A model generated the notes under the pieces. That model was not told where the DNA came from. It did no database searches and saw only the letters and a program-made list of their open reading frames with translations. From contig NZ_JH165054.1 of NCBI RefSeq assembly GCF_000227295.1, positions 460,628 to 524,627 of the forward strand: a stretch of DNA of 64,000 nucleotides, in the 5' to 3' direction. Below are positions 1 to 64,000 of the stretch, in pieces; position 1 is the stretch's first letter, and each line of letters begins with the position of its first letter. The stretch is from Cutibacterium avidum ATCC 25577 (GTDB lineage: Bacteria; Actinomycetota; Actinomycetes; Propionibacteriales; Propionibacteriaceae). A program made the translations under genes and the position numbers.

Positions 1-545
1 TTCCCCCGGCAGATGAGTTCATCCCTGGCTCGGGCGGCATCTTCGTCGACTGCAACTCACACGACTTCGACATCATCCGCTGGCTGACTGGCCAGGAGGT
101 CGTCGAGGTGTACGCCACCGGTTCGACCCGAGGCTCGAAGGCATTTGCCGAGAGCAACGACTACTCCGACTCGATCGTCACGCTGACGCTGGCTGACGGC
201 ACCGTCGGCAGCCTCCACTCGTCGCGTTACAACGGTCAAGGCCACGAGGTTCGCCTCGACCTCATGGGCACCGAGGGTTCGGCCAACGTTGGCCTCGACA
301 ACAAGGTTCCGTTCCGCTCCGTCGAGGCCAACGTTGCGTTCCCGCCCGAGGAGCCGTGGTACGACTTCATCGAGCGCTTCCTGCCGTGCTACGAGCGCGA
401 GCTCGACCACTTCCTGCGCAACCCCATGGTCGGCAAGCCGGGCGCCTGCACCGTCGACGACGCCATGGCTGCCCTGAAGATCGCGCTGTCCTGCAACAAG
501 TCGCGTGACGAGCACCGCCCTGTCCGAGTCGACGAGGTCGGCTAA
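1..545 (+). CDS. Gfo/Idh/MocA-family oxidoreductase, C-terminal part (5' end outside window)
   Basis: The reading frame is open from the left edge (codons start at base 3) to the TAA at 543-545, giving about 180 residues of the C-terminal alpha/beta domain of an NAD(P)-dependent Gfo/Idh/MocA dehydrogenase. The segment GGIFVDCNSHDFDIIRWLTG carries the family's conserved D/H pair of the substrate site, in which the His acts in catalysis. The N-terminal Rossmann fold is missing, so the cofactor motif cannot be read. It lies 125 bases upstream of iolC in the same direction, so an inositol or inosose dehydrogenase role is likely. The substrate is inferred only from context; the family call is firm. 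Confidence 0.85.
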   Translation, partial: PPADEFIPGSGGIFVDCNSHDFDIIRWLTGQEVVEVYATGSTRGSKAFAESNDYSDSIVTLTLADGTVGSLHSSRYNGQGHEVRLDLMGTEGSANVGLDNKVPFRSVEANVAFPPEEPWYDFIERFLPCYERELDHFLRNPMVGKPGACTVDDAMAALKIALSCNKSRDEHRPVRVDEVG

Positions 546-611
546 CCTTTAGCTCATCGCATACGGTGGCTGGCCGTCCACACAACACGTTCACCCAGAC
601 CTCGCCCCTAT

Positions 612-623
612 TTGTCATGACAT
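612..623. promoter_or_regulatory. Predicted IolR operator in front of iolC
   Basis: TTGTCATGACAT contains the perfect 10-bp palindrome TGTCATGACA (613-622). It overlaps a TATACT -10-like hexamer at 623-628, so a bound repressor would block polymerase. The same dyad recurs in front of other inositol genes in this window. It fits the motif KGWCHTRACA that I recall for the GntR-type regulator IolR of Corynebacterium glutamicum. Confidence 0.6.
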
Positions 624-670
624 ATACTGAAGCCAAATGCCGGCGATGAAGCTAACGGAGGACACCTGCA

Positions 671-1678
671 ATGACTGACACGACGATCACGCCTGAGGTC
701 ATCACGATGGGACGAATTGGCGTCGACCTTTACCCCCTCCAGACCGGCGTGGGACTGGAGGAAGTCACCTCATTCGGCAAATTTCTGGGCGGCAGCGCCA
801 CCAACGTCGCCGCCGCAGCGGCACGTCTCGGACACGGTTCTGTGGCCACCGTCACGGCCGTCGGCGACGACCCCTTCGGACGCTGGCTGCGCGCCGAGAT
901 GCAACGGCTCGGCGTCAGCGACCGGTACGTCGAGACCACCGACCAACTACAGACCCCGATCACCTTCTGCGAGATCTTCCCGCCGGACGATTTCCCGCTC
1001 TACTTCTACCGGCGCCCCACAGCTCCCGACCTCCAGTTGCGCCCCTATGACGTCCCGATGCGCGACATCGTCGACTCAAAGATCTTCTGGTTCACCGGCA
1101 CCGGCCTGTCGCAGGAACCAAGCTACTGGACGCACGCCGTATGCCTCGAGAACCGCGGGCGAAAGGACCACACGGTGTTCGACCTCGACTGGCGCGACAT
1201 GTTCTGGCGCGAGCGCCACATCGCCAGCGAGCGCTACGCCGAGGCCCTCAAGTACACCACCGTGGCCGTCGGCAACCGCGAGGAGTGCGAGGTCGCCGTC
1301 GGTGAGCGTGAGCCCGAGCGCGCCGCCGACGCCCTGCTTGAGCGCGGTGTCGAGGTCGCCATCGTCAAGCAGGGCCCCAAAGGCACCCTGGCCAAGACCA
1401 AGGACGAGCGCGTCGAGGTTCCGCCGACCAAGGCCGAAACCGTGAACGGCCTGGGCGCGGGCGACGCTTTCGGCGGTTCCATCGTCGACGGTCTGTTGCG
1501 CGGTCTGTCGCTGGACGAGATGATCCGGCGCGCGAGCGCGGCCGGCGCGATCGTGGCGTCCCGACTCGAGTGCTCGACGGCCATGCCTACCCCCGACGAG
1601 ATTGACCAGGTCGTCAAGGCAGGGCACACCGGCACCCTCGAGCAGAAGTTGCCCGCCAACACCACCATCAAGCGCTGA
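671..1678 (+). CDS. iolC: 5-dehydro-2-deoxygluconokinase (IolC), PfkB family
   Basis: This 335-aa ribokinase/PfkB-type kinase phosphorylates 5-dehydro-2-deoxy-D-gluconate with ATP, giving the substrate of the inositol-pathway aldolase. The N-terminal PfkB region has GKFLGGSATNVAAAAARLG (about residues 37-55). The C-terminal signature NGLGAGDAFGG (about 258-268) carries the catalytic Asp and anion hole. It is a stand-alone kinase without the aldolase domain that some proteobacterial IolC proteins carry. The start is the ATG after GGAGG at 657-661. A predicted IolR site lies 48 bases upstream of the start. It faces the iolE-like gene, with a GC-rich hairpin between the two stops. Confidence 0.93.
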   Translation: MTDTTITPEVITMGRIGVDLYPLQTGVGLEEVTSFGKFLGGSATNVAAAAARLGHGSVATVTAVGDDPFGRWLRAEMQRLGVSDRYVETTDQLQTPITFCEIFPPDDFPLYFYRRPTAPDLQLRPYDVPMRDIVDSKIFWFTGTGLSQEPSYWTHAVCLENRGRKDHTVFDLDWRDMFWRERHIASERYAEALKYTTVAVGNREECEVAVGEREPERAADALLERGVEVAIVKQGPKGTLAKTKDERVEVPPTKAETVNGLGAGDAFGGSIVDGLLRGLSLDEMIRRASAAGAIVASRLECSTAMPTPDEIDQVVKAGHTGTLEQKLPANTTIKR

Positions 1679-1731
1679 CACCATGGCGCACGCGACGCCC
1701 ATGAAGGCCCGCAGGCGCAGGGCATGACGAA

Positions 1732-1769
1732 CCGCCGACCGGCCGGGCGGACCCCGGACCGATCGGCGG
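1732..1769. terminator. GC-rich hairpin between convergent iolC and iolE
   Basis: Arms CCGCCGA (1732-1738) and TCGGCGG (1763-1769) enclose a GC-rich loop between the stops of the two convergent genes. No T-run follows on either strand, so this is a hairpin-only terminator candidate. Confidence 0.4.
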
Positions 1770-1796
1770 CTCGTATGGATGCCAGGCCGACGTATG

Positions 1797-2657
1797 TCAG
1801 GCCAGCGCCGAGAGCGCCTCGAGGGACGCCTTGGCGTTGTCGACGGGGCCACCACCAGCCGGAGGCTCCTCGTCAATCATGATGTCCTGCTCGAGGACGT
1901 AGTAACCGTCGAAGCCGGCCTCATTCAGGGTCTTGACGATCGTGGCGAAGTCGATGTCGCCCTGGCCGATCGGGGTGAACATTCCAGCCTTGATGCCCTC
2001 GCTCCAAGTGATCTCGCCCGGTAGCAGCTTGTCGGTCAGTTCCTTGCGGATGTCCTTGGCATGGACAATGTCGACGCGGTCGGCGTACGTCTTGACCAGT
2101 TCGACGACATCGGCGCCACCGCACGCGATATGGCCCGTGTCGAGGCAAAGACCCACGGTCGAGTTATCGAGCACGCGCTCAATCTCGTCCGCGTTCTGCA
2201 CCATGGTGCCCCAGTGCGGGTGCAGACAGGCAGTCACACCGCGCTTCTGGCAAACCTCACGAATGCGGGTCAGGTTGTTGAAGAGCGTCTCCCAACCCTT
2301 CTCGTCCAGGACGGGGCGGGCGTCGTAGCCTTCCCGGCCAGAGTCGGCGGCCAGGATGAGGAACTCTCCCCCGGCAGCCTCGAACGCGTCGAGCTCCTTG
2401 TTGACCATGGGGATCGGGTCGAAGTCCGGGTCGTGCATGACCGCGAGGAAGAAGGCGCCAACAGGCTTGAGCCCGTACTTGCCGACGACCTGCGCGCGCT
2501 CGGCGGCGTCGACGGGCAGCCAGCCCTGGGGGCCGAACTCGGTGGCGGTCAGACCGATCTGCTTCATCTCGGTGAGCACGCGCTCGGGGCTCATCTGGTA
2601 GCCCCAGTTCGGGACCTCACATACGCCCCAACTGATGGGGGCTCCTGCAATCTTCAT
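1797..2657 (-). CDS. iolE: Inosose dehydratase-like TIM barrel protein (IolE candidate)
   Basis: This 286-aa xylose-isomerase-like TIM barrel of the sugar-phosphate isomerase/epimerase superfamily probably dehydrates scyllo-inosose to the dione used by IolD. Features that fit IolE are HPHWGTMVQ and CLDTGH (metal and substrate ligands), VHAKDIRKE, and the C-terminal block KAGMFTPIGQGDIDF followed by YYVLEQD. The start is the ATG at 2657, preceded by AAGGGAGAAA; an open frame further upstream has no ribosome-binding site. It lies downstream of iolA on the same strand with 187 bases between. Of the three TIM barrels in this island it is the closest to IolE. The paralog at 10198-11145 is the alternative. 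Confidence 0.7.
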   Translation of the reverse strand: MKIAGAPISWGVCEVPNWGYQMSPERVLTEMKQIGLTATEFGPQGWLPVDAAERAQVVGKYGLKPVGAFFLAVMHDPDFDPIPMVNKELDAFEAAGGEFLILAADSGREGYDARPVLDEKGWETLFNNLTRIREVCQKRGVTACLHPHWGTMVQNADEIERVLDNSTVGLCLDTGHIACGGADVVELVKTYADRVDIVHAKDIRKELTDKLLPGEITWSEGIKAGMFTPIGQGDIDFATIVKTLNEAGFDGYYVLEQDIMIDEEPPAGGGPVDNAKASLEALSALA

Positions 2658-2751
2658 TGTTTTCTCCCTTGATGTAACGGGTACTTCGTGACTCCGACCT
2701 CCGTGGAGTCTGGTGGTCTTTTGATCGGCGCGACGAATGAGCCGCGTCACA

Positions 2752-2797
2752 GGCGGTCGAGGGCCCGGCTCCCTCGAAACCGGGCTCACGGACCGCC
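2752..2797 (-). terminator. Hairpin downstream of iolA
   Basis: Outer arms GGCGGTC (2752-2758) and GACCGCC (2791-2797) enclose an inner stem GCCCGG/CCGGGC. It sits 48 bases after the iolA stop and before the next minus-strand gene. There is no T-run, so it may attenuate rather than stop transcription. Confidence 0.4.
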
Positions 2798-2844
2798 ACG
2801 TTGATGGCGAACGGACGCGTGACGACCCTGGGGCCGTCAGTGGG

Positions 2845-4344
2845 TCACTCCTCGCGCTTGAACGACATCGACGCCGCGTAGGCGCCCGACTCGGACGGCC
2901 AGCGGGTGGTGATCGCCTTGGCGCGGGTGTTGAACAGGACGCCTTCCGGACCGTGGATGTGGAGGTCGCCAAGCAGCGAGCCCTTCCAGCCACCGAACGA
3001 GTAGTACGCGACGGGCGTCGGAATCGGGACGTTGACGCCGACCATGCCTGCCTCGACGTCGATCGTGAAGCGACGGGCCATGCCGCCGTCGTTGGTGAAG
3101 ATCGCGGCGCCGTTGCCGAAGGGCGACGAGTTCACGATCTCGATGGCCTCCTCGTAGGTGTCGGCGTGGACGATGGCCAGTGCCGGGCCGAAGATCTCCT
3201 CCTTGTAGAAGTCGGAGTCGAGGGGCACGTCGTCGACGACGGTCGGGCCAACCCAGAAGCCGTCCTCGTAGCCGTCCACCTTGTAGTTGCGGCCATCGAG
3301 GACGACCTTCGCGCCGCGCTTCTCGACGTCGTCGACCAGGCTGAAGATGCGCTGCTGAGCACTCTTGGAGATCACGGGACCCATCTCGACACCCTCGTCG
3401 AGGCCCATGCCGACCTTGATTTTCTCGCCACGAGCCTTGACCAGCTCGGCGAGCTTCGGGCCGACGCCGCCCACGGCAACGACGACAGGCAGAGCCATGC
3501 AGCGCTCACCGGCGGCACCGAAGGCGGCCGCAGCGATGTGCTGGGATGCGAAGTCGAGGTCGGCGTCGGGCATGACGATGGCGTGGTTATTCGCCCCACC
3601 GAGGGCCTGGACTCGCTTGCCGGTGCGGGTCGCGCCCTCCTGGACGACGCGGGCGACCGGGGTGGAGCCGACGAAGCTGATGCCGTCGATACCGGGGTGC
3701 TCCAGGATGCCGCTCACGAGGTCGCGGTTGCCGCCGAGGACGTTGAAGACGCCATCCGGCAGGCCGGCCTCCTTGTAAAGGCGGGCGATGATGATTGAGG
3801 CGGTCGGCGTCGGGCTGGCCGACTTGAGGATGAACGCATTGCCGGTGGCAATCGCGATGGGGTGCATCCACATGGGCACCATGACCGGGAAGTTGAAGGG
3901 GCAGATACCCGCGACGACGCCGAGTGGCTGGCGCATGGTGTGGATGTCAACGCCGCTCGAGACGTCGGTGGAGATCTGGCCCTTGAGTGCAGTGTTGATG
4001 CCGCAGGCGAAGTCGAGGGTCTCGCGTCCGCGCTGGATCTCACCGATCGCGTCGTTGAAGTCCTTGCCGTGCTCGGCGACGATGCTCTTGGCGATCTCGT
4101 CCTGATGGGCGAGCACCAGTTCGCGCATCTTGAACATGATGGCGGTGCGCTTGGCGAGTGAGAACTTGGCCCACTCCTTCTGGGCCTCGCGGGCCACCTC
4201 GACGGCATGGTCGAGATCAGCCTGACTGGCGGCCAGGAGCTCGCTCTCGACCTTGCCCGTTGCAGGGTTCTCGACGGGGATGCGCTTGGCGGGCGTTCCC
4301 TCGTAGGACTCGCCACCCACCCAGTGCATGATCGTGTTGGTCAT
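2845..4344 (-). CDS. iolA: CoA-acylating methylmalonate/malonate-semialdehyde dehydrogenase
   Basis: This 499-aa aldehyde dehydrogenase converts malonate semialdehyde (from inositol) or methylmalonate semialdehyde (from valine) to acetyl-CoA or propionyl-CoA, with NAD and CoA. Family marks are CPFNFPVMVPMWMHPIA, the Rossmann segment FVGSTPVA, and the catalytic Cys in GAAGERCMALP (about residue 285). It has the MmsA/IolA-type length and ends in the C-terminal FGGWKGS block. The start is the ATG at 4344 with AAGGGA upstream; the open frame runs 63 bases further but lacks a ribosome-binding site. A predicted IolR operator lies about 100 bases upstream, which ties it to inositol rather than valine use. 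Confidence 0.93.
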   Translation of the reverse strand: MTNTIMHWVGGESYEGTPAKRIPVENPATGKVESELLAASQADLDHAVEVAREAQKEWAKFSLAKRTAIMFKMRELVLAHQDEIAKSIVAEHGKDFNDAIGEIQRGRETLDFACGINTALKGQISTDVSSGVDIHTMRQPLGVVAGICPFNFPVMVPMWMHPIAIATGNAFILKSASPTPTASIIIARLYKEAGLPDGVFNVLGGNRDLVSGILEHPGIDGISFVGSTPVARVVQEGATRTGKRVQALGGANNHAIVMPDADLDFASQHIAAAAFGAAGERCMALPVVVAVGGVGPKLAELVKARGEKIKVGMGLDEGVEMGPVISKSAQQRIFSLVDDVEKRGAKVVLDGRNYKVDGYEDGFWVGPTVVDDVPLDSDFYKEEIFGPALAIVHADTYEEAIEIVNSSPFGNGAAIFTNDGGMARRFTIDVEAGMVGVNVPIPTPVAYYSFGGWKGSLLGDLHIHGPEGVLFNTRAKAITTRWPSESGAYAASMSFKREE

Positions 4345-4444
4345 CGGCTCGTTTCCCTTCCTGGTTGCCGGTTGGGACCTGGTGGCCCACGAACCGTCCT
4401 TCTTCATTGAAAGTCGCTCAGCTCACGACGTCTGCGTCATAGCT

Positions 4445-4456
4445 TTGTCTTGACAA
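4445..4456. promoter_or_regulatory. Predicted IolR operator in front of iolA
   Basis: TTGTCTTGACAA differs by one central base from the 612-623 and 15938-15949 sites and contains TGTCTTGACA. It lies 101 bases upstream of the iolA start on the minus strand. Confidence 0.6.
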
Positions 4457-4578
4457 TATCATCGCCGATGCGTCGCCACAACCGGCCACCGTGATCACCA
4501 ACTCGCCTACCGCAGGCAATCCCCATCGCCCCAGTCCGCGCCCCCTAGGCGGGCCGGCAAGCCTTGCGGCGCCATTAT

Positions 4579-4607
4579 TTGAGGCGACGCCAACGCCCAT
4601 CTATGAT
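4579..4607 (+). promoter_or_regulatory. Near-consensus sigma-70-type promoter of the small membrane-protein gene
   Basis: A -35 TTGAGG (4579-4584) and a -10 TATGAT (4602-4607) are separated by exactly 17 bases. The predicted transcription start is near 4614, leaving a leader of about 120 bases before the ATG at 4736. Confidence 0.6.
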
Positions 4608-4735
4608 GGTAAATGTAAGGATAAAGTACTGAAACGACACAGCTGCCAATCAGGAGCAGCTGGATCAGCTAGAGACACGATGGCCGTGTGGGAGCGGCCA
4701 TCGGCTGCACCTGCGGACATCAGGGAAGGAAACCC

Positions 4736-5014
4736 ATGTCTGCCACCTTGATCGACCCCCACACCCAGACGACCTCGAACGATTCACTCTCGCAGGAAGA
4801 CTTCGCCCCTGTCGCCGGACAGCCCCACGGCACCACACCGGCGACTACCGCCCGTGGCGCCCTCAACTTCACCATCACAATGCTGGCCGTCGCCGCCGTA
4901 TTGGGGCTCGCGATGCTCGTCATCCCGAGCGTGGGCCTCGCAGCCATGGCGGCCCTGGCGTTGGTCGGCGCCGGCATCGCCGGGCCGTTCGCCGCGTTCC
5001 GCAACTGCCTGTAA
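4736..5014 (+). CDS. Small membrane protein, unknown function
   Basis: This 92-aa protein is not one I recognise. Residues 1-40 are polar and rich in Thr, Ser and Pro. Residues about 42-90 are almost wholly hydrophobic (LAVAAVLGLAMLVIP, then GLAAMAALALVGAGIAG), enough for two membrane helices, and it ends in FRNCL with a single Cys. The start is the ATG preceded by AGGGAAGGAAACCC. The gene is a self-contained unit with a strong promoter, a structured leader and a 19-bp terminator. It points against the inositol transporter gene on its right. The clean signals argue that it is real and well expressed despite its size. No modification or export genes adjoin it. Confidence 0.7.
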   Translation: MSATLIDPHTQTTSNDSLSQEDFAPVAGQPHGTTPATTARGALNFTITMLAVAAVLGLAMLVIPSVGLAAMAALALVGAGIAGPFAAFRNCL

Positions 5015-5065
5015 GGCACCTACCGGGGGGACACTGGCCACCGCTCAATGCCAGACCAGACCTCG

Positions 5066-5110
5066 ACACCAGAAGGGAGAGCCCGTGCGGGTTCTCCCTT
5101 CTGGTGTTTT
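5066..5110 (+). terminator. Strong Rho-independent terminator
   Basis: A 19-bp stem (15 perfect pairs from 5066-5080 to 5093-5107, then one G-U and three GC pairs) closes on the tetraloop GTGC (5085-5088). It runs into TTTT at 5107-5110. It ends the small membrane-protein transcript. Confidence 0.85.
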
Positions 5111-5185
5111 CAACCTTCCCCCGTCGCGCCCGTCGGCGGTGGGATGAGCGACCGCCCATCATCGATGCGGCTACGGATGTATTGC

Positions 5186-6616
5186 TCAGATCTTCTCGCC
5201 AGCTTGGAAGCGGGCCTCCAACTCCTCGAGCGACGAGCCCGAGGTATTGGGAAGGAACTTCACGAGGAAGGCGATGACAACGAGATTCAGCACTGCGAAG
5301 AGACCGAACATGCCTTGCAGACCCACCTTCGCGGTGATGACCGGGAACGAGAAGGTTAGGATGGCGTTAGTCAGCCACATGCACAGCGTCGCCAAGCCCA
5401 TGGCCAGGCCACGCACTCGCAGCGGGAAGAGTTCCGAGAGCGCGACCCACACAGGGGCGTTAAGGAAGGCCTGCATGAAGAACACGAAGCTCACACAGAG
5501 GATCAGAATGAGCCAGGCGCGCAGCGAGCTGGCAGACAGGATGGTGGCAGTCAGCGTGATGAGAACGTGGAGGATCGTCGTCATGCAGAAGCCGAAGATA
5601 ATCATCTTGCGACGCGAGTAGCGGTCGATGAGGAAGAACAGGCACAGCGCGGTACCGGCAACCGAGAGGACGCCGTTGGCGACGTTGGCAACGATGGCCG
5701 AGTCGGCCGAGAAGCCAGCCTCGGTCAGCAACTGAGTGCCGTAGTACATAACGGAGTTGATGCCGGTGACCTGCTGGGCAGCGGCCAAGAGGCAGCCGAT
5801 GACGACCAGACGACGGATCCACGGGATCTTGAGATCAGACCAGCCTCGGCTGTTCTGGCGCGACTCCTCGTCGGCGAGGATCTCAACCTCAGCCATCTCT
5901 GCGACAGCGCGGTCCTCGCTGCGGATCAACATGAGGACACGCAGCGCCTCGTCACGATAGCCATGTTTGATGAGCCAGCGAGGCGACTCGGGCATCTTGA
6001 ACATGCCAATGAAGAGCGCGATGGCAGGGATCAAGCAGATGGCAAGCATGTAGCGCCAGACGCTCTGGTGATGACCCCAGGCGTTCGCGATGATCGCGTT
6101 GATGAGGAAGGCGAGGAACTGGCCAACGACGATGGCGAGCTCGTTGCGTCCGCTGAGGGCACCTCGACGCTCGGTCGGGGCCAGCTCGGCCAGATAGACC
6201 GGGACAGTCGCGGACGCGGCACCGACGCCGAAGCCCAGCACAAAGCGACTCACCAGCAGGAAGCCGAGGTCGGGGGTGAGCACACAGCCCAACGCACCGA
6301 GGAAGAAGATGATCGAGATCATCGTCATCGTCTTCTTGCGCCCCATCTTCTCGTTCAGGATGCCGGACATGAGACCGCCAATCGCGGCACCGATCAGGAG
6401 GCTCGAGGTGACCATGCCCTCGGACTCGGGCGTGAGGCCGAGGTCGGCCTTCATCGGCTCCAGAGCGCCATTGATGACGCCCGTGTCATAGCCGAAGAGA
6501 AGGCCGCCGAATGTCGCCACCACGGCGATCAGGTCGAGACGACGCTGGTGGGGTCCCGCGGCCAGCGGTGGCAGGTCGATCTTCTTGATCTTCTCCTGCG
6601 CTGATTCTGCCGACAT
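5186..6616 (-). CDS. iolT: MFS sugar/inositol:H+ symporter (IolT-like)
   Basis: This 476-aa 12-helix transporter belongs to the sugar porter family of the major facilitator superfamily. Diagnostic marks are FGGLLFGYDTGVINGAL in helix 1, NEKMGRKKT in the loop after helix 2, the PESPRWL motif after helix 6, and DRYSRRK in the equivalent loop of the second half. FGYDTGVINGAL is typical of myo-inositol and glucose/xylose symporters. With inositol genes around it and a weak IolR-like dyad about 88 bases upstream, myo-inositol uptake is the likely job. The start ATG has GAAAGAGAG upstream. Confidence 0.85.
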   Translation of the reverse strand: MSAESAQEKIKKIDLPPLAAGPHQRRLDLIAVVATFGGLLFGYDTGVINGALEPMKADLGLTPESEGMVTSSLLIGAAIGGLMSGILNEKMGRKKTMTMISIIFFLGALGCVLTPDLGFLLVSRFVLGFGVGAASATVPVYLAELAPTERRGALSGRNELAIVVGQFLAFLINAIIANAWGHHQSVWRYMLAICLIPAIALFIGMFKMPESPRWLIKHGYRDEALRVLMLIRSEDRAVAEMAEVEILADEESRQNSRGWSDLKIPWIRRLVVIGCLLAAAQQVTGINSVMYYGTQLLTEAGFSADSAIVANVANGVLSVAGTALCLFFLIDRYSRRKMIIFGFCMTTILHVLITLTATILSASSLRAWLILILCVSFVFFMQAFLNAPVWVALSELFPLRVRGLAMGLATLCMWLTNAILTFSFPVITAKVGLQGMFGLFAVLNLVVIAFLVKFLPNTSGSSLEELEARFQAGEKI

Positions 6617-6702
6617 CTTTGTCTCTCTTTCTGAATGCGAACGCCCCGACTCTGGGGCCCCGTATCAATCACGAAGGTTCATTGATCCCACGTCAACAGT
6701 GA

Positions 6703-6717
6703 TTTGTACGGACATAT
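6703..6717. promoter_or_regulatory. Degenerate IolR-like dyad in front of the transporter
   Basis: TTTGTACGGACATAT keeps both half-sites (TGT and GACA) but has a changed centre: 7 of 10 positions match TGTCATGACA. It overlaps a minus-strand TAATAT -10-like hexamer. It is weaker than the other sites and may bind poorly. Confidence 0.35.
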
Positions 6718-6854
6718 TACACGAGTTGTGTTCGATGGCGAAAGCACGGCTGCAATCGCCTCGAAACCCCTCCCTGGCCACCGGCTCGGCGCCCGTCGGC
6801 GAGATCGCCGCAGAGAACGCCCGATGCCGACCATTTCGATCATGTTGGCCCCCG

Positions 6855-6884
6855 CGTCCTGTCGCATGGTCGTGCGACAGGACG
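6855..6884 (-). terminator. Perfect 12-bp inverted repeat downstream of the alcohol dehydrogenase gene
   Basis: CGTCCTGTCGCA (6855-6866) and TGCGACAGGACG (6873-6884) flank a 6-base spacer, 22 bases after the stop of the minus-strand gene. No T-run follows, so this would be a hairpin-only terminator or processing site. Confidence 0.5.
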
Positions 6885-6906
6885 ACACGGGAGCACGTTT
6901 GAAGGC

Positions 6907-8070
6907 TCAGGCGCTCATGTCAACGACGGCGCGACCAAGGATCTTCCCCTCGGCGAGCAGTGAGTAGCCCTCGTTTGCCTGCTCCAGGCTGAACCGACGG
7001 GTGACGAGGTCGCGGTAGTTGATCTCGTCATGGGCGGCCATGTCGACGACGGCCGGCAGATCGACGCGCGTCCGGGCACCGTAGCTGCCGAGAATGCTCT
7101 GGCTGCGCCGCACCGCCCGGTTGATTTCGACCTCGGCGGTCTTGACGCCTGCCCCCAGCCCGATCGGAACCATGCGTCCGCCATCGGCGAGCACGTCCAG
7201 GGCGGTCTTCCACGTGGCACCGATACCCAGGGCTTCGAAGGCCACGTCCACGCCCCGCCCATCGGTGAGCTCGAGAACTCTCTCGCGGGCGTCCGATGTC
7301 ATTGAGTTCACTGTCGCCGTGGCGCCGAACCTGTCGAGCGAGGCGAGCTTTTCGTCACTGACGTCGATGGCAATGACCTGACGGGCGCCCATCGCCGAGG
7401 CAATCTGGCAGATATTGCTGCCCACTCCCCCAACCGCCACCACGGCGACCGATTCGCCGTGGCGCAGCCCGGAGCGACGTACCGCGCCGTAGGCGGTCAT
7501 TGCTGCGCAGCCGAGGATGGCCGAGGCGATACCGTCCACGTCGGCCGACAGGGGGGTCACTGCGGTGGCGGGAACAACGGCGTACTCGGCAAGTCCTCCC
7601 ATCGAGTACATGTAGATGGGGCTGCCGTCGAGGTCGGCCAGCCGAGTCTCGCCGTCGTACAGGACGCCGTTAATGCGGTTCATCTCAAAGAAGGGCTCAC
7701 AGAGTTCATCCTCGCCCCTGGCACAGTGATCGCAGCGTCCGCACGGCATGAGGAAGGCACCTGCGACGCGCTGTCCGACAGCCAAATGGGTCGCCTGCAG
7801 ACCCTCACCGAGCTCAACGATGGTGCCAGCGACCTCGTGGCCGAGCACGCAGGGCGTGGGGAAAGCGATGGCGCCGCCAATCACGTGTAGGTCCGAGTGA
7901 CACAGACCACATGCGGTGACCTTGATCAGCACCTCCTCGGCCCGGGGTCGGGGTGTCTTAATGGTTTCGACCTGCAGACCCCTGCCGGGCTCGCGGAGCA
8001 CAGCAGCCCGCATAGTCACCGGGATGGCGGTGTCCGCTGCCCTGGTCTCGTTGATGGATGTGCTAGTCAC
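6907..8070 (-). CDS. Zn-dependent medium-chain alcohol dehydrogenase
   Basis: This 387-aa MDR enzyme shows both zinc sites: the catalytic set in CGLCHSDLH and GHEVAGTIVELG, and the structural four-Cys lobe CGRCDHCARGEDELC. The NAD(P)-binding turn is AVGGVGSN. The start is a GTG at 8070 behind AAGGAG; the frame continues upstream without a ribosome-binding site. It follows iolH in the same direction. Its substrate is not readable from sequence. Context suggests an inositol-derived polyol or ketone, or reduction of malonate semialdehyde to relieve redox pressure. It is not one of the standard Iol enzymes. Confidence 0.85.
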   Translation of the reverse strand: MTSTSINETRAADTAIPVTMRAAVLREPGRGLQVETIKTPRPRAEEVLIKVTACGLCHSDLHVIGGAIAFPTPCVLGHEVAGTIVELGEGLQATHLAVGQRVAGAFLMPCGRCDHCARGEDELCEPFFEMNRINGVLYDGETRLADLDGSPIYMYSMGGLAEYAVVPATAVTPLSADVDGIASAILGCAAMTAYGAVRRSGLRHGESVAVVAVGGVGSNICQIASAMGARQVIAIDVSDEKLASLDRFGATATVNSMTSDARERVLELTDGRGVDVAFEALGIGATWKTALDVLADGGRMVPIGLGAGVKTAEVEINRAVRRSQSILGSYGARTRVDLPAVVDMAAHDEINYRDLVTRRFSLEQANEGYSLLAEGKILGRAVVDMSA

Positions 8071-8190
8071 GGCAATCACTCCTTGATGCGCTTGACGGTT
8101 CGTGCACGGCCACAAAAGGGCGCGCTGATGCGTCCGGTGGCCGACGTGAATGGCCCCGCTGTCGGGGGGTGGGCGCGGTGGCCCGACGGT

Positions 8191-9057
8191 CTACTTGACC
8201 AGCTCCTTGGTAATGCGCTCGAGCATCCGCGCGTTTGCCCCGTCGGCTTTCTCATGCCACCCGAAGACGCACACCGAGACGACTCCATCGAACTCGATGT
8301 CACGCAGGGTCTGGAACACGTCTTCCCAGGGGACCTCGCCCATACCCAGCTCGTTATGCTGGTGGACGCGCACGTCTGCACCAGGCGGGTTGATGATGTA
8401 CCGGTTGCCGTCGTTGGCAAGGTGGTTGAAGGCGTCGGCCATGTGCACCTCGCGGAGTTTGGGAGCACTGTCGCGGATCATGCGCGCGGCGTCGCCCTTA
8501 CCGTCAGACAGGTGGAACACGTGAGGGCAGCAGAACTCGTAGCCGATCCAGTCGACGTTCACCCCACGAACGATGTTGTACGCAGCATCGTGCAGCTCGA
8601 CAAAGTCGTAGGGATGCGCTTCCATGTTCAGGCGGATCTGGTATTTCTCAAACGTCGGCGCCAGCTCCTGGACCGAGCGGTACCACTGGGCCTCGCACTC
8701 GCGGGGCGTGTTCGGGTCTCCCGAGAACTCGGACGTGATCTCCCGGACGTCGAGTGCGTCCGCAATCTCGAGCAGACGCGTCCAGTTGCGCACCTGCGCG
8801 TTACGCTCGGCCTCATTGACCGATGACCAGTTGAAAACTGGATTAAGCGTGCGAATAGTCACGCCGGTCTCCTTGGATGCCTTGTTGAGTTCAGCGATGT
8901 AGGCGTCATCTGCCTTCGGATAGTGGTGCCAAAAATGGAAGTCCGCGCGGGGCGATAGTTCCACGTGCTTGAAGCCCAGGTCAGCCGCCTTGCGTAGGCA
9001 GTCTGGCGTGGACATGGTCATGTAGTACATGTTCGGATCGAGGGCTATGTCGACCAT
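8191..9057 (-). CDS. iolH: IolH-like sugar phosphate isomerase/epimerase
   Basis: This 288-aa xylose-isomerase-like TIM barrel starts DIALDPNMYY and has NMEAHPYDFVE, VHMADAFNH and YIINPPGADVRVHQHNELG. This pattern resembles actinobacterial IolH proteins, whose exact reaction is unsettled. The His, Asp and Glu residues in these blocks are probable metal ligands. The start is the ATG at 9057 with GAGAAGAGAA upstream. It follows iolG after a hairpin in the 110-base gap. It differs from the two IolE-like paralogs of this cluster, so the three barrels probably act at separate steps. Confidence 0.75.
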   Translation of the reverse strand: MVDIALDPNMYYMTMSTPDCLRKAADLGFKHVELSPRADFHFWHHYPKADDAYIAELNKASKETGVTIRTLNPVFNWSSVNEAERNAQVRNWTRLLEIADALDVREITSEFSGDPNTPRECEAQWYRSVQELAPTFEKYQIRLNMEAHPYDFVELHDAAYNIVRGVNVDWIGYEFCCPHVFHLSDGKGDAARMIRDSAPKLREVHMADAFNHLANDGNRYIINPPGADVRVHQHNELGMGEVPWEDVFQTLRDIEFDGVVSVCVFGWHEKADGANARMLERITKELVK

Positions 9058-9122
9058 CGTGGTTCTCTTCTCGTCGACTATGGAGTACTGGACGGGCTGT
9101 TAGGGTGGACGATCCGCCCCGC

Positions 9123-9158
9123 TTCCGGGTTGGCGCCCCACCGGACGCCAACCCGGAA
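9123..9158 (-). terminator. Intercistronic hairpin after iolG
   Basis: Perfect 13-bp arms TTCCGGGTTGGCG (9123-9135) and CGCCAACCCGGAA (9146-9158) are separated by 10 bases. It lies 10 bases after the iolG stop, with no T-run. It could lower read-through to iolH or protect the upstream mRNA end. Confidence 0.5.
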
Positions 9159-9167
9159 CAGGAGTGA

Positions 9168-10178
9168 TTAGGCGTAGAACCCGGGCTTGTCGATCATGGC
9201 AACCTCGACCTTCGGTCCGCTAGGGTCCTCGAGCGATGCCACTGCGGCATCAATCACGCATGCGGCGGCATAGCCATCCCAGCTGCTCGCACCGGTGTGC
9301 TCGCCCCTGGCAACCGCGTGGATCCACTCTTGGACCTCTTGGTTGAAAGCGTCGTGGAAGCGGTCGATATGCGAACCACAAATGGCGTTGCGGTTGCCGA
9401 ACTGGTCGCGCACGTGGATCTTCTCCTGATCGCCGAGACGAGCCGTGCCGGTCTCCATCACAAGTTCGCACTCGATCGAGTAGCCGAACCCGATATTGAC
9501 GTTGACCTCATCGTCGATGAGGACCCCCGACTCCGTGCGCATGACGACCACAATGGGATCGTTGAGGTGCTCAAAGCGCTTCGAGGTGAAACGCGGACGG
9601 TCGACGCGCGTCTCGACGATCTCCTCATCCAACAGCCACCGCATCGTGTCGATCTCATGGATCGCCGTGTCGTCAATGGCCATGCGCGAGGTGTAGGTCT
9701 TGGGCACCGAGGGGTTACGGTGCCGGTTGTGGACCAGCGTGGCGTAGCCGAGCTCGCCACCGACAAGCAACTCCTTCATCTTGTTGTAGCCCTTGTCGAA
9801 GCGGCGCATGAAGCCGACGGTGACGAGCTTCCTGCCCGCCGCCTGCTCGGCGTCCATGATCCGCAGGCAGCCTTCGGCGGTGGTGGCCAGCGGTTTCTCA
9901 CAAAGGACGTACTTGCCGGCCTGCACCGCAGGGATCACGGATTCCTCATGCACCTTTCCGAAGGTCGCGACGAGGACAGCGTCCACGTTAGGGTCGTCGA
10001 TGAGTTCTTTCCCGGTGGTATAGGCCTTGGCGCCGAGCGGCTCAGCAACGGCCTTGGCAGCGTCGAAATTGATATCGGCCACGGCACTCACTTGGGCGCC
10101 CGGGAGCTCATTGGCGATGCGGTCGACGTGCGCACGTCCCATGCCGCCTGCACCAATTAGTCCAATACGAACGGTCAT
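9168..10178 (-). CDS. iolG: myo-inositol 2-dehydrogenase (IolG)
   Basis: This 336-aa Gfo/Idh/MocA dehydrogenase oxidises myo-inositol to scyllo-inosose with NAD. The Rossmann motif is GLIGAGGMGRAH at the N-terminus. The catalytic Lys lies in CEKPLATT (about residue 94-101). VGFMRRFD and AIHEIDTMRWLL carry the substrate Asp/His pair. The protein ends KPGFYA, like corynebacterial IolG. The start is the ATG at 10178 with GGAAAGGACA upstream. It is 19 bases after the IolE-like gene, in the operon led by iolJ. A second inositol dehydrogenase of a different subtype is at 17301-18290. Confidence 0.9.
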   Translation of the reverse strand: MTVRIGLIGAGGMGRAHVDRIANELPGAQVSAVADINFDAAKAVAEPLGAKAYTTGKELIDDPNVDAVLVATFGKVHEESVIPAVQAGKYVLCEKPLATTAEGCLRIMDAEQAAGRKLVTVGFMRRFDKGYNKMKELLVGGELGYATLVHNRHRNPSVPKTYTSRMAIDDTAIHEIDTMRWLLDEEIVETRVDRPRFTSKRFEHLNDPIVVVMRTESGVLIDDEVNVNIGFGYSIECELVMETGTARLGDQEKIHVRDQFGNRNAICGSHIDRFHDAFNQEVQEWIHAVARGEHTGASSWDGYAAACVIDAAVASLEDPSGPKVEVAMIDKPGFYA

Positions 10179-10197
10179 GTCGCTGTCCTTTCCGTGC

Positions 10198-11145
10198 TCA
10201 GGCCTGCCCCAGGCCGAGGGATGCGAGATACTCGCGCATCTTGATGGCGTTCTGTTTGGGGAACGAATGGTCCTCGACCGGGTACATGTCCTGCTCACAG
10301 ATCACGTACAGAGGCTTATCGAGGTCAGCGAGGGCCTCGATAAATGTGTCCATGGGCGGCAGACCAGCCGGTGGGCGGACCGACGCTCCCTTGGCCACGG
10401 CCTCCCCGAACGGCCAGTCCTTCTCATGTGCCTCCTCGACGAGGGACTCGTCGAACGCCTTGATGTGGACGTAGCCGATACGCTCAGGGTACTTGCGGCA
10501 CAACTCGACAGGGTCTCCCCCTCCGTAGACGATATGGCCGGTGTCCAGGCAGAACGAGACGTATTCGGGGTCCGTGGCGTCGAAGATCCGCGCGATCTCA
10601 TCGGGGGTCTCGATGTGCGAGTCACCGTGCGGGTGCAGGACCATCGTCAGGCCGTAGTCCTCCTTCATCATTTTGCCCAACCGGTTGGCGTTGTTGACGT
10701 AGAGGTTCCACGCATCGGGCGACAGAACGCGGTCATCGGTGAACTCCCAAGTCTTGTCGTCGCGGTAGAGGGGCGGCAGGTGGACGATATACTCGGCACC
10801 GAGCGCGGCGTGCGTCTCACCAATGGCGCGGAATGTCTTCTCGGTATCGGCCCAAGCCTCCTCTTTGTGCAGGATGCCCCAGCCTGTGCCGGCCACGACA
10901 CGCATGCCACGCTCGTCGACCCAGCGCTGCAACTCCTTGGGATCCTTCGGGAAATAGCCGTATGGGCCGGTCTCGAGCACCTCAAAGCCGGCCTCGGCCA
11001 TCTCGCTCATCGCGACGTCGGGATCGATCTGTTTTGGATCATCGGGGAACCAGACGCCCCATTGGTCAGGGCACACGCCAATGGTGAGCTTGGAGTAGCG
11101 CGGGTTCTTAGTGTTGACGGACTTGTCTTTGTTGTCGAACGACAT
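10198..11145 (-). CDS. IolE-like TIM barrel protein (inosose dehydratase or isomerase paralog)
   Basis: This 315-aa sugar-phosphate isomerase/epimerase-fold protein has LTIGVCPDQWGVWFPDD at the N-terminus. Probable metal-ligand blocks are VLHPHGDSHIET, CLDTGHIVYGGGD and HIKAFDE, then ICEQDMYPV near the end. It is related to the protein at 1797-2657, sharing the CLDTGH and EQD cores, but lacks that protein's GMFTPIGQGDIDF block. It could be an inosose dehydratase for another inositol isomer or a 2-keto-inositol isomerase (IolI role). The start is the ATG at 11145 with GGAG upstream. It sits between iolD and iolG in the operon. Confidence 0.7.
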   Translation of the reverse strand: MSFDNKDKSVNTKNPRYSKLTIGVCPDQWGVWFPDDPKQIDPDVAMSEMAEAGFEVLETGPYGYFPKDPKELQRWVDERGMRVVAGTGWGILHKEEAWADTEKTFRAIGETHAALGAEYIVHLPPLYRDDKTWEFTDDRVLSPDAWNLYVNNANRLGKMMKEDYGLTMVLHPHGDSHIETPDEIARIFDATDPEYVSFCLDTGHIVYGGGDPVELCRKYPERIGYVHIKAFDESLVEEAHEKDWPFGEAVAKGASVRPPAGLPPMDTFIEALADLDKPLYVICEQDMYPVEDHSFPKQNAIKMREYLASLGLGQA

Positions 11146-11234
11146 CGGTGTCTTCTCCAATCCTTGCGGGCCGTATGCCTTCCGCGGCCGCGCGTGCCGC
11201 AGTGGGCCGTCCTGGCCCGCCCCGGCTTGTCTTG

Positions 11235-13142
11235 CTACAGGTAGTGCCGCTGTGGCTTGCGCGCCTCGACGTACTCGGCGTGTGCCTTCTGAGTGCTTTC
11301 GAGCGTCGACGTGCTGGCGACGACCACGTCCCACCAACTCGAGTTGGGCGGGTTCGGGCCCATCAGGTCGGTTTCGATGTGGATCATCGTGGCCCTGTCT
11401 GAGGCATGCGCCTTCTCGTAGGCTTGACGGAACTCGTCCATGCCGTGTGCCTCGATCACGTCAATGCCCAGACTACGGGCGTTGGCCGCGATGTCGACGC
11501 CGGGGATCGTCTTCTCGTCCTCGAGGTGGCTGCCCTGGCCGCGCTGGCGGAACGTGGTGCCAAAGCGCTGCGAACCGTGCGACTCGGACAGTGCGCCGAT
11601 CGACGCGAAACCGTAGTTCTGCAGCAAGACGTAGATGACCTTGATGCCCTCCTGAGCCACAGTCGCCAACTCCATCGGCAGCATCTGGTAGGTGCCGTCG
11701 CCCACGATCGCCACGACCTCGGACTCGGGACGGGCAAGTTTCACGCCGAGAGCAGCAGGAATCTCATAGCCCATGCAGCTGAACGCGTACTCGACGTGAT
11801 ACTGGATCGGATTCTTCGCCTGCCACAAGGCCTGCAGGTCACCCGGCATAGAACCGGCTGCGTTGATGACGATGTCCTCGTCCCCCATGAGCTCGTTCAG
11901 GGCCCCGAAGACCTCAGTCTGCGCGGGTAGCGGTCCGTGGTCGAGGTGGTAACACTGGCGGGTCTTCTCCGACCAGGACTCCTTCTCGGCCTTGATGCGC
12001 TCGCTGTACTCGGCGTCCACGTGGTAGCCGTCGAGCAGGGCGGTCAGGTCAGTGAGGGCCTCGCGGGCATCGGCGACCACCATGATCGCCGACTGCTTGG
12101 CCGCGTCGAAGCTGGTCACGTTAATGTTGACGAACTTGACGTCGGGGTTCTTGAACTGCGTCTTGGACGCCGTCGTGAAGTCGGAGTACCGCGTGCCGAC
12201 GCCGATGATCAGGTCGGCCTCGTCGGCCAGATGGTTGGCGGCGTCACAGCCCGTCGACCCCACCCCGCCAACTGCGCATTCGTGGTCGAAGTTGATGGCG
12301 CCCTTGCCGGCCTGGGTGTCCGAGACCGGGACTCCCGTGGCTGTGGCGAGGTCACGCAGCTGCTGTGAGGCCTCGGAGTAGATGGTGCCACCACCCGAGA
12401 CGATCAGCGGGCGCTTGGAGGCCCGGATCGCCTCGGCCGCACACTCCAGCGCTGCCCTTTCGGCCGGTGGGCGACGCACGTGCCAGACGCGCTTGTCGAA
12501 GAACTCGACGGGCCACGCGTGCACCTCAGCCTGCACGTCCTGCGGCATGGCGATCGTCACGGCACCGGTCTCGGCCGGATCAGTCAGAACACGCATGGCG
12601 TTGAGCAGCGACGGGATGAGCTGCTCGGGACGGTTGATGCGATCAAAGAACCGCGACACGGGGCGGAAGCAATCATTGACCGAGACATCGAGGGACCGGG
12701 GATCCTCGAGCTGCTGCAGCACCGGGTCCGGTACGCGGTTCGCAAAGATGTCGCTGGGGAACAGCAGGACCGGCACGCGGTTGGTGGTCGCGAGCGCCGC
12801 ACCTGTCACCATGTTGAGCGAGCCCGGACCGATGGAGGCGGTGCACATGTACGTCGACATGCGATTCATTGTCTTGGCGAACGCCGCGGCTGCATGCACC
12901 TGTCCCTGCTCGTTGCGGGGCATGATGTAGGGCATTTCGTTCTCGCCCTCGGCCGGATTGATCTCGTTTTGCAGCAGCGCCTGGCCAAGGCCGCAGACGT
13001 TGCCGTGGCCGAAGATGCCGAACGCCCCCGGAATCAGGCGGTGCTCGACACCGTCGCGCTCGGAGTATTGGTTCGACAGGAACCGGATGGTCGCCTGGGC
13101 GACGGTCAGTTCGACCGTCCCACGGTAAGCCTCATTGCTCAT
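11235..13142 (-). CDS. iolD: 3D-(3,5/4)-trihydroxycyclohexane-1,2-dione hydrolase (IolD)
   Basis: This 635-aa thiamine-diphosphate enzyme opens the ring of the trihydroxycyclohexanedione to 5-deoxyglucuronate. The N-terminal pyrimidine-binding domain carries FGIFGHGNVCGLGQAL. The C-terminal domain has the ThDP/Mg motif starting at VAIVGDGTYQMLP, with the Asn about 27 residues later in LLQNYGF. The length is normal for IolD. The start ATG lies 29 bases downstream of the iolB stop, with AGAGAG as a modest ribosome-binding site. This is the most diagnostic enzyme of the inositol pathway in the window. Confidence 0.95.
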   Translation of the reverse strand: MSNEAYRGTVELTVAQATIRFLSNQYSERDGVEHRLIPGAFGIFGHGNVCGLGQALLQNEINPAEGENEMPYIMPRNEQGQVHAAAAFAKTMNRMSTYMCTASIGPGSLNMVTGAALATTNRVPVLLFPSDIFANRVPDPVLQQLEDPRSLDVSVNDCFRPVSRFFDRINRPEQLIPSLLNAMRVLTDPAETGAVTIAMPQDVQAEVHAWPVEFFDKRVWHVRRPPAERAALECAAEAIRASKRPLIVSGGGTIYSEASQQLRDLATATGVPVSDTQAGKGAINFDHECAVGGVGSTGCDAANHLADEADLIIGVGTRYSDFTTASKTQFKNPDVKFVNINVTSFDAAKQSAIMVVADAREALTDLTALLDGYHVDAEYSERIKAEKESWSEKTRQCYHLDHGPLPAQTEVFGALNELMGDEDIVINAAGSMPGDLQALWQAKNPIQYHVEYAFSCMGYEIPAALGVKLARPESEVVAIVGDGTYQMLPMELATVAQEGIKVIYVLLQNYGFASIGALSESHGSQRFGTTFRQRGQGSHLEDEKTIPGVDIAANARSLGIDVIEAHGMDEFRQAYEKAHASDRATMIHIETDLMGPNPPNSSWWDVVVASTSTLESTQKAHAEYVEARKPQRHYL

Positions 13143-13171
13143 GGATGTCTCTCTGGTTTTCGATTGATGGT

Positions 13172-14041
13172 TCAGTGGGTCATGGGGAGCCGGGGGTCAA
13201 CCTCTTGCGACTCCCAGGTTTCGCGGATCCATGCGTGGTGCGGGTCGTCCACCGACTTCCAGGTCTGGTCCTCGGCGGGTCCGGCCATGACGTTGAGGTA
13301 GTACAGGTCGTATCCCGGGGCCGCGACGCAGGGGCCGTGCCAACCGTGCGGGACGAGCGCGACGTCACCATTACGCACCTCGGCCAGCAGGTCGATCGGA
13401 CGCTCCGGCGTCCCGTAGGTGCGGTGCAGTGCGAAACCGGGTCCGCCGGCCCCGTCGGTCACCTCGAAGTAGTAAATCTCCTCGAGTTCGCGCTCATTCT
13501 CGGAGTATTCCTCGTGCTTGTGAGGCGGATAGCTCGACCAGTTGCCGCCAGGTGTCAAGACTTCCGTGACGAGCAGGTGCGAGGTGGAGACGCCGTTGTT
13601 CAGCGCGTAGTTGTTCACCTGACGCGAGCAGTCGCCCGTGCCGCGCAGACTGACGTCGACGTGATCAGTGCCGTAGAAAGCGACGGGCAGGTCTGACGCC
13701 GCGATGGCGCCGGGGAGCGCGAAACGCCCGCCCTCTGCGGAGGAGATCTTCACGGTGGTGTGGCGCGGGATGTAGCAGAAGTCGCTGATCGCTTCGAACA
13801 CGCTGGGACGGCCCACGAGCTCTCGAGTCTGGCCGTCGACCTCGATGGTGCACCCGCCGTTCAGCGGCAGGACGAGAATCTCGTCATCGCCGGTGTCGTA
13901 GCTCAGCTCGCCGCCGGCGTCGAGTTTGACGACCTTGATGCTCGACCAGGTCCACCCAGCACGCTGCTGGGTGATGTCGACCTCGTACTGGTCGTGACCG
14001 GACTCACCGGCCGGGACGTAGATGTCAGGATTCGTGTTCAC
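13172..14041 (-). CDS. iolB: 5-deoxy-glucuronate isomerase (IolB)
   Basis: This 289-aa bicupin enzyme of the KduI/IolB family isomerises 5-deoxy-D-glucuronate to 5-dehydro-2-deoxy-D-gluconate, the IolC substrate. The second cupin shows PPHKHEEYSENERELEEIYY and VPHGWHGP, with the His and Glu metal ligands. The start is a GTG at 14041 that overlaps the TGA of the preceding aldolase gene (GTGA), so the two are translationally coupled. Confidence 0.95.
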   Translation of the reverse strand: MNTNPDIYVPAGESGHDQYEVDITQQRAGWTWSSIKVVKLDAGGELSYDTGDDEILVLPLNGGCTIEVDGQTRELVGRPSVFEAISDFCYIPRHTTVKISSAEGGRFALPGAIAASDLPVAFYGTDHVDVSLRGTGDCSRQVNNYALNNGVSTSHLLVTEVLTPGGNWSSYPPHKHEEYSENERELEEIYYFEVTDGAGGPGFALHRTYGTPERPIDLLAEVRNGDVALVPHGWHGPCVAAPGYDLYYLNVMAGPAEDQTWKSVDDPHHAWIRETWESQEVDPRLPMTH

Positions 14042-14937
14042 AGCAAGCCAACCGCCTCATCAACTACCGCCGCCACGTCGCCGGACGGCGGGAAAAGTAG
14101 GGATCTTCCGATGACCAGACCTCGCACATTGGGGATGGCCAGCGCACGCTGCCAGGAACCAAGGGCCGCATCGGCGTCCTTGTTCACCTCACCGCCGAGG
14201 ATCAGGGCCGGCATCGTCGTCGACGCCATCACGCGTTCCATGTCGTCGACGGCCGGAAGTTTGAGCCACGTGTGCGCCGACGTTCTTCCCAGCCCCGAGG
14301 CTATCGCAATGGCCTTGATGACGGCCTGGGGACTGAGGTCGTTGCGGATGCGGCCCTCCTGCCACTGCGAGATGAAGGGCTCGATCATGGCCATCACCTG
14401 ATGATCGGCCAACTCGTCGACCGCGTGGGCGCAGGCCTCCAACGTCGCGACGCTGCCCGGATCGTCGTAGTTGATGCGCAACAGTATCTTGCCGCCATCC
14501 AGGCCACTGTCGGCAATGCCTTGGGCGTCGTAGCCCGTGAAGCGGTCGTCCATCTCGAACTTGGCCCCCAGCAACCCGCCGCGGTTCATCGACCCGTATA
14601 CCAGCTTGCCGTCAAGGGCACCCAGTAGCGTCAGGTCCTCGATCATGTCGGCGGTGCCAAGGAACCCCGTGACGCCGGGACGGCCCAGCGCCTCGACGCA
14701 TCGCGCCAACAGTTCGCCCCGATCGGCCATGGCCAATTCGTCGGCGCCCGCTCCCAGCGCCCCGCGTGCCGGGTGGTCGCACGCGATGATCATGAGCTTC
14801 TCGTCCGATGTGGGCATCGCTCGTCGAGGACGAGTCGCCAAGGCTTCGCGGACCCGCTGCGGCTCATGCGAACGGATGTCCACCAGATCACTGATTGATG
14901 ACAACCCCACCGCCCCTTTGCTCGTTCCGTCGGCCAT
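14038..14937 (-). CDS. iolJ: Class I (DhnA/Cgl0158-type) aldolase, probable IolJ function
   Basis: This 299-aa TIM barrel resembles the DhnA/Cgl0158 class I aldolase family. It probably splits 6-phospho-5-dehydro-2-deoxygluconate into dihydroxyacetone phosphate and malonate semialdehyde. It has MIIACDHPARGALG near the N-terminus, WLKLPAVDD with the likely Schiff-base Lys, and ALILGGEVNKD, the phosphate-site strand. I place the start at the ATG 14937, because a good promoter (-10 at 14960-14965) would put the RNA start near 14953, inside the longer open frame. No clear ribosome-binding site is visible. It leads the operon and overlaps iolB by 4 bases. Confidence 0.75.
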   Translation of the reverse strand: MADGTSKGAVGLSSISDLVDIRSHEPQRVREALATRPRRAMPTSDEKLMIIACDHPARGALGAGADELAMADRGELLARCVEALGRPGVTGFLGTADMIEDLTLLGALDGKLVYGSMNRGGLLGAKFEMDDRFTGYDAQGIADSGLDGGKILLRINYDDPGSVATLEACAHAVDELADHQVMAMIEPFISQWQEGRIRNDLSPQAVIKAIAIASGLGRTSAHTWLKLPAVDDMERVMASTTMPALILGGEVNKDADAALGSWQRALAIPNVRGLVIGRSLLFPPSGDVAAVVDEAVGLL

Positions 14938-14959
14938 CGACGGATGTGTCGTTATCCAG

Positions 14960-14989
14960 ACAATACCGACGGCCATGCGGCGACGTCAA
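14960..14989 (-). promoter_or_regulatory. Promoter of the iolJ-iolB-iolD operon
   Basis: On the minus strand, TTGACG (rc of 14984-14989) and TATTGT (rc of 14960-14965) are 18 bases apart. The predicted IolR operator lies directly upstream at 14994-15005. Confidence 0.5.
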
Positions 14990-14993
14990 GGGA

Positions 14994-15005
14994 TTGTCTT
15001 AACAA
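14994..15005. promoter_or_regulatory. Predicted IolR operator between iolJ and the GntR gene
   Basis: TTGTCTTAACAA (core TGTCTTAACA) lies between the divergent operon and the regulator gene. It could control both, giving repression of iolJBD and autoregulation. It matches the other sites except for one base of the right arm. Confidence 0.6.
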
Positions 15006-15147
15006 AATGCGCGTCTTGCGCGCCGCGCCGCCAATTACCCTCGTCACGACGGCCAATGATGAATCCTCACCCGACAGGGGGCTACAGTTTCCCCGATACA
15101 ACGCTGCGACGACCGGCGCCGACGAACATGACGGGAGAAGGAAACCA

Positions 15148-15897
15148 ATGGACGACGAGGTCTATGCCCCCGAGATCATGCTCGATCGATCGAGCGCCGT
15201 CCCCCTGTATGAACAGATCGCGACGCCCATCGCGAAACTAATCTATTCCAAGGAGCTCGCCCCCGGCACTCGCATCGAGGACGAAGTGACGATGGCCAAG
15301 CGTCTGCAGGTCTCACGACCCACGGCCCGACAGGCGCTTCGCCGACTGGTCGACCAGGGACTCGTGGTCCGTCGGCGCGGCATCGGGACCCGCGTCGCCC
15401 CGGCCCTCATCCACCGCCCCATGGAACTGACGAGCCTCTTCGGCGACATCGAGAAGGGTGGTCACCGCGCCACCACCACCGTGCTCGACTACGGCGAACT
15501 CGAAGCGTCCCGCGAGGACGCAGAGCACCTGGGACTCGACGCGGCTGGTACTCCCGTCACATACATCCGACGGCTGCGCCTCGCCGACGGTGAGCCGATC
15601 GCCATCATGACCAACCTGATCCCACATGAACTGGCCCCCACTCGCGAGGAACTCGAGGCCGGCGGCCTTTACGAGGCGCTGCGCGAGCGGAACGTCCACC
15701 TGAACTCGGCGCGGCAGTCGATCGGCGCTCGGAATGCGACGACCGAGGAGGCGAATCTGCTCGGACTGAAGCGCGGTGCGTCGCTGCTCACCATGCAGCG
15801 GTGGACGATCGACCAGACAGGACGGGTGGTCGAGTACGGCAAGCACGCCTACCGCGCCGACCGCTACACCTTCGACTCAACCGTGTTCACACCCTGA
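15148..15897 (+). CDS. iolR: GntR/HutC-family regulator, IolR candidate
   Basis: This 249-aa transcription factor has an N-terminal winged helix (about residues 12-82: PLYEQIATPIAKLIYSKE, then the recognition segment VSRPTARQALRRLVDQGL). The C-terminal UTRA effector domain (about 95-240) carries YIRRLRLADGEPIAIM and the RSxGARxATxxEA-type block. The likely role is an inositol-responsive repressor. It sits divergently from iolJBD with a dyad between them, and the same dyad recurs in front of iolC, iolA and the transaldolase gene. The start is the ATG with GGGAGAAGG upstream. The effector (an inositol intermediate) is inferred. Confidence 0.85.
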   Translation: MDDEVYAPEIMLDRSSAVPLYEQIATPIAKLIYSKELAPGTRIEDEVTMAKRLQVSRPTARQALRRLVDQGLVVRRRGIGTRVAPALIHRPMELTSLFGDIEKGGHRATTTVLDYGELEASREDAEHLGLDAAGTPVTYIRRLRLADGEPIAIMTNLIPHELAPTREELEAGGLYEALRERNVHLNSARQSIGARNATTEEANLLGLKRGASLLTMQRWTIDQTGRVVEYGKHAYRADRYTFDSTVFTP

Positions 15898-15937
15898 TTG
15901 CTCGCCTTGACGGGATCGGCCCGGCGCCCCACCATCA

Positions 15938-15949
15938 TTGTCATGACAA
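15938..15949. promoter_or_regulatory. Perfect IolR-type operator in front of the transaldolase-like gene
   Basis: TTGTCATGACAA is a perfect 12-bp palindrome. It covers the -35 hexamer ATGACA (15943-15948) of the promoter described next. Confidence 0.65.
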
Positions 15950-15971
15950 ATGGCGATTCATCCGCTAATGT
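15943..15971 (+). promoter_or_regulatory. Promoter of the transaldolase-like gene
   Basis: ATGACA (15943-15948) and TAATGT (15966-15971) are 17 bases apart, and the -35 element lies inside the predicted IolR palindrome. Confidence 0.5.
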
Positions 15972-16057
15972 AGTGACAACGGACAGCGACGTCGGCTGAA
16001 TCCGCGCCATGGTGAGCACGGCTCCGACGGACGCTCCACTATTCCAGGAGGAGCCAC

Positions 16058-17134
16058 ATGGTCATCGAATACACACCAGGGCCGCTGCTCGACGCGACTC
16101 GCCAGTTTCCCACCGTGCTGTGGAACGACTCGGCTGACCCGGACGAGCTTCGCCAGTCCATCTCTTTCGGCGCCGTCGGCGCCACATGTAACCCGACCAT
16201 CGCCTACACCTGCATCAAGCAGAAGAAGGACCGCTGGGCGGTCCGCATCAAGGAAATGGCCGAGGAGATGCCCGACTGCGGCGAGTCTGAGATCGGCTGG
16301 CGCGTCGTCCGCAAGTTGTCGGTCGAAGCCGCCAAGCAACTCGAACCGATCTTCGAGGAGCACAAAGGCCGCAACGGTCGCCTGAGCATCCAGACCGACC
16401 CGCGCCTCATCCGTAGCACCCAGGCGCTCGTCGACCAGGCTGTCGAGTTCTCGGAACTCGCCCCGAACATCATCGTCAAGGCTCCGGCCACCAAGGCTGG
16501 CATCGCCGCCATCGAAGAGGCCACCTACCGCGGCGTCTCGATGAACGTGACCGTGTCGTTCACCGTCCCGCAAGCCGTCACTGCCGCCGAGGCCATCGAG
16601 CGTGGCCTGAAGCGCCGCGAGGCCGAGGGCAAGGACGTCTCGACGATGGGCCCCGTCGTCACCCTCATGGCCGGCCGACTGGACGACTGGCTGAAGATCG
16701 TCGCCGATCGGGACCAGTTGTTCATCGACCCGGGTCATCTTGAATGGGCCGGAGTCGCCGCCCTGAAGCGCGCCTACCACGAGTTCCAGGAGCGCGGCCT
16801 GCGCGCCCGCCTGCTGCAGGCCGCCTTCCGCAACGTGCTGCATTGGTCCGAGGTGCAGGGTGCCGACATGGTCGTCTCGCCGCCCTTCAAGTGGCAGCAG
16901 CGCATCAACAACTCGGGTTACAAGCCCGTCAGCAAGATCGACGAGCCCGTCGATCCGAAGATCATGAAGACGCTGCAGTCAATCCCCGAGTTCGTCCGCG
17001 CCTACGAGCCGGACGGCATGACCATCGACGAGTTCGACACCTTCGGTGCCACTCTCCGCACGATCCGCGGCTTCCTCGACGCCGACAACGACCTGGACAA
17101 TCTGGTCCGCGACGTCATCACGCCTGCTCCCTGA
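16058..17134 (+). CDS. Transaldolase-family protein in the inositol island
   Basis: This 358-aa transaldolase-like class I aldolase has N-terminal TVLWNDSADPDELRQ and GAVGATCNPTIA, the family's D and CNP motifs. The strand NIIVKAPATKAG (about residues 145-156) carries the likely Schiff-base Lys, and MNVTVSF follows. It is longer than many transaldolases and diverges in the C-terminal third. A perfect predicted IolR operator covers its promoter, and it precedes idhA in the same direction. Transaldolase is not a textbook inositol enzyme. It may cleave a keto-sugar phosphate made from inositol isomers, or feed triose and hexose phosphates into the pentose pathway. GGAGGAG precedes the ATG. Confidence 0.75.
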   Translation: MVIEYTPGPLLDATRQFPTVLWNDSADPDELRQSISFGAVGATCNPTIAYTCIKQKKDRWAVRIKEMAEEMPDCGESEIGWRVVRKLSVEAAKQLEPIFEEHKGRNGRLSIQTDPRLIRSTQALVDQAVEFSELAPNIIVKAPATKAGIAAIEEATYRGVSMNVTVSFTVPQAVTAAEAIERGLKRREAEGKDVSTMGPVVTLMAGRLDDWLKIVADRDQLFIDPGHLEWAGVAALKRAYHEFQERGLRARLLQAAFRNVLHWSEVQGADMVVSPPFKWQQRINNSGYKPVSKIDEPVDPKIMKTLQSIPEFVRAYEPDGMTIDEFDTFGATLRTIRGFLDADNDLDNLVRDVITPAP

Positions 17135-17145
17135 TCGAGCGCCCA

Positions 17146-17181
17146 GGTTGGGGGCACTTTCGTCGCGATGGTGCCCCAACC
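17146..17181 (+). terminator. Hairpin after the transaldolase-like gene
   Basis: GGTTGGGGGCAC and GTGCCCCAACC pair with one bulged G. It lies 12 bases after the stop, has no T-run, and may be leaky toward idhA. Confidence 0.4.
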
Positions 17182-17300
17182 GTCTGATCAGCCATCCGCG
17201 TCATTCCGACCCGCCCGTCGGGAGCGGCCCACCGCGGGTCGCCTAACCGAGAACGCGGATCACGCACTCTTCATCCACGAATAAAAAGGAACCACCCAAG

Positions 17301-18290
17301 ATGCTCAAGATTGCCGTCATCGGTGCCGGCCGCATCGGTCACGTCCACGCCCGCTCCGTCGCGGCGCATCCCGACGCCGAGCTCGTCCTCGCCAGCGATC
17401 CCTTCGGCGACGCTGCCGAGAACCTGGCCAAAGAGTACGGCGCGCGCTTCACCAAGGACGCCGACGAGGTCTTCGCCGATCCCGACGTCGACGCCGTCAT
17501 CATTGGCTCGCCCACCGACCTTCACCTGGGCCAGCTCATCGCCGCCGCCAAGGCGGGCAAGGCCGTCCTGTGCGAGAAGCCGATCGCGCTCGAGGTCGCC
17601 AAGGTCGACCAGGTGCAGGCCGAACTCGACAAGATCAACACCCCGGTTATGTTCGGCTTCAACCGCCGCTTCGACCCCTCGTTCGCCGCTGCGGTGGACG
17701 CCGCCAAGTCCGGCAAGATCGGCACGGTCGAGCAGGTCACGATCATCAGCCGCGATCCCGCTGCTCCCCCGGCCCAGTACCTCACAGGGTCAGGCGGCAT
17801 CTTCTGCGACATGACGATCCACGACTTCGACATGGCCCGCCACATCTTGGGAGACGTCGTCGAGGTGAGCGCCTTCGGCCAGAACTTCAACGCCGACATC
17901 AAGGCTATCGGCGACTTCGATGCCGCCGTGATCGTGCTGCGTTCCTCGACTGGCGCGATCGCCACCATCACCAACGACCGCGCATGCGCGCCGGGCTATG
18001 ACCAGCGCCTCGAGATCCACGGCACGAGCGGCTCGGTGAGCATCGACAACGTTCGCCCCACCACGCTACGTCTCAACAACTCCGAGGTCACCGCGGCCCA
18101 GCAGCCGTACCTCGACTTCTTCCTCGAGCGTTACGCGGACGCGTACAGCCGCGAGCTGTCGGCATTCATCAAGGCCGTCTCCACGGGTGAGAAGCCGAAT
18201 CCCGGCATCGAGGACGCCGTCGCGGCCCTGCGACTGGCCGACGCCGCCACCGTGTCGGCCCACGAGGGCCACGCGGTGAGCCTCGTGTAG
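17301..18290 (+). CDS. idhA: Inositol 2-dehydrogenase (IdhA subtype)
   Basis: This 329-aa Gfo/Idh/MocA dehydrogenase oxidises an inositol to inosose with NAD. The N-terminal Rossmann motif is VIGAGRIGHVHA. CEKPIALE holds the catalytic Lys, and GFNRRFDP follows. GGIFCDMTIHDFDMARHILG carries the Asp/His active-site pair and closely resembles rhizobial IdhA. It differs clearly from IolG at 9168-10178, so the two may handle different isomers, such as myo- and scyllo- or D-chiro-inositol. The start is the ATG with AAAAAGGAACC upstream. It is the last gene of the island and is followed by a strong terminator. Confidence 0.9.
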   Translation: MLKIAVIGAGRIGHVHARSVAAHPDAELVLASDPFGDAAENLAKEYGARFTKDADEVFADPDVDAVIIGSPTDLHLGQLIAAAKAGKAVLCEKPIALEVAKVDQVQAELDKINTPVMFGFNRRFDPSFAAAVDAAKSGKIGTVEQVTIISRDPAAPPAQYLTGSGGIFCDMTIHDFDMARHILGDVVEVSAFGQNFNADIKAIGDFDAAVIVLRSSTGAIATITNDRACAPGYDQRLEIHGTSGSVSIDNVRPTTLRLNNSEVTAAQQPYLDFFLERYADAYSRELSAFIKAVSTGEKPNPGIEDAVAALRLADAATVSAHEGHAVSLV

Positions 18291-18304
18291 GCAGCGGTCT
18301 GGAC

Positions 18305-18347
18305 AGGGCGGTGGCCCGGGCATGGCGCCCGAGCCACCGCCCTTTTT
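18305..18347 (+). terminator. Rho-independent terminator after idhA
   Basis: An 11-bp stem AGGGCGGTGGC/GCCACCGCCCT (18305-18315 with 18333-18343) has an inner GC stem and runs into TTTTT (18343-18347). It closes the inositol island on the right. Confidence 0.85.
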
Positions 18348-18689
18348 CGTCCCCTTCTTTCTTCGTCTCTAGGCGTCGGTGACGTCTCCGTGCGTCGATG
18401 ATCTCGTCGCTCGAGGGTGCTCGCCCACCACCCCTGACCCACCAACGGGTGGTAATCCCGAAAACACATACACGAGCTGCCACCTGGAGTGGCAGGCTCA
18501 TTCAGACTTTTCGATATGTGCACGGGACTCACGAATCTCGGCGAGGCGACCCCCTCCACGGCTAAATTTCAACAGGGCCGAAACCGTAACTAACGGCCCA
18601 CCAGCCACGAAACGGCATGTCGATTGACCGACAGATCCGCTCGGTATCGTCTCGTAGTGCATTGTCCGCCACCGGAAGGGGCTGCCACG
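18348..18689. other. 342-base intergenic region before the MFS gene
   Basis: It is AT-richer than its surroundings. The only structure seen is a small hairpin near 18474-18500 (GAGCTGCCAC with GTGGCAGGCTC). A TATCGT -10-like hexamer about 40 bases before the ATG at 18690 has a TTGACC upstream, at shorter than ideal spacing. I see no gene. Confidence 0.4.
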
Positions 18690-20053
18690 ATGGCCGCCAA
18701 CACGCTGCCCACCAGTTCGATGCCCAATACTGAGATAGCGTCAACACGCATCTCCCCGGAATCCAGACGCTTCCTGCGCCATGTCACCGCTGCCACGGCG
18801 TTCGGAGGCGGACTCGACATCACGACCTCGGTATCATCAGCGTCGTCATCCTGCACATCAATCATGACCTGGGTCTCTCCCCCGCAATGGAAGGTCTGGT
18901 CGGCGCCGCAAGCCTGCTCGGTATTTTCATCGGCGCTCCACTCTTCGGCTACCTCACCGACAAGTTCGGCCGCCAGAAGATGTTCATGGTCGACATCATT
19001 TCCTTCATCGTCATTGGTGTCGCCCAGGCCTTCGTCACCGGCGGGGTGTCCCTGGCCATCCTCCGATTCCTGCTGGGCATGGCCATCGGCGCCGAATACT
19101 CGATCGGTGCCCCGATGCTGTCGGAATTCGCCCCGGCCCGGGAGCGTGGATCGAAGCTGGCCTTCCTTGAGTTGTGTTGGCGTATCGGTTTCCTCATCGC
19201 TGTTCTGCTGGGCTACGCGCTGTTGTGGCTCGGGGTCTCGTGGAAGTGGATCCTGGCGACCTCGGCGATTCCTGCTCTCGTCGTGTTGGGCCTGCGGATC
19301 GGTCTGCCAGAATCCCCACGCTGGCTGCTTCGTCACGGCCGTGAGGCCGAGGCTCGTGAGATCGTCGAGAAACACATGGGTCCGGAGTTCTTCGAGGCCG
19401 AGGAGTTCGCCGCGGAGTCGATCGGCGAGGACGGGTACCGCAAGCTCTTCCGCAAGGGTCAGCTGCGACGCACCGTCTTCGTCTGCATCTTCTGGACGTG
19501 CATCGTCACCCCGTACTTCGCCATCTTCACCTACGCCCCGAAGGTGCTGGAGTCCCTCAATGTGAAGTCCCAGGCGACCGGCACGATCCTCTCGAACACC
19601 GTCGGCGCGGTCGGTGCCCTCATCGGCCTGCTGGCCATCGACCGGATCGGTCGCCGCCGCATGCTCATTGGCCCGTTCTGGGTACAAATGGTGGTCCTGC
19701 TGGTCGTCGGCCTGTGGACGAACGCGCCGTCGTGGGTGCTGGTGCTCGGTCTGGCGGTCTTTGCCCTGGTCAACTCCTACAGTGACATCCTCACCGCCGT
19801 GTACCCGTCAGAGATCTTCGACACCGACATTCGCTCCAGCGGCGTCGGACTCGGGTCGGCGATGAGCCGTATCGGCGCCTTCCTCGGCACCTACCTGCTG
19901 CCCATCGGCATGGGGACGATCGGCATCAAGTGGTGCATGGTCATTGCGGCAGGATTGTGTGTCATTGGCGCGGTGACGGGCCAATTCATGGCCCCGGAGA
20001 CCATGAACCGCTCCCTCACCAGGACGTCCACCGGCGAGCTCATGGACACCTGA
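18690..20053 (+). pseudogene. Sugar-type MFS transporter with a one-base frameshift near codon 44
   Basis: The N-terminal 40-odd codons (ATG 18690 with GGAAGG upstream: MAANTLPTSSMPNTE...FGGGLDI) are in one frame. From about 18824 the homologous protein continues in the next frame as DLGIISVVILHINHDLGLSPAMEGL and onward to 20053. Joining them at 18821-18824 restores the FGGGLDI-x-DLGIISVV helix-1 block, so one base is missing. The rest keeps MFS features: LTDKFGRQK, RFLLGMAIGAEYSIGAP, LPESPRWLLRHG, DRIGRRRM and PSEIFDTDIRSSG. The intact protein would have about 454 aa. From the ATG at 18887 only 388 aa without helix 1 could be made. It is either a pseudogene or a sequencing error; the base is not in a homopolymer. 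Confidence 0.75.
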
Positions 20054-20066
20054 GCACTTGGGGCCT

Positions 20067-20084
20067 GGGATCTCGCCCGATCCC
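20067..20084. terminator. Hairpin between convergent genes
   Basis: GGGATC (20067-20072) and GATCCC (20079-20084) pair around TCGCCC, between the stops of the MFS gene and the minus-strand transglutaminase-like gene. It is short and has no T-run. Confidence 0.35.
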
Positions 20085-20096
20085 GGGTCGGCCAGG

Positions 20097-20729
20097 TCAG
20101 GCGGATACCCCGAATGGCCGGTATATCCACCTCTGGATTCCCGACCCCGTCAGCCAGGACTTCCAGACACTGACGACGGTGATCGGCGCCAGGGCGACGG
20201 TGGTGTCGATGCTGTTGAGCTTGGTGCGGTCCAATACGTCGGTGATGGGGACGAAGGCGACGTCTCCGGCTGTGTTGCCCGGACGTGATGCGCAGACGTC
20301 GAGCTCCTTGCCCTCGTACGTGACGCGCAGCCAGCTGTGGCCGGTGTGGTACCAGGGGTGGTGCTCCAACCGGACGCGTGCAGCATGGACCGGCTTCACC
20401 TGGAATCCGAGTTCCTCGAGCACTCGCCCGAGGACGATGTTGTACTGCCCCGAGTGGCCGTGACCAGCCGCGAGAGATGCCTCCGGGCTGAGCCACAGAT
20501 GCCAGCAGGAGTAATGGGTGTACATCCGGTGGACGAGCTGGGTGGCCTCATCGACGAGGGCCCAGCCGGTCTTGCCCGTCGCTCGGCAGGCCGCGACGAC
20601 GTCGTCAAAGGTACGCAGTGGTTCGTCGCCGGGCCCCTCAGGCAGGGCTGGTTCTGGTTTCGGCGCCGCCACGACGACCGGGACGACGATGGCTGCCACA
20701 CCGGCCAGCACGAGTGGGATCTTCTTCAT
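20097..20729 (-). CDS. Secreted or anchored transglutaminase-like protein
   Basis: This 210-aa protein has an N-terminal signal or anchor helix (MKKIPLVLAGVAAIVVPVVVA). Its core matches a transglutaminase-like cysteine-protease fold: Cys in THYSCWHLW, His in HTGHSWLRV, and Asp in GKELDVCAS, in the order expected for a Cys-His-Asp triad. It probably acts outside the membrane, and the substrate is unknown. Its ATG overlaps the TGA of the glycosyltransferase gene (ATGA), with CAGGAG inside that gene, so the two are translationally coupled. A cell-surface glycan or protein-modification pairing is possible. The triad assignment is from motif spacing only. Confidence 0.6.
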   Translation of the reverse strand: MKKIPLVLAGVAAIVVPVVVAAPKPEPALPEGPGDEPLRTFDDVVAACRATGKTGWALVDEATQLVHRMYTHYSCWHLWLSPEASLAAGHGHSGQYNIVLGRVLEELGFQVKPVHAARVRLEHHPWYHTGHSWLRVTYEGKELDVCASRPGNTAGDVAFVPITDVLDRTKLNSIDTTVALAPITVVSVWKSWLTGSGIQRWIYRPFGVSA

Positions 20730-21964
20730 CTGCGCTCCTGATGGTCGTCGGCGTGCTGGTCGTCTGTCTGCGGGGCGAGTGGGTCGTCGACGCCGCTTAG
20801 GACGTCGTGCCGGTCCTTGAGTTTCTGCTTCCAGTAGGGCTTCCTACCAGGACGTGCGGCAATCTCGGAATGAACAGCCAGCATCTTCTCGACACTGGCT
20901 TCCCAGGTGAACTGCTCGGCTCGCCGTCGAGCGGCCTCTCGCAGGTCGGGTCCTAGTCGGTCGGCCAGACGCACGGTTGCATCCGCCAAACCGTCGGCGT
21001 CGGGACTGCCAGCCTCTCCGCTGGTGGCATCGACGATCTCGTGTGCGCCTCCTCGGTTGGCGGTGACAACCGGGGTTCCGCAGGCGAGAGCTTCCAAGGA
21101 TGCCAACCCGAAGGTCTCCGCCGGGCACACTGACATGGAGAGGTCTGCCGCCGCAAAACGACGGGCAACTTCGTCGCGCCCTTCCACGAAACCGTTGAAG
21201 AAGACCGGGGCGTCGCCGGCCTGCTCCTTCAGGGTGTCAGCATCGGGACCGACACCGTACATATCCAGTCGCAGCGGGACACCGCGGCGATGCAATTCGA
21301 CGGCGGCAGCGACGGCCAACTGCGGGCTCTTCTCGTGACTCATCCGGCCGACGTAGCACAGCCTGAGGAGCCCGTCGGGGCGCGGGGTGGGAAGCCCGGG
21401 CTCGCGCTTGTCCGGATGGAAAGTCTCAAGGTCGACACCGAGAGGAACCTTGACGAGGCGAGCTCCAGTGTCGGCGAACTCACCCGCGGAGTAGTCCGAG
21501 GTGACGACGACCACGTCGAAGGACTTGGAGAGACGGCGATTCAGGGCGCCGACAGCGGCGGCGACGCCGAACTGACGACGCACCCACATCGTCAGCATGT
21601 CGTCGAGGCGTTCGTGGCTGAACAGGACCGAACCGATGCCGCGTCGAGTCGCCCAGCCGGCAGCTGGGGTGAGGGTCCACTTGTCGGAGGACTCGATGGA
21701 CGTGGGCCGGAAGCGATCAAGGATGTCGAGAGCACGCCAAGGCGTGGCGATCATGCGGTAACCGGCCGAAACTCGTGGTGCCGCGATCTCGACCGTGATG
21801 CCGGACTCCGACTCCGTGATGCGGTCCCTCGGTCCTGGAATGACGAGGATACGCTCGTGCCCTGCAGCGACGTATCCCCTGCCGAGGGCGTCGATGGCCA
21901 CCTTCATGCCACCCGAAACAGGGCCGACGAAGTTGGCGAGCTGAGCGATACGGAGGGTCGTCAC
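20726..21964 (-). CDS. GT4-type glycosyltransferase
   Basis: This 412-aa GT-B retaining glycosyltransferase has N-terminal QLANFVGPVSGGMKVAID, the glycine-rich acceptor-side loop of GT4 enzymes. The C-terminal nucleotide-sugar domain has LCYVGRMSHEKSP and the E-x7-E motif in ETFGLASLEALACGTPVV, then GGAHEIV. A charged tail of about 35 residues follows. It resembles mannosyltransferases that use GDP-mannose, but the donor cannot be fixed from sequence. The start is a GTG at 21964, the only one the open frame allows; GGAGGA abuts it directly, unusually close. It is coupled to the transglutaminase-like gene downstream. Confidence 0.85.
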   Translation of the reverse strand: MTTLRIAQLANFVGPVSGGMKVAIDALGRGYVAAGHERILVIPGPRDRITESESGITVEIAAPRVSAGYRMIATPWRALDILDRFRPTSIESSDKWTLTPAAGWATRRGIGSVLFSHERLDDMLTMWVRRQFGVAAAVGALNRRLSKSFDVVVVTSDYSAGEFADTGARLVKVPLGVDLETFHPDKREPGLPTPRPDGLLRLCYVGRMSHEKSPQLAVAAAVELHRRGVPLRLDMYGVGPDADTLKEQAGDAPVFFNGFVEGRDEVARRFAAADLSMSVCPAETFGLASLEALACGTPVVTANRGGAHEIVDATSGEAGSPDADGLADATVRLADRLGPDLREAARRRAEQFTWEASVEKMLAVHSEIAARPGRKPYWKQKLKDRHDVLSGVDDPLAPQTDDQHADDHQERR

Positions 21965-22029
21965 TCCTCCAGCCTATGTGGTGATGACGCATGACGGTGT
22001 CCGGGGTTGGGTCGAGTTCGCAGAAACCA

Positions 22030-22060
22030 CGAGCGCCGGCCCCTGGGGGACCGGCGCTCG
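22030..22060 (-). terminator. Terminator of the infA-rplQ operon
   Basis: CGAGCGCCGG (22030-22039) and CCGGCGCTCG (22051-22060) form a 10-bp GC stem, 21 bases after the rplQ stop. On the minus strand TGGTTTCT follows. This is the right end of the ribosomal superoperon. Confidence 0.7.
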
Positions 22061-22080
22061 GGTGTTTGAAGGAGGATGGA

Positions 22081-22662
22081 TCAGGCCTGAGTCTTCTCCT
22101 CGGCCTCAACGGCGTCCTGCTCGGCAGCCACGGGGGCGTCAGCAGCGGCGTTCTCGGCCAGGGTGTTGTGCTCGATGGCGGCGTCACCCTCGGTCTTCTC
22201 GGGGGCGACCTCCTTGACCTCCGGCTCCTTGGCGTCAGCCGCCTCGGTAGCGGTGTTGATCTGCGCCTTGGCGTCAGCAGCGCTGGCCGGAGCCTTGGAG
22301 GACACCTTCTCGGTGACGACCTCGATGACGGCCATGGGGGCGTTGTCGCCCTTGCGGTTGCCGATGCGGGTGATGCGGGTGTAACCGCCGTCGCGACCTT
22401 CCATGAGGGGGCCGATCTCGGTGAAGAGGATGTGCACGACGCCGCGGTCGGTGATCGTGCGGTTGACGATGCGACGGTTGGCGACGGTGTCGGTCTTGGC
22501 TCGGTTGATGAGCTTCTCGGCGAGCGGGCGGACGCGCTTGGCCTTGGTGACGGTGGTCACGACATGGCCGTGCTCGAAGAGCTGGCTGGCCAGATTGCGC
22601 AAGATGATCCGCTCGTGGGCCGGGGACCCGCCAAGACGGGGACCCTTAGTGGGCTTCGGCAT
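22081..22662 (-). CDS. rplQ: 50S ribosomal protein L17 (bL17) with acidic C-terminal extension
   Basis: Residues 1-120 are a normal bL17: [24 protein letters not shown], then RPLAEKLI and GGYTRI. Residues about 121-193 add a low-complexity Ala/Glu/Asp-rich tail ([18 protein letters not shown]), which is common in Actinobacteria and dispensable for the fold. It is the last gene of the infA-rpoA operon, 271 bases after rpoA. The ATG has GAGGAG upstream. Confidence 0.97.
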
Positions 22663-22901
22663 TCTTTTTCTCCTCGTGTGTCGGTGTGGCGGGCAGGTGG
22701 ACCCGCCGCGATCCGGCTGAGGGAGGACGGTTGCCCTCCCCTCCCCTTCCCCGTCAAGCGACGGGTGGGGGTGTGGCCAGGGTCCACCCCCCTGGCCTCC
22801 CCTCCGAAGAGAGGAAATCTTTGGTTGTCACAGCGACTCGACCCACTACTCAACCACAAACCAACTCGCGATCACCCGGCAGAGTCGAGCCACTCGGGGG
22901 A

Positions 22902-22925
22902 TGCAAGGGGGTCGCCCCCCTTGCA
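22902..22925 (-). repeat. Hairpin between rpoA and rplQ
   Basis: TGCAAGGGGG (22902-22911) and CCCCCTTGCA (22916-22925) form a perfect 10-bp stem with a 4-base loop, 9 bases after the rpoA stop. There is no T-run. It may set the rpoA/rplQ mRNA ratio. Confidence 0.5.
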
Positions 22926-22933
22926 CCAATAAA

Positions 22934-23953
22934 TCAGTACTGCTCGGTCTCCGCGTAATCATCGTCGTCACTGGCCTCGTCGTAAGCCTCGGCGGCGGCG
23001 AGCGGATCAAAGCCCGGGACGGAGTCCTTGAGAGCCAGGCCGAGCTCGGTCAGCTTCTCCTTGACCTCGTCGATGGACTTGGATCCGAAGTTGCGGATGG
23101 CGAGCAGATCCTGCTCGGAGCGGGAGACGAGCTCTCCGACGGTGTGGATGCCCTCGCGCTTGAGGCAGTTGTAGGAACGGACGGTGAGGTTGAGCTCCTC
23201 GACCGGGGTTCCGAGGCTCTCGGCGTACTCCTCCTCAACCGGGCCGGCACCGATCTCGATGCCCTCGGCGTCGGCATTGAGCTCACGCGTCAGACCGAAC
23301 AGCTCGACAAGGGTCTTACCGGCAGAGGCGACGGCGTCGCGCGGCTGAATGCTCGGCTTGGTCTCGACGTCGACGACGAGCTTGTCGAAGTCGGTGCGCT
23401 GCTCGACTCGGGTGGCCTCGACCTTGTAGGTGACCTTGAGGACCGGGGAGTAGATGGAGTCGACGGCGATCCGACCGATCTCGGAGTTCGGGTCGTCGTT
23501 GAGGGCGCTGGACACGTAGCCGCGTCCACGCTCGACGATGAGCTCCATCTCGAAGCGGCCATCGTCGTTGAGGGTGGCGATGTGCAGGTCCGGGTTGTGG
23601 ATGGTCACACCGGCCGGCGGGTTGATGTCGGCAGCGGTGATCTCGCCGGCGCCGGACTTGCGCAGGTACATGGCGACGGGCTCGTCCTCCTCGGAGGAGA
23701 GGACCAGGCCCTTGAGGTTCAGGATGATCTCGGTGACGTCCTCGACACAGCCCTCGATGGTGGAGAACTCGTGCTGGACTCCCTCGATCTTGATGCTCGT
23801 CACGGAGGCGCCCGGGATGGACGACAACAGGGTGCGACGCAGCGAGTTGCCGATGGTGTAGCCGAAGCCGGGCTCCAGGGGCTCGATGATGAACTTCGAG
23901 CGGAACTCGGAGATGGACTCCTCGGTGAGGGTGGGACGCTGTGCGATGAGCAT
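22934..23953 (-). CDS. rpoA: RNA polymerase alpha subunit
   Basis: This 339-aa protein has the N-terminal dimerisation domain ([29 protein letters not shown] at 28-55) and the C-terminal promoter/activator-binding domain ([23 protein letters not shown]). A linker and an acidic tail, [11 protein letters not shown], complete it. The length fits actinobacterial alpha. It is cotranscribed with the S13-S11-S4 genes and sits 251 bases after rpsD, a gap in which I see no gene. Confidence 0.98.
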
Positions 23954-24204
23954 GTTTTCTACCTTTCGCGCCGACCGCTATATGAAGGCGCAGAGGGGAA
24001 CAGGATGACGGGAACTCCCCGCCGCGAGGTTATTCAGTTGTTGCATCCCCGGGTCGACCGAAGTCGACCCGGGGAAAGCTGGGCTGCAAGGGGGTCGCCC
24101 CTCATCAGCTTCCAGGTGGCCTCAGAGCAATGCGCAACCACCGAGTCGGTGAAAATACGCAGTGACTTGGCTCACTCGGGGATCCAGGGGGGTGGCCCCT
24201 CGGA

Positions 24205-24810
24205 TCACTTGGAGTAGAGCTCGACGATGGCCTGCTCGTTGACGTCGACGACGATCTGCTCACGGGTGGGCAGCTGGTGGATCAGGATGCGCCCCTTGTT
24301 CGGACGCACCTCCAGCCAGGCCGGAACGTCGCGGGTCTCGAAGGTCTCGCGGGCGACGACGATCGGGTGGAGGTCCTTGGACTTCTCGCGAACGTCAATG
24401 ATGTCGTGGGTGCTCACGCGGTAGGAAGGAATGTTGACCTTCTTGCCGTTGACCAGGAAGTGGCCGTGGCTGACCATCTGGCGAGCCTGACGACGGGTGG
24501 CAGCAAGTCCGGCGCGGTACACGACGTTGTCGAGACGCGACTCGAGGATCTGCAGCAGGACGTCACCAGTCTTACCCTGGGCGCGATCCGCCTCCTCGTA
24601 GTAACGACGGAACTGCTTCTCCAGGACGCCGTAGGCGTAACGAGCCTTCTGCTTCTCGCGCAGCTGCAGCGAGTACTCGGAGTCCTTGGTACGACCGCGA
24701 CCGTGGACACCCGGAGGGTACGGACGACGCTCGAAGGACTTGTCGTTGCCGACAAGGTCAGTCCCGAGGCGACGGGACTTCTTGGTGAGGGGGCCGGTGT
24801 AACGGGCCAT
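24205..24810 (-). CDS. rpsD: 30S ribosomal protein S4 (uS4)
   Basis: This 201-aa primary 16S-binding protein begins MARYTGPLTKKSRRLGTDL. The S4 RNA-binding domain is at ESRLDNVVYRAGLAATRRQARQMVSHGHFLVNG (about 92-124). There is no zinc four-Cys motif at the N-terminus (C-minus type). The ATG has AAAGGA upstream. The gene follows rpsK by 30 bases. Confidence 0.98.
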   Translation of the reverse strand: MARYTGPLTKKSRRLGTDLVGNDKSFERRPYPPGVHGRGRTKDSEYSLQLREKQKARYAYGVLEKQFRRYYEEADRAQGKTGDVLLQILESRLDNVVYRAGLAATRRQARQMVSHGHFLVNGKKVNIPSYRVSTHDIIDVREKSKDLHPIVVARETFETRDVPAWLEVRPNKGRILIHQLPTREQIVVDVNEQAIVELYSK

Positions 24811-24840
24811 TGTGTATCAGTCCTTTGCTCTCGGAGTGGG

Positions 24841-25248
24841 TCAGACGCGGCGGCGCTTCGGCGGGCGGCATCCGTTGTGCGGAACGGGGGTGACGTCGGA
24901 GATCGGGCCGATCTCCAGGCCGACGGCCCCGAGGGAACGGATGGCGGTCTCACGGCCGGAGCCGGGACCCTTGACGAAGACGTCAACCCGCTTCATGCCA
25001 TGCTCCATGGCGCGACGTCCAGCGGCCTCGGCGGCCATCTGAGCGGCGAATGGGGTGGACTTACGAGAGCCCTTGAAGCCGACGGTGCCGGCAGAGGCCC
25101 ACGAGATCACCGCACCGGAAGGATCGGTGATGGCGATGATGGTGTTGTTGAACGTGCTCTTGATGTGCGCCTGTCCGGCGACGACGTTCTTCTTCTCCTT
25201 GCGGCGCACCTTGGTCTTGGGTGCAGCCTTGCGGCCTGCAGTAGCCAT
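24841..25248 (-). CDS. rpsK: 30S ribosomal protein S11 (uS11)
   Basis: This 135-aa platform protein has [19 protein letters not shown], then [16 protein letters not shown] and the C-terminal [15 protein letters not shown]. It has normal length. It sits between rpsM and rpsD in the alpha operon, with a GGAGA ribosome-binding site. Confidence 0.98.
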
Positions 25249-25319
25249 GTGATGTCTCTCCTGAAATCAGTGTGATCTGCGCATCGATGAAGGTTGGTGA
25301 GTGCCCGATGGGCAGTGAC

Positions 25320-25694
25320 TCACTTGGCCTTCTTCTTGCCGGCGACGGCCTTCTTCTTGCCCTTGCGGGTACGGGCGTTGGTGCGGGTGCGCTGACCACG
25401 GACCGGGAGTCCGCTGCGGTGACGACGGCCCTGGTAGGTGCCGATCTCGATCTTGCGGCGGATGTCAGCGGCCACCTCACGACGAAGGTCACCTTCGACG
25501 TGGTAGTTGGCCTCAATGTGGTCACGCAGAGCCACGAGCTGATCGTCGGTCAGCTCGTGGACGCGCAGGTCACCGCTGATTTCGGTGGCCTTCAGGGTCT
25601 CGGTGGCGCGGGTGCGGCCGATTCCGTAGATGTAGGTCAGGGCGACCTCGAGGCGCTTGTCGCGCGGCAGGTCAACTCCGATGAGGCGTGCCAT
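25320..25694 (-). CDS. rpsM: 30S ribosomal protein S13 (uS13)
   Basis: This 124-aa head protein begins [27 protein letters not shown] and has the basic tail [20 protein letters not shown] that contacts tRNA. I take the ATG at 25694, with AAAGGGA upstream; the frame extends 237 bases further without a start site of its own. It is separated from rpmJ by an unusually long 378-base gap. Confidence 0.98.
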
Positions 25695-26072
25695 GTGGCA
25701 TCCCTTTCTTGTTCGTTCGACCCGAACGAAGTCGAGCCGCGAAGGTGTCCGGCGTGGAGCGTCCTCGTCATTCCTGGGAACGATGGGCGGTGTCTGACCG
25801 TCCGACGAGGCCCCGGCCTTCGTCCGGGGGTGGTGGCCCAGATCCGTGCTCGATGGTTTCGAGCGGGGCTCCGGGACGTGCTTCCACGGTGTCCCGGGCA
25901 ATGCCCGGGAGGTCTGCACCAGCGTGTGCAACCGGTGCGTTTTCTGTTGTGCAGTTCAATTGTTCACCGCTCCCACCTGGCGGGTGGGCCTGACGGTGGA
26001 CCTCAGGGGCCGAACCCCTGCATTCCTGCTGACCGTCGCGTGGACGATCTGCGATCCCGTCGCGGCGTGGGC
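25695..26072. other. 378-base gap inside the alpha operon (rpmJ to rpsM)
   Basis: The gap is GC-rich, with several small stems, for example TTCGTTC/GAACGAA just upstream of rpsM and paired CCCGGG stretches near 25890-25905. I found no gene and no promoter with both hexamers at good spacing. It is long for a gap between ribosomal genes and could hold an S4/S13-type control leader. Confidence 0.35.
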
Positions 26073-26186
26073 TCAGCCCTGACGCTGCTTGTGGCGCGGG
26101 TTGTCGCAGATGACCATCACGCGGCCGTGGCGACGGATGACCTTGCACTTGTCGCAGATCTTCTTGACGCTCGGCTGAACCTTCAT
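26073..26186 (-). CDS. rpmJ: 50S ribosomal protein L36 (bL36)
   Basis: This 37-aa protein begins [20 protein letters not shown] and ends NPRHKQRQG. The zinc ligands are the CDKC pair, then C and H in VICDNPRHK, so it is the zinc-binding (C+) form. It is too short for most gene callers. It follows infA with 78 bases between, and has AAAGAG as ribosome-binding site. Confidence 0.95.
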
Positions 26187-26264
26187 GAGATTCTCTTTCG
26201 CGTAACGGTCCCCTGGCGGGAACCTGGGTGGTGCGCCGTTAAGCGCTTGGCAATGAGCCGCAGC

Positions 26265-26486
26265 TCACTTGTGGCGGTAGACGATCCGACCGCGAGTGAG
26301 GTCATAGGGCGACAGCTCGACGACGACACGATCCGACGGCAGGATTCGGATGTAGTGCTGACGCATCTTGCCGCTGATCGTGGCAAGAACGCGGTGCCCG
26401 TTCTTGAGTTCGACACGGAACATGGCGTTGGGCAAAGCCTCAACGACAGTTCCCTCCAGTTCGAGTGCTCCCTCTTTCTTGGCCAT
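26265..26486 (-). CDS. infA: Translation initiation factor IF-1
   Basis: This 73-aa S1/OB-fold protein begins [20 protein letters not shown] and has [20 protein letters not shown] and the C-terminal [13 protein letters not shown]. It binds the 30S A site. I use the ATG at 26486; the upstream frame is only open, not start-supported. It is the first gene of the alpha-type operon, behind a recognisable promoter and a leader hairpin. Confidence 0.98.
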
Positions 26487-26527
26487 TACGTCCCATCTGT
26501 CCGCTGGCCGTACCCCCTGCGGGCACG

Positions 26528-26559
26528 GCTGTTGGCTCCGCACAGACGGAGCCAACAGC
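26528..26559 (-). promoter_or_regulatory. Hairpin at the 5' end of the infA operon mRNA
   Basis: CTGTTGGCTCCG (26529-26540) and CGGAGCCAACAG (26547-26558) plus one flanking G-C pair form a 13-bp stem with loop CACAGA. The predicted transcription start is near 26555, so the stem would cap the leader. It may stabilise the mRNA or respond to a regulator. Confidence 0.5.
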
Positions 26560-26561
26560 TA

Positions 26562-26590
26562 ACGATACCTTCTCGATGCCGTCGCCCCAA
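26562..26590 (-). promoter_or_regulatory. Promoter of infA-rpmJ-rpsM-rpsK-rpsD-rpoA-rplQ
   Basis: On the minus strand, TTGGGG (rc of 26585-26590) and TATCGT (rc of 26562-26567) are exactly 17 bases apart, about 76 bases before the infA start. Confidence 0.5.
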
Positions 26591-26602
26591 ATTGGCGACG
26601 GC
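26578..26602 (-). terminator. Hairpin after the prolyl oligopeptidase gene
   Basis: GCCGTCGCC (26578-26586) and GGCGACGGC (26594-26602) form a 9-bp stem about 40 bases after the stop. It overlaps the -35 region of the infA promoter. It has no T-run. Confidence 0.45.
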
Positions 26603-26641
26603 GTCACCACCAGGCCGTGCCGGCAGAGAACCGAGACGAGG

Positions 26642-28747
26642 TCAGAACCGCGGTGTCAGGCCGGTGAACTCAGCGATGAAGGCGAGTTTGTCAGCGGACG
26701 CATTGACGCGGGAAGCACGGGGACGCCCGGCACCATGACCCACCGACTGGTCGATGCGGGTGAGGATCGGGGCGTCCCCTCCCTGGGCTCGCTGCAGGGT
26801 GGCGGTGAACTTGTGGCTGTGGGCCGGCACGACGCGATCGTCGTGGTCACCGGTCATGACGAGGGTCGCCGGGTAGTGGCGTCCCTCCCTCACGTTGTGC
26901 AGCGGCGAGTAGGCCAGCTCGACCTCGAAGTCGTGGGCGTCCTCCGGGTTGCCGTAGTCCGACATCCATGCAGCCCCCGAGGAGAACTTGTGGAACCTCA
27001 GCAAGTCGAGCACTCCGACCTCGGGAACTGCCGCAGCCAGCAGGTCAGGACACTGGGTGAGCACGGCACCGACCATCAGACCACCATTGGAACCACCACT
27101 GATTGCCAGGGTGTCTGGGTTCGCCAGTCCGGCATCGACGAGGTCAAGGAGAACGGCGATGTGGTCGTCGAAGACGTGCTGCTTGTTGTCGAGAACACCG
27201 TCGCGGTACCACTCGGCTCCGAACTCGCCACCGCCACGAGCGTTGACCAGGGCGACCGCACCGCCGGCCTCCATCCACGCCTGCCACAGAGGGGAATGGG
27301 TGTTGGTGATGGTGATGTCAAATCCGCCATATCCGTAGACGATGGTCGGCAGGGGCCCGGTCGCGTCGTTGGACTCGTCGCGCATGTACCAGTAGGGCAC
27401 CTGGGTGCCGTCGACACTCGTGGCATGACGACGTTCCACACCGGCATGGAACTGGCCAACCTCGGCGGACTGAATCTTCTCCAACTCACCGGATGCGGCG
27501 TCGAGGTGGTAAACGACGTTCGGGCTGCTCGGGCCCGTGGCGTGAATGAACACGTCGGGTTGGTGCTCGTCGGGAGCGGTGAGATGGACGTCACCAGCCT
27601 CGATGTCGATGTCACCGAGATGCTCCCCCGAAGTAGACCATCGGCTGATGCGCGGCGAGACGTCAACCATGTACACGGCGACGAGGATCTCCCCGGCCAG
27701 GACCACCGTCGACAACGGGTACTCCGAGGACTCAATGACCTCGCTCGGAGTTGGTTCGTCCGCCGCAAGGTCGATGGCGACGAGTCGGTAGGTCGGGGTG
27801 GTGTCGTCGGTGAGGACGAAGAACGTTGAGCCGACGATGCCGACGGGATGATGACTCGCGTCAGCCTCGGCAATGCGACGCCCTTTCTCGACCACGGAGT
27901 GTCCGTCGACGAGGTGATGACGGAAGACCGTCAGTCCGCTGTTGTGGGAGGTGCCGATGATGTCGCTGATGACCACCCAGCCCTCTCCGGTGCGGTTGCC
28001 GTTCTCGTCGGTTTCGTGACTGATCCCACCCCAGTAAAAGGTCCCCTCCGGGCCAGCCGGAAGCACCTCGGTCCGCTCACCAGTGTCGGTGCGGACCATG
28101 ACGAGACGTGGGTCGCCCGCGGCCTTGGTGACCGCGGTCTCGCCGGTCTCCTCGTCCGGGAAGTCCAGGACGAGCAGGCTCACTGAATCCGGGAACCAGC
28201 TGACCGTACTGAACTTGGTATGGATTCCGGGGTCGCGCTCCTCGCCGGTGGCCAGGTTGCGGAGGGTGAAGGAGGTCCAGTCCGAGCCGGCCGCCGAGCT
28301 CGCCCACGCCAGGGTTAAGCCGTCGGGGCTAATGGCCGCATCCTTGAGGGAGGTCGTGCCGTCCTCGGACCAATCGTTGGGATCGAGGAGAGTGATGGGA
28401 CGATCGAACAGGTCGCGCCAGTCCCCGGCCGCCTGCACCACTGGCTGGGCGGCATCACCGTCGTCGTGCCACATGAGATAGCGACCGCCACAGTGCTTGT
28501 CGATCGTGTCGCCAGGAAGGGAGTACAGCTCAGCGAGTCGGTTGCGAAACGCCTCCCGAGTTCTCAGCATGGCGAGGGCTTCCTCAGTGAAGGCCCGCTG
28601 TCGTTCCACCCAGTCGACGGTGTCAGGGGAATCGGCGTCCTCGAGCCAGCGGTACGGGTCCTCGATGGTGTGCCCGTGGAGGATCTCGACAACGTCGTCA
28701 CGGCGAGTCTGTGGGACAGGGCCTGTGGCAAAGCTCATGGCAGACAT
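26642..28747 (-). CDS. Prolyl oligopeptidase (S9A family)
   Basis: This 701-aa cytosolic-type serine peptidase cleaves short peptides after Pro. The N-terminus has VVEILHGHTIEDPYRWLED, the family's opening block, followed by a seven-bladed propeller. The C-terminal alpha/beta-hydrolase domain has the nucleophile Ser (about residue 553) in ISGGSNGGLM, the Asp in TGDHDDRVVP and the His in SVGHGAGRP. No signal peptide is seen. An in-frame ATG three codons in is an alternative start. It stands between map and infA and may process peptides delivered by the ABC transporter at 34-42 kb; that link is inference. Confidence 0.9.
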   Translation of the reverse strand: MSAMSFATGPVPQTRRDDVVEILHGHTIEDPYRWLEDADSPDTVDWVERQRAFTEEALAMLRTREAFRNRLAELYSLPGDTIDKHCGGRYLMWHDDGDAAQPVVQAAGDWRDLFDRPITLLDPNDWSEDGTTSLKDAAISPDGLTLAWASSAAGSDWTSFTLRNLATGEERDPGIHTKFSTVSWFPDSVSLLVLDFPDEETGETAVTKAAGDPRLVMVRTDTGERTEVLPAGPEGTFYWGGISHETDENGNRTGEGWVVISDIIGTSHNSGLTVFRHHLVDGHSVVEKGRRIAEADASHHPVGIVGSTFFVLTDDTTPTYRLVAIDLAADEPTPSEVIESSEYPLSTVVLAGEILVAVYMVDVSPRISRWSTSGEHLGDIDIEAGDVHLTAPDEHQPDVFIHATGPSSPNVVYHLDAASGELEKIQSAEVGQFHAGVERRHATSVDGTQVPYWYMRDESNDATGPLPTIVYGYGGFDITITNTHSPLWQAWMEAGGAVALVNARGGGEFGAEWYRDGVLDNKQHVFDDHIAVLLDLVDAGLANPDTLAISGGSNGGLMVGAVLTQCPDLLAAAVPEVGVLDLLRFHKFSSGAAWMSDYGNPEDAHDFEVELAYSPLHNVREGRHYPATLVMTGDHDDRVVPAHSHKFTATLQRAQGGDAPILTRIDQSVGHGAGRPRASRVNASADKLAFIAEFTGLTPRF

Positions 28748-28773
28748 ACAACCACCCTCGTCAACCCCTGTTG

Positions 28774-29625
28774 TCAGGCTGCCCGGACACGACCCAGGTG
28801 GTCACCGGCACCGACGATCTCCAGAATGTGCTGCTCGACGCGCTCCCAGTCGTACATGACCTGGTGCCAGGTGATCCGGACGACGAGATAGCCGCGGGAG
28901 ACGAGTTCAAGATCACGACGACGATCGTTGGAATATGCGGAGGCATCCGTGTGGTGTGCCACCGAATCGACTTCGATGACGAGCCGGCTCCCCACCAGCA
29001 TGTCGACTCTCCCCACGCCATCGATGCTGGCCTGAGTTCTCACTGGGAGACCGAGGCGGCGTAACCGGCATCGGACCAGGGACTCGGCACCTGAGTCGGC
29101 CCAGCCGAGGTCGGGAAGGATGCGCCGACCCGCCGGTATCGGCGAAAGACACTCCTCAAGCCGTTCGCAAGTGAGTATCCCTTTCCGCAGCACAGAGTCG
29201 AGGACCGCCACGGCTTCATCATGATCGAGGCAGCGCACGACTGACTGCACGGCAATGTCGGGCGGATCGACCGCCATGATGGGGGCAGCGCGGCGAGGCG
29301 CGGGACAGGAACGAACAGCCGGGGACAATGGTTCGCGGTGACCCCGGCAATGGATCTGCGAATCGAGCGGCGACCAGACCCCGATCATCTTCAGAGCACT
29401 GACACACCCCAGGACGCCTCCTGCCCTCACCGCGGTGACGACGTCGTGGTCGGCATCCGGTAGGGCCCACCAACCCATTCTCAGCCAGCTGAGTTCACCC
29501 CTCTTCTTCGCTGACCGGATCGCTTCACGATCGAGGCCGAAGCACGAAAGCACACCTGTGGACACCACACCGCCAGGGCAGAGCTCGGATGGCACACCAT
29601 GGCTCACAACATCAGAAGTTCTCAC
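28774..29625 (-). CDS. DUF559-like PD-(D/E)XK protein with AbiEi-like N-terminus
   Basis: This 283-aa protein has an N-terminal half (GLDREAIRSAKKRGELSWLRMGWWALP) that looks like the winged-helix start of AbiEi/DUF4095-type proteins. The C-terminal half fits the Vsr/DUF559 nuclease fold: GAESLVRCRLRRLGLPV, then the Asp in RVDMLVG, IEVDS, and RRRDLELVSRGYLVVRITW. Such proteins are frequent orphan genes in Actinobacteria and their function is unproven. The start is a GTG without a clear ribosome-binding site, so the N-terminus is uncertain. No partner antitoxin or restriction gene is adjacent. Confidence 0.6.
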   Translation of the reverse strand: MRTSDVVSHGVPSELCPGGVVSTGVLSCFGLDREAIRSAKKRGELSWLRMGWWALPDADHDVVTAVRAGGVLGCVSALKMIGVWSPLDSQIHCRGHREPLSPAVRSCPAPRRAAPIMAVDPPDIAVQSVVRCLDHDEAVAVLDSVLRKGILTCERLEECLSPIPAGRRILPDLGWADSGAESLVRCRLRRLGLPVRTQASIDGVGRVDMLVGSRLVIEVDSVAHHTDASAYSNDRRRDLELVSRGYLVVRITWHQVMYDWERVEQHILEIVGAGDHLGRVRAA

Positions 29626-29711
29626 ATTGACAGTTATCGTCAGCGCAAGCCGGATCCTTCACTTGTCCACAGGTATTTTTTGGTGCGGCGGTTGGCTGTT
29701 ACGTGGGGACA

Positions 29712-29791
29712 ACTACACGGAGCTGCCAAAAATTAGGGCAAACACACGATGTTCACGTTGCCAAGCGCAGTTTTTGGCAGCTCCGTGTAGT
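29712..29791. repeat. 21-bp perfect inverted repeat enclosing 38 bases
   Basis: The arms at 29712-29732 and 29771-29791 are exact reverse complements. They read ACTACACGGAGCTGCC then AAAAA, and TTTTT then GGCAGCTCCGTGTAGT. The enclosed 38 bases contain a second short stem, GGCAA with TTGCC. The T-run faces inward, so it is not an ordinary terminator. It lies between the DUF559-like gene and map. Confidence 0.75.
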
Positions 29792-29867
29792 AACGACGAG
29801 TTCCGAACCTGGTTGAGCCGCAGAGAATGCCAGATAGGGCGTGTCGACCCTCTACCCCCACAAAACA

Positions 29868-29899
29868 GTGGTCGCCGGGACCAACGTCCCGGCGACCAC
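29868..29899 (-). terminator. Terminator of secY-adk-map
   Basis: GTGGTCGCCGGGAC (29868-29881) and GTCCCGGCGACCAC (29886-29899) form a perfect 14-bp stem with a 4-base loop. On the minus strand TGTTTTGT follows. It begins 16 bases after the map stop. Confidence 0.85.
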
Positions 29900-29914
29900 C
29901 ACAAGAACTCAATC

Positions 29915-30754
29915 TCAGTCAAGAGGCCCGTACGGCACTCCGCGCTTCTCGAGTTCGGCCTTGCCGCCGTCGGGTTCGGACAACACCCACAGACCCTTGC
30001 TGGTCACGGCAACGGTGTTCTCCCAGTGGCTGGCCCATGAGCCGTCCACTGTGACAACCGTCCACTCGTCGTCCAGGGTGGCAGTGTCCTCCATGCCGAG
30101 AGTCGCCATCGGCTCGATGCACAGCACCATGCCTTCGACGATCTTCGGGCCACGTCCAGCTCGGCCCCAGTTGGGGACGTCCGGATCCATGTGCATCTCG
30201 GTGCCAATCCCGTGGCCGGTGTACTCACGGATGATCCCGTAATCACGGTCGTGGGACTCCAGGGAGGCCTGTACAGCAGCGGAGACGTCACCGATGCGAG
30301 CACCGGCCGCGACCTTGGCAATGCCAGCCCACATGGACTCACTGGTCACCTCGGACAAGGTCCGGGCCTCCTCGCTGACGTCTCCCACCAGAACCGTTCG
30401 GGCAGCATCACCGTGCCACCCGTCGACGATGGCTCCGTAGTCGATGGAGACGATGTCGCCGTCCTTGAGCTCGCGATCACCGGGGATGCCGTGGACAATG
30501 GTCTCGTTCGGGCTCACACATGCCACGCCCGGATAGGGCGGCAGGCCCCAATCTCCCCCGTAATTGAGAAAGTTAGACCCCGCGTTGTGACGCTCGAGCA
30601 CCTCGCGGCCGGCCCGGTCGATGTCGGCGGTGGTGGCCCCAGGCACGGCAACCGCTCTCATGGCCTCCAAACCCTCGGCGACGACCAGCCCCGCCCGACG
30701 CATCTTGAAGATCTGGTCGGGTGTCTTGATCTGGAATCGATTGCGGCCCAGCAC
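29915..30754 (-). CDS. map: Methionine aminopeptidase, type I
   Basis: This 279-aa enzyme removes the N-terminal Met from nascent proteins. The dinuclear metal ligands are in SIDYGAIVDGWHGDAA (two Asp), GHGIGTEMH (His) and CIEPM (Glu), with the last Glu near the C-terminus in HWENTVAV. I place the start at the GTG 30754, one base after the adk stop, because the longer frame runs inside adk and type I enzymes begin near IKTPDQIFKMRRAG. It is cotranscribed with secY and adk. Confidence 0.95.
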   Translation of the reverse strand: MLGRNRFQIKTPDQIFKMRRAGLVVAEGLEAMRAVAVPGATTADIDRAGREVLERHNAGSNFLNYGGDWGLPPYPGVACVSPNETIVHGIPGDRELKDGDIVSIDYGAIVDGWHGDAARTVLVGDVSEEARTLSEVTSESMWAGIAKVAAGARIGDVSAAVQASLESHDRDYGIIREYTGHGIGTEMHMDPDVPNWGRAGRGPKIVEGMVLCIEPMATLGMEDTATLDDEWTVVTVDGSWASHWENTVAVTSKGLWVLSEPDGGKAELEKRGVPYGPLD

Positions 30755-30755
30755 G

Positions 30756-31325
30756 TCAGTTCTTCGAGTCGAGAGCAGCGAAGATGCGCTGGCGCACCTC
30801 GTCGATCTCACCGACGCCGTCAACCGGAACGAGAATGCCGGCCGAGCGGTAATGCTCCAGGAGCGGCTCGGTCTGGGAGGAGTAGACCTTCATACGGTTG
30901 CGAATGGTCTCCTCGTTGTCGTCGGTACGTCCCTCGATCTCAGCACGCTTCAGCAGACGCTGGGTGAGCAGCTCGGGGTCGACGTCGAGGCTGATGACTG
31001 CGTCGAGCTCCTGACCGTGCTCCTTGAGATAAGCGTCGAGGGCCGCGACCTGATGCATGTTGCGGGGGTAGCCGTCGAGCAGGAAGCCGTTGGCGGCGTC
31101 GTCCTGGTGGAGGCGATCGACGACGATGGCGTCGGTCAGCTCGTCGGGGACGAGGTCGCCGGCATCCATGATGGCCTTGACCTTCTTGCCCAGCTCAGTG
31201 CCGTTCTTGATGTTGGCACGGAACATGTCGCCGGTGGAGATCGCGGGCACGGAGCAGTGCTCAGCGATGGCGGTGGCCTGAGTTCCCTTGCCTGCGCCCG
31301 GGGCGCCCATGATCAGCAGTCTCAT
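30756..31325 (-). CDS. adk: Adenylate kinase, short form
   Basis: This 189-aa enzyme converts ATP + AMP to 2 ADP. The P-loop is [11 protein letters not shown] (residues 7-17); STGDMFR and FLLDGYPRN bind AMP. The LID is short, without the zinc-type insertion ([18 protein letters not shown]). Its ATG overlaps the secY TGA (ATGA), so translation is coupled. Confidence 0.97.
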
Positions 31326-32644
31326 GATGACAGGAATCCTTCGTAGTGTCGTTGCTGCAACTTGCTTTCGACCTGTTTGACGGTGTCCAGCGCCACACCC
31401 ACGATGATGAGGATGCTCGTACCTCCGAACGGGAAGTTCTGGTTCGCCTTGAGGTACACGAACGCGAGCGTCGGGATCATCGAAATGAGGCCCAAGTACA
31501 AGGACCCAGGTGCCGTCAGCCTCGACAACACATAGGCCAAGTAGTCCTCGGTGGGCTTCCCGGCCCGGATGCCGGGAATGAATCCACCATACTTCTTCAT
31601 GTTGTCACTCATCTCGACGGGATCGAAAGTGATGGCCACGTAGAAGTAGCAGAAGAAGATGATCAGCAGGAAATAGACGATGTTGTAAATCGGGTGGTCA
31701 CCACGTGTGAAGTAGTGACCAATCCACTTTGCCGCGTCGGTCTGCGGTCGGAAGGTGGCGTAAAGCACCGGAAGGTACAGAATCGACGAGGCGAAGATGA
31801 CCGGGATGACGCCGGACTGGTTCACCTTCAGCGGAATGTAGGTCGTCGAGCCGCCGAGCATCCGGCGCCCGACCATCCTCTTCGCATACTGCACCGGGAT
31901 GCGTCGCTGGCCCTGCTCGATGAAGACAACGGCTGCCATGACGAGCAGGCCGATGACGATCACCAGGATGAACACGAACCAGGCGTGGGCCTGGCCGGCA
32001 CCGTTACGGGCAACTTTGATGGCCCACAGGGAGTCAGGAAAGCGAGCAGCGATCTGGGTGAAGATCATGATCGACATGCCGTTGCCGATACCGTGCTCGG
32101 TGACGAGCTCACCCATCCACATGACGATCGTCGTGCCTGCCGTCATCGTCAGGATCATGACGATGATCTCGAAGATCGAGGTGGAGTACACGACCGGCAG
32201 GGCGCAGCCGGTGAACAAACGCCCCGAGGTTGCCAGGGTGACGAAGGCCGTCGCCTGCAACAGGCCGAGCACCAGGGTGAGGTAACGGGTGTACTGGGTG
32301 ATCTTGTTCTGGCCGGACGCACCCTCCTTCTTGAGGGTCTCCAGCTTCGGGATGACGACCGTCAGCAGCTGCAGGATGATCGACGCCGTGATGTAGGGCA
32401 GGATGCCGAGCGCGAAGATCGCCAACTTCAGCAGGGCGCCACCCGAGAACAGGCTGATCATCGAGTACAGACCGGCAGAGGATCCGGAACTCGCCTGGCT
32501 GACGCACGTGTTGATGTTAGACACGTTGACGTTCGGGACGGGGATGACGGACCCGAGCCTGAAAACCGCCAGGATGAAGAGCGTGAACAGGATCTTGCGG
32601 CGAAGATCCGGCGTTCTGAAGGCATTGGCGAAGGCGGAAAGCAT
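31322..32644 (-). CDS. secY: Preprotein translocase subunit SecY
   Basis: This 440-aa channel subunit has ten predicted membrane helices. Its start, [23 protein letters not shown], is typical of SecY. The plug/first-loop region follows, then [11 protein letters not shown], the cytosolic loop [16 protein letters not shown], and the C-terminal [17 protein letters not shown]. In most bacteria secY directly follows rplO. Here about 10 kb of other genes separates them. Confidence 0.98.
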
Positions 32645-32814
32645 CCGGGCCCTCTCCCATCTCGTGGACTACTGACTACGCAGATTCAACCCCCATGACG
32701 CGCTGCAGGCAAATGTCTGGGAGCATGGACACAGCGGGGGTAGCCTATCAACTCACGACGGTAATACCCACGTCGCCGCACACCACCACTTGTCTGACCC
32801 CCGTCTGGAGCGCC

Positions 32815-33468
32815 ATGAGACCGCCGATCATCATCTCCTCGCATCGAGGACGAATCGGCGTCGGGATCGTCCTCGCGGTGATCATCGTGCTGACGATTCT
32901 CGACCTCATTCGATCCGGTCTGGCTGGATTGACGAACCTGCCCGCCCTGCTGCTTTTCGTGTGGCTGACGTGGATCATTTGGGGAGTTGCCGAAATTCGG
33001 ATCAATGACGATGGGGTGACCGTCGTCAATCAATTCCGAATTTGGGACGTTCCCTGGCGTCGAATTACCGAAGTCACCGGGCGTTGGGGGCTGGCGCTGA
33101 CGGCCGAGCGTCGCCCTGACGCCGAAGGGATGCGCAAGCCGCGCACGATCTCGGCGTGGGCTGCGCCGGCACGCGGCACGGCCACCGCAATGAAGGGCAA
33201 TGTCGACCACGTCCCGCAGGTCATCGTCGGTTCCGAGCTTCCGATGAGGTGGTCGCTGGATTCCCACTCGACGGCTCGTCTCATCGAGATGGAGAGGATC
33301 GAGCGTCGTCCCATGGCCAGGGCGACGGCTGCGACGCAGACCAAACAGGGGCAGGACCAGAAGAAGCCCAAGGACGGGATGTCTCGTGACGGAGAAATTC
33401 AGGTTCACCCGAACTGGATGACGATCTGCATCACGGTTGTGCTCGTCGCTGCCGTCATCATCATCTGA
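32815..33468 (+). CDS. PH-domain (bPH-type) membrane protein
   Basis: This 217-aa protein has two N-terminal membrane helices (about residues 13-30 and 38-55), then a bacterial PH-like domain with EIRINDDGVTVVNQFRIWDVPW. A basic linker and a C-terminal helix (TICITVVLVAAVIII) follow. The function is unknown; such proteins are common beside actinobacterial housekeeping genes. I take the ATG at 32815 (CTGGAG upstream), because the frame upstream is polar and non-conserved-looking. It is divergent from secY, and the 170-base space between them should hold both promoters. Confidence 0.65.
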   Translation: MRPPIIISSHRGRIGVGIVLAVIIVLTILDLIRSGLAGLTNLPALLLFVWLTWIIWGVAEIRINDDGVTVVNQFRIWDVPWRRITEVTGRWGLALTAERRPDAEGMRKPRTISAWAAPARGTATAMKGNVDHVPQVIVGSELPMRWSLDSHSTARLIEMERIERRPMARATAATQTKQGQDQKKPKDGMSRDGEIQVHPNWMTICITVVLVAAVIII

Positions 33469-33575
33469 CGGGGTCCTTCCCCCGATCGTCCCTCGGATCG
33501 TCCGACAGCCCTGCCCCATACCGGCGTCTGAGACAATCAATCGAACGAATACTCCCCACTGCGGCTGATCGTCAT

Positions 33576-34265
33576 GTGAGTATTCCTGAAACCGACAACC
33601 GGCGAGCACTCCCGACCATAGTGGGAGTGCTCGCCGCTCTATTGTTTGCGACCCTGGCCATCGTCTTCCCGGTCCCCGCACACGCCGCTCCCTCACCGAG
33701 CGCCGAAACTGGGCAGACGAAAGCCATTGACGACTGCCTCAGCGCCAACAACGTCTGGGTCTTCGTCATCACAGATGACCAGAAAGTGCTGTCCAACCAG
33801 TGCGTCGACTCGCCATCCACCGGCGCCGACGCCCTCAAGAAGGCCGGAATTACCGTCGGCAAGAACAAATCCAGTCTCATCTGCACGATGAACAACCATC
33901 CCGAAACCTGCCCCAAGACCTTCAACGGTCAGTACTGGGCGTATTACCACGCCTCCGGCGCCGGGGCTGCGTGGGATTACTCGGAGAAAGGTGCCGACCA
34001 GTACAAGCCGGCACCCGGATCGATCGAAGGCTGGTGCTACAACAAGCCAAAGACCAAGTCCTGCACTCCCCCCAAGTTGGCCGCCGGGAGCGCCGATGGC
34101 GCCTCTTTCCAGCTGACCGGCGACAACACCAAGAAGACCCAGAACGCCGACACGTCGTCAGACAATGGCTCCAAGTCCGGGCCTGTTGCCACGATCGTCG
34201 TCATTGCCGTCGTGGCCATCGCCCTCATCGTCGCACTCGTCGTGCGTCGCCGCCGTCAGTCCTGA
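33576..34265 (+). CDS. Secreted, C-terminally anchored protein (DUF4430-like)
   Basis: This 229-aa protein has a signal peptide (TIVGVLAALLFATLAIVFPVPAHA, likely cut after AHA near residue 37). An extracellular domain with five Cys follows, with GADALKKAGITV and GQYWAYYHASGAGAAWDYSE. A Ser/Asp linker leads to a C-terminal helix (VATIVVIAVVAIALIVALVV) ending RRRRQS. The WAYYH-x-AWDYSE core recalls DUF4430/transcobalamin-like domains, so ligand binding at the cell surface is possible. The start is a GTG at 33576 with no clear ribosome-binding site. It is convergent with the ABC-transporter lipoprotein genes. Confidence 0.6.
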   Translation: MSIPETDNRRALPTIVGVLAALLFATLAIVFPVPAHAAPSPSAETGQTKAIDDCLSANNVWVFVITDDQKVLSNQCVDSPSTGADALKKAGITVGKNKSSLICTMNNHPETCPKTFNGQYWAYYHASGAGAAWDYSEKGADQYKPAPGSIEGWCYNKPKTKSCTPPKLAAGSADGASFQLTGDNTKKTQNADTSSDNGSKSGPVATIVVIAVVAIALIVALVVRRRRQS

Positions 34266-34291
34266 CACATACCGCGACAAACCACGGTGAT

Positions 34292-34324
34292 AGCGGGGCC
34301 GGGGGATCCGTCCCCGGCCCCGCT
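34292..34324. terminator. GC-rich terminator hairpin between convergent genes
   Basis: AGCGGGGCCGGGG (34292-34304) and CCCCGGCCCCGCT (34312-34324) form a 13-bp stem with a 7-base loop. It can serve both the DUF4430-like gene and the minus-strand lipoprotein gene. It has no T-run. Confidence 0.6.
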
Positions 34325-34345
34325 CTCATACGTGAGAGCTCATCG

Positions 34346-36052
34346 TCACTTCTGGAAACCGATGTTCTCTGCGTGCACGGTCTGGAAGGTCGCAGCACCG
34401 TAGTTCGCCAGGTTCTTCGGAACCGCGGTGAAGGAGATGCGACGGTACAGCGGAAGGGTCATGACGTTGTCCCAGATGATCCTGTCGGCCTGGTTGGTCA
34501 GCTCACGACGCTTCGAGACATCCGACTCGGCGTCAATGCTGGGAATGCGCTTCTCGATCTCAGGATCGATCAGCTGGGAGAAGTTGGACTGCGACGGCTT
34601 CTTGGAGCCCTCGGCGGAGGCGCCGTAGATCTGACGGACGTTGGCCATCGGGTACGGGGTGCCGTTCCAGGCAAAGGCAATCACGTCGAAGGAGTGGCTG
34701 CTCAGCGTCTGGGTGAAGGAGTCACTCGGGGTATTGACGAGGTTGACCTTGACGCCGATCTTCGCCATGTCCTGCTTGAACAGCGCACCCTCGTTCTCGG
34801 AGGTGGGCACACCGGTCAGCTGGGCATAGTTGATCATCAGGGTCTTGCCGTCCTTGACGCGGTAGTCACCCTGCTTCTTCCAACCGGCATCCTCGAGCTG
34901 CTTCTCGGCAGCCTTCGGGTCGTACTTGTAGTCCCCGGAGTTGTCCTTGTAGCCAGCCTGACCGGGCATGAAGAAGTGGTTGCCGAGCATGAGGGTGTCC
35001 GGGTTGACGGGTATGCCTGCAAGGTCGGACTTGGCGATGGCTGGGCGGTTGATGCCCTTGACGATGGCCTGACGCACCTTCTTGTCAGACAGCATGGTCG
35101 ACTTGGTGTTGAAGGTGAAGTGACGCCACTGCAACGACCCGGCCTGACGCATCTCGGCGTCGGGACGCTTCTTCGCCGTCTGGTAGCCGTCCTTCGTGAT
35201 GATGCCCGACGCGGCGTCGATCTCCCTGTTGGCGAAAGCCTTGGTCTGAGTGGCGTTGTTCATCGCCTTGAAGGTGACGGTGTCAAGCTTCGACTTCTCG
35301 CCCCACCACTTGTCATTACGCTTGACGGTCAGGGTCTTCGAGGCCTGGTCAGCCTTCGTCGGAATGAACGGTCCGGCGAACCAATCCGGGTTCAGCTTTT
35401 TCCATCCCTCGTTGAAGGTAGCGGCGTCCGTCGCCCCTTCCTTGGGCAGAACGCTGCTCAGGGTCGCCGTCCAGTCGGGATAGGTACCCTTGAAGGTAAT
35501 GACGACGTCGGTGTCCTTGTCGCCCTTCTCCACCGAGGTGATCTGGTTGAAACCATCGGTGCTGGCCGGCAGGAAGCCAGGCTCAGAACCGTTGTTGGCC
35601 TTCCAAGTGGCTTGGTAATCCGAGTAATCGATGGTACGACCGGAATTCCACTTGGCCTTCGGGTTGAGGTGCAGGGTCACGACCTGTTTGCCGCCCTTGG
35701 TCTCCACATCGGTCGAGGAGATGTAGTTCGGGTTCGGCTTTGGAGTGCCGTCCTCAGCAATGTCAAAGTTCTGGACGCCGACAAAGTTCCAGATCGTCGC
35801 TGAGAGGTCAACAGTGTTGCCATTGACGTTCATGGGATTCCATCCCGTCGGAAGCTGCTCAATGGCCAGGCGCAACGTGCCACCGTCCTTGAGCTGGCTC
35901 CGGTCAGCCACGTTGAGCTGGGCCATCGGGGCCGACTCCGACGTCACCCCTGACTGCTTGCTTCCGCCGGACTGGTTCTTCTGTCCGCACCCGGTGAGTG
36001 CCATGGCCGACACGGCCAGCAGCGCCACAGGGGCCACGATCGCCTTGCGCAA
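34346..36052 (-). CDS. Peptide ABC transporter substrate-binding lipoprotein, copy 1
   Basis: This 568-aa family-5 (OppA/DppA-type) solute-binding protein has the lipobox ALTGC with the lipidated Cys at residue 22. I start it at a TTG (36052), because GGAGG lies 6 bases before it and the encoded (M)RKAIVAPVALLAV lines up residue for residue with the start of copy 2. The open frame upstream is not homologous. The mature part is rich in SBP_bac_5 features such as GGTLRLAIEQLPTGWNPM. It is the last gene of the operon dppB-dppC-dppDF-SBP-SBP. Ligands are probably di- or oligopeptides. Confidence 0.9.
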   Translation of the reverse strand: MRKAIVAPVALLAVSAMALTGCGQKNQSGGSKQSGVTSESAPMAQLNVADRSQLKDGGTLRLAIEQLPTGWNPMNVNGNTVDLSATIWNFVGVQNFDIAEDGTPKPNPNYISSTDVETKGGKQVVTLHLNPKAKWNSGRTIDYSDYQATWKANNGSEPGFLPASTDGFNQITSVEKGDKDTDVVITFKGTYPDWTATLSSVLPKEGATDAATFNEGWKKLNPDWFAGPFIPTKADQASKTLTVKRNDKWWGEKSKLDTVTFKAMNNATQTKAFANREIDAASGIITKDGYQTAKKRPDAEMRQAGSLQWRHFTFNTKSTMLSDKKVRQAIVKGINRPAIAKSDLAGIPVNPDTLMLGNHFFMPGQAGYKDNSGDYKYDPKAAEKQLEDAGWKKQGDYRVKDGKTLMINYAQLTGVPTSENEGALFKQDMAKIGVKVNLVNTPSDSFTQTLSSHSFDVIAFAWNGTPYPMANVRQIYGASAEGSKKPSQSNFSQLIDPEIEKRIPSIDAESDVSKRRELTNQADRIIWDNVMTLPLYRRISFTAVPKNLANYGAATFQTVHAENIGFQK

Positions 36053-36204
36053 GATGTCCTCCAGTGAAGTGAATGGCAGGACGCTCCTGCCACGATCCGG
36101 CTTCTTCGTCGGAAACCGGACATCACACCTTACGAAACCACCATTGGAGCCGCGAAACCACCCCCGGCCATGCGATTCTCCGAAATCGCCTGTGCAAGAC
36201 ATGA

Positions 36205-36238
36205 GAAGGGCCCGACAACTACCATTGCCGGGCCCTTT
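36205..36238 (-). terminator. Hairpin between the two lipoprotein genes
   Basis: GAAGGGCCCG and CGGGCCCTTT pair over 9-10 bp around a 14-base loop, 23 bases after the copy-2 stop. Without a T-run it is more likely an attenuator, giving copy 2 a higher level than copy 1. Confidence 0.5.
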
Positions 36239-36260
36239 CCGGGTCAATAACCCATCAAGC

Positions 36261-37973
36261 TCACTTGACGTAACCGATGTCCTCGCCACGGGTCCTCTGG
36301 AAGGTCGCGGAACCATAGTTCGCCAGGTTCTTCGGGGCGCCGGAGAACATGATGCGCCGGTACAACGGCAGCACCATCACATCGTCCCAAATGTGCTTGT
36401 CGGCCTCATTGGTGAGTTCGCGTCGCTTGTTGACGTCCATCTCAGTGTCGATCTGCGGGATGAGCTTCTCAACCTCGGGATCGATGATCTGGGAGAAGTT
36501 GGACTGCGACGGCTTCTTGGAGCCCTCAGCAGCAGCGCCATAGATCTGACGGACGTTGGCCATCGGGTACGGGGTGCCCTGCCAAGTGAACGCGATGACG
36601 TCGAAGGAGTGGTTCGTCAGCACCTTCTGCATATCGCTGGACGGAGTGTTGACAAGGTTGACCTTAACCCCGATCTTCGCCATGTCCTGCTTGAACAGCG
36701 CACCCTCATTCTCGGAGGTGGGCACACCGGTCAGCTGAGCGTAATTGACGGTGAGGGTCTTGCCGTCCTTGACGCGGTAGTCACCCTGCTTCTTCCAACC
36801 GGCATCCTCGAGCTGCTTCTCGGCAGCCTTCGGGTCGTACTTGAAGTCTCCGGAGTTGTCCTTGTAACCAGGCTGGCCCGGCATGAAGAAGTGGTTGCCG
36901 AGCATCACCGAGTCGGCCTGAACTGGCAATCCCGCAAGATCGGACTTGGCGATGGCCGGACGGTTGATGCCCTTGACGATGGCCTGACGAACCTCTTTGT
37001 CCGAGAGGCTCGCCGACTTGGCGTTGAAGGTGAAGTGGCGCCACTGCAGCGAACCGGCAGCACGCATGTCGGCGTCATCACGCTTCTTGGCCGTCTCATA
37101 GCCATCCTTGGTGATGATGGTGTCGGCGACGTCAATCTCCTTGTTGGCGAAAGCCTTCGTCTTGGCAGCGTCCTCCATCGCCTTGAAGGTGACGGTGTCA
37201 AGCTTCGCCTTGTCGCCCCACCACTTGTCATTACGCTTGACGGTCAGGGTCTTGGAGGCCTGGTCGACCTTGGTGGGGGTGAATGGGCCAGTGAACCAGT
37301 CAGGGTTCGGGGTCTTCCAGCCGGAATTGAAGGTATTGGGGTCAGAGATCCCTTCCTTCGGCAACACACTGCTCCATGTCGCTGTCCAGTCGGGATAAGT
37401 CGCCTTGTACTTGATGACGACGTCGGTGTCCTTGGCACCCTTCTCAACCGACGTCACCTGGTTAAAGCCGTCGGTGGTGGCGGGAAGGAACTTGTCGTTC
37501 TCACCGTTGGAGGATTTCCAGGTGGCCTGGTAGTCCGTATAATCGATAGTGCGACCCGAATTCCACTTCGCCTTCGGGTTGAGGTGCAACGTGACAACCT
37601 GCTTGCCATCCTTGGTGTCCACCTTGACCGACTCGATGTAGTTCGGATTCGGCTTCGGAGTGCCATCCTCGGCAATATCGAAGTTGTTGACACCGATGAA
37701 CTGCCAGATAGTTGGCTGCAGGTCAACTGAGTTGTTGTCGACCTGCATCGGGTTCCAGCCCGTCGGCAAGGTGGTAATGGTCAGGCGAAGGGTGCCACCG
37801 TCCTTGATCTGGTCACGGGGCTTGATGTTCAGGGCAGCCAGCGGCGCACTCGCCGACGTGGCCTTGTCGCTCTTGTTCTGGTCGCCGCCGGACTGGTTCT
37901 TCTGTCCGCAGCCAGTCAGGGCAAGCGAGCCCACTGCCAGAGCAGCCACTGCGGTCGTCAAGGTCTTACGCAC
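36261..37973 (-). CDS. Peptide ABC transporter substrate-binding lipoprotein, copy 2
   Basis: This 570-aa paralog of copy 1 also has a signal peptide and lipobox ALTGC (Cys22), followed by the same GQKNQSGG linker. Long blocks are identical between the copies, including ENEGALFKQDMAKIGVKV and SEGxGSKKPSQSNFSQ-like stretches. The start is a GTG with GGAGG 7 bases upstream. It is separated from dppDF by 270 bases. The two proteins probably feed the same permease with different peptide preferences. Confidence 0.92.
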   Translation of the reverse strand: MRKTLTTAVAALAVGSLALTGCGQKNQSGGDQNKSDKATSASAPLAALNIKPRDQIKDGGTLRLTITTLPTGWNPMQVDNNSVDLQPTIWQFIGVNNFDIAEDGTPKPNPNYIESVKVDTKDGKQVVTLHLNPKAKWNSGRTIDYTDYQATWKSSNGENDKFLPATTDGFNQVTSVEKGAKDTDVVIKYKATYPDWTATWSSVLPKEGISDPNTFNSGWKTPNPDWFTGPFTPTKVDQASKTLTVKRNDKWWGDKAKLDTVTFKAMEDAAKTKAFANKEIDVADTIITKDGYETAKKRDDADMRAAGSLQWRHFTFNAKSASLSDKEVRQAIVKGINRPAIAKSDLAGLPVQADSVMLGNHFFMPGQPGYKDNSGDFKYDPKAAEKQLEDAGWKKQGDYRVKDGKTLTVNYAQLTGVPTSENEGALFKQDMAKIGVKVNLVNTPSSDMQKVLTNHSFDVIAFTWQGTPYPMANVRQIYGAAAEGSKKPSQSNFSQIIDPEVEKLIPQIDTEMDVNKRRELTNEADKHIWDDVMVLPLYRRIMFSGAPKNLANYGSATFQRTRGEDIGYVK

Positions 37974-38181
37974 GGTAAACCTCCGGAAAGTTGAGGATCC
38001 TGGGTGGATCGGGATGGCATGAGCTTGGCACTCATGACCCGGACCGACCAGCGCAAACGGCCCCAGAATGCGGTTTCGTTATGAAATCTTGACCTTTCCT
38101 TGATCCAACCGTGATTCTCGTCAAGGTCACACCCGCCCATCGGTCAAGGTGCCGATGAGACCACCAGGTGGGCCCTGAACA

Positions 38182-38225
38182 TGACGCATGGGGTGACGTC
38201 GTCGCAACGGCACCACCCCATGTCA
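38182..38225 (-). terminator. Hairpin after the fused ATPase gene
   Basis: CATGGGGTG (38187-38195) and CACCCCATG (38214-38222), with TGAC/GTCA extensions past one bulge, form a stem 20 bases after the stop. No T-run follows. Confidence 0.45.
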
Positions 38226-38243
38226 GGGACTCACTGCAGAGTC

Positions 38244-40376
38244 TCAGAACACCCGGATCTCCTCAGGGAAGTGACATGCCGTGCGCCGGTCGATGTCCGG
38301 CTGCGGGTAGAACAGCTCGGGACGCTCCCCCATGCACGTGGCCTGGGAGGCCTCGTCGAGCTCCTTGAACTTTGGGCAGCGAGTGTGGAATGGACACCCG
38401 GGCGGCGGCGCGGCCGGTGACGGCAGGTCGCCCTCCAGCAAGATGCGGTGGCGGTTGTGCTCCTTGGACGGGTCGGGCACCGGGATGGCCGACAACAAGC
38501 CCTGGGTGTACGGGTGCATCGGGTGGTCGAAGACCTCCGAGACCTCGCCCAGCTCGACGATGCGCCCCAGGTACATGACGGCAACACGGTTAGCGATGTG
38601 GCGAACCACCGACAGGTCGTGGGCGACGAAGAGATAGGACAACTCCAGCTTCTCGCGCAGGTCCTCCAACAGGTTCAACACACCAGCCTGAATCGACACG
38701 TCGAGGGCCGAGACCGGCTCGTCGAGCACCAGCAACTTCGGGTTGAGGGCCAGTGCACGGGCAATACCGACACGCTGTTTCTGGCCACCGGAGAAGTTCC
38801 GCGGGTAGCGGTTGGCGTGAGCGGGCTCCAGGCCGACCAGGGCCATCAGCTCGTCGACCCGCTCCGCGATCTTGTTCTTCGGGTAACCGTTGTACTTCAG
38901 CGGCTCGGCGATGATGTCGGCAATCGGAAGACGCGGATCCAGGGATGCCATCGGATCCTGGAAGACCACCTGGAGGTCCTGACGGGTCTCCTTACGATCC
39001 TTCGCATTCATCCTGGCCGCGTCACGGCCCAGGACGACGACGGTACCCGCCTCCGGCTTGGCCAGCTCGAGAATCGACATGATTGTCGTGGTCTTGCCAC
39101 AGCCAGACTCACCCACCAGGCCGAGGGTCTCGCCCTTCTTGATCCGGAAGGAGATGCCGTCAACGGCATGAACGGTGCCAACGCGCCTCTTGAAGACCGC
39201 ACCCTTCATGAGCGGGTAGGTCTTGACCAGGTCCTTGACCTCCAGGACGTCCTCGAGGGCCTCGCGGTCGGAGGTCCCTAGCGCTGCCTTGAAGCGGCTC
39301 TTGTGCTCCCCGACCTGCGGGTAGATCTCCGCGTACGTGCGGTCGATGAGCTCGGCGTGCCGTATGCAAGCGGCCTCGTGCTTGTCCAGGTCGGTGGGCG
39401 TCAGCTCGGGCTCGGCCTGACGACAGGCATCGATCGCCATCGGGCAGCGTGGCGCGAAGGGACAGCCCGGCGGCAGGTTCAGCAGGGAGGGCGGGTTGCC
39501 CTCGACCGGGGTCAGCGGCTCGTCCTTGTCGAGGTCAGGACGAGGCAGGGATCCCAGCAGACCGATGGTGTACGGGTGACGGGAGCGGTAGAACAGCTCG
39601 TCGACGTTGGCCCGCTCGACGATGCGACCGGCGTACATGACGGCCACCCGGTCGGCCAGACCAGCAACGACACCGAGGTCGTGGGTGATCATGACGACAC
39701 CGGCGTGGGTCTCACGCTGGGCCACCCGCAGCAGATCGAGAATCTGCGCCTGGATGGTCACGTCGAGAGCCGTCGTCGGCTCGTCGGCGATGATGAGGTC
39801 GGGGTCGTTGGCGATCGCCATGGCGATGACGACGCGCTGACGCATACCACCGGAGAACTCGTGCGGGAAGGCCTTAGCACGAACTTCCGGGTTGGGGATG
39901 CCGACCATGTCGAGCAGCTCGAGGGCTCGGGCCCAGGCGTCCTTGTCGGACATGTTCGAGTGGACCTGAAGAGCCTCGACGATCTGGTCACCGATCGTGT
40001 ACACGGGGGTCAGGGCGCTCAGCGGGTCCTGGAAGATCATGGCGACCTTCTTGCCTCGCACGTCCGACATCCAGTTGTCGTCACGTCCCAGCAGCTCGGT
40101 GCCGTGAAGCTTGATGGACCCCTCGACGCTGGCACCCTCGTCCAGCAGGCCCATCACCGACATCGAGGTGACGGACTTACCGGAACCAGACTCACCCACC
40201 AGGCCGACGACCTCGCCGGCATGAACGGTCAGGTTGACTCCACGCACGGCGTGGACGACGCCGTCCTCGGAGGGGAAGCGGACGTTGAGGTCCTTGATCT
40301 GCAGGACCGGCACACCCTCCTGACGTTCGGGAAGGGCGTCGGACAGGTTGGCCGCAGTGGCAGTTTTCTTGCTCAT
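38244..40376 (-). CDS. Fused dipeptide/oligopeptide ABC ATPase (DppD-DppF type)
   Basis: This 710-aa protein carries two complete ABC domains in one chain. The first has Walker [10 protein letters not shown], signature FSGGMRQRV and Walker B LIIADEPT. The second has [18 protein letters not shown] and LLVLDEPV. Each is followed by an oligopeptide-transporter C-terminal region ([11 protein letters not shown] and [12 protein letters not shown]), whose Cys residues resemble the Fe-S/Cys motif of DppD/DppF. The ATG overlaps the TGA of the preceding permease (ATGA). Fusion of the two ATPases is common in Actinobacteria. Confidence 0.95.
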
Positions 40377-41380
40377 GCCTTACCACCAGACTTGGAGGAG
40401 GGATCGACGGCGTCACGCAGGCCGTCACCGATGAAGTTGACGCTCAGCAGCAGGATCACCAGCACACCGGCCGGGAACATGAACAGCCACGGTGAGGTCG
40501 TGACCGCCGTCATGCCGTCACCCAGCAGAGTGCCCAGGGAGGTCTCCGGCTTCTGCACGCCGAAACCGAAGAAGGAGAGCACCGTCTCGCTCATGATGGC
40601 CGCGACCACACCGAGGGTCAGGTCGATGATGAGGTAGCTGGCGATGTTCGGGATGACGTGCTTAACGATGATCGTGAACGGCGGCACCGACATGAAACGA
40701 GCGGCCGTGACGTAGTCGAGATTGACCACCGACAGGGTCATGGCGCGGACCACACGGGCCGACAGCATCCAGCTGAATGCCGACAGCAGAACGATCAGCA
40801 GGGCCGTCGAGGTGCTCTTGCCGGAGGTGTGCTGGCTCAGGATGGCGATGATGAGGAAGGACGGGATCACCAACAGCAGGTCGATGAACCACAGGATGAT
40901 CTTCTCCGCCACCTTGCCGAAGTAGGCCGCGGCCGAACCGATGAGGGCGGCCAGGGTCTCGACGATGAGTGCGACGCAGAAACCGATGATGAGCGACTTG
41001 CGCAGACCCTCGACCGTCATGGCGAACAGGTCGAAGCCACCCTGGCTTGTACCGAACCAGTGGTACTGGTCCGGCGGCGCGAGGAAGGCGTTGTCATCAA
41101 CCACCCAGTAGTCCCAGTTGGCGATGTACGGGCCGATGAGGGCCAGGAGGACGACGAGGGCGAGTCCGATGACACCGATCTTGGAGCCAACCGGACGCCA
41201 GAAACGGCGCAGGATCAGACGGCGACGCGACATGTGCTTGCCGTCACGCTCATTGCGTCCCGGCTTGTGCTTCTCGTTGCGCTCGGCAGCACTCAAGGCA
41301 TCGGGACCTTTGATGGGGGCGCAGGGACCCGTCTTCGGGGTGTTGAGCTCAACGCTGAAGTTGTTGGTGGGTTCAGACAT
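40373..41380 (-). CDS. Dipeptide/oligopeptide ABC permease (DppC type)
   Basis: This 335-aa protein has a cytosolic N-terminal stretch of about 50 residues, then six membrane helices. The EAA-like loop lies around [27 protein letters not shown], where it docks on the ATPase, and [13 protein letters not shown] follows. It is the second permease of the operon, 12 bases after dppB. Confidence 0.93.
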
Positions 41381-41392
41381 GACGGCTCCTCC

Positions 41393-42376
41393 TCATCGAG
41401 CCCGGACACGCGGATCGATGACCGCAATGAGGATGTCGGACAGAAGGGCACCCGTCAGGGTGCAGAGGCCGGAGAAGGCGACGACCGCGACCGAACCGTT
41501 GATGTCGTTCTGCTGAATCGACATCACGGAGTAGGAACCGACACCGTTCCAGGCGTAGACCTGCTCGGAAATGGTGGCACCGACGAAGATGTTGGCCACG
41601 CCGAAGGCGAAATAGGTGGCCATCGGGATGATGGCGTTGCGCAGCGCATGGTGACGGATGGCGCGTCCCTTGCGAAGACCCTTGGCACGTGCGGTACGGA
41701 CGTAGTCAGCACCGAGGGTGTCGAGCATCAGGTTGCGCTGGTACCGCGAGTAGCTCGCCAGGCTCAACGCCGACAGGGAGATCGTCGGCAACAGCAGGTG
41801 CTGCATACGGCTGAGCAGCTCGGCCCCGAAGTAATTGCCGTGAGATCCGACCTCACCGATGAACTGGAAGAACTGCGTTCCGGTCGCCTGGTTGATGTGA
41901 ATGGCACCGAGCTGCAGCAGGACCGCCAACACCATCGTCGGGGTCGAGATGAGCAGCAGACACAGGAAGGACACGATTCGGTCAGCGGCCGAGTACTGGC
42001 GGACGGCCGACCAGGCACCGACAGCGACACCGCCGACCATGCCGATAATCGTTCCACAGATCACGAGACGGACGGACACACCGATGCGGGTGCCAATCAG
42101 CGAGTTGATCGCGTCACCATGTGGGGTCCAGCCCCAGTTCCAATGCAGGAACACCATCTTCAACCACCGTTCGTACCGCACCCAAATGCTGGTGTCGGGG
42201 TTGATGTTGTAGTTGGTCAGTGACTGGTTGATCGCCGTCCAGTTGAGCTTCGGATTCGTCTGGTCGAAAGCGTTGCGCGGGTCCAGGGCGTACGAGGCGA
42301 GCAGGTATGCGAAGGAAACCGCAATGAACAACAGCACGACGTAATTGATGAGGCGACGCACCACGTATCTGAGCAC
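41393..42376 (-). CDS. Dipeptide/oligopeptide ABC permease (DppB type)
   Basis: This 327-aa protein starts with the typical helix LRYVVRRLINYVVLLFIAVSFAYLL. It has the periplasm-facing insert of DppB proteins and the ATPase-docking loop DTLGADYVRTARAKGLRKGRAIRHHALRNAIIP. The start is a GTG with AAAGGA upstream. It is the first gene of the dpp-like operon, in front of which a 30-bp imperfect dyad lies. Confidence 0.93.
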   Translation of the reverse strand: MLRYVVRRLINYVVLLFIAVSFAYLLASYALDPRNAFDQTNPKLNWTAINQSLTNYNINPDTSIWVRYERWLKMVFLHWNWGWTPHGDAINSLIGTRIGVSVRLVICGTIIGMVGGVAVGAWSAVRQYSAADRIVSFLCLLLISTPTMVLAVLLQLGAIHINQATGTQFFQFIGEVGSHGNYFGAELLSRMQHLLLPTISLSALSLASYSRYQRNLMLDTLGADYVRTARAKGLRKGRAIRHHALRNAIIPMATYFAFGVANIFVGATISEQVYAWNGVGSYSVMSIQQNDINGSVAVVAFSGLCTLTGALLSDILIAVIDPRVRAR

Positions 42377-42514
42377 GATCGTCCTTTCTCACAGTGTGCA
42401 GACCTGCCGGGAGGGCAGGTGGGCCGCCGGCGAGTGTGGCTGGGGAGTGACCCTGTCGGTAGTTTCTACCGCTGCACACGATTCGGCATGGGGTCATCTC
42501 GGCACGCAGGCCGT

Positions 42515-42544
42515 TTTGGTGCGTGTGATCTTACACACACCAAA
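42515..42544. promoter_or_regulatory. 30-bp imperfect dyad upstream of the dpp operon
   Basis: The arms TTTGGTG...CACCAAA are perfect over 7 bp and continue imperfectly to the centre at GTGTGATCTTACACAC. A second palindrome, CAAACCC/GGGTTTG (42541-42556), overlaps its right end. It lies about 140-170 bases upstream of the dppB GTG and could be a repressor site or a leader hairpin. Confidence 0.5.
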
Positions 42545-42620
42545 CCCCTGGGTTTGTCTGTTGAGACCAAAAGGGCAACGCATTTCGTCATTGCAAATGC
42601 ACTGCACGGGCATATGACAG

Positions 42621-42654
42621 GAGGGACGGGAAACTGTGATGTTTCCCGTCCCTC
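42621..42654 (-). terminator. Hairpin after rplO
   Basis: GAGGGACGGGAAAC (42621-42634) and GTTTCCCGTCCCTC (42641-42654) form a perfect 14-bp stem with loop TGTGAT, about 50 bases after the rplO stop. It ends the spc block, which is unusual because secY normally continues from here. Confidence 0.7.
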
Positions 42655-42705
42655 ACACGTCATTCGGTCGTGTTCACGACGTCACTTGATACTTGCAGGT
42701 TGACC

Positions 42706-43146
42706 TCAGCGCTTGGTGACGCTGCCGCCGGCCTTCTCGATCTTCTCCTGGGCCGACTTGGACCAGGCGTCGACGACGAGGTCAACCTTGACGGTCAGCT
42801 CGCCGGTTCCGAGAACCTTGACGAGCTCGTTGTCACGGACGGCACCGACGGCGACGAAATCGTCGACGGTGATCTTGCCGCCCTTGGGGAACAGGGCCTC
42901 GACCTTGTCCAGGTTCACGACCTGGTACTCGGTGCGGAACGGGTTGTGGAACCCGCCCAGCTTCGGGGCCTGCATGTGAATCGGCATCTGGCCGCCAGCG
43001 AAGAACTCGGGCACGTTCTTGCGTGCGCCGGTGCCCTTCGTACCGCGACCAGCGGTCTTGCCCTTGGAACCCTCACCACGGCCAACACGGGTCTTGGCCT
43101 TGTGGGCACCAGGAGCGGGCTTGAGATCATGGAGCTCAATAGCCAT
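42706..43146 (-). CDS. rplO: 50S ribosomal protein L15 (uL15)
   Basis: This 146-aa protein has [31 protein letters not shown], the flexible N-terminal region buried in 23S rRNA, then [16 protein letters not shown]. The ATG at 43146 has GAGGTGG upstream and sits one base after the rpmD stop. It is the last gene of the spc block here. Confidence 0.98.
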
Positions 43147-43147
43147 G

Positions 43148-43330
43148 TCAGTCCACCTCTTCCATGGTGACGAGGTGACGAACGGTCTGGACCATGCCGC
43201 GGAACTCCGGGCGATCCTCCTTGATGACCGTGTCACCGATGCGCTTCAGCCCGAGGCTGCGCAGGGTCTCGCGATGATTCGGCTTCGTGGAGATGCCGGA
43301 CTTGATCTGGGTGATCTTCAGCTTGCTCAT
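43148..43330 (-). CDS. rpmD: 50S ribosomal protein L30 (uL30)
   Basis: This 60-aa protein begins [27 protein letters not shown] and continues [15 protein letters not shown]. Its ATG overlaps the rpsE TGA by one base (TGATG), so translation is coupled. Confidence 0.97.
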
Positions 43331-43977
43331 CAGTTGACCCCTGCCTTCTCCTCCATGCGGGCAGCAGCAGCGGCCTCGTCGGCCTCCTTACGGGCACGAA
43401 GCATGGCTGCCGGGGCGACGTCCTCAACGGACTTGCCACGGCGACGGGCAACCTCTTCGGGCTCCTCGAGCTGCTGCAGCGCGGCAACGGTGGCGTGAAC
43501 CACGTTGATCGCGTTGGAGGAGCCAAGAGACTTGGCGAGCACGTCCTGCACGCCGGCGCACTCGAGAACGGCGCGGGCCGAACCACCGGCGATGACACCG
43601 GTACCGGGGGAAGCCGGACGCAGCAGGACGACGCCGGCAGCCTTCTCACCAATCACCGGGTGGGTGATGGTACGACCGACCAGCGGCACCTTGAAGAAGT
43701 GCTTCTTGGCCTCCTCGACGCCCTTGGCGATGGCCGCGGGCACCTCCTTGGCCTTGCCGTAGCCGACGCCCACGGTGCCCTCGCCATCGCCCACGACGAC
43801 CAGCGCCGTGAAGCTGAAGCGACGGCCACCCTGGACCACCTTGGCGACGCGGTTGATCGCCACGACGCGCTCGAGATATTCATTCTGATTGCGGTTGCGA
43901 TCGTTCTGGCCACGACGGTTGTCACGGCCACGACGCTCACCACCTGCACCGCCACCGCGGCGCTGGGTTCCACTCAT
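43330..43977 (-). CDS. rpsE: 30S ribosomal protein S5 (uS5)
   Basis: This 215-aa protein has an Arg/Gly-rich N-terminus ([20 protein letters not shown]). The dsRNA-binding-like domain ([20 protein letters not shown]) and the second domain ([21 protein letters not shown]) follow. Its C-terminus extends into a short charged helix. It stands between rplR and rpmD. Confidence 0.98.
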
Positions 43978-44001
43978 CGTTGCTCACTTGCCTTTCGTGG
44001 G

Positions 44002-44385
44002 TCAGAAGTCGAGACCGGCCTCGCGGGCCGCATCGGCCAGCGCGGCGATCCGCCCGTGGTACTGGTTCCCGGCCTTGTCGAAGACGACCTTGTCGATGCC
44101 AGCGGCCTTGGCGCGCTCACCGATGATGGTGCCAACGCGGGCAGCCTTGGCGGTCTTGTCCCCGGACATCTCGCGCAGCACAGCCTCCATGGTGGAAGCC
44201 GACACGAGGGTGTTTCCGGCAACATCGTCGATGACCTGGACGAAGACGTGCTTCGACGAACGGGTCACGACCATGCGGGGACGCTCGACGGTCCCGAAGA
44301 TCTTCTTGCGACCACGGGCCTGGCGACGAGCACGTGCCTTGGCGCGGTCGGACAGGCTCTTGCGAACAGTCAGGGTGCTTGCCAT
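44002..44385 (-). CDS. rplR: 50S ribosomal protein L18 (uL18)
   Basis: This 127-aa 5S rRNA-binding protein has the basic N-terminus [21 protein letters not shown], then [20 protein letters not shown] and the closing [13 protein letters not shown]. The ATG at 44385 comes one base after the rplF stop; the longer frame lies inside rplF. Confidence 0.98.
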
Positions 44386-44386
44386 G

Positions 44387-44929
44387 TCACTTACCTGCCT
44401 TTCCAACCTTGCGACGGACGTTCTCGCCCTCGTAACGCACACCCTTGCCCTTGTAGGGCTCCGGCTTGCGAATCTTGCGGATGTTGGCCGCGGTCTCGCC
44501 GACGACCTGCTTGTCGATGCCCTGGACCGAGAACTTGGTGGGGTTCTCGACGGCGAAGGTGATTCCCTCCGGGGCGTCGACGATCACCGGGTGCGAGAAG
44601 CCGAGGTTGAACTCGAGCTGCTTGGGACCCTTGGACATCACGCGGTAACCCACGCCCTGGATCTCCAACTTCTTCTCGTAGCCCTCGGTCACACCGATGA
44701 CCATGTTGTTGATGAGAGTACGGGTGAGGCCGTGCAGCGAGCGGTTCTCACGCTCGTCGTCCGGACGCTCAACGAGGATCTCTCCCTCATCATTCTTGCT
44801 CACGGTGATGGGCTCGCGAACGGTGAAGTTCAGGGTTCCCTTCGGACCCTTCACCTCCACGTCCTGCCCATCAAGCTTCACCTCGACACCGGACGGGACG
44901 GCGATGGGAAGCCTGCCAATGCGCGACAT
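44387..44929 (-). CDS. rplF: 50S ribosomal protein L6 (uL6)
   Basis: This 180-aa protein begins [17 protein letters not shown]. The repeated fold ends in [28 protein letters not shown], the conserved 23S-binding signature. It has normal length and lies 28 bases after rpsH. Confidence 0.98.
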
Positions 44930-44957
44930 TGATTACTCCTATCTGTCTCGTCGACGG

Positions 44958-45365
44958 TCACCACACGTAGGCGAGGACTTCCCCGCCCACGGACTTCTCG
45001 TGGGCCTGCTTGTCAGTGAGCAGCCCTTGAGAGGTGGAGATGATGGCAATGCCCAGGCCGCCGAGCACCTTCGGCAGGGCGGTGGACTTGGCGTAGACGC
45101 GAAGTCCGGGCTTGCTGATACGGCGAACGCCAGCGATGGAACGCTCACGGCTCTCGCCATACTTGAGGGTGAGGGTCAGGGTCTTGGCGACCTCGCCCTC
45201 CTTGGGTTCGTTGACCTTGTAGTCGGCGATGTAGCCCTCCGACTTGAGGATCTCGGCGATTCCGGCCTTGATCTTCGAGTGAGGCATCGACGTCTGGTCG
45301 TGGTACGCCTGGTTGGCGTTACGCAGACGAGTCAGCATGTCTGCGATCGGGTCAGTCATGGTCAT
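44958..45365 (-). CDS. rpsH: 30S ribosomal protein S8 (uS8)
   Basis: This 135-aa protein begins [22 protein letters not shown], the form seen in Actinobacteria, which favours the first of two in-frame ATGs. The C-terminal core is [12 protein letters not shown] with GGEVLAYVW. It has an AAAGAGG ribosome-binding site. It is separated from rpsZ by 165 bases. Confidence 0.98.
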
Positions 45366-45530
45366 GGCTGGTTTGGCCTCTTTCTCACAACGGTTTCCCT
45401 GCTGCCGTCCTCCCCTGGGGCGTCCGGCTCGGGGACCTTCTGTGTTGTTCAGGTGTTTGTGGGGCGGGTTACCAACCCGCCGGGGCCTGGTAGGGCCCGT
45501 GGATCTGCATCCTTGACGGACGCGCGCTGG

Positions 45531-45716
45531 TCACCAGGAGGACTTGGTGACACCCGGGAGCTGACCGGCGTGGGCCATCTCGCGCAGGCAGATTCGGCAC
45601 AGGCCGAACTTGCGGTACACCGAGTGCGGACGACCGCAGCGCTGGCAACGGGTGTAAGCACGGACACCGAACTTGGGCTTGCGGGCCGCCTTGACCTTCA
45701 GAGCTGTCTTGGCCAT
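45531..45716 (-). CDS. rpsZ: 30S ribosomal protein S14, zinc-binding type (uS14)
   Basis: This 61-aa protein begins [23 protein letters not shown]. The zinc ligands are CQRC and CRIC, so this is the short zinc-dependent form. Many Actinobacteria also carry a longer zinc-free copy elsewhere for zinc starvation. It lies 7 bases after the rplE stop. Confidence 0.97.
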
Positions 45717-45723
45717 CAGATCC

Positions 45724-46356
45724 TCACTTCTTTTTCTTCTTGGCGTAGTAGGCGGGACCGCGCTTGGTCTTCGCCTTCTTCGGGTCATCCTTCGCCTTGA
45801 ACGGGAATCCCAGGTGCTTGAGCAGGGCCTTGCCCTCCTCGTTCGTCTGCGCGGTGGTCACGAAGGTGATGTCCATGCCACGGACGCGGTCGATCTTGTC
45901 CTGGTCGATCTCGAGGAACATGACCTGCTCGGACAGGCCGAACGTGTAGTTGCCCTTGCCGTCGAACTGGTTCGCGTTGAGCCCGCGGAAGTCACGGATA
46001 CGGGGCAGGGCCAGGGTCAGCAGGCGGTCAGCGAACTCCCACATGCGGTCACCACGAAGGGTGACGTGGCAACCGATGGGCTGTCCCTCACGCAGCTTGA
46101 ACTGAGCGATGGACTTGCGGGCCTTGGTGACCTGCGGCTTCTGGCCGGTGATAGCGGTGATGTCGCGAACGGCACCGTCCATGACCTTGGAGTCGTGAGC
46201 GGCGTCACCAACACCCATGTTCACCACGATCTTCTCGAGACCGGGGATGAGCATCGGGTTCTTGTAGTCGAACTCCTCCTGCATGGCAGGACGGATCTGC
46301 TCGCGGTACTGCTTCTTCAGACGAGGCATCTCGTGCGCGAAGGTGTCGGTGCTCAC
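45724..46356 (-). CDS. rplE: 50S ribosomal protein L5 (uL5)
   Basis: This 210-aa 5S rRNA and P-site tRNA-contacting protein has [42 protein letters not shown], and [18 protein letters not shown] near the C-terminus. A basic tail [16 protein letters not shown] extends it past the usual end. The GTG start overlaps the rplX TGA (GTGA). Confidence 0.98.
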
Positions 46357-46721
46357 TTGGCCTCCTCCTTCTTGAGGTAGCGGACGCTGCGCTGAGCGGC
46401 GTACTCGGAGCCGTCAGGACGACGCTTGGTGACGTCCTCACGACGGTAGCCGACACGGGTCACGACGTCCTTGCCGTCGATCTTCGTCACGAGCTGGACG
46501 TTCGAGACGTGGATCGGGGCCTCGGACTGGATGATTCCGCCCTTGGTGGTGCCGCCCTGCGGGGTGGGCATGTCACGACGATGGTGCTTACGAATGTTCA
46601 CACCCTCGACGACGACGCGCTCACGGGCCGGGTCCACCGAGAGAACCTCACCGATGGTGCCCTTGTCGTTTCCGGCGATGACCTTGACACGGTCACCCTT
46701 CTTGATGTTGAGGGACTTCAC
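46353..46721 (-). CDS. rplX: 50S ribosomal protein L24 (uL24)
   Basis: This 122-aa KOW-domain protein begins [25 protein letters not shown] and has [17 protein letters not shown]. It starts the assembly of the 50S subunit. The GTG start immediately follows the rplN stop with no gap. Confidence 0.97.
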
Positions 46722-47090
46722 TCAGATCACCTCCGGGGCGAGCGAGACGATGCGCATGAACTTCTTCTCGCGCAGCTCGCGGGCGATGGGGCCGAAAATA
46801 CGGGTGCCACGAGGCTCCCCGTCGTTCTTGAGAAGCACGGCGGCGTTCTCGTCGAACTTGATGTAGGACCCGTCGGGACGGCGGTGCGACTTCACGGTGC
46901 GAACGACGACGGCCTTGACGACCTCGCCCTTCTTCACGTTTCCGCCGGGGATGGCGTCCTTGACGGTGCACACGATGGTGTCACCGAGGTAGGCGTAGCG
47001 ACGCTTCGATCCACCGAGAACACGGATGCAAAGGAGCTCCTTCGCACCAGTGTTGTCGGCGACCTTGAGTCGCGTCTCCTGCTGGATCAT
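46722..47090 (-). CDS. rplN: 50S ribosomal protein L14 (uL14)
   Basis: This 122-aa protein has the canonical start [22 protein letters not shown] and ends [22 protein letters not shown]. The ATG is at 47090; an open frame of 106 more codons upstream is not ribosomal. It is the first gene of the spc block and stands 619 bases downstream of rpsQ, so it needs its own promoter. Confidence 0.98.
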
Positions 47091-47561
47091 GTCTTCTCCT
47101 TTGTCCCACTGGTTCCCTCCCGGGCCTGGTAGGACTGTTGAACACGAACCCCCTGGATTTTGCCAGGGGGCAACCCGTACCTCAGGGGGTACGCGGTTGT
47201 CGTCCGCGAGAGGTCCCGCCACCCTCGGGCGGCGCACGATGGCCTCCGTCTCCGTGGAGTCGGAGGCTCCGTACTGTGCTTGAAGGTGGGCACAGTCGCA
47301 AGACAACTTGAGCAGTCTAACTCTCTTCGGCCGGGATAGCGAATTGGCGGTGGTCTGGTGTAGTGGCGGCGTCTGAGTTCTTCCCAGCCGGATCACGGTC
47401 GGGCCCAACCCGTCACCCGGGAACCATCACAGGGGACGACTGTTGGAAAATGGCGCAGGTGGGGCGGCACAACTGACACAGCTGGCTCAGGGGCTCACGA
47501 CGAGGCAAACCACACCAGTCAAGTGGCCCGCACTCGTACCCCGACCACCACTCCTCCCCCT

Positions 47562-47650
47562 CTCTCCCCCACGCGCGCGCAACAAGGCGCCATGCTGAAT
47601 CTCGACAAGCGCGGCCCGGATACTCTCCCCCACGCGCGCGCAACAAGGCG
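47562..47650. repeat. Two copies of a 28-bp direct repeat
   Basis: CTCTCCCCCACGCGCGCGC followed by AACAAGGCG occurs at 47562-47589 and again, identical, at 47623-47650 (period 61). The second copy's last bases form the start of the rpsQ terminator stem. Confidence 0.8.
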
Positions 47651-47676
47651 ACCCACCCTCTCGGATGGGTCGCCTT
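47645..47676 (-). terminator. Terminator after rpsQ (end of S10 block)
   Basis: AAGGCGACCCA (47645-47655) and TGGGTCGCCTT (47666-47676) form an 11-bp stem with a 10-base loop, 33 bases after the stop. On the minus strand GTTG follows, so the T content is low. Confidence 0.6.
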
Positions 47677-47709
47677 GCAGCAAAACCTGGTGATCAGCTC
47701 ACCAGTGGG

Positions 47710-47982
47710 TCACTTGGCCTTCTCGACGATCTCGAGCAGACGCCAGCGCTTGGTGGCGGACAGCGGACGGGTCTCCATGATCCGCACGCGGTCTCCCATG
47801 CCGGCTTCGTTCTTCTCGTCGTGAGCCTTGAGGCGCACAGACTTGGTCATGACCTTGCCGTACAGCGGGTGCTTGACACGGTCCTCGACCAGGACGGTGA
47901 TCGTCTTGTCCATCTTGTCGGACACGACCAGTCCCTCACGGACCTTGCGGCGGGTCGTCCGCTCAGCGGTGTTCTCGCTCAT
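47710..47982 (-). CDS. rpsQ: 30S ribosomal protein S17 (uS17)
   Basis: This 90-aa protein has [35 protein letters not shown] and the C-terminal [17 protein letters not shown]. It is the last gene of the S10 block, two bases after rpmC. Confidence 0.98.
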
Positions 47983-47984
47983 GC

Positions 47985-48233
47985 TCAGGCCTCCTTATCG
48001 TTCTCGGGATTGGCAGCGTCGGGATCATCGACGATGTTGAGGTTGCGCTCCTGGAGCACGGTGTAGACGCGAGCGATGTCCTTGCGGACCTCACGCAGGC
48101 GAGCCGTGTTCTCGAGCTGGCCGGTCGCCGACTGGAAACGCAGCCCGAACAGCTCCTCCTTGAGTTCGCGAACCTTGTTGCGCAACTCTTCACCGGAAAG
48201 CTGGCGCAGCTCAGCAGCAGAAAGCTTGGGCAT
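47985..48233 (-). CDS. rpmC: 50S ribosomal protein L29 (uL29)
   Basis: This 82-aa protein has [31 protein letters not shown] and the helix pair [22 protein letters not shown], with a short acidic tail. The ATG overlaps the rplP TGA by one base (TGATG). Confidence 0.97.
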
Positions 48234-48652
48234 CAGTTGTCACCGCCTTCACGGGAGATGAAACGAGCCTTCATCGGCAGCTTGTGGATGGCCAGACGCA
48301 TGGCCTCGCGGGCCACGTCCTCCGGCACACCCGACAGCTCGAAGAGAACTCGTCCGGGCTTGATGTTGGCGATCCACCACTCAGGCGTGCCCTTACCGGA
48401 ACCCATACGGGACTCGGCGGGGTGTTTGGTCATCGGGCGGTCCGGGTAGACATTGATCCACACCTTTCCACCACGCTTGATGTAGCGGGTCATGGCGATA
48501 CGAGCGGCCTCGATCTGACGGTTGGTCAGGTACCCACCCTCGGTGGCCTGGATGCCGTAGTCACCAAAGGCCAGCTGGGTGCCGCCCTTGGCAGCGCCAG
48601 TCCGCTTGGGATGGTGCTGCTTGCGGTACTTCACTCGACGAGGAATCAACAT
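48233..48652 (-). CDS. rplP: 50S ribosomal protein L16 (uL16)
   Basis: This 139-aa protein begins [15 protein letters not shown] and has the RMGSGKG loop near the A site, then [16 protein letters not shown]. The ATG at 48652 has its ribosome-binding site inside rpsC and follows its stop by one base. An upstream open frame lies within rpsC. Confidence 0.98.
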
Positions 48653-48653
48653 G

Positions 48654-49466
48654 TCAGGCTCCTGCGTTCTCGGTCTGCGGGGCCGGGGTCTCGGCGGACT
48701 GCTGCTTGGCGGCCTCGGCGCGACGACGTCCACCGCGACGGTCGGGACGATCGCCCCGGCCACGGCGGTTGCCACCGCGTCCACCGCGACCGCCCTGGGC
48801 GGCCTGGCGAGCAGCCTTCTGGGCAGCGCGCTCGGCACGGGTGCCGGTGACGTCGCCCTTGTAGATCCACACCTTGACACCGATGCGGCCGAAGGTGGTG
48901 CGGGCCTCGAAGAAGCCATAGTCGATGTCAGCGCGCAGGGTGTGCAGCGGCACACGGCCTTCGCGGTAACCCTCGGAACGGCTCATCTCGGCACCGCCCA
49001 GACGACCGGAGCACTTGATACGGATACCAAGCGCGCCTGCGTTCATGGCGGACTGCTGAGCCTTGCGCATGGCGCGACGGAAGGCGACACGAGCCGCGAG
49101 CTGCTCGGCGATTCCCTGGGCGACCAGCTGGGCATCGGTCTCGGGGTTCTTGACCTCGAGGATGTTCAGCTGAATCTGCTTGCCGGTGAGCTTCTCCAGC
49201 TCACCGCGCACGCGCTCGGCCTCGGCGCCATTGCGCCCGATGACGATGCCCGGGCGGGCGGCGTAGAGGAAGATGGTCACGCGCTCGGAGCGACGCTCGA
49301 TCTCGATGGACGAAATACCGGCGCGCTCCAGGTTCTTGTGGAGCCACTCCCGGATCTTGACGTCCTCACCCACGAGCTCGGCGTACTGCTTCTCGGCGTA
49401 CCAGCGGGTCTTGTGATCGGTCGTCACACCGAGACGGAAACCATGGGGGTTGATTTTCTGGCCCAT
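48654..49466 (-). CDS. rpsC: 30S ribosomal protein S3 (uS3) with Arg/Gly-rich tail
   Basis: This 270-aa protein begins [22 protein letters not shown]. The KH domain is at [20 protein letters not shown] (71-90), and the C-terminal domain ends near residue 208. Residues about 210-270 are an extension with an RGG-like stretch ([20 protein letters not shown]) and an Ala/Glu end. Tails like this are seen in Actinobacteria. Confidence 0.98.
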
Positions 49467-49467
49467 G

Positions 49468-49929
49468 TCAGGCTCCCTTCTCGGTCTCGGACTTGGCTGC
49501 AGCCGCCGGGCGACCCTTCTTGGCCTTCTTGGGGGCCGGACGGGCGTCCTTGGGCTCGACAACCACGGTGATGTGGGCGGAGCGCTTCAGGATTCGGCTG
49601 GCGGATCCCTTGGCGCGGGGACGGATGCGGCGCATGGTGACGCCCTCGTCGACGAAGGCCTGCGAGATGTACAGGTCTTCGGCGCGCAGACCCTCGGTCT
49701 GCTCGGCGTTGGCCATGGCCGAGGCGACGACCTTGCGAACCGGCTCAGCCGCGGCCTGCGGCTGGAACTTCAGCATGGCCACCGCGTCAGCGGCGTCCAT
49801 CCCGCGAACCAGGTCGACGACGCGACGACACTTGCTGGCGCTCATCCGGACGTGACGCGCGATGGCGTACGAGCCGGGGCGATCGCCGAGCAGGGCGGCG
49901 CGACGGCTGGGCCTCTCAGTGTTGCTCAT
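49468..49929 (-). CDS. rplV: 50S ribosomal protein L22 (uL22)
   Basis: This 153-aa protein has [20 protein letters not shown] and the exit-tunnel hairpin around [24 protein letters not shown] Lys/Ala-rich tail of about 25 residues follows. It begins 17 bases after rpsS. Confidence 0.98.
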
Positions 49930-49946
49930 GAATCAGATCCCTCTCG

Positions 49947-50228
49947 TCAGCGCCTGCGCGCCTTCTTGTCGTCCTTCACGTGACCCTTGAAGGTTCTGGT
50001 CGGGGCGAACTCTCCGAACTTGTGCCCGACCATCGACTCGGTCACGAAAACCGGGACGTGCTTGCGACCGTCGTGCACGCCGATGGTGTGCCCGATCATG
50101 TCGGGGGTAACCATCGATCGACGCGACCAGGTCTTGATGACGTTGTGCGTGCCCGCCTCGTTCTGGGCAGTGACCTTCTTGGCCAGATGCTCGTCGACGA
50201 AGGGGCCCTTCTTCAGACTGCGTGGCAT
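49947..50228 (-). CDS. rpsS: 30S ribosomal protein S19 (uS19)
   Basis: This 93-aa protein begins [18 protein letters not shown] and has [24 protein letters not shown] and [15 protein letters not shown]. It follows rplB by 15 bases. Confidence 0.98.
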
Positions 50229-50243
50229 GTCTCAGACTCCCAA

Positions 50244-51080
50244 TCAGCGCTTCTTGCCGGACTTGCGGCGACGCACGATGAGACGGCTGCTCGCCTTGTT
50301 CTTGTTACGGGTACGACCCTCGGGCTTGCCCCAGGGGCTCACCGGGTGACGACCACCAGAGGTACGACCCTCGCCACCACCATGCGGGTGGTCGATCGGG
50401 TTCATGACCACACCACGGACGGTCGGGCGGATGCCCTTCCAGCGGTTACGGCCGGCCTTGCCCCAGTTGATGTTGGTCTGCTCGGCGTTGCCGACCTCGC
50501 CGATGGTGGCGCGGCAACGGATGTCCACCATGCGCATCTCACCAGAGGGGAGGCGCAGGGTGGCGTACTTGCCTTCGCGGGCGACCAGCTGCACCGACGC
50601 GCCGGCGGAGCGACCCATCTTGGCGCTACCACCCGGACGCAGCTCCACGGCGTGAACCGTGGTACCGACCGGGATGTTGCGCAGCGGCAGGTTGTTGCCC
50701 GGCTTGATGTCGGCCTCGGGGCCGGACACCACGACGGTTCCCTGGCTGACGCCATCGGGGGCGATGATGTAACGCTTCTCACCGTCGGCGTAATGGAGCA
50801 GGGCAATGCGAGCAGTGCGGTTCGGGTCGTACTCGATGTGAGCGACCTTGGCCGGCACGCCGTCCTTGTCGTAACGCTTGAAGTCGATGATGCGGTAGGC
50901 CTGCTTGTGTCCACCGCCGATGTGGCGGGTGGTGATGCGGCCAGTGTTGTTGCGTCCACCGGTCTTGGGCTTGGCAACGAGCAGGGACTTCTCAGGGGTC
51001 GAGCGGGTGAGCTCGACGAAGTCCGACACGCTCGAGCCGCGACGGCCCGGAGTGGTGGGCTTGTGCTTGCGGATACCCAT
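50244..51080 (-). CDS. rplB: 50S ribosomal protein L2 (uL2)
   Basis: This 278-aa protein has the C-terminal [28 protein letters not shown], containing the universally conserved His near the peptidyl-transferase centre. The N-terminus is [16 protein letters not shown]. It has normal length and follows rplW by 26 bases. Confidence 0.98.
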
Positions 51081-51106
51081 TGGTACTTCGTTCCTTCTCT
51101 CGCGGC

Positions 51107-51415
51107 TCAGGCGACCGGGCCGGTGAAGATGTCGATGCGATCACCCTCGGCGACGGTCACGATGGCGCGCTTGGTGTCGGGACGCTTGCCCATGCCGAAG
51201 CGGGTACGGCGTGCCTTGCCCTTGCGGTTCATCGTGTTAACCGAGGTGACCTTCACACCGAAGATCTGCTCGATCGCGATCTTGATCTCGGTCTTGTTGG
51301 CAGTCGGCTTGACCAGGAACGTGTAGGTGTTCTGGTCGAGCAGGCTGTAACTCTTCTCGGAGACGACCGGGGCGAGGATGATGTCCCGGGGATCTCGGAT
51401 CTTCAGCTCGCTCAC
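51107..51415 (-). CDS. rplW: 50S ribosomal protein L23 (uL23)
   Basis: This 102-aa protein sits at the tunnel exit, where trigger factor and SRP dock. It has [25 protein letters not shown] and [20 protein letters not shown]. The GTG start overlaps the rplD TGA (GTGA). Confidence 0.98.
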
Positions 51416-52317
51416 TTGGCGTCCTCCTTGTCGGAGTCAGACTTGACGGCGTTGACGAAGCCAGCGGCCTCAGCAGCCTCGGCGGAACGGAACCACACCT
51501 CAGCGATGGTGCGTCCGTACCAGGGCGACGTCGGGGCGTGGAACTTCTTGGAGTCCTCATTGCCCTTGATGTCGAATCCGGCCGGCGGGTTGTCTCCGCG
51601 GAAGGAGTCCTCACCGTAGGGATGCTGGTCCGCAACATTGGTCTCCGGGACCTCTGGCTCAGCGGCCAGGGCCTGGGTGCTGGCGCTGCGAGCACCGACG
51701 AAGGCGTCAAGTCCGGCCTGGCTGAACACGATGGTCCGCGCGTTGACGACGTCGTAGGTGTTGAGCTGATCGGCGGCCAGGACGTGGACCCCGTTGAGGT
51801 TGCGCACGGACAGCCAGGCGACCTCCTCGCTGCGATCCAAGACGACGAGCACCTTGCGGAGCTCGGCGAGACCGGAGAGGACGGCCTTGGCCTGCTTGGT
51901 CGAGGGCTTGTCACCGTCAACCAGGGAGGTCACGACGAAGATGCGATTGTCGCGAGCCATGTCGGACAGAGCGCCACGCAGAGCAGCAGCCACCATCTTC
52001 TTGGGGGTGCGCTGAGCGTAGGAGCGCGGCTGCGGACCGTGAACGGTGCCGCCACCGACCCACTGTGGTGCACGGGTCGAACCCTGACGGGCACGACCGG
52101 TGCCCTTCTGGCGCCACGGCTTCTTGCCACCACCGGAGACCAGGCCACGAGTCTTCGTGGCGTGGGTGCCCTGACGAGCAGCCGCGAGCTGGGCGATGAC
52201 GACCTGATGGATCAGCGGAATGTTGGTGTTCGCGTCGAAGACGTCACCGGGAAGCTCAGCCGATCCGGCCTTCTTGCCCTTGACGTCAAGGACGTCGATG
52301 GTCTTGGTCTCATTCAT
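51412..52317 (-). CDS. rplD: 50S ribosomal protein L4 (uL4) with C-terminal extra domain
   Basis: This 301-aa protein is about 90 residues longer than a usual bacterial uL4. Residues 1-208 are normal, with the tunnel loop [22 protein letters not shown] at 57-78. After a linker, residues 249-290 form a compact module with [14 protein letters not shown] and [15 protein letters not shown], then AAGF. This resembles the actinobacterial 'sunset' module (GN-S-x-H-P-S-Y-T-AEVWF-AGF). The ATG overlaps the rplC TGA (ATGA). The ribosomal assignment is certain; the name of the extra module rests on motif memory. Confidence 0.96.
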
Positions 52318-52985
52318 GCGGCATCCCCATTCTTGGCGGCCTTCTTGGCGGCGCTGCGGACGACGAGCAGGGACCCCTTCGGGCCGGGAACGGCGCCACG
52401 GACCAGCATGATCCCACGCTCGGCGTCGACGGAGTGAACCTGCAGGTTCTGGACAGTCACACGCTCGGCACCCATGCGGCCAGCCATGCGGAGGCCCTTG
52501 ATGACCTTGCCTGGCGTCGAGCAGCCGCCGATGGAGCCCGGCGAGCGGTGCTTGCGGTGCACACCGTGGGTGGCACGCAGGCCGCCGAAGCCGTGACGCT
52601 TCATGACGCCAGCGGTGCCCTTGCCCTTGCTGGTGCCGGTGACGTCGACGAAATCGGACTCGGAGAACACGTCAGCGGTGATCTCCTGGCCCAGGGTGTA
52701 CTCAGAGGCATCGGCGGTACGCAACTCGACGAGGTGACGTCGAGGGGTCACGCCGGCCTTCTCGAAGTGGCCGGCCTCCGGCTTGGTGACCTTCTTGGCC
52801 TTGACGGCTCCGATGCCAAGCTGGACGGCGGAGTAGCCATCGGTCTCGGGGGTGCGCACCTGGGTGACGACACACGGCCCGGCCTGGATGACGGTCACAG
52901 GAACGAGCTTGTTGTGCTCGTCCCACAGCTGGGTCATGCCGAGCTTGGTGCCCAGCACGCCCTTGACAGTGCGTTCATTGGTCAT
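52314..52985 (-). CDS. rplC: 50S ribosomal protein L3 (uL3)
   Basis: This 223-aa protein begins [22 protein letters not shown] and has the conserved loop [25 protein letters not shown] near the peptidyl-transferase centre. I prefer the ATG at 52985. A GTG five codons earlier overlaps the rpsJ stop, but homologs start at MTNER. Confidence 0.97.
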
Positions 52986-52996
52986 GGTGCTCAACC

Positions 52997-53308
52997 TCAC
53001 GGAAGCTTGATCTCGATGTCGACACCGGCCGGCAGATCGAGACGCATAAGCGAATCGACCGTCTTCGGGGTCGGCTCGAGAATGTCGATGAGCCGCTTGT
53101 GGGTGCGCATCTCAAAGTGCTCGCGGCTGTCCTTGTACTTGTGGGGCGAACGGATCACACAGAAAACGTTCTTCTCGGTCGGCAGCGGCACCGGGCCGGC
53201 GACCTTGGCACCCGTGCGGGTCACCGTGTCGACGATCTTGCGCGCCGACGAGTCGATGACCTCGTGGTCGTAGGCCCGCAGCCTGATGCGGATCTTTTGT
53301 CCCGCCAC
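52997..53308 (-). CDS. rpsJ: 30S ribosomal protein S10 (uS10)
   Basis: This 103-aa protein has [21 protein letters not shown], then [20 protein letters not shown] and [21 protein letters not shown]. The start is a GTG with AAGGA upstream. It is the first gene of the ribosomal superoperon. No tuf, fusA or rpsL/rpsG lies directly upstream in this window. Confidence 0.98.
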
Positions 53309-53703
53309 AGTTGTTCCTTCTACTCGTCTCTGCCGCGTCCAAGATTCCCTGACATGGGAGTCCGGTACGCCCAGAGGGTTCCGGCGTGAGGAGCGAACTC
53401 CTCATTGGTCCCAACCTGACGGTTTCCAACTGGTGTGAAAACCGGGAGGTCACATCACCCCTCCCCGACCCACGCGCTCGGGCGTGTCGCGCATCACAAG
53501 CCGCAGGACGCCCACCGCTCACCAGTCATCAAGGACCCCGTGAACACTGTGGATTTGTCTGCCGGCTTCCGATGCTGACCCGCTCCCGTGGGCCCGGCAG
53601 CGGACTCACCTTGGTGGTGACACCTCTGCCGTCGGGCTTCAGTGGCCGGGCTCGACCTCAAGGGTCAGGAGCGTGACGCACTGCAGCCCCGTTCGGAGCA
53701 ACT

Positions 53704-53732
53704 TGTACAGTCTGTCACCGATGAACCAGCAA
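53704..53732 (-). promoter_or_regulatory. Possible S10-operon promoter
   Basis: On the minus strand, TTGCTG (rc of 53727-53732) and TGTACA (rc of 53704-53709) are 17 bases apart. The -10 is not close to consensus, so this is tentative. Confidence 0.3.
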
Positions 53733-53771
53733 GGCAAATTGGAATGACGACCCTCTCCGGACCCCGGGAAT

Positions 53772-53784
53772 TGAATGGTGTTCA
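53772..53784. promoter_or_regulatory. BioQ-like operator in front of bioWF
   Basis: TGAATGGTGTTCA is a 13-bp dyad, TGAAT-N3-GTTCA, within the wider ATTGAA/TTCAAT inverted repeat (53770-53786). It differs by one base from the TGAAC-N3-GTTCA form known for the TetR-type biotin regulator BioQ in Actinobacteria. It lies 34 bases before the bioWF start. Confidence 0.5.
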
Positions 53785-53817
53785 ATATTGAGCGGTCGCC
53801 AACGCCGAGGAGTCATC

Positions 53818-55791
53818 ATGTCAGATCCATCGCAAACACCTACTGCCACGCCTTGGTGGAGTGTGCGGATGCGCGCGACCGGAGTCCTCGACGGGGAGCC
53901 GTACCACGTCAGCGGAGCCGAGTCGCTGGTGTCTCCGGACATGATCGGGCAGACGTTGACGGGGCTCACCCATCGCGCGCTCTCCCCTGGTCACACCGTC
54001 GAGGCTCGGCAGGTGCGACTCAGCCTGGATCAGCTCGACGTCGATCCCGCTGTCATCCCTATCCTGCCCGCAGACATCAACGAATGTATCGACATCGACT
54101 CCGCACATCACCACTTCCTTGACGTCTTGTCCCGATTCGTGCCCAACCCGGAGCAGGTCATGCGCATTCTCACCGCCGGACCAACGATGCGTGGGGCCGC
54201 CATGGTCGAGGTGGGCAGCGGACGACGGTTGGAAACCGATCCCTTACGTGGCGTTCGTGTGACTCGATTCGGGGATCTCACGGAATCTGCCCCGGGAACA
54301 TCCTTGGCTCACAAGAGGCACCACCATGAAGCGGTCCTCCTCGCGAGCAAGGTTGCTGCTGCACCCGGAGTTCTCGCGGAACTCTGCATCTCCGACGATC
54401 CCCATTACACCCGTGGCTATGTCTGCGCCGACGGGGTGTACACAACGGTGACGAACGTCAAGGCCGATGGTGACCCCAACGGGGGGCGCGTCATTCTTGT
54501 CGACACCTCGTACGCGGATCCCGCCATGATCACGGACTGGTTGGAGAATCACCCCGTTCTCATCGGACCTGCCACCCACTCTCCCAGTACTCACACCACC
54601 GCGTCCTGGCATGACCACATTCGATCCCGTCTCGACTCGTGGCGGGCTTCCGGACTCGAGCGCCATCCACGCACCTTCTCGTCGTCTCAGGTTCCTGACG
54701 CCGTTACCACCGACGGTCCTGCCCTGCTGTTCTCGTCCTCTGATTACCTCGGCATGTCCACGGAGCCGGCCGTCCAGGAGGCCATGATCAACGTCGTCAG
54801 TGAGCTGGGATGCAGTTCTGGTGGCTCACGCCTCACGACAGGAACCTCGGTGGCACACCACCATGCTGAACATGAGATCGCCACCTGGTTGGGGTATCCC
54901 CAGGCAGTCCTCATGGCCAGCGGCTACCAGGCAAATGTCACGACCATGCAGCTGGTGGCAGGTCCTGACGTCACCGTCGTCTCCGATGCGGACAACCATG
55001 CCAGTCTCATCGACGGGTGTCGGTTGGCTCGGGCGCGCACGGTCGTCGTCCCTCATGCGGACCTCGATGCCATCGACCATGCCCTTGATCACGTCACCAC
55101 CGAAAGAGCCATCGTGCTCACGGAGGGGGTCTACTCCATGGGAGGTGACGTCGCTCCCATTGCTGACCTCGTCCGGATCGCACGTCGTCACGGCGCTTTG
55201 ACCATCGTTGACGACGCCCACGGGATAGGCACTGTCGGGCCCACCGGGCGTGGCGTCACCGAAGGTCTGCCCCAGGAACTGCGACCGGACGTCCTGCTGG
55301 GAACGGCCAGCAAGGCCCTGGGCGTCGAGGGCGGTTTCGTCTGCGTCTACGAGACCTTGGCAACGCTGATTCGAAACTGCGCACGAGGATACGTGTTCTC
55401 CAGCGCCCCCTCCCCCGCCGTCGTAGCTGCCGTGGCGGCATCCGTGCATCAGCTACGAACCGATGCCTCTCCCGTCCAGAGGCTCCAGACCACTGTGGCT
55501 CGCGCGCGCCGTGCACTCTTCGGGGCCGGGCTCATTCCCGCCCCTACAGCCAATGATCTCGGTCCGATCATCAGGGTTCCGGTGGGTCCCGAGGATCGTG
55601 CCGTCGCGGCGCAAGAGGAGTTGGCACGACGGGGCCTCATGGTCGTTGCGGTCCGTTACCCCGCCGTCGCGAAAGGCGACGCAATCCTACGTATCTGCCT
55701 GACGGCACGTCACACAGACGAGCACATCAGGATTCTCGTCGCGTCCCTCAGCGAGGTCCTCGACAGCACTCTCAACGACGCACCACGGTGA
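53818..55791 (+). CDS. bioWF: Fused 6-carboxyhexanoate-CoA ligase (BioW) and 8-amino-7-oxononanoate synthase (BioF)
   Basis: This 657-aa bifunctional enzyme covers the early steps of biotin synthesis. The N-terminal part (about 10-250) is BioW-like: WWSVRMRATG, MRGAAMVEVGSGRRLETD, GVRVTRFGD, LASKVAAAPGVLAELCISDD and RGYV. It activates pimelate to pimeloyl-CoA with ATP. The C-terminal part (about 295-655) is a PLP-dependent alpha-oxoamine synthase: FSSSDYLGM, SDADNHASLIDG, DDAHGIGTVG, and the PLP Lys at about residue 499 in TASKALGVEGG. It condenses pimeloyl-CoA with Ala, so the intermediate could be handed over directly. The ATG has GAGGAG upstream. Its 3' end overlaps the convergent gene by 20 bases. 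Confidence 0.92.
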   Translation: MSDPSQTPTATPWWSVRMRATGVLDGEPYHVSGAESLVSPDMIGQTLTGLTHRALSPGHTVEARQVRLSLDQLDVDPAVIPILPADINECIDIDSAHHHFLDVLSRFVPNPEQVMRILTAGPTMRGAAMVEVGSGRRLETDPLRGVRVTRFGDLTESAPGTSLAHKRHHHEAVLLASKVAAAPGVLAELCISDDPHYTRGYVCADGVYTTVTNVKADGDPNGGRVILVDTSYADPAMITDWLENHPVLIGPATHSPSTHTTASWHDHIRSRLDSWRASGLERHPRTFSSSQVPDAVTTDGPALLFSSSDYLGMSTEPAVQEAMINVVSELGCSSGGSRLTTGTSVAHHHAEHEIATWLGYPQAVLMASGYQANVTTMQLVAGPDVTVVSDADNHASLIDGCRLARARTVVVPHADLDAIDHALDHVTTERAIVLTEGVYSMGGDVAPIADLVRIARRHGALTIVDDAHGIGTVGPTGRGVTEGLPQELRPDVLLGTASKALGVEGGFVCVYETLATLIRNCARGYVFSSAPSPAVVAAVAASVHQLRTDASPVQRLQTTVARARRALFGAGLIPAPTANDLGPIIRVPVGPEDRAVAAQEELARRGLMVVAVRYPAVAKGDAILRICLTARHTDEHIRILVASLSEVLDSTLNDAPR

Positions 55792-57431
55792 CGTTCTTCG
55801 GGAGGTCATAATACTGATGCAGGCCATCGACGACGGATCCACGCTGTCCCGCGTAGTCGGGCAACCAGTCCGGGGCAGGTAACGCCTTCGGGACGACGAC
55901 CGTGTCGCGCTCCCCGCGACGCGCCAGGTCTACCTGGGCATTTACCTGTCGCCAGACACTGCCGTTGATCGTCGCTCCCTGGAGCATCCCCCACGCTCCC
56001 TGCAGGCCGGTGCCCAGGCATGCCGCCGTAGCGATGGTAACCAGAACCATAGCGAGCTGCGACCCCGGTGTCGCAGCCGCGAGTCGTCCACCAGATTCCA
56101 TGGATGAGGCACCGCCGTCAACCTGGTTCGTGCCTCTCTGCGCCAATCCGACAGCAGCCCATGTCCACACCAACGCACTCATGGTGAAGACCACCAGACT
56201 TAAAAAGGACGTTCGTCCCCCTGGGGACCCTTGAATCATCGGGAGCGCGTAATAACCAAACGCCGCGCCCGTCGAAACCCCCACCATGCAGCATCCCGGT
56301 ATGCGAGCAACCATCACAGTGAGCACCACAAGGATCACCATCACGACGCTAAAGCACACTCCAACCAACAGCCCGGTGGCCGAAAGGTACAGTCGAATAT
56401 CTCCAACGAGCTTTCGTCGCGCGAGCACCGTAACAACTCGCAGGCTGGTCGCGGCCAGCCCGACAGATGCCACACAGAACAGTGCGAGGAGGATACCGAT
56501 GGCGCGGCGATGGAATCCGCGTTTCATAACCACCAGGCACATGACGATGACTGACAGCATGATCGCAAAGAACACGACCGGGTAATTTGTGAGCGAATGG
56601 CTGACGGAGTGGACGACGAACGACACCCGTTTGGGAATCTCGCCAGTTATTTTCGGGTACGGGTACGGCCCCCCAAGTCGACGGCTACGTGCCCATAAAC
56701 CGGGCATTCCCATTCTCGCAGTATTTCCCGCGGCCACCATGACCAGCGCCACCGCCCACCGAGTAGTCCATTTCCCTGCGGGTGTGATGAGCGCCATCGC
56801 GACGATTGCCCCGACGATTCCCGGCGCATTCAATTCATGATGAATACTTGCCACATAGGACAGCGCCACCGCCACCCACAAAACCCAGCCGTGGTCAACG
56901 TTCGGCCCCCGCTGGGACCACAGCAGGAGGATGGATACGATCCCGAGCGCTAAGCCCCACATGTAGCCGATGTTCGCAGCTATGAACATGATCGTGTCCC
57001 CACCCATGTTTGGCTCGATACCAATCAGGGTCATCGGCACGAGAAATGCACCTACGCCTGCCAACAAGTCAACACCGGGAGACACCACTCCCCGTAGATC
57101 CCGGATGAGGGCCCGCATCATGAGCCACAGTGCCAGCGACGTTGACAGGGATGAGAGCACGAGGGGAACACGAATCCATCCACCCATCGCCATGACGAGT
57201 TGCACCATCATGTCCGAGAAACGGCCATTACGCCCACCCAGATCGTATACGGTGAGCCGTGCAAAATCCGCCCAGTCGATACGACCGCTGGGAGTGCCAG
57301 ATCGGGTGGCGAAATACAGATCATCGATATCCCACACAGGTGTCCGCCACACCAACGCCCAATAACAGGTGACGAGCACCCAGAACCACACTATTGGACG
57401 TCGCAGGAGCCCAGGCCTCGTCTCATCGTGT

Positions 57432-57439
<8 letters not shown>
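55772..57439 (-). CDS. Polytopic membrane protein (DUF6056-like)
   Basis: This 555-aa protein has about 12 predicted membrane helices and an extracellular C-terminal stretch of about 70 residues. WDIDDLYFATRSG after helix 1 is a DD motif like those of GT-C-type or DUF6056 membrane proteins, in which acidic residues in the first loop are catalytic. A sugar- or lipid-linked transferase is possible but not shown. The GTG start overlaps the gltX stop by 8 bases, suggesting coexpression. Its base composition is slightly AT-richer than its neighbours, with rarer codons, which might reflect transfer. Confidence 0.6.
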
Positions 57440-58931
<1,492 letters not shown>

Positions 58932-58984
58932 GATGCCTCGGAGTCTATCGGGAAGTACCGACAGACTCCGGTAAGGTTCCCGCC

Positions 58985-60697
58985 ATGGCAGAACCCACTG
59001 GAACCCCGACTCCCGCCGCCCCGGCCGAGTCCGGCTCGGACTTCATTCATCAGGTCGTTCGCGCGGACAACGAACAGGGCACCTATGGAGGACGGGTCCA
59101 GACCCGGTTCCCACCCGAGCCCAATGGCTACCTGCACATTGGCCACGCCAAGGCCATTGTCACTGACTTCGGCGTCGCGGAGGACTTCGGCGGCATTTGC
59201 AACCTGCGTCTGGACGACACCAACCCGGGCACCGAGGAGGTTGAGTACGTCCAGTCGATCATCGAGGACATCGAGTGGCTCGGGTACTCCCCCGCCCACG
59301 TCGTCCACGCCTCCGACTACTTCGACAAGCTGTACGAGTGGGCCCAGTACCTCATCCGCGAGGACCTGGCCTACGTCGACGACCAGTCCCCCGAGACGAT
59401 CCGCGAGCAGAAAGGCGGCTACGGCAAGCCGGGTATCGAGAGCCCCTACCGCGACCGTCCCGCAGCGGAATCACTCGACCTGCTCGAGCGGATGCGCAAC
59501 GGCGAGTTCCCCGACGGCTCCCGCTGTCTGCGCGCCAAGATCGACATGCAGGCGGAGAACATGTGGCTGCGTGACCCGGTCATGTACCGCATCCGCCACC
59601 AGGCCCATCACTCGACCGCCACCACGTGGTGCATCTACCCCACCTATGACTGGGCCCACGGTCAGTCCGACGCCATAGAGGGTGTGACCCATTCGCTGTG
59701 CTCCCTGGAGTTCAACAGCCACCGCCCCCTCTACGACTGGTTCCTCGCCCATGTGCCGCTCGACGCCCCGGCCCCCAAGCAGCGCGAGTTCGCCCGTCTC
59801 GAACTGACCCACACCATCACCTCGAAGCGTCGCCTCAGGTCCCTTGTGACCGACGGCGTCGTCGACGGTTGGGACGACCCCCGCATGCCCACCCTGCGCG
59901 GGATGCGTCGTCGCGGCTACCCGGCTGCTGCCATCCGTGCCTTCTGCCAGGCCGTCGGTACCACCAAGAACAACTCCGTGAAGGCCATCGAGGAGTTCGA
60001 GTCCTTCGTGCGCCGCGAGCTCAACGCCACCACGCAGCGCCGCATGGCCGTCCTGCACCCGCTCAAACTGGTCCTGGACGGCTGGCCTACTGACGAGAAC
60101 GGCAACCCGGTCGTCGAATGGTTCGAGCTCGTCAACAACCCGGAGAATCCTGATGACGGCACCCGGTGCGTCCCCTTCACCGGAGAGCTGTGGATCGAGG
60201 CCGACGACTTCCGCGAGGACCCGCCCCGCAAGTTCTTCCGCCTCTCCCCCGGTCGTGAGGTGCGTCTGCGTAGTGCCTACCTGGTGACGGCCACTGACGT
60301 CGTCAAGGACCCAGACGGCACCATCACCGAGGTTCACGCCAGCTATGACCCGGAGTCCCGCGGCGGCACCGCCCCCGACGGTCGCAAGGTGAAGTCGACG
60401 ATGCACTGGGTGTCCGCCGCCCATGCCGTGCCGGTAACCGCGAACCTCTATGACCGTCTCTTCACCGCCGAGATTCCCGGATCGGAGAGCGGCGAGGCCC
60501 TCGACGACCTCAACCCGAACTCGCGCGAGACCCTCACCAACGTCATGGCCGAACCGGCCTTGGCCGAGGTGGCTCCCGGCGAGGTGGTGCAGTTCGAGCG
60601 GCTGGGGTATTTCGCGGCGGATCAGGACACCACGGTGTTCCACCGCACCGTTGGTCTGCGTGACGAATGGGCCCAGCTGCAGAGGCGTCAGGGCTGA
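58985..60697 (+). CDS. glnS: Glutaminyl-tRNA synthetase
   Basis: This 570-aa class I synthetase has FPPEPNGYLHIGHAKAIVTDFG (the HIGH motif), RLDDTNPGTEEVEYVQSI, and the KMSKS-equivalent ITSKRRLRSLV. The C-terminal beta-barrel anticodon domain (about 345-560) is present. GlnRS is uncommon in Gram-positive bacteria, where Gln-tRNA is usually made by amidation, so this gene was probably acquired. It is divergent from gltX. The ATG has TAAGG upstream. Confidence 0.97.
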   Translation: MAEPTGTPTPAAPAESGSDFIHQVVRADNEQGTYGGRVQTRFPPEPNGYLHIGHAKAIVTDFGVAEDFGGICNLRLDDTNPGTEEVEYVQSIIEDIEWLGYSPAHVVHASDYFDKLYEWAQYLIREDLAYVDDQSPETIREQKGGYGKPGIESPYRDRPAAESLDLLERMRNGEFPDGSRCLRAKIDMQAENMWLRDPVMYRIRHQAHHSTATTWCIYPTYDWAHGQSDAIEGVTHSLCSLEFNSHRPLYDWFLAHVPLDAPAPKQREFARLELTHTITSKRRLRSLVTDGVVDGWDDPRMPTLRGMRRRGYPAAAIRAFCQAVGTTKNNSVKAIEEFESFVRRELNATTQRRMAVLHPLKLVLDGWPTDENGNPVVEWFELVNNPENPDDGTRCVPFTGELWIEADDFREDPPRKFFRLSPGREVRLRSAYLVTATDVVKDPDGTITEVHASYDPESRGGTAPDGRKVKSTMHWVSAAHAVPVTANLYDRLFTAEIPGSESGEALDDLNPNSRETLTNVMAEPALAEVAPGEVVQFERLGYFAADQDTTVFHRTVGLRDEWAQLQRRQG

Positions 60698-60799
60698 CCA
60701 GGTGTTGTTGACGGTGGTAATCATCAAATTGTCACCCGTCCGTCACTTCATTCGGCAAGGATGGTACCGCTTTCCCATCCCGTTGGAAGGACACCATCC

Positions 60800-62755
60800 A
60801 TGCATGACAACCCACTTGGTACGAACCTGTCGCGTCGCGCCGTGCTGGTCGGCACCCTGGGGACAGGGCTCGCGATGACTGCTGTCGGGAATTCCTTCGC
60901 GTCGCCGTCGACGTCTTCCGCTCCCGCCACCGCAGGCTCTGCTGCCGGTGCCGCAACGCTGACGGTGCTCGCCACCACCGACATCCACGGTCACGTCTAC
61001 GACTGGGACTACTTCGCCGACGCTCCCTACCCGCCGTCGGACAAGGGTCGGTCCTCGGCTCCGTTGGGCGTGAGTCGGGTGGCCACCATCGTCAAGCAGC
61101 TCCGCGCCGAGAAGGGTGCCGACTCCGTCGTCACGCTCGACAACGGTGACACCATCCAGGGCACCCCGCTGACCTACCTCTCTGCCAAGCAGCCCGAGAA
61201 ACTTGGCCGCACCGAGGTCATGGCCCGCGCATTCAACCTCGTTGGTTATGACGCGGCCAACATCGGCAACCACGAGTTCAACTACGGACTCAAGGAACTC
61301 AACCGCTACAAGAACGACCTCGACGCCCCACTGCTGTGCGCCAACGTCATCGACCTCAAGACCGGCAAGCCGCTGACCCAGGGCACCCTCATGCTCACCA
61401 AGACCGTCGACGGCCACCAGGTCAAGGTCGGCGTCGTCGCCGTCACCACCCCTGGCTCGATGGTCTGGGACAAGGCGAACCTCACTGGCAAGGTCGACAT
61501 CGCTGACCCGGTCAAGACCGCTGCGAAGTGCTCGGTCACACTGCGCAAAGAAGGGGCTGACGTCGTTGTCGTCCTCGTCCACGCCGGACTGTCGGAGGAC
61601 CAGGCCGCCCCGGTCTACAAGGGTCTGCCAGAGAACAATGCCACCGTCCTGGCCAAGTCCGTTCCCGAGGTCGACCTCGTCGTCATCGGTCACACCCACC
61701 AGGACGACCCGGTCGAGATCGTCGACGGCATCTCGGGCCACAAGGTCGTCATCACCCAGCCCGACTATTGGGCCCGTTCAGTCTCCCAGGTGACGATCCC
61801 GCTCGACTTCTCCGACGGCAAGGCCTCCGTGCTCCACGACAGGGTCACCGTGAAGCCGCGTTACACCCGTGACGTCGAGGAGGACAAGGAGTTCGCCTCT
61901 GACTCCGAGCTGCAGGCCGGCCACAAGGCCACCGTCAAGTACGTCAACTCCGTCGTCGCCACCTCGACGACGAAGCTGACCACCGAGCGCTCGATGGTTG
62001 AGGACACCCCGATCCTCGACTTCATCGGCAAGGTCGAGGCCGACACCGTCGCCAAGGCGATCAAGGGTGGCAAGTACGACGGTATTCCGGTCATCGCCCA
62101 GGTCTCGCCGTTCTCACGCACCGCTGCCTTCCCGAAAGGCGATGTCAAGATCAAGGACATCGCTGGCCTGTACGTCTTCGACAACACACTGGCGGGCATC
62201 CTGCTCACCGGCAAACAACTCAAGGACTACCTGGAGTACTCCGCGAAGTACTTCAAGCAGGTCAAGAAGGGCGCCATCGTCAACCCGGCTCCGGCCAGCG
62301 AGGGCGGCGACACCCAGGCTGACTACCAGGGCAAGCCGGTGTGGGACTACAACTACGACGCCGTCACCGGTGTCAAGTACTCCATCGACGTCTCCAAGCC
62401 GGTGGGCAAGCGCATCCTGGGCCTGTCCTGGCAGGGCCAGCCGGTCGCCGACGACCAGAAGTTCGTCCTGGCCATCAACAACTACCGCATGAGCGGTGGC
62501 GGCGCCTACCCGCACGTCGCGGAGGCCCCGGTCGTCTGGGACGAGATCCTCGAGATCCGTCAGCTGCTCATCGACACCGCCTCGAAGATGAAGACCATCG
62601 ATCCGAAGGACTTCTTCGATCGCAACTGGTTCCTCACCACGACTGGGGAGACCTGGCCGGCCACGGGCAAGCCCGGCGACGACACCAAGCCCGGCAACGG
62701 CTTCAAGCCCGGTTCCGGCGATCGTCCGACCACGTTGCCGCGCACCGGCGTCTGA
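60800..62755 (+). CDS. Exported bifunctional 5'-nucleotidase/2',3'-cyclic phosphodiesterase
   Basis: This 651-aa metallophosphatase has a Tat-type signal (NLSRRAVLVGTLGTGLAMTAVG). The calcineurin-like domain (about 55-320) shows the metal motifs ATTDIHGH, DNGDTIQG, IGNHEFNYG and VIGHTH. The 5'-nucleotidase C-terminal domain (about 360-600) has PFSRTAAFPKGDVKIKDI and the substrate-stacking region. A Pro/Gly/Asp tail ends in TTLPRTGV: an LPXTG motif at the very end without the hydrophobic helix and basic tail that sortase needs. The ATG at 60800 has GGAAGG upstream. It would release phosphate and nucleosides outside the cell. Confidence 0.92.
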   Translation: MHDNPLGTNLSRRAVLVGTLGTGLAMTAVGNSFASPSTSSAPATAGSAAGAATLTVLATTDIHGHVYDWDYFADAPYPPSDKGRSSAPLGVSRVATIVKQLRAEKGADSVVTLDNGDTIQGTPLTYLSAKQPEKLGRTEVMARAFNLVGYDAANIGNHEFNYGLKELNRYKNDLDAPLLCANVIDLKTGKPLTQGTLMLTKTVDGHQVKVGVVAVTTPGSMVWDKANLTGKVDIADPVKTAAKCSVTLRKEGADVVVVLVHAGLSEDQAAPVYKGLPENNATVLAKSVPEVDLVVIGHTHQDDPVEIVDGISGHKVVITQPDYWARSVSQVTIPLDFSDGKASVLHDRVTVKPRYTRDVEEDKEFASDSELQAGHKATVKYVNSVVATSTTKLTTERSMVEDTPILDFIGKVEADTVAKAIKGGKYDGIPVIAQVSPFSRTAAFPKGDVKIKDIAGLYVFDNTLAGILLTGKQLKDYLEYSAKYFKQVKKGAIVNPAPASEGGDTQADYQGKPVWDYNYDAVTGVKYSIDVSKPVGKRILGLSWQGQPVADDQKFVLAINNYRMSGGGAYPHVAEAPVVWDEILEIRQLLIDTASKMKTIDPKDFFDRNWFLTTTGETWPATGKPGDDTKPGNGFKPGSGDRPTTLPRTGV

Positions 62756-62775
62756 CCGGTTCCGACAACAGTTGA

Positions 62776-62807
62776 GCCTCGGCCCACCCGACTTGGTGGG
62801 CCGAGGC
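62776..62807 (+). terminator. Terminator after the 5'-nucleotidase gene
   Basis: GCCTCGGCCCACC (62776-62788) and GGTGGGCCGAGGC (62795-62807) form a perfect 13-bp stem with loop CGACTT, followed by CCTTCTTGT. Confidence 0.75.
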
Positions 62808-62969
62808 CCTTCTTGTCCTCACGACGTGGAAGAGTGTCCCGTGGCATCTGGCGAGGGCAACCTTCACCACTGACAATGAAAGGACGCAGCGCTGACAACC
62901 CAAATCGTTCCACGGAATCCCAGGCATGGACTCCCGGCTCGGCTGGGCAACCGACGTTGGCCGGCAAGG

Positions 62970-64000
62970 GTGCTGCGCCGTGCCAGCATTGCTGGCCTCG
63001 TCTTCGCCCTTTTCGGTCTGTGGACCGCCCTGACACCGTCCTTGGTCCCCCGGACCTGGTGGATGGTGGCCGTCAACGTGTGGTTGTCGACCCTTCTCGC
63101 CTATGGGGTCGGAGGGCTCATCGGGCGGATTTCCCGGTGGTTAGCTGAGATCACGCGCTTGCAGGTGATGATCTCAACTCACGCGGTCCGGGGCATCCGA
63201 CGTAGCTGGTACGCCATTCTCGCCCTGATATCGCTGTGGATGTTCATGTGGTGCACGAGACAGCAGAAGCACGTCTCAGAGGAAGTCGGTCTGCCACGGA
63301 AGGTCTGGGTCGCGCAGACCGTTGGCGTGTTCACGGGGCTGATCCTCTTCACCGCGACGGTACTGCTCATCCGCCTCATCGCTCATGGCATCCGAAATCT
63401 GTACACCGGCGTACACCGTCTCATCGCCCAGCCGGTACTGGCAATTGTCGTCGTGGTGCTGAGCATCTCACTCCTGCTCTGGGCCACGAACAACGTCATC
63501 GTCAGGACGACGGCCAACGGTGTTGCCCACGTCATGGCTGAAACCAATGCGCAGACGGCCGCCGGACGGAAACCCCCGACGTCGCCCCTTCGGTCCGGGT
63601 CCCCCGCCTCGCTTCAGACCTGGGACAGCCTGGGCCGGGAGGGCAAGGACGCCGTCACTGACGGCCCCGACGCCGCCATGATCGGAAAGGTCACCGGTCA
63701 GTCGGCCAAGGAGCCCATCCGCGTCTACGCCGGGCTCAATTCCCGTCGCGACTACGTCGCCGAGGCGAATGGCGTTCTCGCCGAGCTCATCCGTACCGGG
63801 GCGTTCCATCGCAAGGTGCTCGTCGTCCAGAACGGCACCGGGTCCGGCTGGATCGAGGAGTGGTCGGTGTCGGCCGTGGAGTATCTCACCGGCGGTGACT
63901 GCGCGACGGCCACGATGCAGTACTCGTACCTGGGCAGCGTCGGGGCCTTCCTCCTGGACCGCGAATCTCCCAAGGAAGGTGCCCAGGCCCTGTTCAGCGT
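62970..64000 (+). CDS. Abhydrolase_9-type membrane protein, N-terminal part (3' end outside window)
   Basis: The frame is open from 62970 to the window edge, about 343 codons, with no stop. The first 190 residues hold four or five membrane helices: ALFGLWTALTPSLVPRTWW, then SWYAILALISLWMFMW, VFTGLILFTATVLLIRL and AIVVVVLSISLLLW. An extracytoplasmic alpha/beta-hydrolase-like domain begins with RVYAGLNSRRDYVAEANG and continues GTGSGWIEEWSVSAVEYLTGGD. This matches the alpha/beta-hydrolase family with an N-terminal membrane region found in Actinobacteria, whose substrate is unknown. The start is uncertain: the GTG at 62970 is the first in-frame option after a stop and has only a weak ribosome-binding site. 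Confidence 0.7.
   Translation, partial: MLRRASIAGLVFALFGLWTALTPSLVPRTWWMVAVNVWLSTLLAYGVGGLIGRISRWLAEITRLQVMISTHAVRGIRRSWYAILALISLWMFMWCTRQQKHVSEEVGLPRKVWVAQTVGVFTGLILFTATVLLIRLIAHGIRNLYTGVHRLIAQPVLAIVVVVLSISLLLWATNNVIVRTTANGVAHVMAETNAQTAAGRKPPTSPLRSGSPASLQTWDSLGREGKDAVTDGPDAAMIGKVTGQSAKEPIRVYAGLNSRRDYVAEANGVLAELIRTGAFHRKVLVVQNGTGSGWIEEWSVSAVEYLTGGDCATATMQYSYLGSVGAFLLDRESPKEGAQALFS

Follow-up and report, generated by a model that had tools for sequence, protein, structure and literature searches.

A transaldolase-family enzyme of the inositol island of Cutibacterium avidum and its relatives: a candidate for a kinase-free branch at 5-dehydro-2-deoxygluconate

For bacteria of the soil, the gut and other environments, the inositol of phytate represents an important source of carbon. 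In the genome of Cutibacterium avidum ATCC 25577, inositol genes surround a gene coding for a protein of the transaldolase family, referred to below as P0001, and the question arises which reaction such an enzyme could perform in this company. The window analysed consists of a stretch of 64,000 nucleotides, the relevant features of which are collected in Table 1.

Table 1. Predicted features of the inositol island and of the transaldolase-family locus (positions refer to the 64,000-nucleotide window).
Feature	Position	Strand	Remarks
Operator-like site before iolC	612..623		1 mismatch to TTGTCATGACAA
iolC, 5-dehydro-2-deoxygluconokinase	671..1678	+	TIGR04382, 347.1 bits (cut-off 300)
Second iolE-like gene	1797..2993	-	TIGR04379, 166.4 bits, below cut-off 290
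iolA-type aldehyde dehydrogenase	2845..4407	-	PF00171, 440.2 bits
Operator-like site before iolA-type gene	4445..4456		1 mismatch to TTGTCATGACAA
iolG-like dehydrogenase, chiro-inositol type	9168..10298	-	NF052679, 373.7 bits, below cut-off 540
iolE-like inosose dehydratase	10198..11337	-	TIGR04379, 139 bits, below cut-off 290
iolD	11235..13142	-	TIGR04377, 869.6 bits (cut-off 715)
iolB	13172..14041	-	TIGR04378, 297 bits (cut-off 205)
Cgl0159-type aldolase, presumed DKG-phosphate aldolase	14038..14976	-	PF22649, 412.9 bits
GntR/HutC-type regulator, IolR candidate	14944..15897	+	family match to residues ~80-314 only
Operator-like site at aldolase/GntR divergence	14994..15005		2 mismatches to TTGTCATGACAA
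Perfect palindrome TTGTCATGACAA	15938..15949		predicted operator of GntR-type regulator, before transaldolase gene
TAL_FSA gene (protein P0001)	16058..17134	+	358-aa ORF; Pfam TAL_FSA match
GC-rich hairpin, transaldolase gene/idhA gap	17135..17205	+	z -1.3 (weak)
idhA/iolG, inositol 2-dehydrogenase	17301..18290	+	TIGR04380, 380.6 bits (cut-off 355)
MFS sugar-porter gene	18390..20053	+	ORF at 18887..20053

The initial annotation had placed a transaldolase-family gene inside an inositol island, and the family searches agree: a purine-rich ribosome site occurs immediately 5' of the ATG, P0001 scores 127.1 bits against Pfam TAL_FSA (PF00923, cut-off 27), and iol genes lie around it. None of the NCBIfam transaldolase models reaches its cut-off on P0001: the best equivalog, TIGR00876, gives 80.8 bits against 233.75, below the score of a housekeeping enzyme, TIGR00874 gives 55.1 bits against 396.2, the fructose-6-phosphate aldolase (FSA) model TIGR00875 gives 41.9 bits against 245.95, and the best subfamily model gives 116.1 bits against 367. 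The identity amounts to 23-28% with ordinary actinobacterial transaldolases and 26% with TalB from Escherichia coli. The predicted structure (pLDDT 97.3) consists of a whole-length transaldolase barrel, with 7bbw as best structural match (VIA Z 39.5, rmsd 2.0 over 320 residues) and a Z of 38.4 with the transaldolase from Corynebacterium glutamicum (3r5e). In the phylogenetic tree, the inositol-linked enzymes form one side of a branch with 100% support (SH-aLRT), three ordinary rows serving as outgroup. Owing to this separation and to the fixed active-site changes described below, P0001 is assigned on its sequence to a distinct clade and is not simply the housekeeping copy of the enzyme.

The neighbouring genes had also been said to include an IolJ-type aldolase; an aldolase is indeed present but belongs to the Cgl0159 type (PF22649). 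Similarly, the transaldolase gene had been described as running into idhA: it does lie upstream of idhA on the same strand, but a gap of 166 bases separates the two genes and contains a GC-rich hairpin, which a terminator scan did not pick up. The MFS sugar-porter gene located after idhA looks frameshifted, with its N-terminal part in another frame upstream of the ORF, and is either broken or mis-sequenced. With respect to its relatives, P0001 is 71-72% identical to the enzymes of its own genus and 75-79% identical to those of Actinomyces and some other Propionibacteriaceae (L039, L041, L057 and L058 were compared), and its neighbours in the tree are Actinomyces and other Propionibacteriaceae sequences rather than those of its own genus. 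Since P0001 is closer to these groups than to its own genus, the inositol island of the window may have moved horizontally.

The palindrome TTGTCATGACAA, which had been singled out as the most perfect IolR-type palindrome of the set, deserves this description, as its single perfect copy within the 64 kb window is found about 110 bases 5' of the transaldolase start. Four copies with up to two mismatches occur in the window, all of them at inositol genes; shuffled windows are expected to contain 1.34 such copies, and 3 of 100 shuffles reach four. The degenerate motif KGWCHTRACA, which we take to be the regulator motif of C. glutamicum IolR, was not found as a string among the open-licence PMC literature matches listed. 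Of 79 related loci, 25 have it at most 300 bases 5' of the transaldolase gene, where random windows drawn from these loci give a mean of 1.7; many of the 25 come from close Actinomyces. The exact operator motif is missing upstream in the other 54. A GntR homologue accompanies the gene in 62 of 80 related loci (the best 80 of 251 relatives). The true start of the GntR regulator of the window is probably located further in than the annotated one, since the family match covers only part of the frame. The transaldolase gene would probably be under the control of the same regulator as the kinase/aldolase branch.

Linkage to the inositol genes was assessed in a family sample of 198 genomes, in which many assemblies are incomplete and single absences accordingly weigh little, and by a contig scan that yielded 251 relatives, the best 80 of which were kept as loci. 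The inositol-type transaldolase is carried by 77 of the 198 family genomes, and IolD, detected in 96 family genomes (94 over cut-off and 2 with partial matches), occurs in 75 of these 77 carriers. The two carriers without IolD over cut-off are G173, with a divergent enzyme, and G193, a genome that is 71% complete. Among the best 80 of the 251 relatives, iolB, iolC, iolD or the aldolase gene is found in the fetched flanks of 70 loci, some contigs being short, and an ORF-based count, in which iolE and idhA are also considered, brings the linked loci to 76. Together, iolC, iolB and iolD occur in 62 of these 80 loci, 13 of which have no aldolase gene in the locus; in none of the 80 does the aldolase occur without iolC. 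Frequent downstream neighbours of the transaldolase gene are idhA and iolE or, immediately adjacent, iolD. These associations support the view that the gene is part of the inositol system, in which it is spread over the Actinomycetaceae, the Propionibacteriaceae and other actinobacteria; C. porci (L057, G001) and C. modestum (L058, G006) are among the carriers.

A few records call for separate comment. The enzymes of L053 (labelled Xylanimonas) and L078 (labelled Tissierella) are nested within Schaalia and Varibaculum relatives, and both records are probably mislabelled or contaminated. An apparent fusion of the transaldolase with IolD (a 975-aa frame in L103) was rejected, since the two genes are read in different frames whose overlap only mimics a fusion. 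The divergent relative of G173 (L123:1427-6900; 43% identity) shares the same core active-site signature and is surrounded by genes for a TIM-barrel isomerase-like protein, a 3-hydroxyacyl-CoA-type dehydrogenase and an alcohol dehydrogenase-like protein; this cluster possibly belongs to another sugar-acid pathway.

The active site was compared in a clade alignment of 95 rows (94 loci and the window, comprising 92 distinct sequences) with that of 6 ordinary transaldolases. The equivalences presume the residue numbering of TalB, and the pairing of Asp24 with Asp17 relies on the motif, the alignment offsetting the TalB Asp by a gap. The predicted active-site residues of P0001 are Lys141, responsible for the Schiff base, Asp24, Asn45, Gln112, Asn163, Thr165, Thr202, Met204, Arg207 and Arg258. 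The counterparts of Lys132, Asp17, Asn35, Asn154, Thr156 and Arg181 of TalB (residues 141, 24, 45, 163, 165 and 207 of P0001, respectively) are kept in all 95 clade rows. At other positions the two groups of enzymes differ consistently: Glu96, Ser176 and Phe178 of TalB are replaced in P0001 by Gln112, Thr202 and Met204, and the residue preceding the Asp17 equivalent is Asn23. These four residues occur in 95 of 95 clade rows, in place of the Glu, Ser, Phe and Leu found in 6 of 6 ordinary enzymes.

In this respect, P0001 shares one feature of FSA and is devoid of another. At the column of Glu96, presumably the position of Gln59 in FSA, it carries the FSA-type glutamine; at the column of Phe178, which we equate with Tyr131 of FSA, it has Met204, so that the FSA-type tyrosine is absent. 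To our knowledge, the Glu96-to-Gln change in full-length transaldolases is known only from engineered forms. Such forms of TalB exist in the Protein Data Bank, with 4rz5 titled E96Q and 4rz6 titled E96Q F178Y. According to an excerpt of PMC13259622, the catalytic water of FSA is held with the help of Gln59, and exchanges of residues within this network convert aldolase into transaldolase and vice versa. The change to Gln112 is one employed to steer a transaldolase towards aldolase activity, but with Met204 the Tyr131 of FSA is lacking, so that P0001 may work either in an aldolase or in a transfer mode.

Could P0001 be an ordinary transaldolase that was simply recruited to the inositol regulon and feeds the pentose-phosphate pathway during growth on inositol? 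The Schiff-base residues are kept, and P0001 is the only TAL_FSA gene of its genome, which is 100% complete. A further TAL-family match is moreover rarer in carriers (37 of 77) than in non-carriers (81 of 121; odds 0.46, P 0.011, uncorrected for relatedness), the 37 being a per-genome count in which the further match of G067 may represent a fragment of the gene already counted. This difference leaves room for a dual role in the inositol and pentose-phosphate pathways, lineage being a confounding factor. In addition, four genomes of the group f29 (G264, G348, G378, G388), to which G246, G281 and G308 described below also belong, possess the transaldolase, the kinase and the aldolase together, and the transaldolase gene lies away from the inositol genes in the three neighbourhoods examined (L141-L143). 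In these small genomes, the enzyme is encoded beside TauE and BacA in L141 (G388) and beside a peroxidase in L142 (G264), and the 19 kb read with the kinase-aldolase-iolB cluster of G264 and G388 show no IolD.

Other observations nevertheless make this explanation unlikely. Nearly half of the carriers, the 37 just mentioned, do have a further TAL-family match. Within the genus, 4 of 8 other genomes are devoid of any match to the transaldolase alignment, and these are all four of the non-carriers, so that the transaldolase function appears dispensable there. The low identity to ordinary enzymes and the fixed changes at Glu96, Ser176 and Phe178 point in the same direction, and the inositol operons without kinase and aldolase described below would be left unexplained. 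In the initial annotation, ordinary transaldolase kinetics together with the absence of any other transaldolase gene were to mark P0001 as the housekeeping copy; the genome indeed has no other TAL_FSA gene, but the status of housekeeping enzyme does not follow, in view of the further matches in other carriers, the absences in the same genus and the altered active site.

The distribution of the kinase and the aldolase bears on the substrate. IolC was scored as present in 87 genomes over cut-off and in 5 with split or contig-edge matches, and two genomes with remnants of PF22649 only were counted as devoid of the aldolase. Among the 96 IolD-positive family genomes, 41 have the transaldolase, the kinase and the aldolase, 30 the transaldolase and the kinase, 4 the transaldolase with neither of the others, 18 the kinase and the aldolase, 2 the kinase alone, and 1 none of the three; an aldolase without IolC occurs in 0 of the 96. 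Unlike the transaldolase, the aldolase is thus bound to the kinase in its distribution. The intact Cgl0159-type aldolase is missing from 34 of the 75 IolD-positive carriers, and the enzyme tree requires at least 8 switches between presence and absence of the aldolase, presence being mostly scored by locus and not by whole genome. In C. modestum (L124, G006), the aldolase is reduced to a 48-residue match beside iolC, with just 364 bases between the iolC and iolB frames, and in G116 (L125) to a 37-residue match beside iolC; both genomes have a complete transaldolase gene. The four carriers with neither kinase nor aldolase (G098, G144, G176, G179) are 80-95% complete and, except for G144, in many contigs.

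Outside the family, a class sample of 197 genomes contains the enzyme at E 1e-40 in 11, the genome of the window included. Three of these outside genomes (G246, G281, G308), each a single contig of about 1.35 Mb and 99% complete, have an operon of the order iolA-iolB-iolD-iolE-TAL-Gfo/Idh-idhA (L144, L145, L153), which holds homologues of the other enzyme steps, with the transaldolase among them. Their best matches to the kinase model reach 96, 86 and 70 bits, respectively, corresponding to distant PfkB proteins, against a cut-off of 300, and no PF22649 match was found in any of the three. Searches for kinase and aldolase covered 13 genomes, G144, G176 and G179 having been preselected for missing IolC; neither IolC nor PF22649 exceeds its cut-off in G340, G144, G176 and G179. 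Seven genomes thus appear without both, three of which belong to one genus, the other four, with completeness values of 80-98%, being incomplete or fragmented into many contigs. The kinase-less genomes hold other PfkB kinases, which could phosphorylate 5-dehydro-2-deoxygluconate (DKG).

Two further candidates were considered and set aside. DUF2090, the aldolase fused to IolC, as a hidden aldolase matches 4 of 198 family genomes, none of them with both transaldolase and IolD: G124, G127 and G133 are IolD-positive members of the genus g18 without the transaldolase, and G021 scores 30.5 bits (cut-off 27) and has no IolD over cut-off. The dihydroxyacetone kinase domain Dak1, which would be required after a release of free dihydroxyacetone and might therefore tell release from transfer, occurs in 49 of 57 genomes tested and gave a mixed result: among the seven genomes without kinase and aldolase it is absent from three, which weakly favours transfer there, and present in four, and it is also absent from all four f29 genomes that have the kinase, its absence following lineage.

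Since inositol operons keep the transaldolase while kinase and aldolase are not found, we consider it rather probable that P0001 is a Schiff-base enzyme acting on unphosphorylated DKG in a kinase-free branch of the inositol pathway. The C5 ketone of DKG, the product of IolB, would be bound by Lys141 as a Schiff base, and the C3-C4 bond would be cleaved, yielding malonate semialdehyde for the IolA-type dehydrogenase. The dihydroxyacetone bound to the lysine would be transferred to a sugar phosphate, e.g., to glyceraldehyde 3-phosphate with formation of fructose 6-phosphate, or be released free. Both IolC and the DKG-phosphate aldolase would be bypassed, and where both are present, as in the genome of the window, this would constitute a parallel branch. 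In this scheme substrate and acceptor are inferred. The configuration of DKG at C3/C4 is that of C4/C3 of fructose, which corresponds to the stereochemistry of the transaldolase family; viewed from C6, which is free, DKG is a ketose whose cleaved bond has the same configuration as in fructose, and a carboxylate takes the place of the phosphate end of fructose 6-phosphate. The compared carriers with and without the kinase show the same four signature residues, which suggests one substrate for all of them, and the DKG reading is extended to P0001 on this suggestive ground. What speaks against it is that 30 IolD-positive carriers have IolC but no intact aldolase, so that DKG-phosphate is still made there.

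The same 30 genomes, together with the two carriers in which an intact kinase gene stands next to a mere remnant of the aldolase, would fit a second DKG-phosphate aldolase that replaces the Cgl0159-type enzyme on the product of IolC. This alternative is quite improbable. At least 7 carriers are devoid of IolC over cut-off, and the same signature is found in the seven rows of such carriers that were compared, six chosen by family or class, and G144 (rows L120, L121, L122, L144, L145, L146, L153). Substrates of the transaldolase family are normally ketoses whose C1 hydroxyl is free, and DKG-phosphate has its phosphate at this very place. A class II fructose-bisphosphate aldolase, which by analogy with IolJ could cleave DKG-phosphate, could also serve the aldolase-less genomes. 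The original suggestion of a second route for the DKG-phosphate step is therefore retained in part: P0001 belongs to the inositol system, most likely on an undescribed route around this step, but the IolC-less carriers argue against DKG-phosphate as its substrate.

Least probable of all is an action elsewhere in the inositol system, on an inosose, a dione or the sugar acid of another isomer; the enzyme might then be a dehydratase or epimerase that works through a Schiff base. Such an action would agree with the frequent position of the gene ahead of idhA and iolE or of iolD, with the G173 relative, which has the same signature and whose neighbours are an isomerase-like TIM barrel and a pair of dehydrogenases, in a genome without IolD over cut-off, and with the lack of both proton-shuttle residues (Glu96 of transaldolase, Tyr131 of FSA). 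In the three kinase-less operons, however, IolE and IolG homologues are present, and the empty slots are those of the kinase and the aldolase. The earlier idea that the enzyme acts on an inositol isomer is likewise abandoned, the genomes without IolC pointing to unphosphorylated DKG instead.

Returning to unphosphorylated DKG as substrate, a more specific proposal is advanced tentatively, its chances being put somewhat below even: natural full-length transaldolases with the Glu96-to-Gln change would convert DKG and glyceraldehyde 3-phosphate into malonate semialdehyde and fructose 6-phosphate, and would provide the sole route in some small genomes. A precedent is offered by sulfofructose transaldolase, which, according to an excerpt of PMC8397734, performs the same reaction with a sulfonate. 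By analogy, the proposed pathway would be the carboxylate counterpart of the sulfofructose transaldolase pathway.

Compared with known systems, P0001 shares the whole-length fold of the bacterial transaldolases of EC 2.2.1.2 (C. glutamicum 3r5e, Neisseria gonorrhoeae 3clm, E. coli TalB 1onr), but its clade differs from them at Glu96, Ser176, Phe178 and many clade-specific positions, and resides in inositol clusters. With FSA and the E96Q variants of TalB it has in common the glutamine at the Glu96/Gln59 position; unlike FSA, it has a methionine where Tyr131 stands and consists of 358 instead of about 220 residues. A short FSA-like decamer, with another substrate and from another gene cluster, displays the same fold (Z about 22) with 21% identity over about 200 residues. 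Relative to the branch made of IolC and the Cgl0159-type aldolase, P0001 would fill the same gap from IolB to IolA in the same islands, but with a different fold, the phosphorylated intermediate being a feature of that branch.

No description of an inositol-linked transaldolase was found in the titles and abstract openings of the open-licence PMC literature among the matches listed, and the word transaldolase does not appear in a large inositol survey (PMC9430895). In an excerpt of a proteomic study of Propionibacterium freudenreichii in soymilk (PMC7736159), IolC, IolD and IolG1 are up, and a 'transaldolase 1' is listed; the accession given there for the latter is far from the iol accessions, and it was taken to be another protein, so that the study has no bearing on P0001.

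If the proposed function is true, genomes scored as inositol-negative for missing iolC or the aldolase would need rescoring, and a class of genes annotated as 'transaldolase' would receive a different function. The clade would then also represent a natural example of a transaldolase active site reshaped for a carboxylate substrate.
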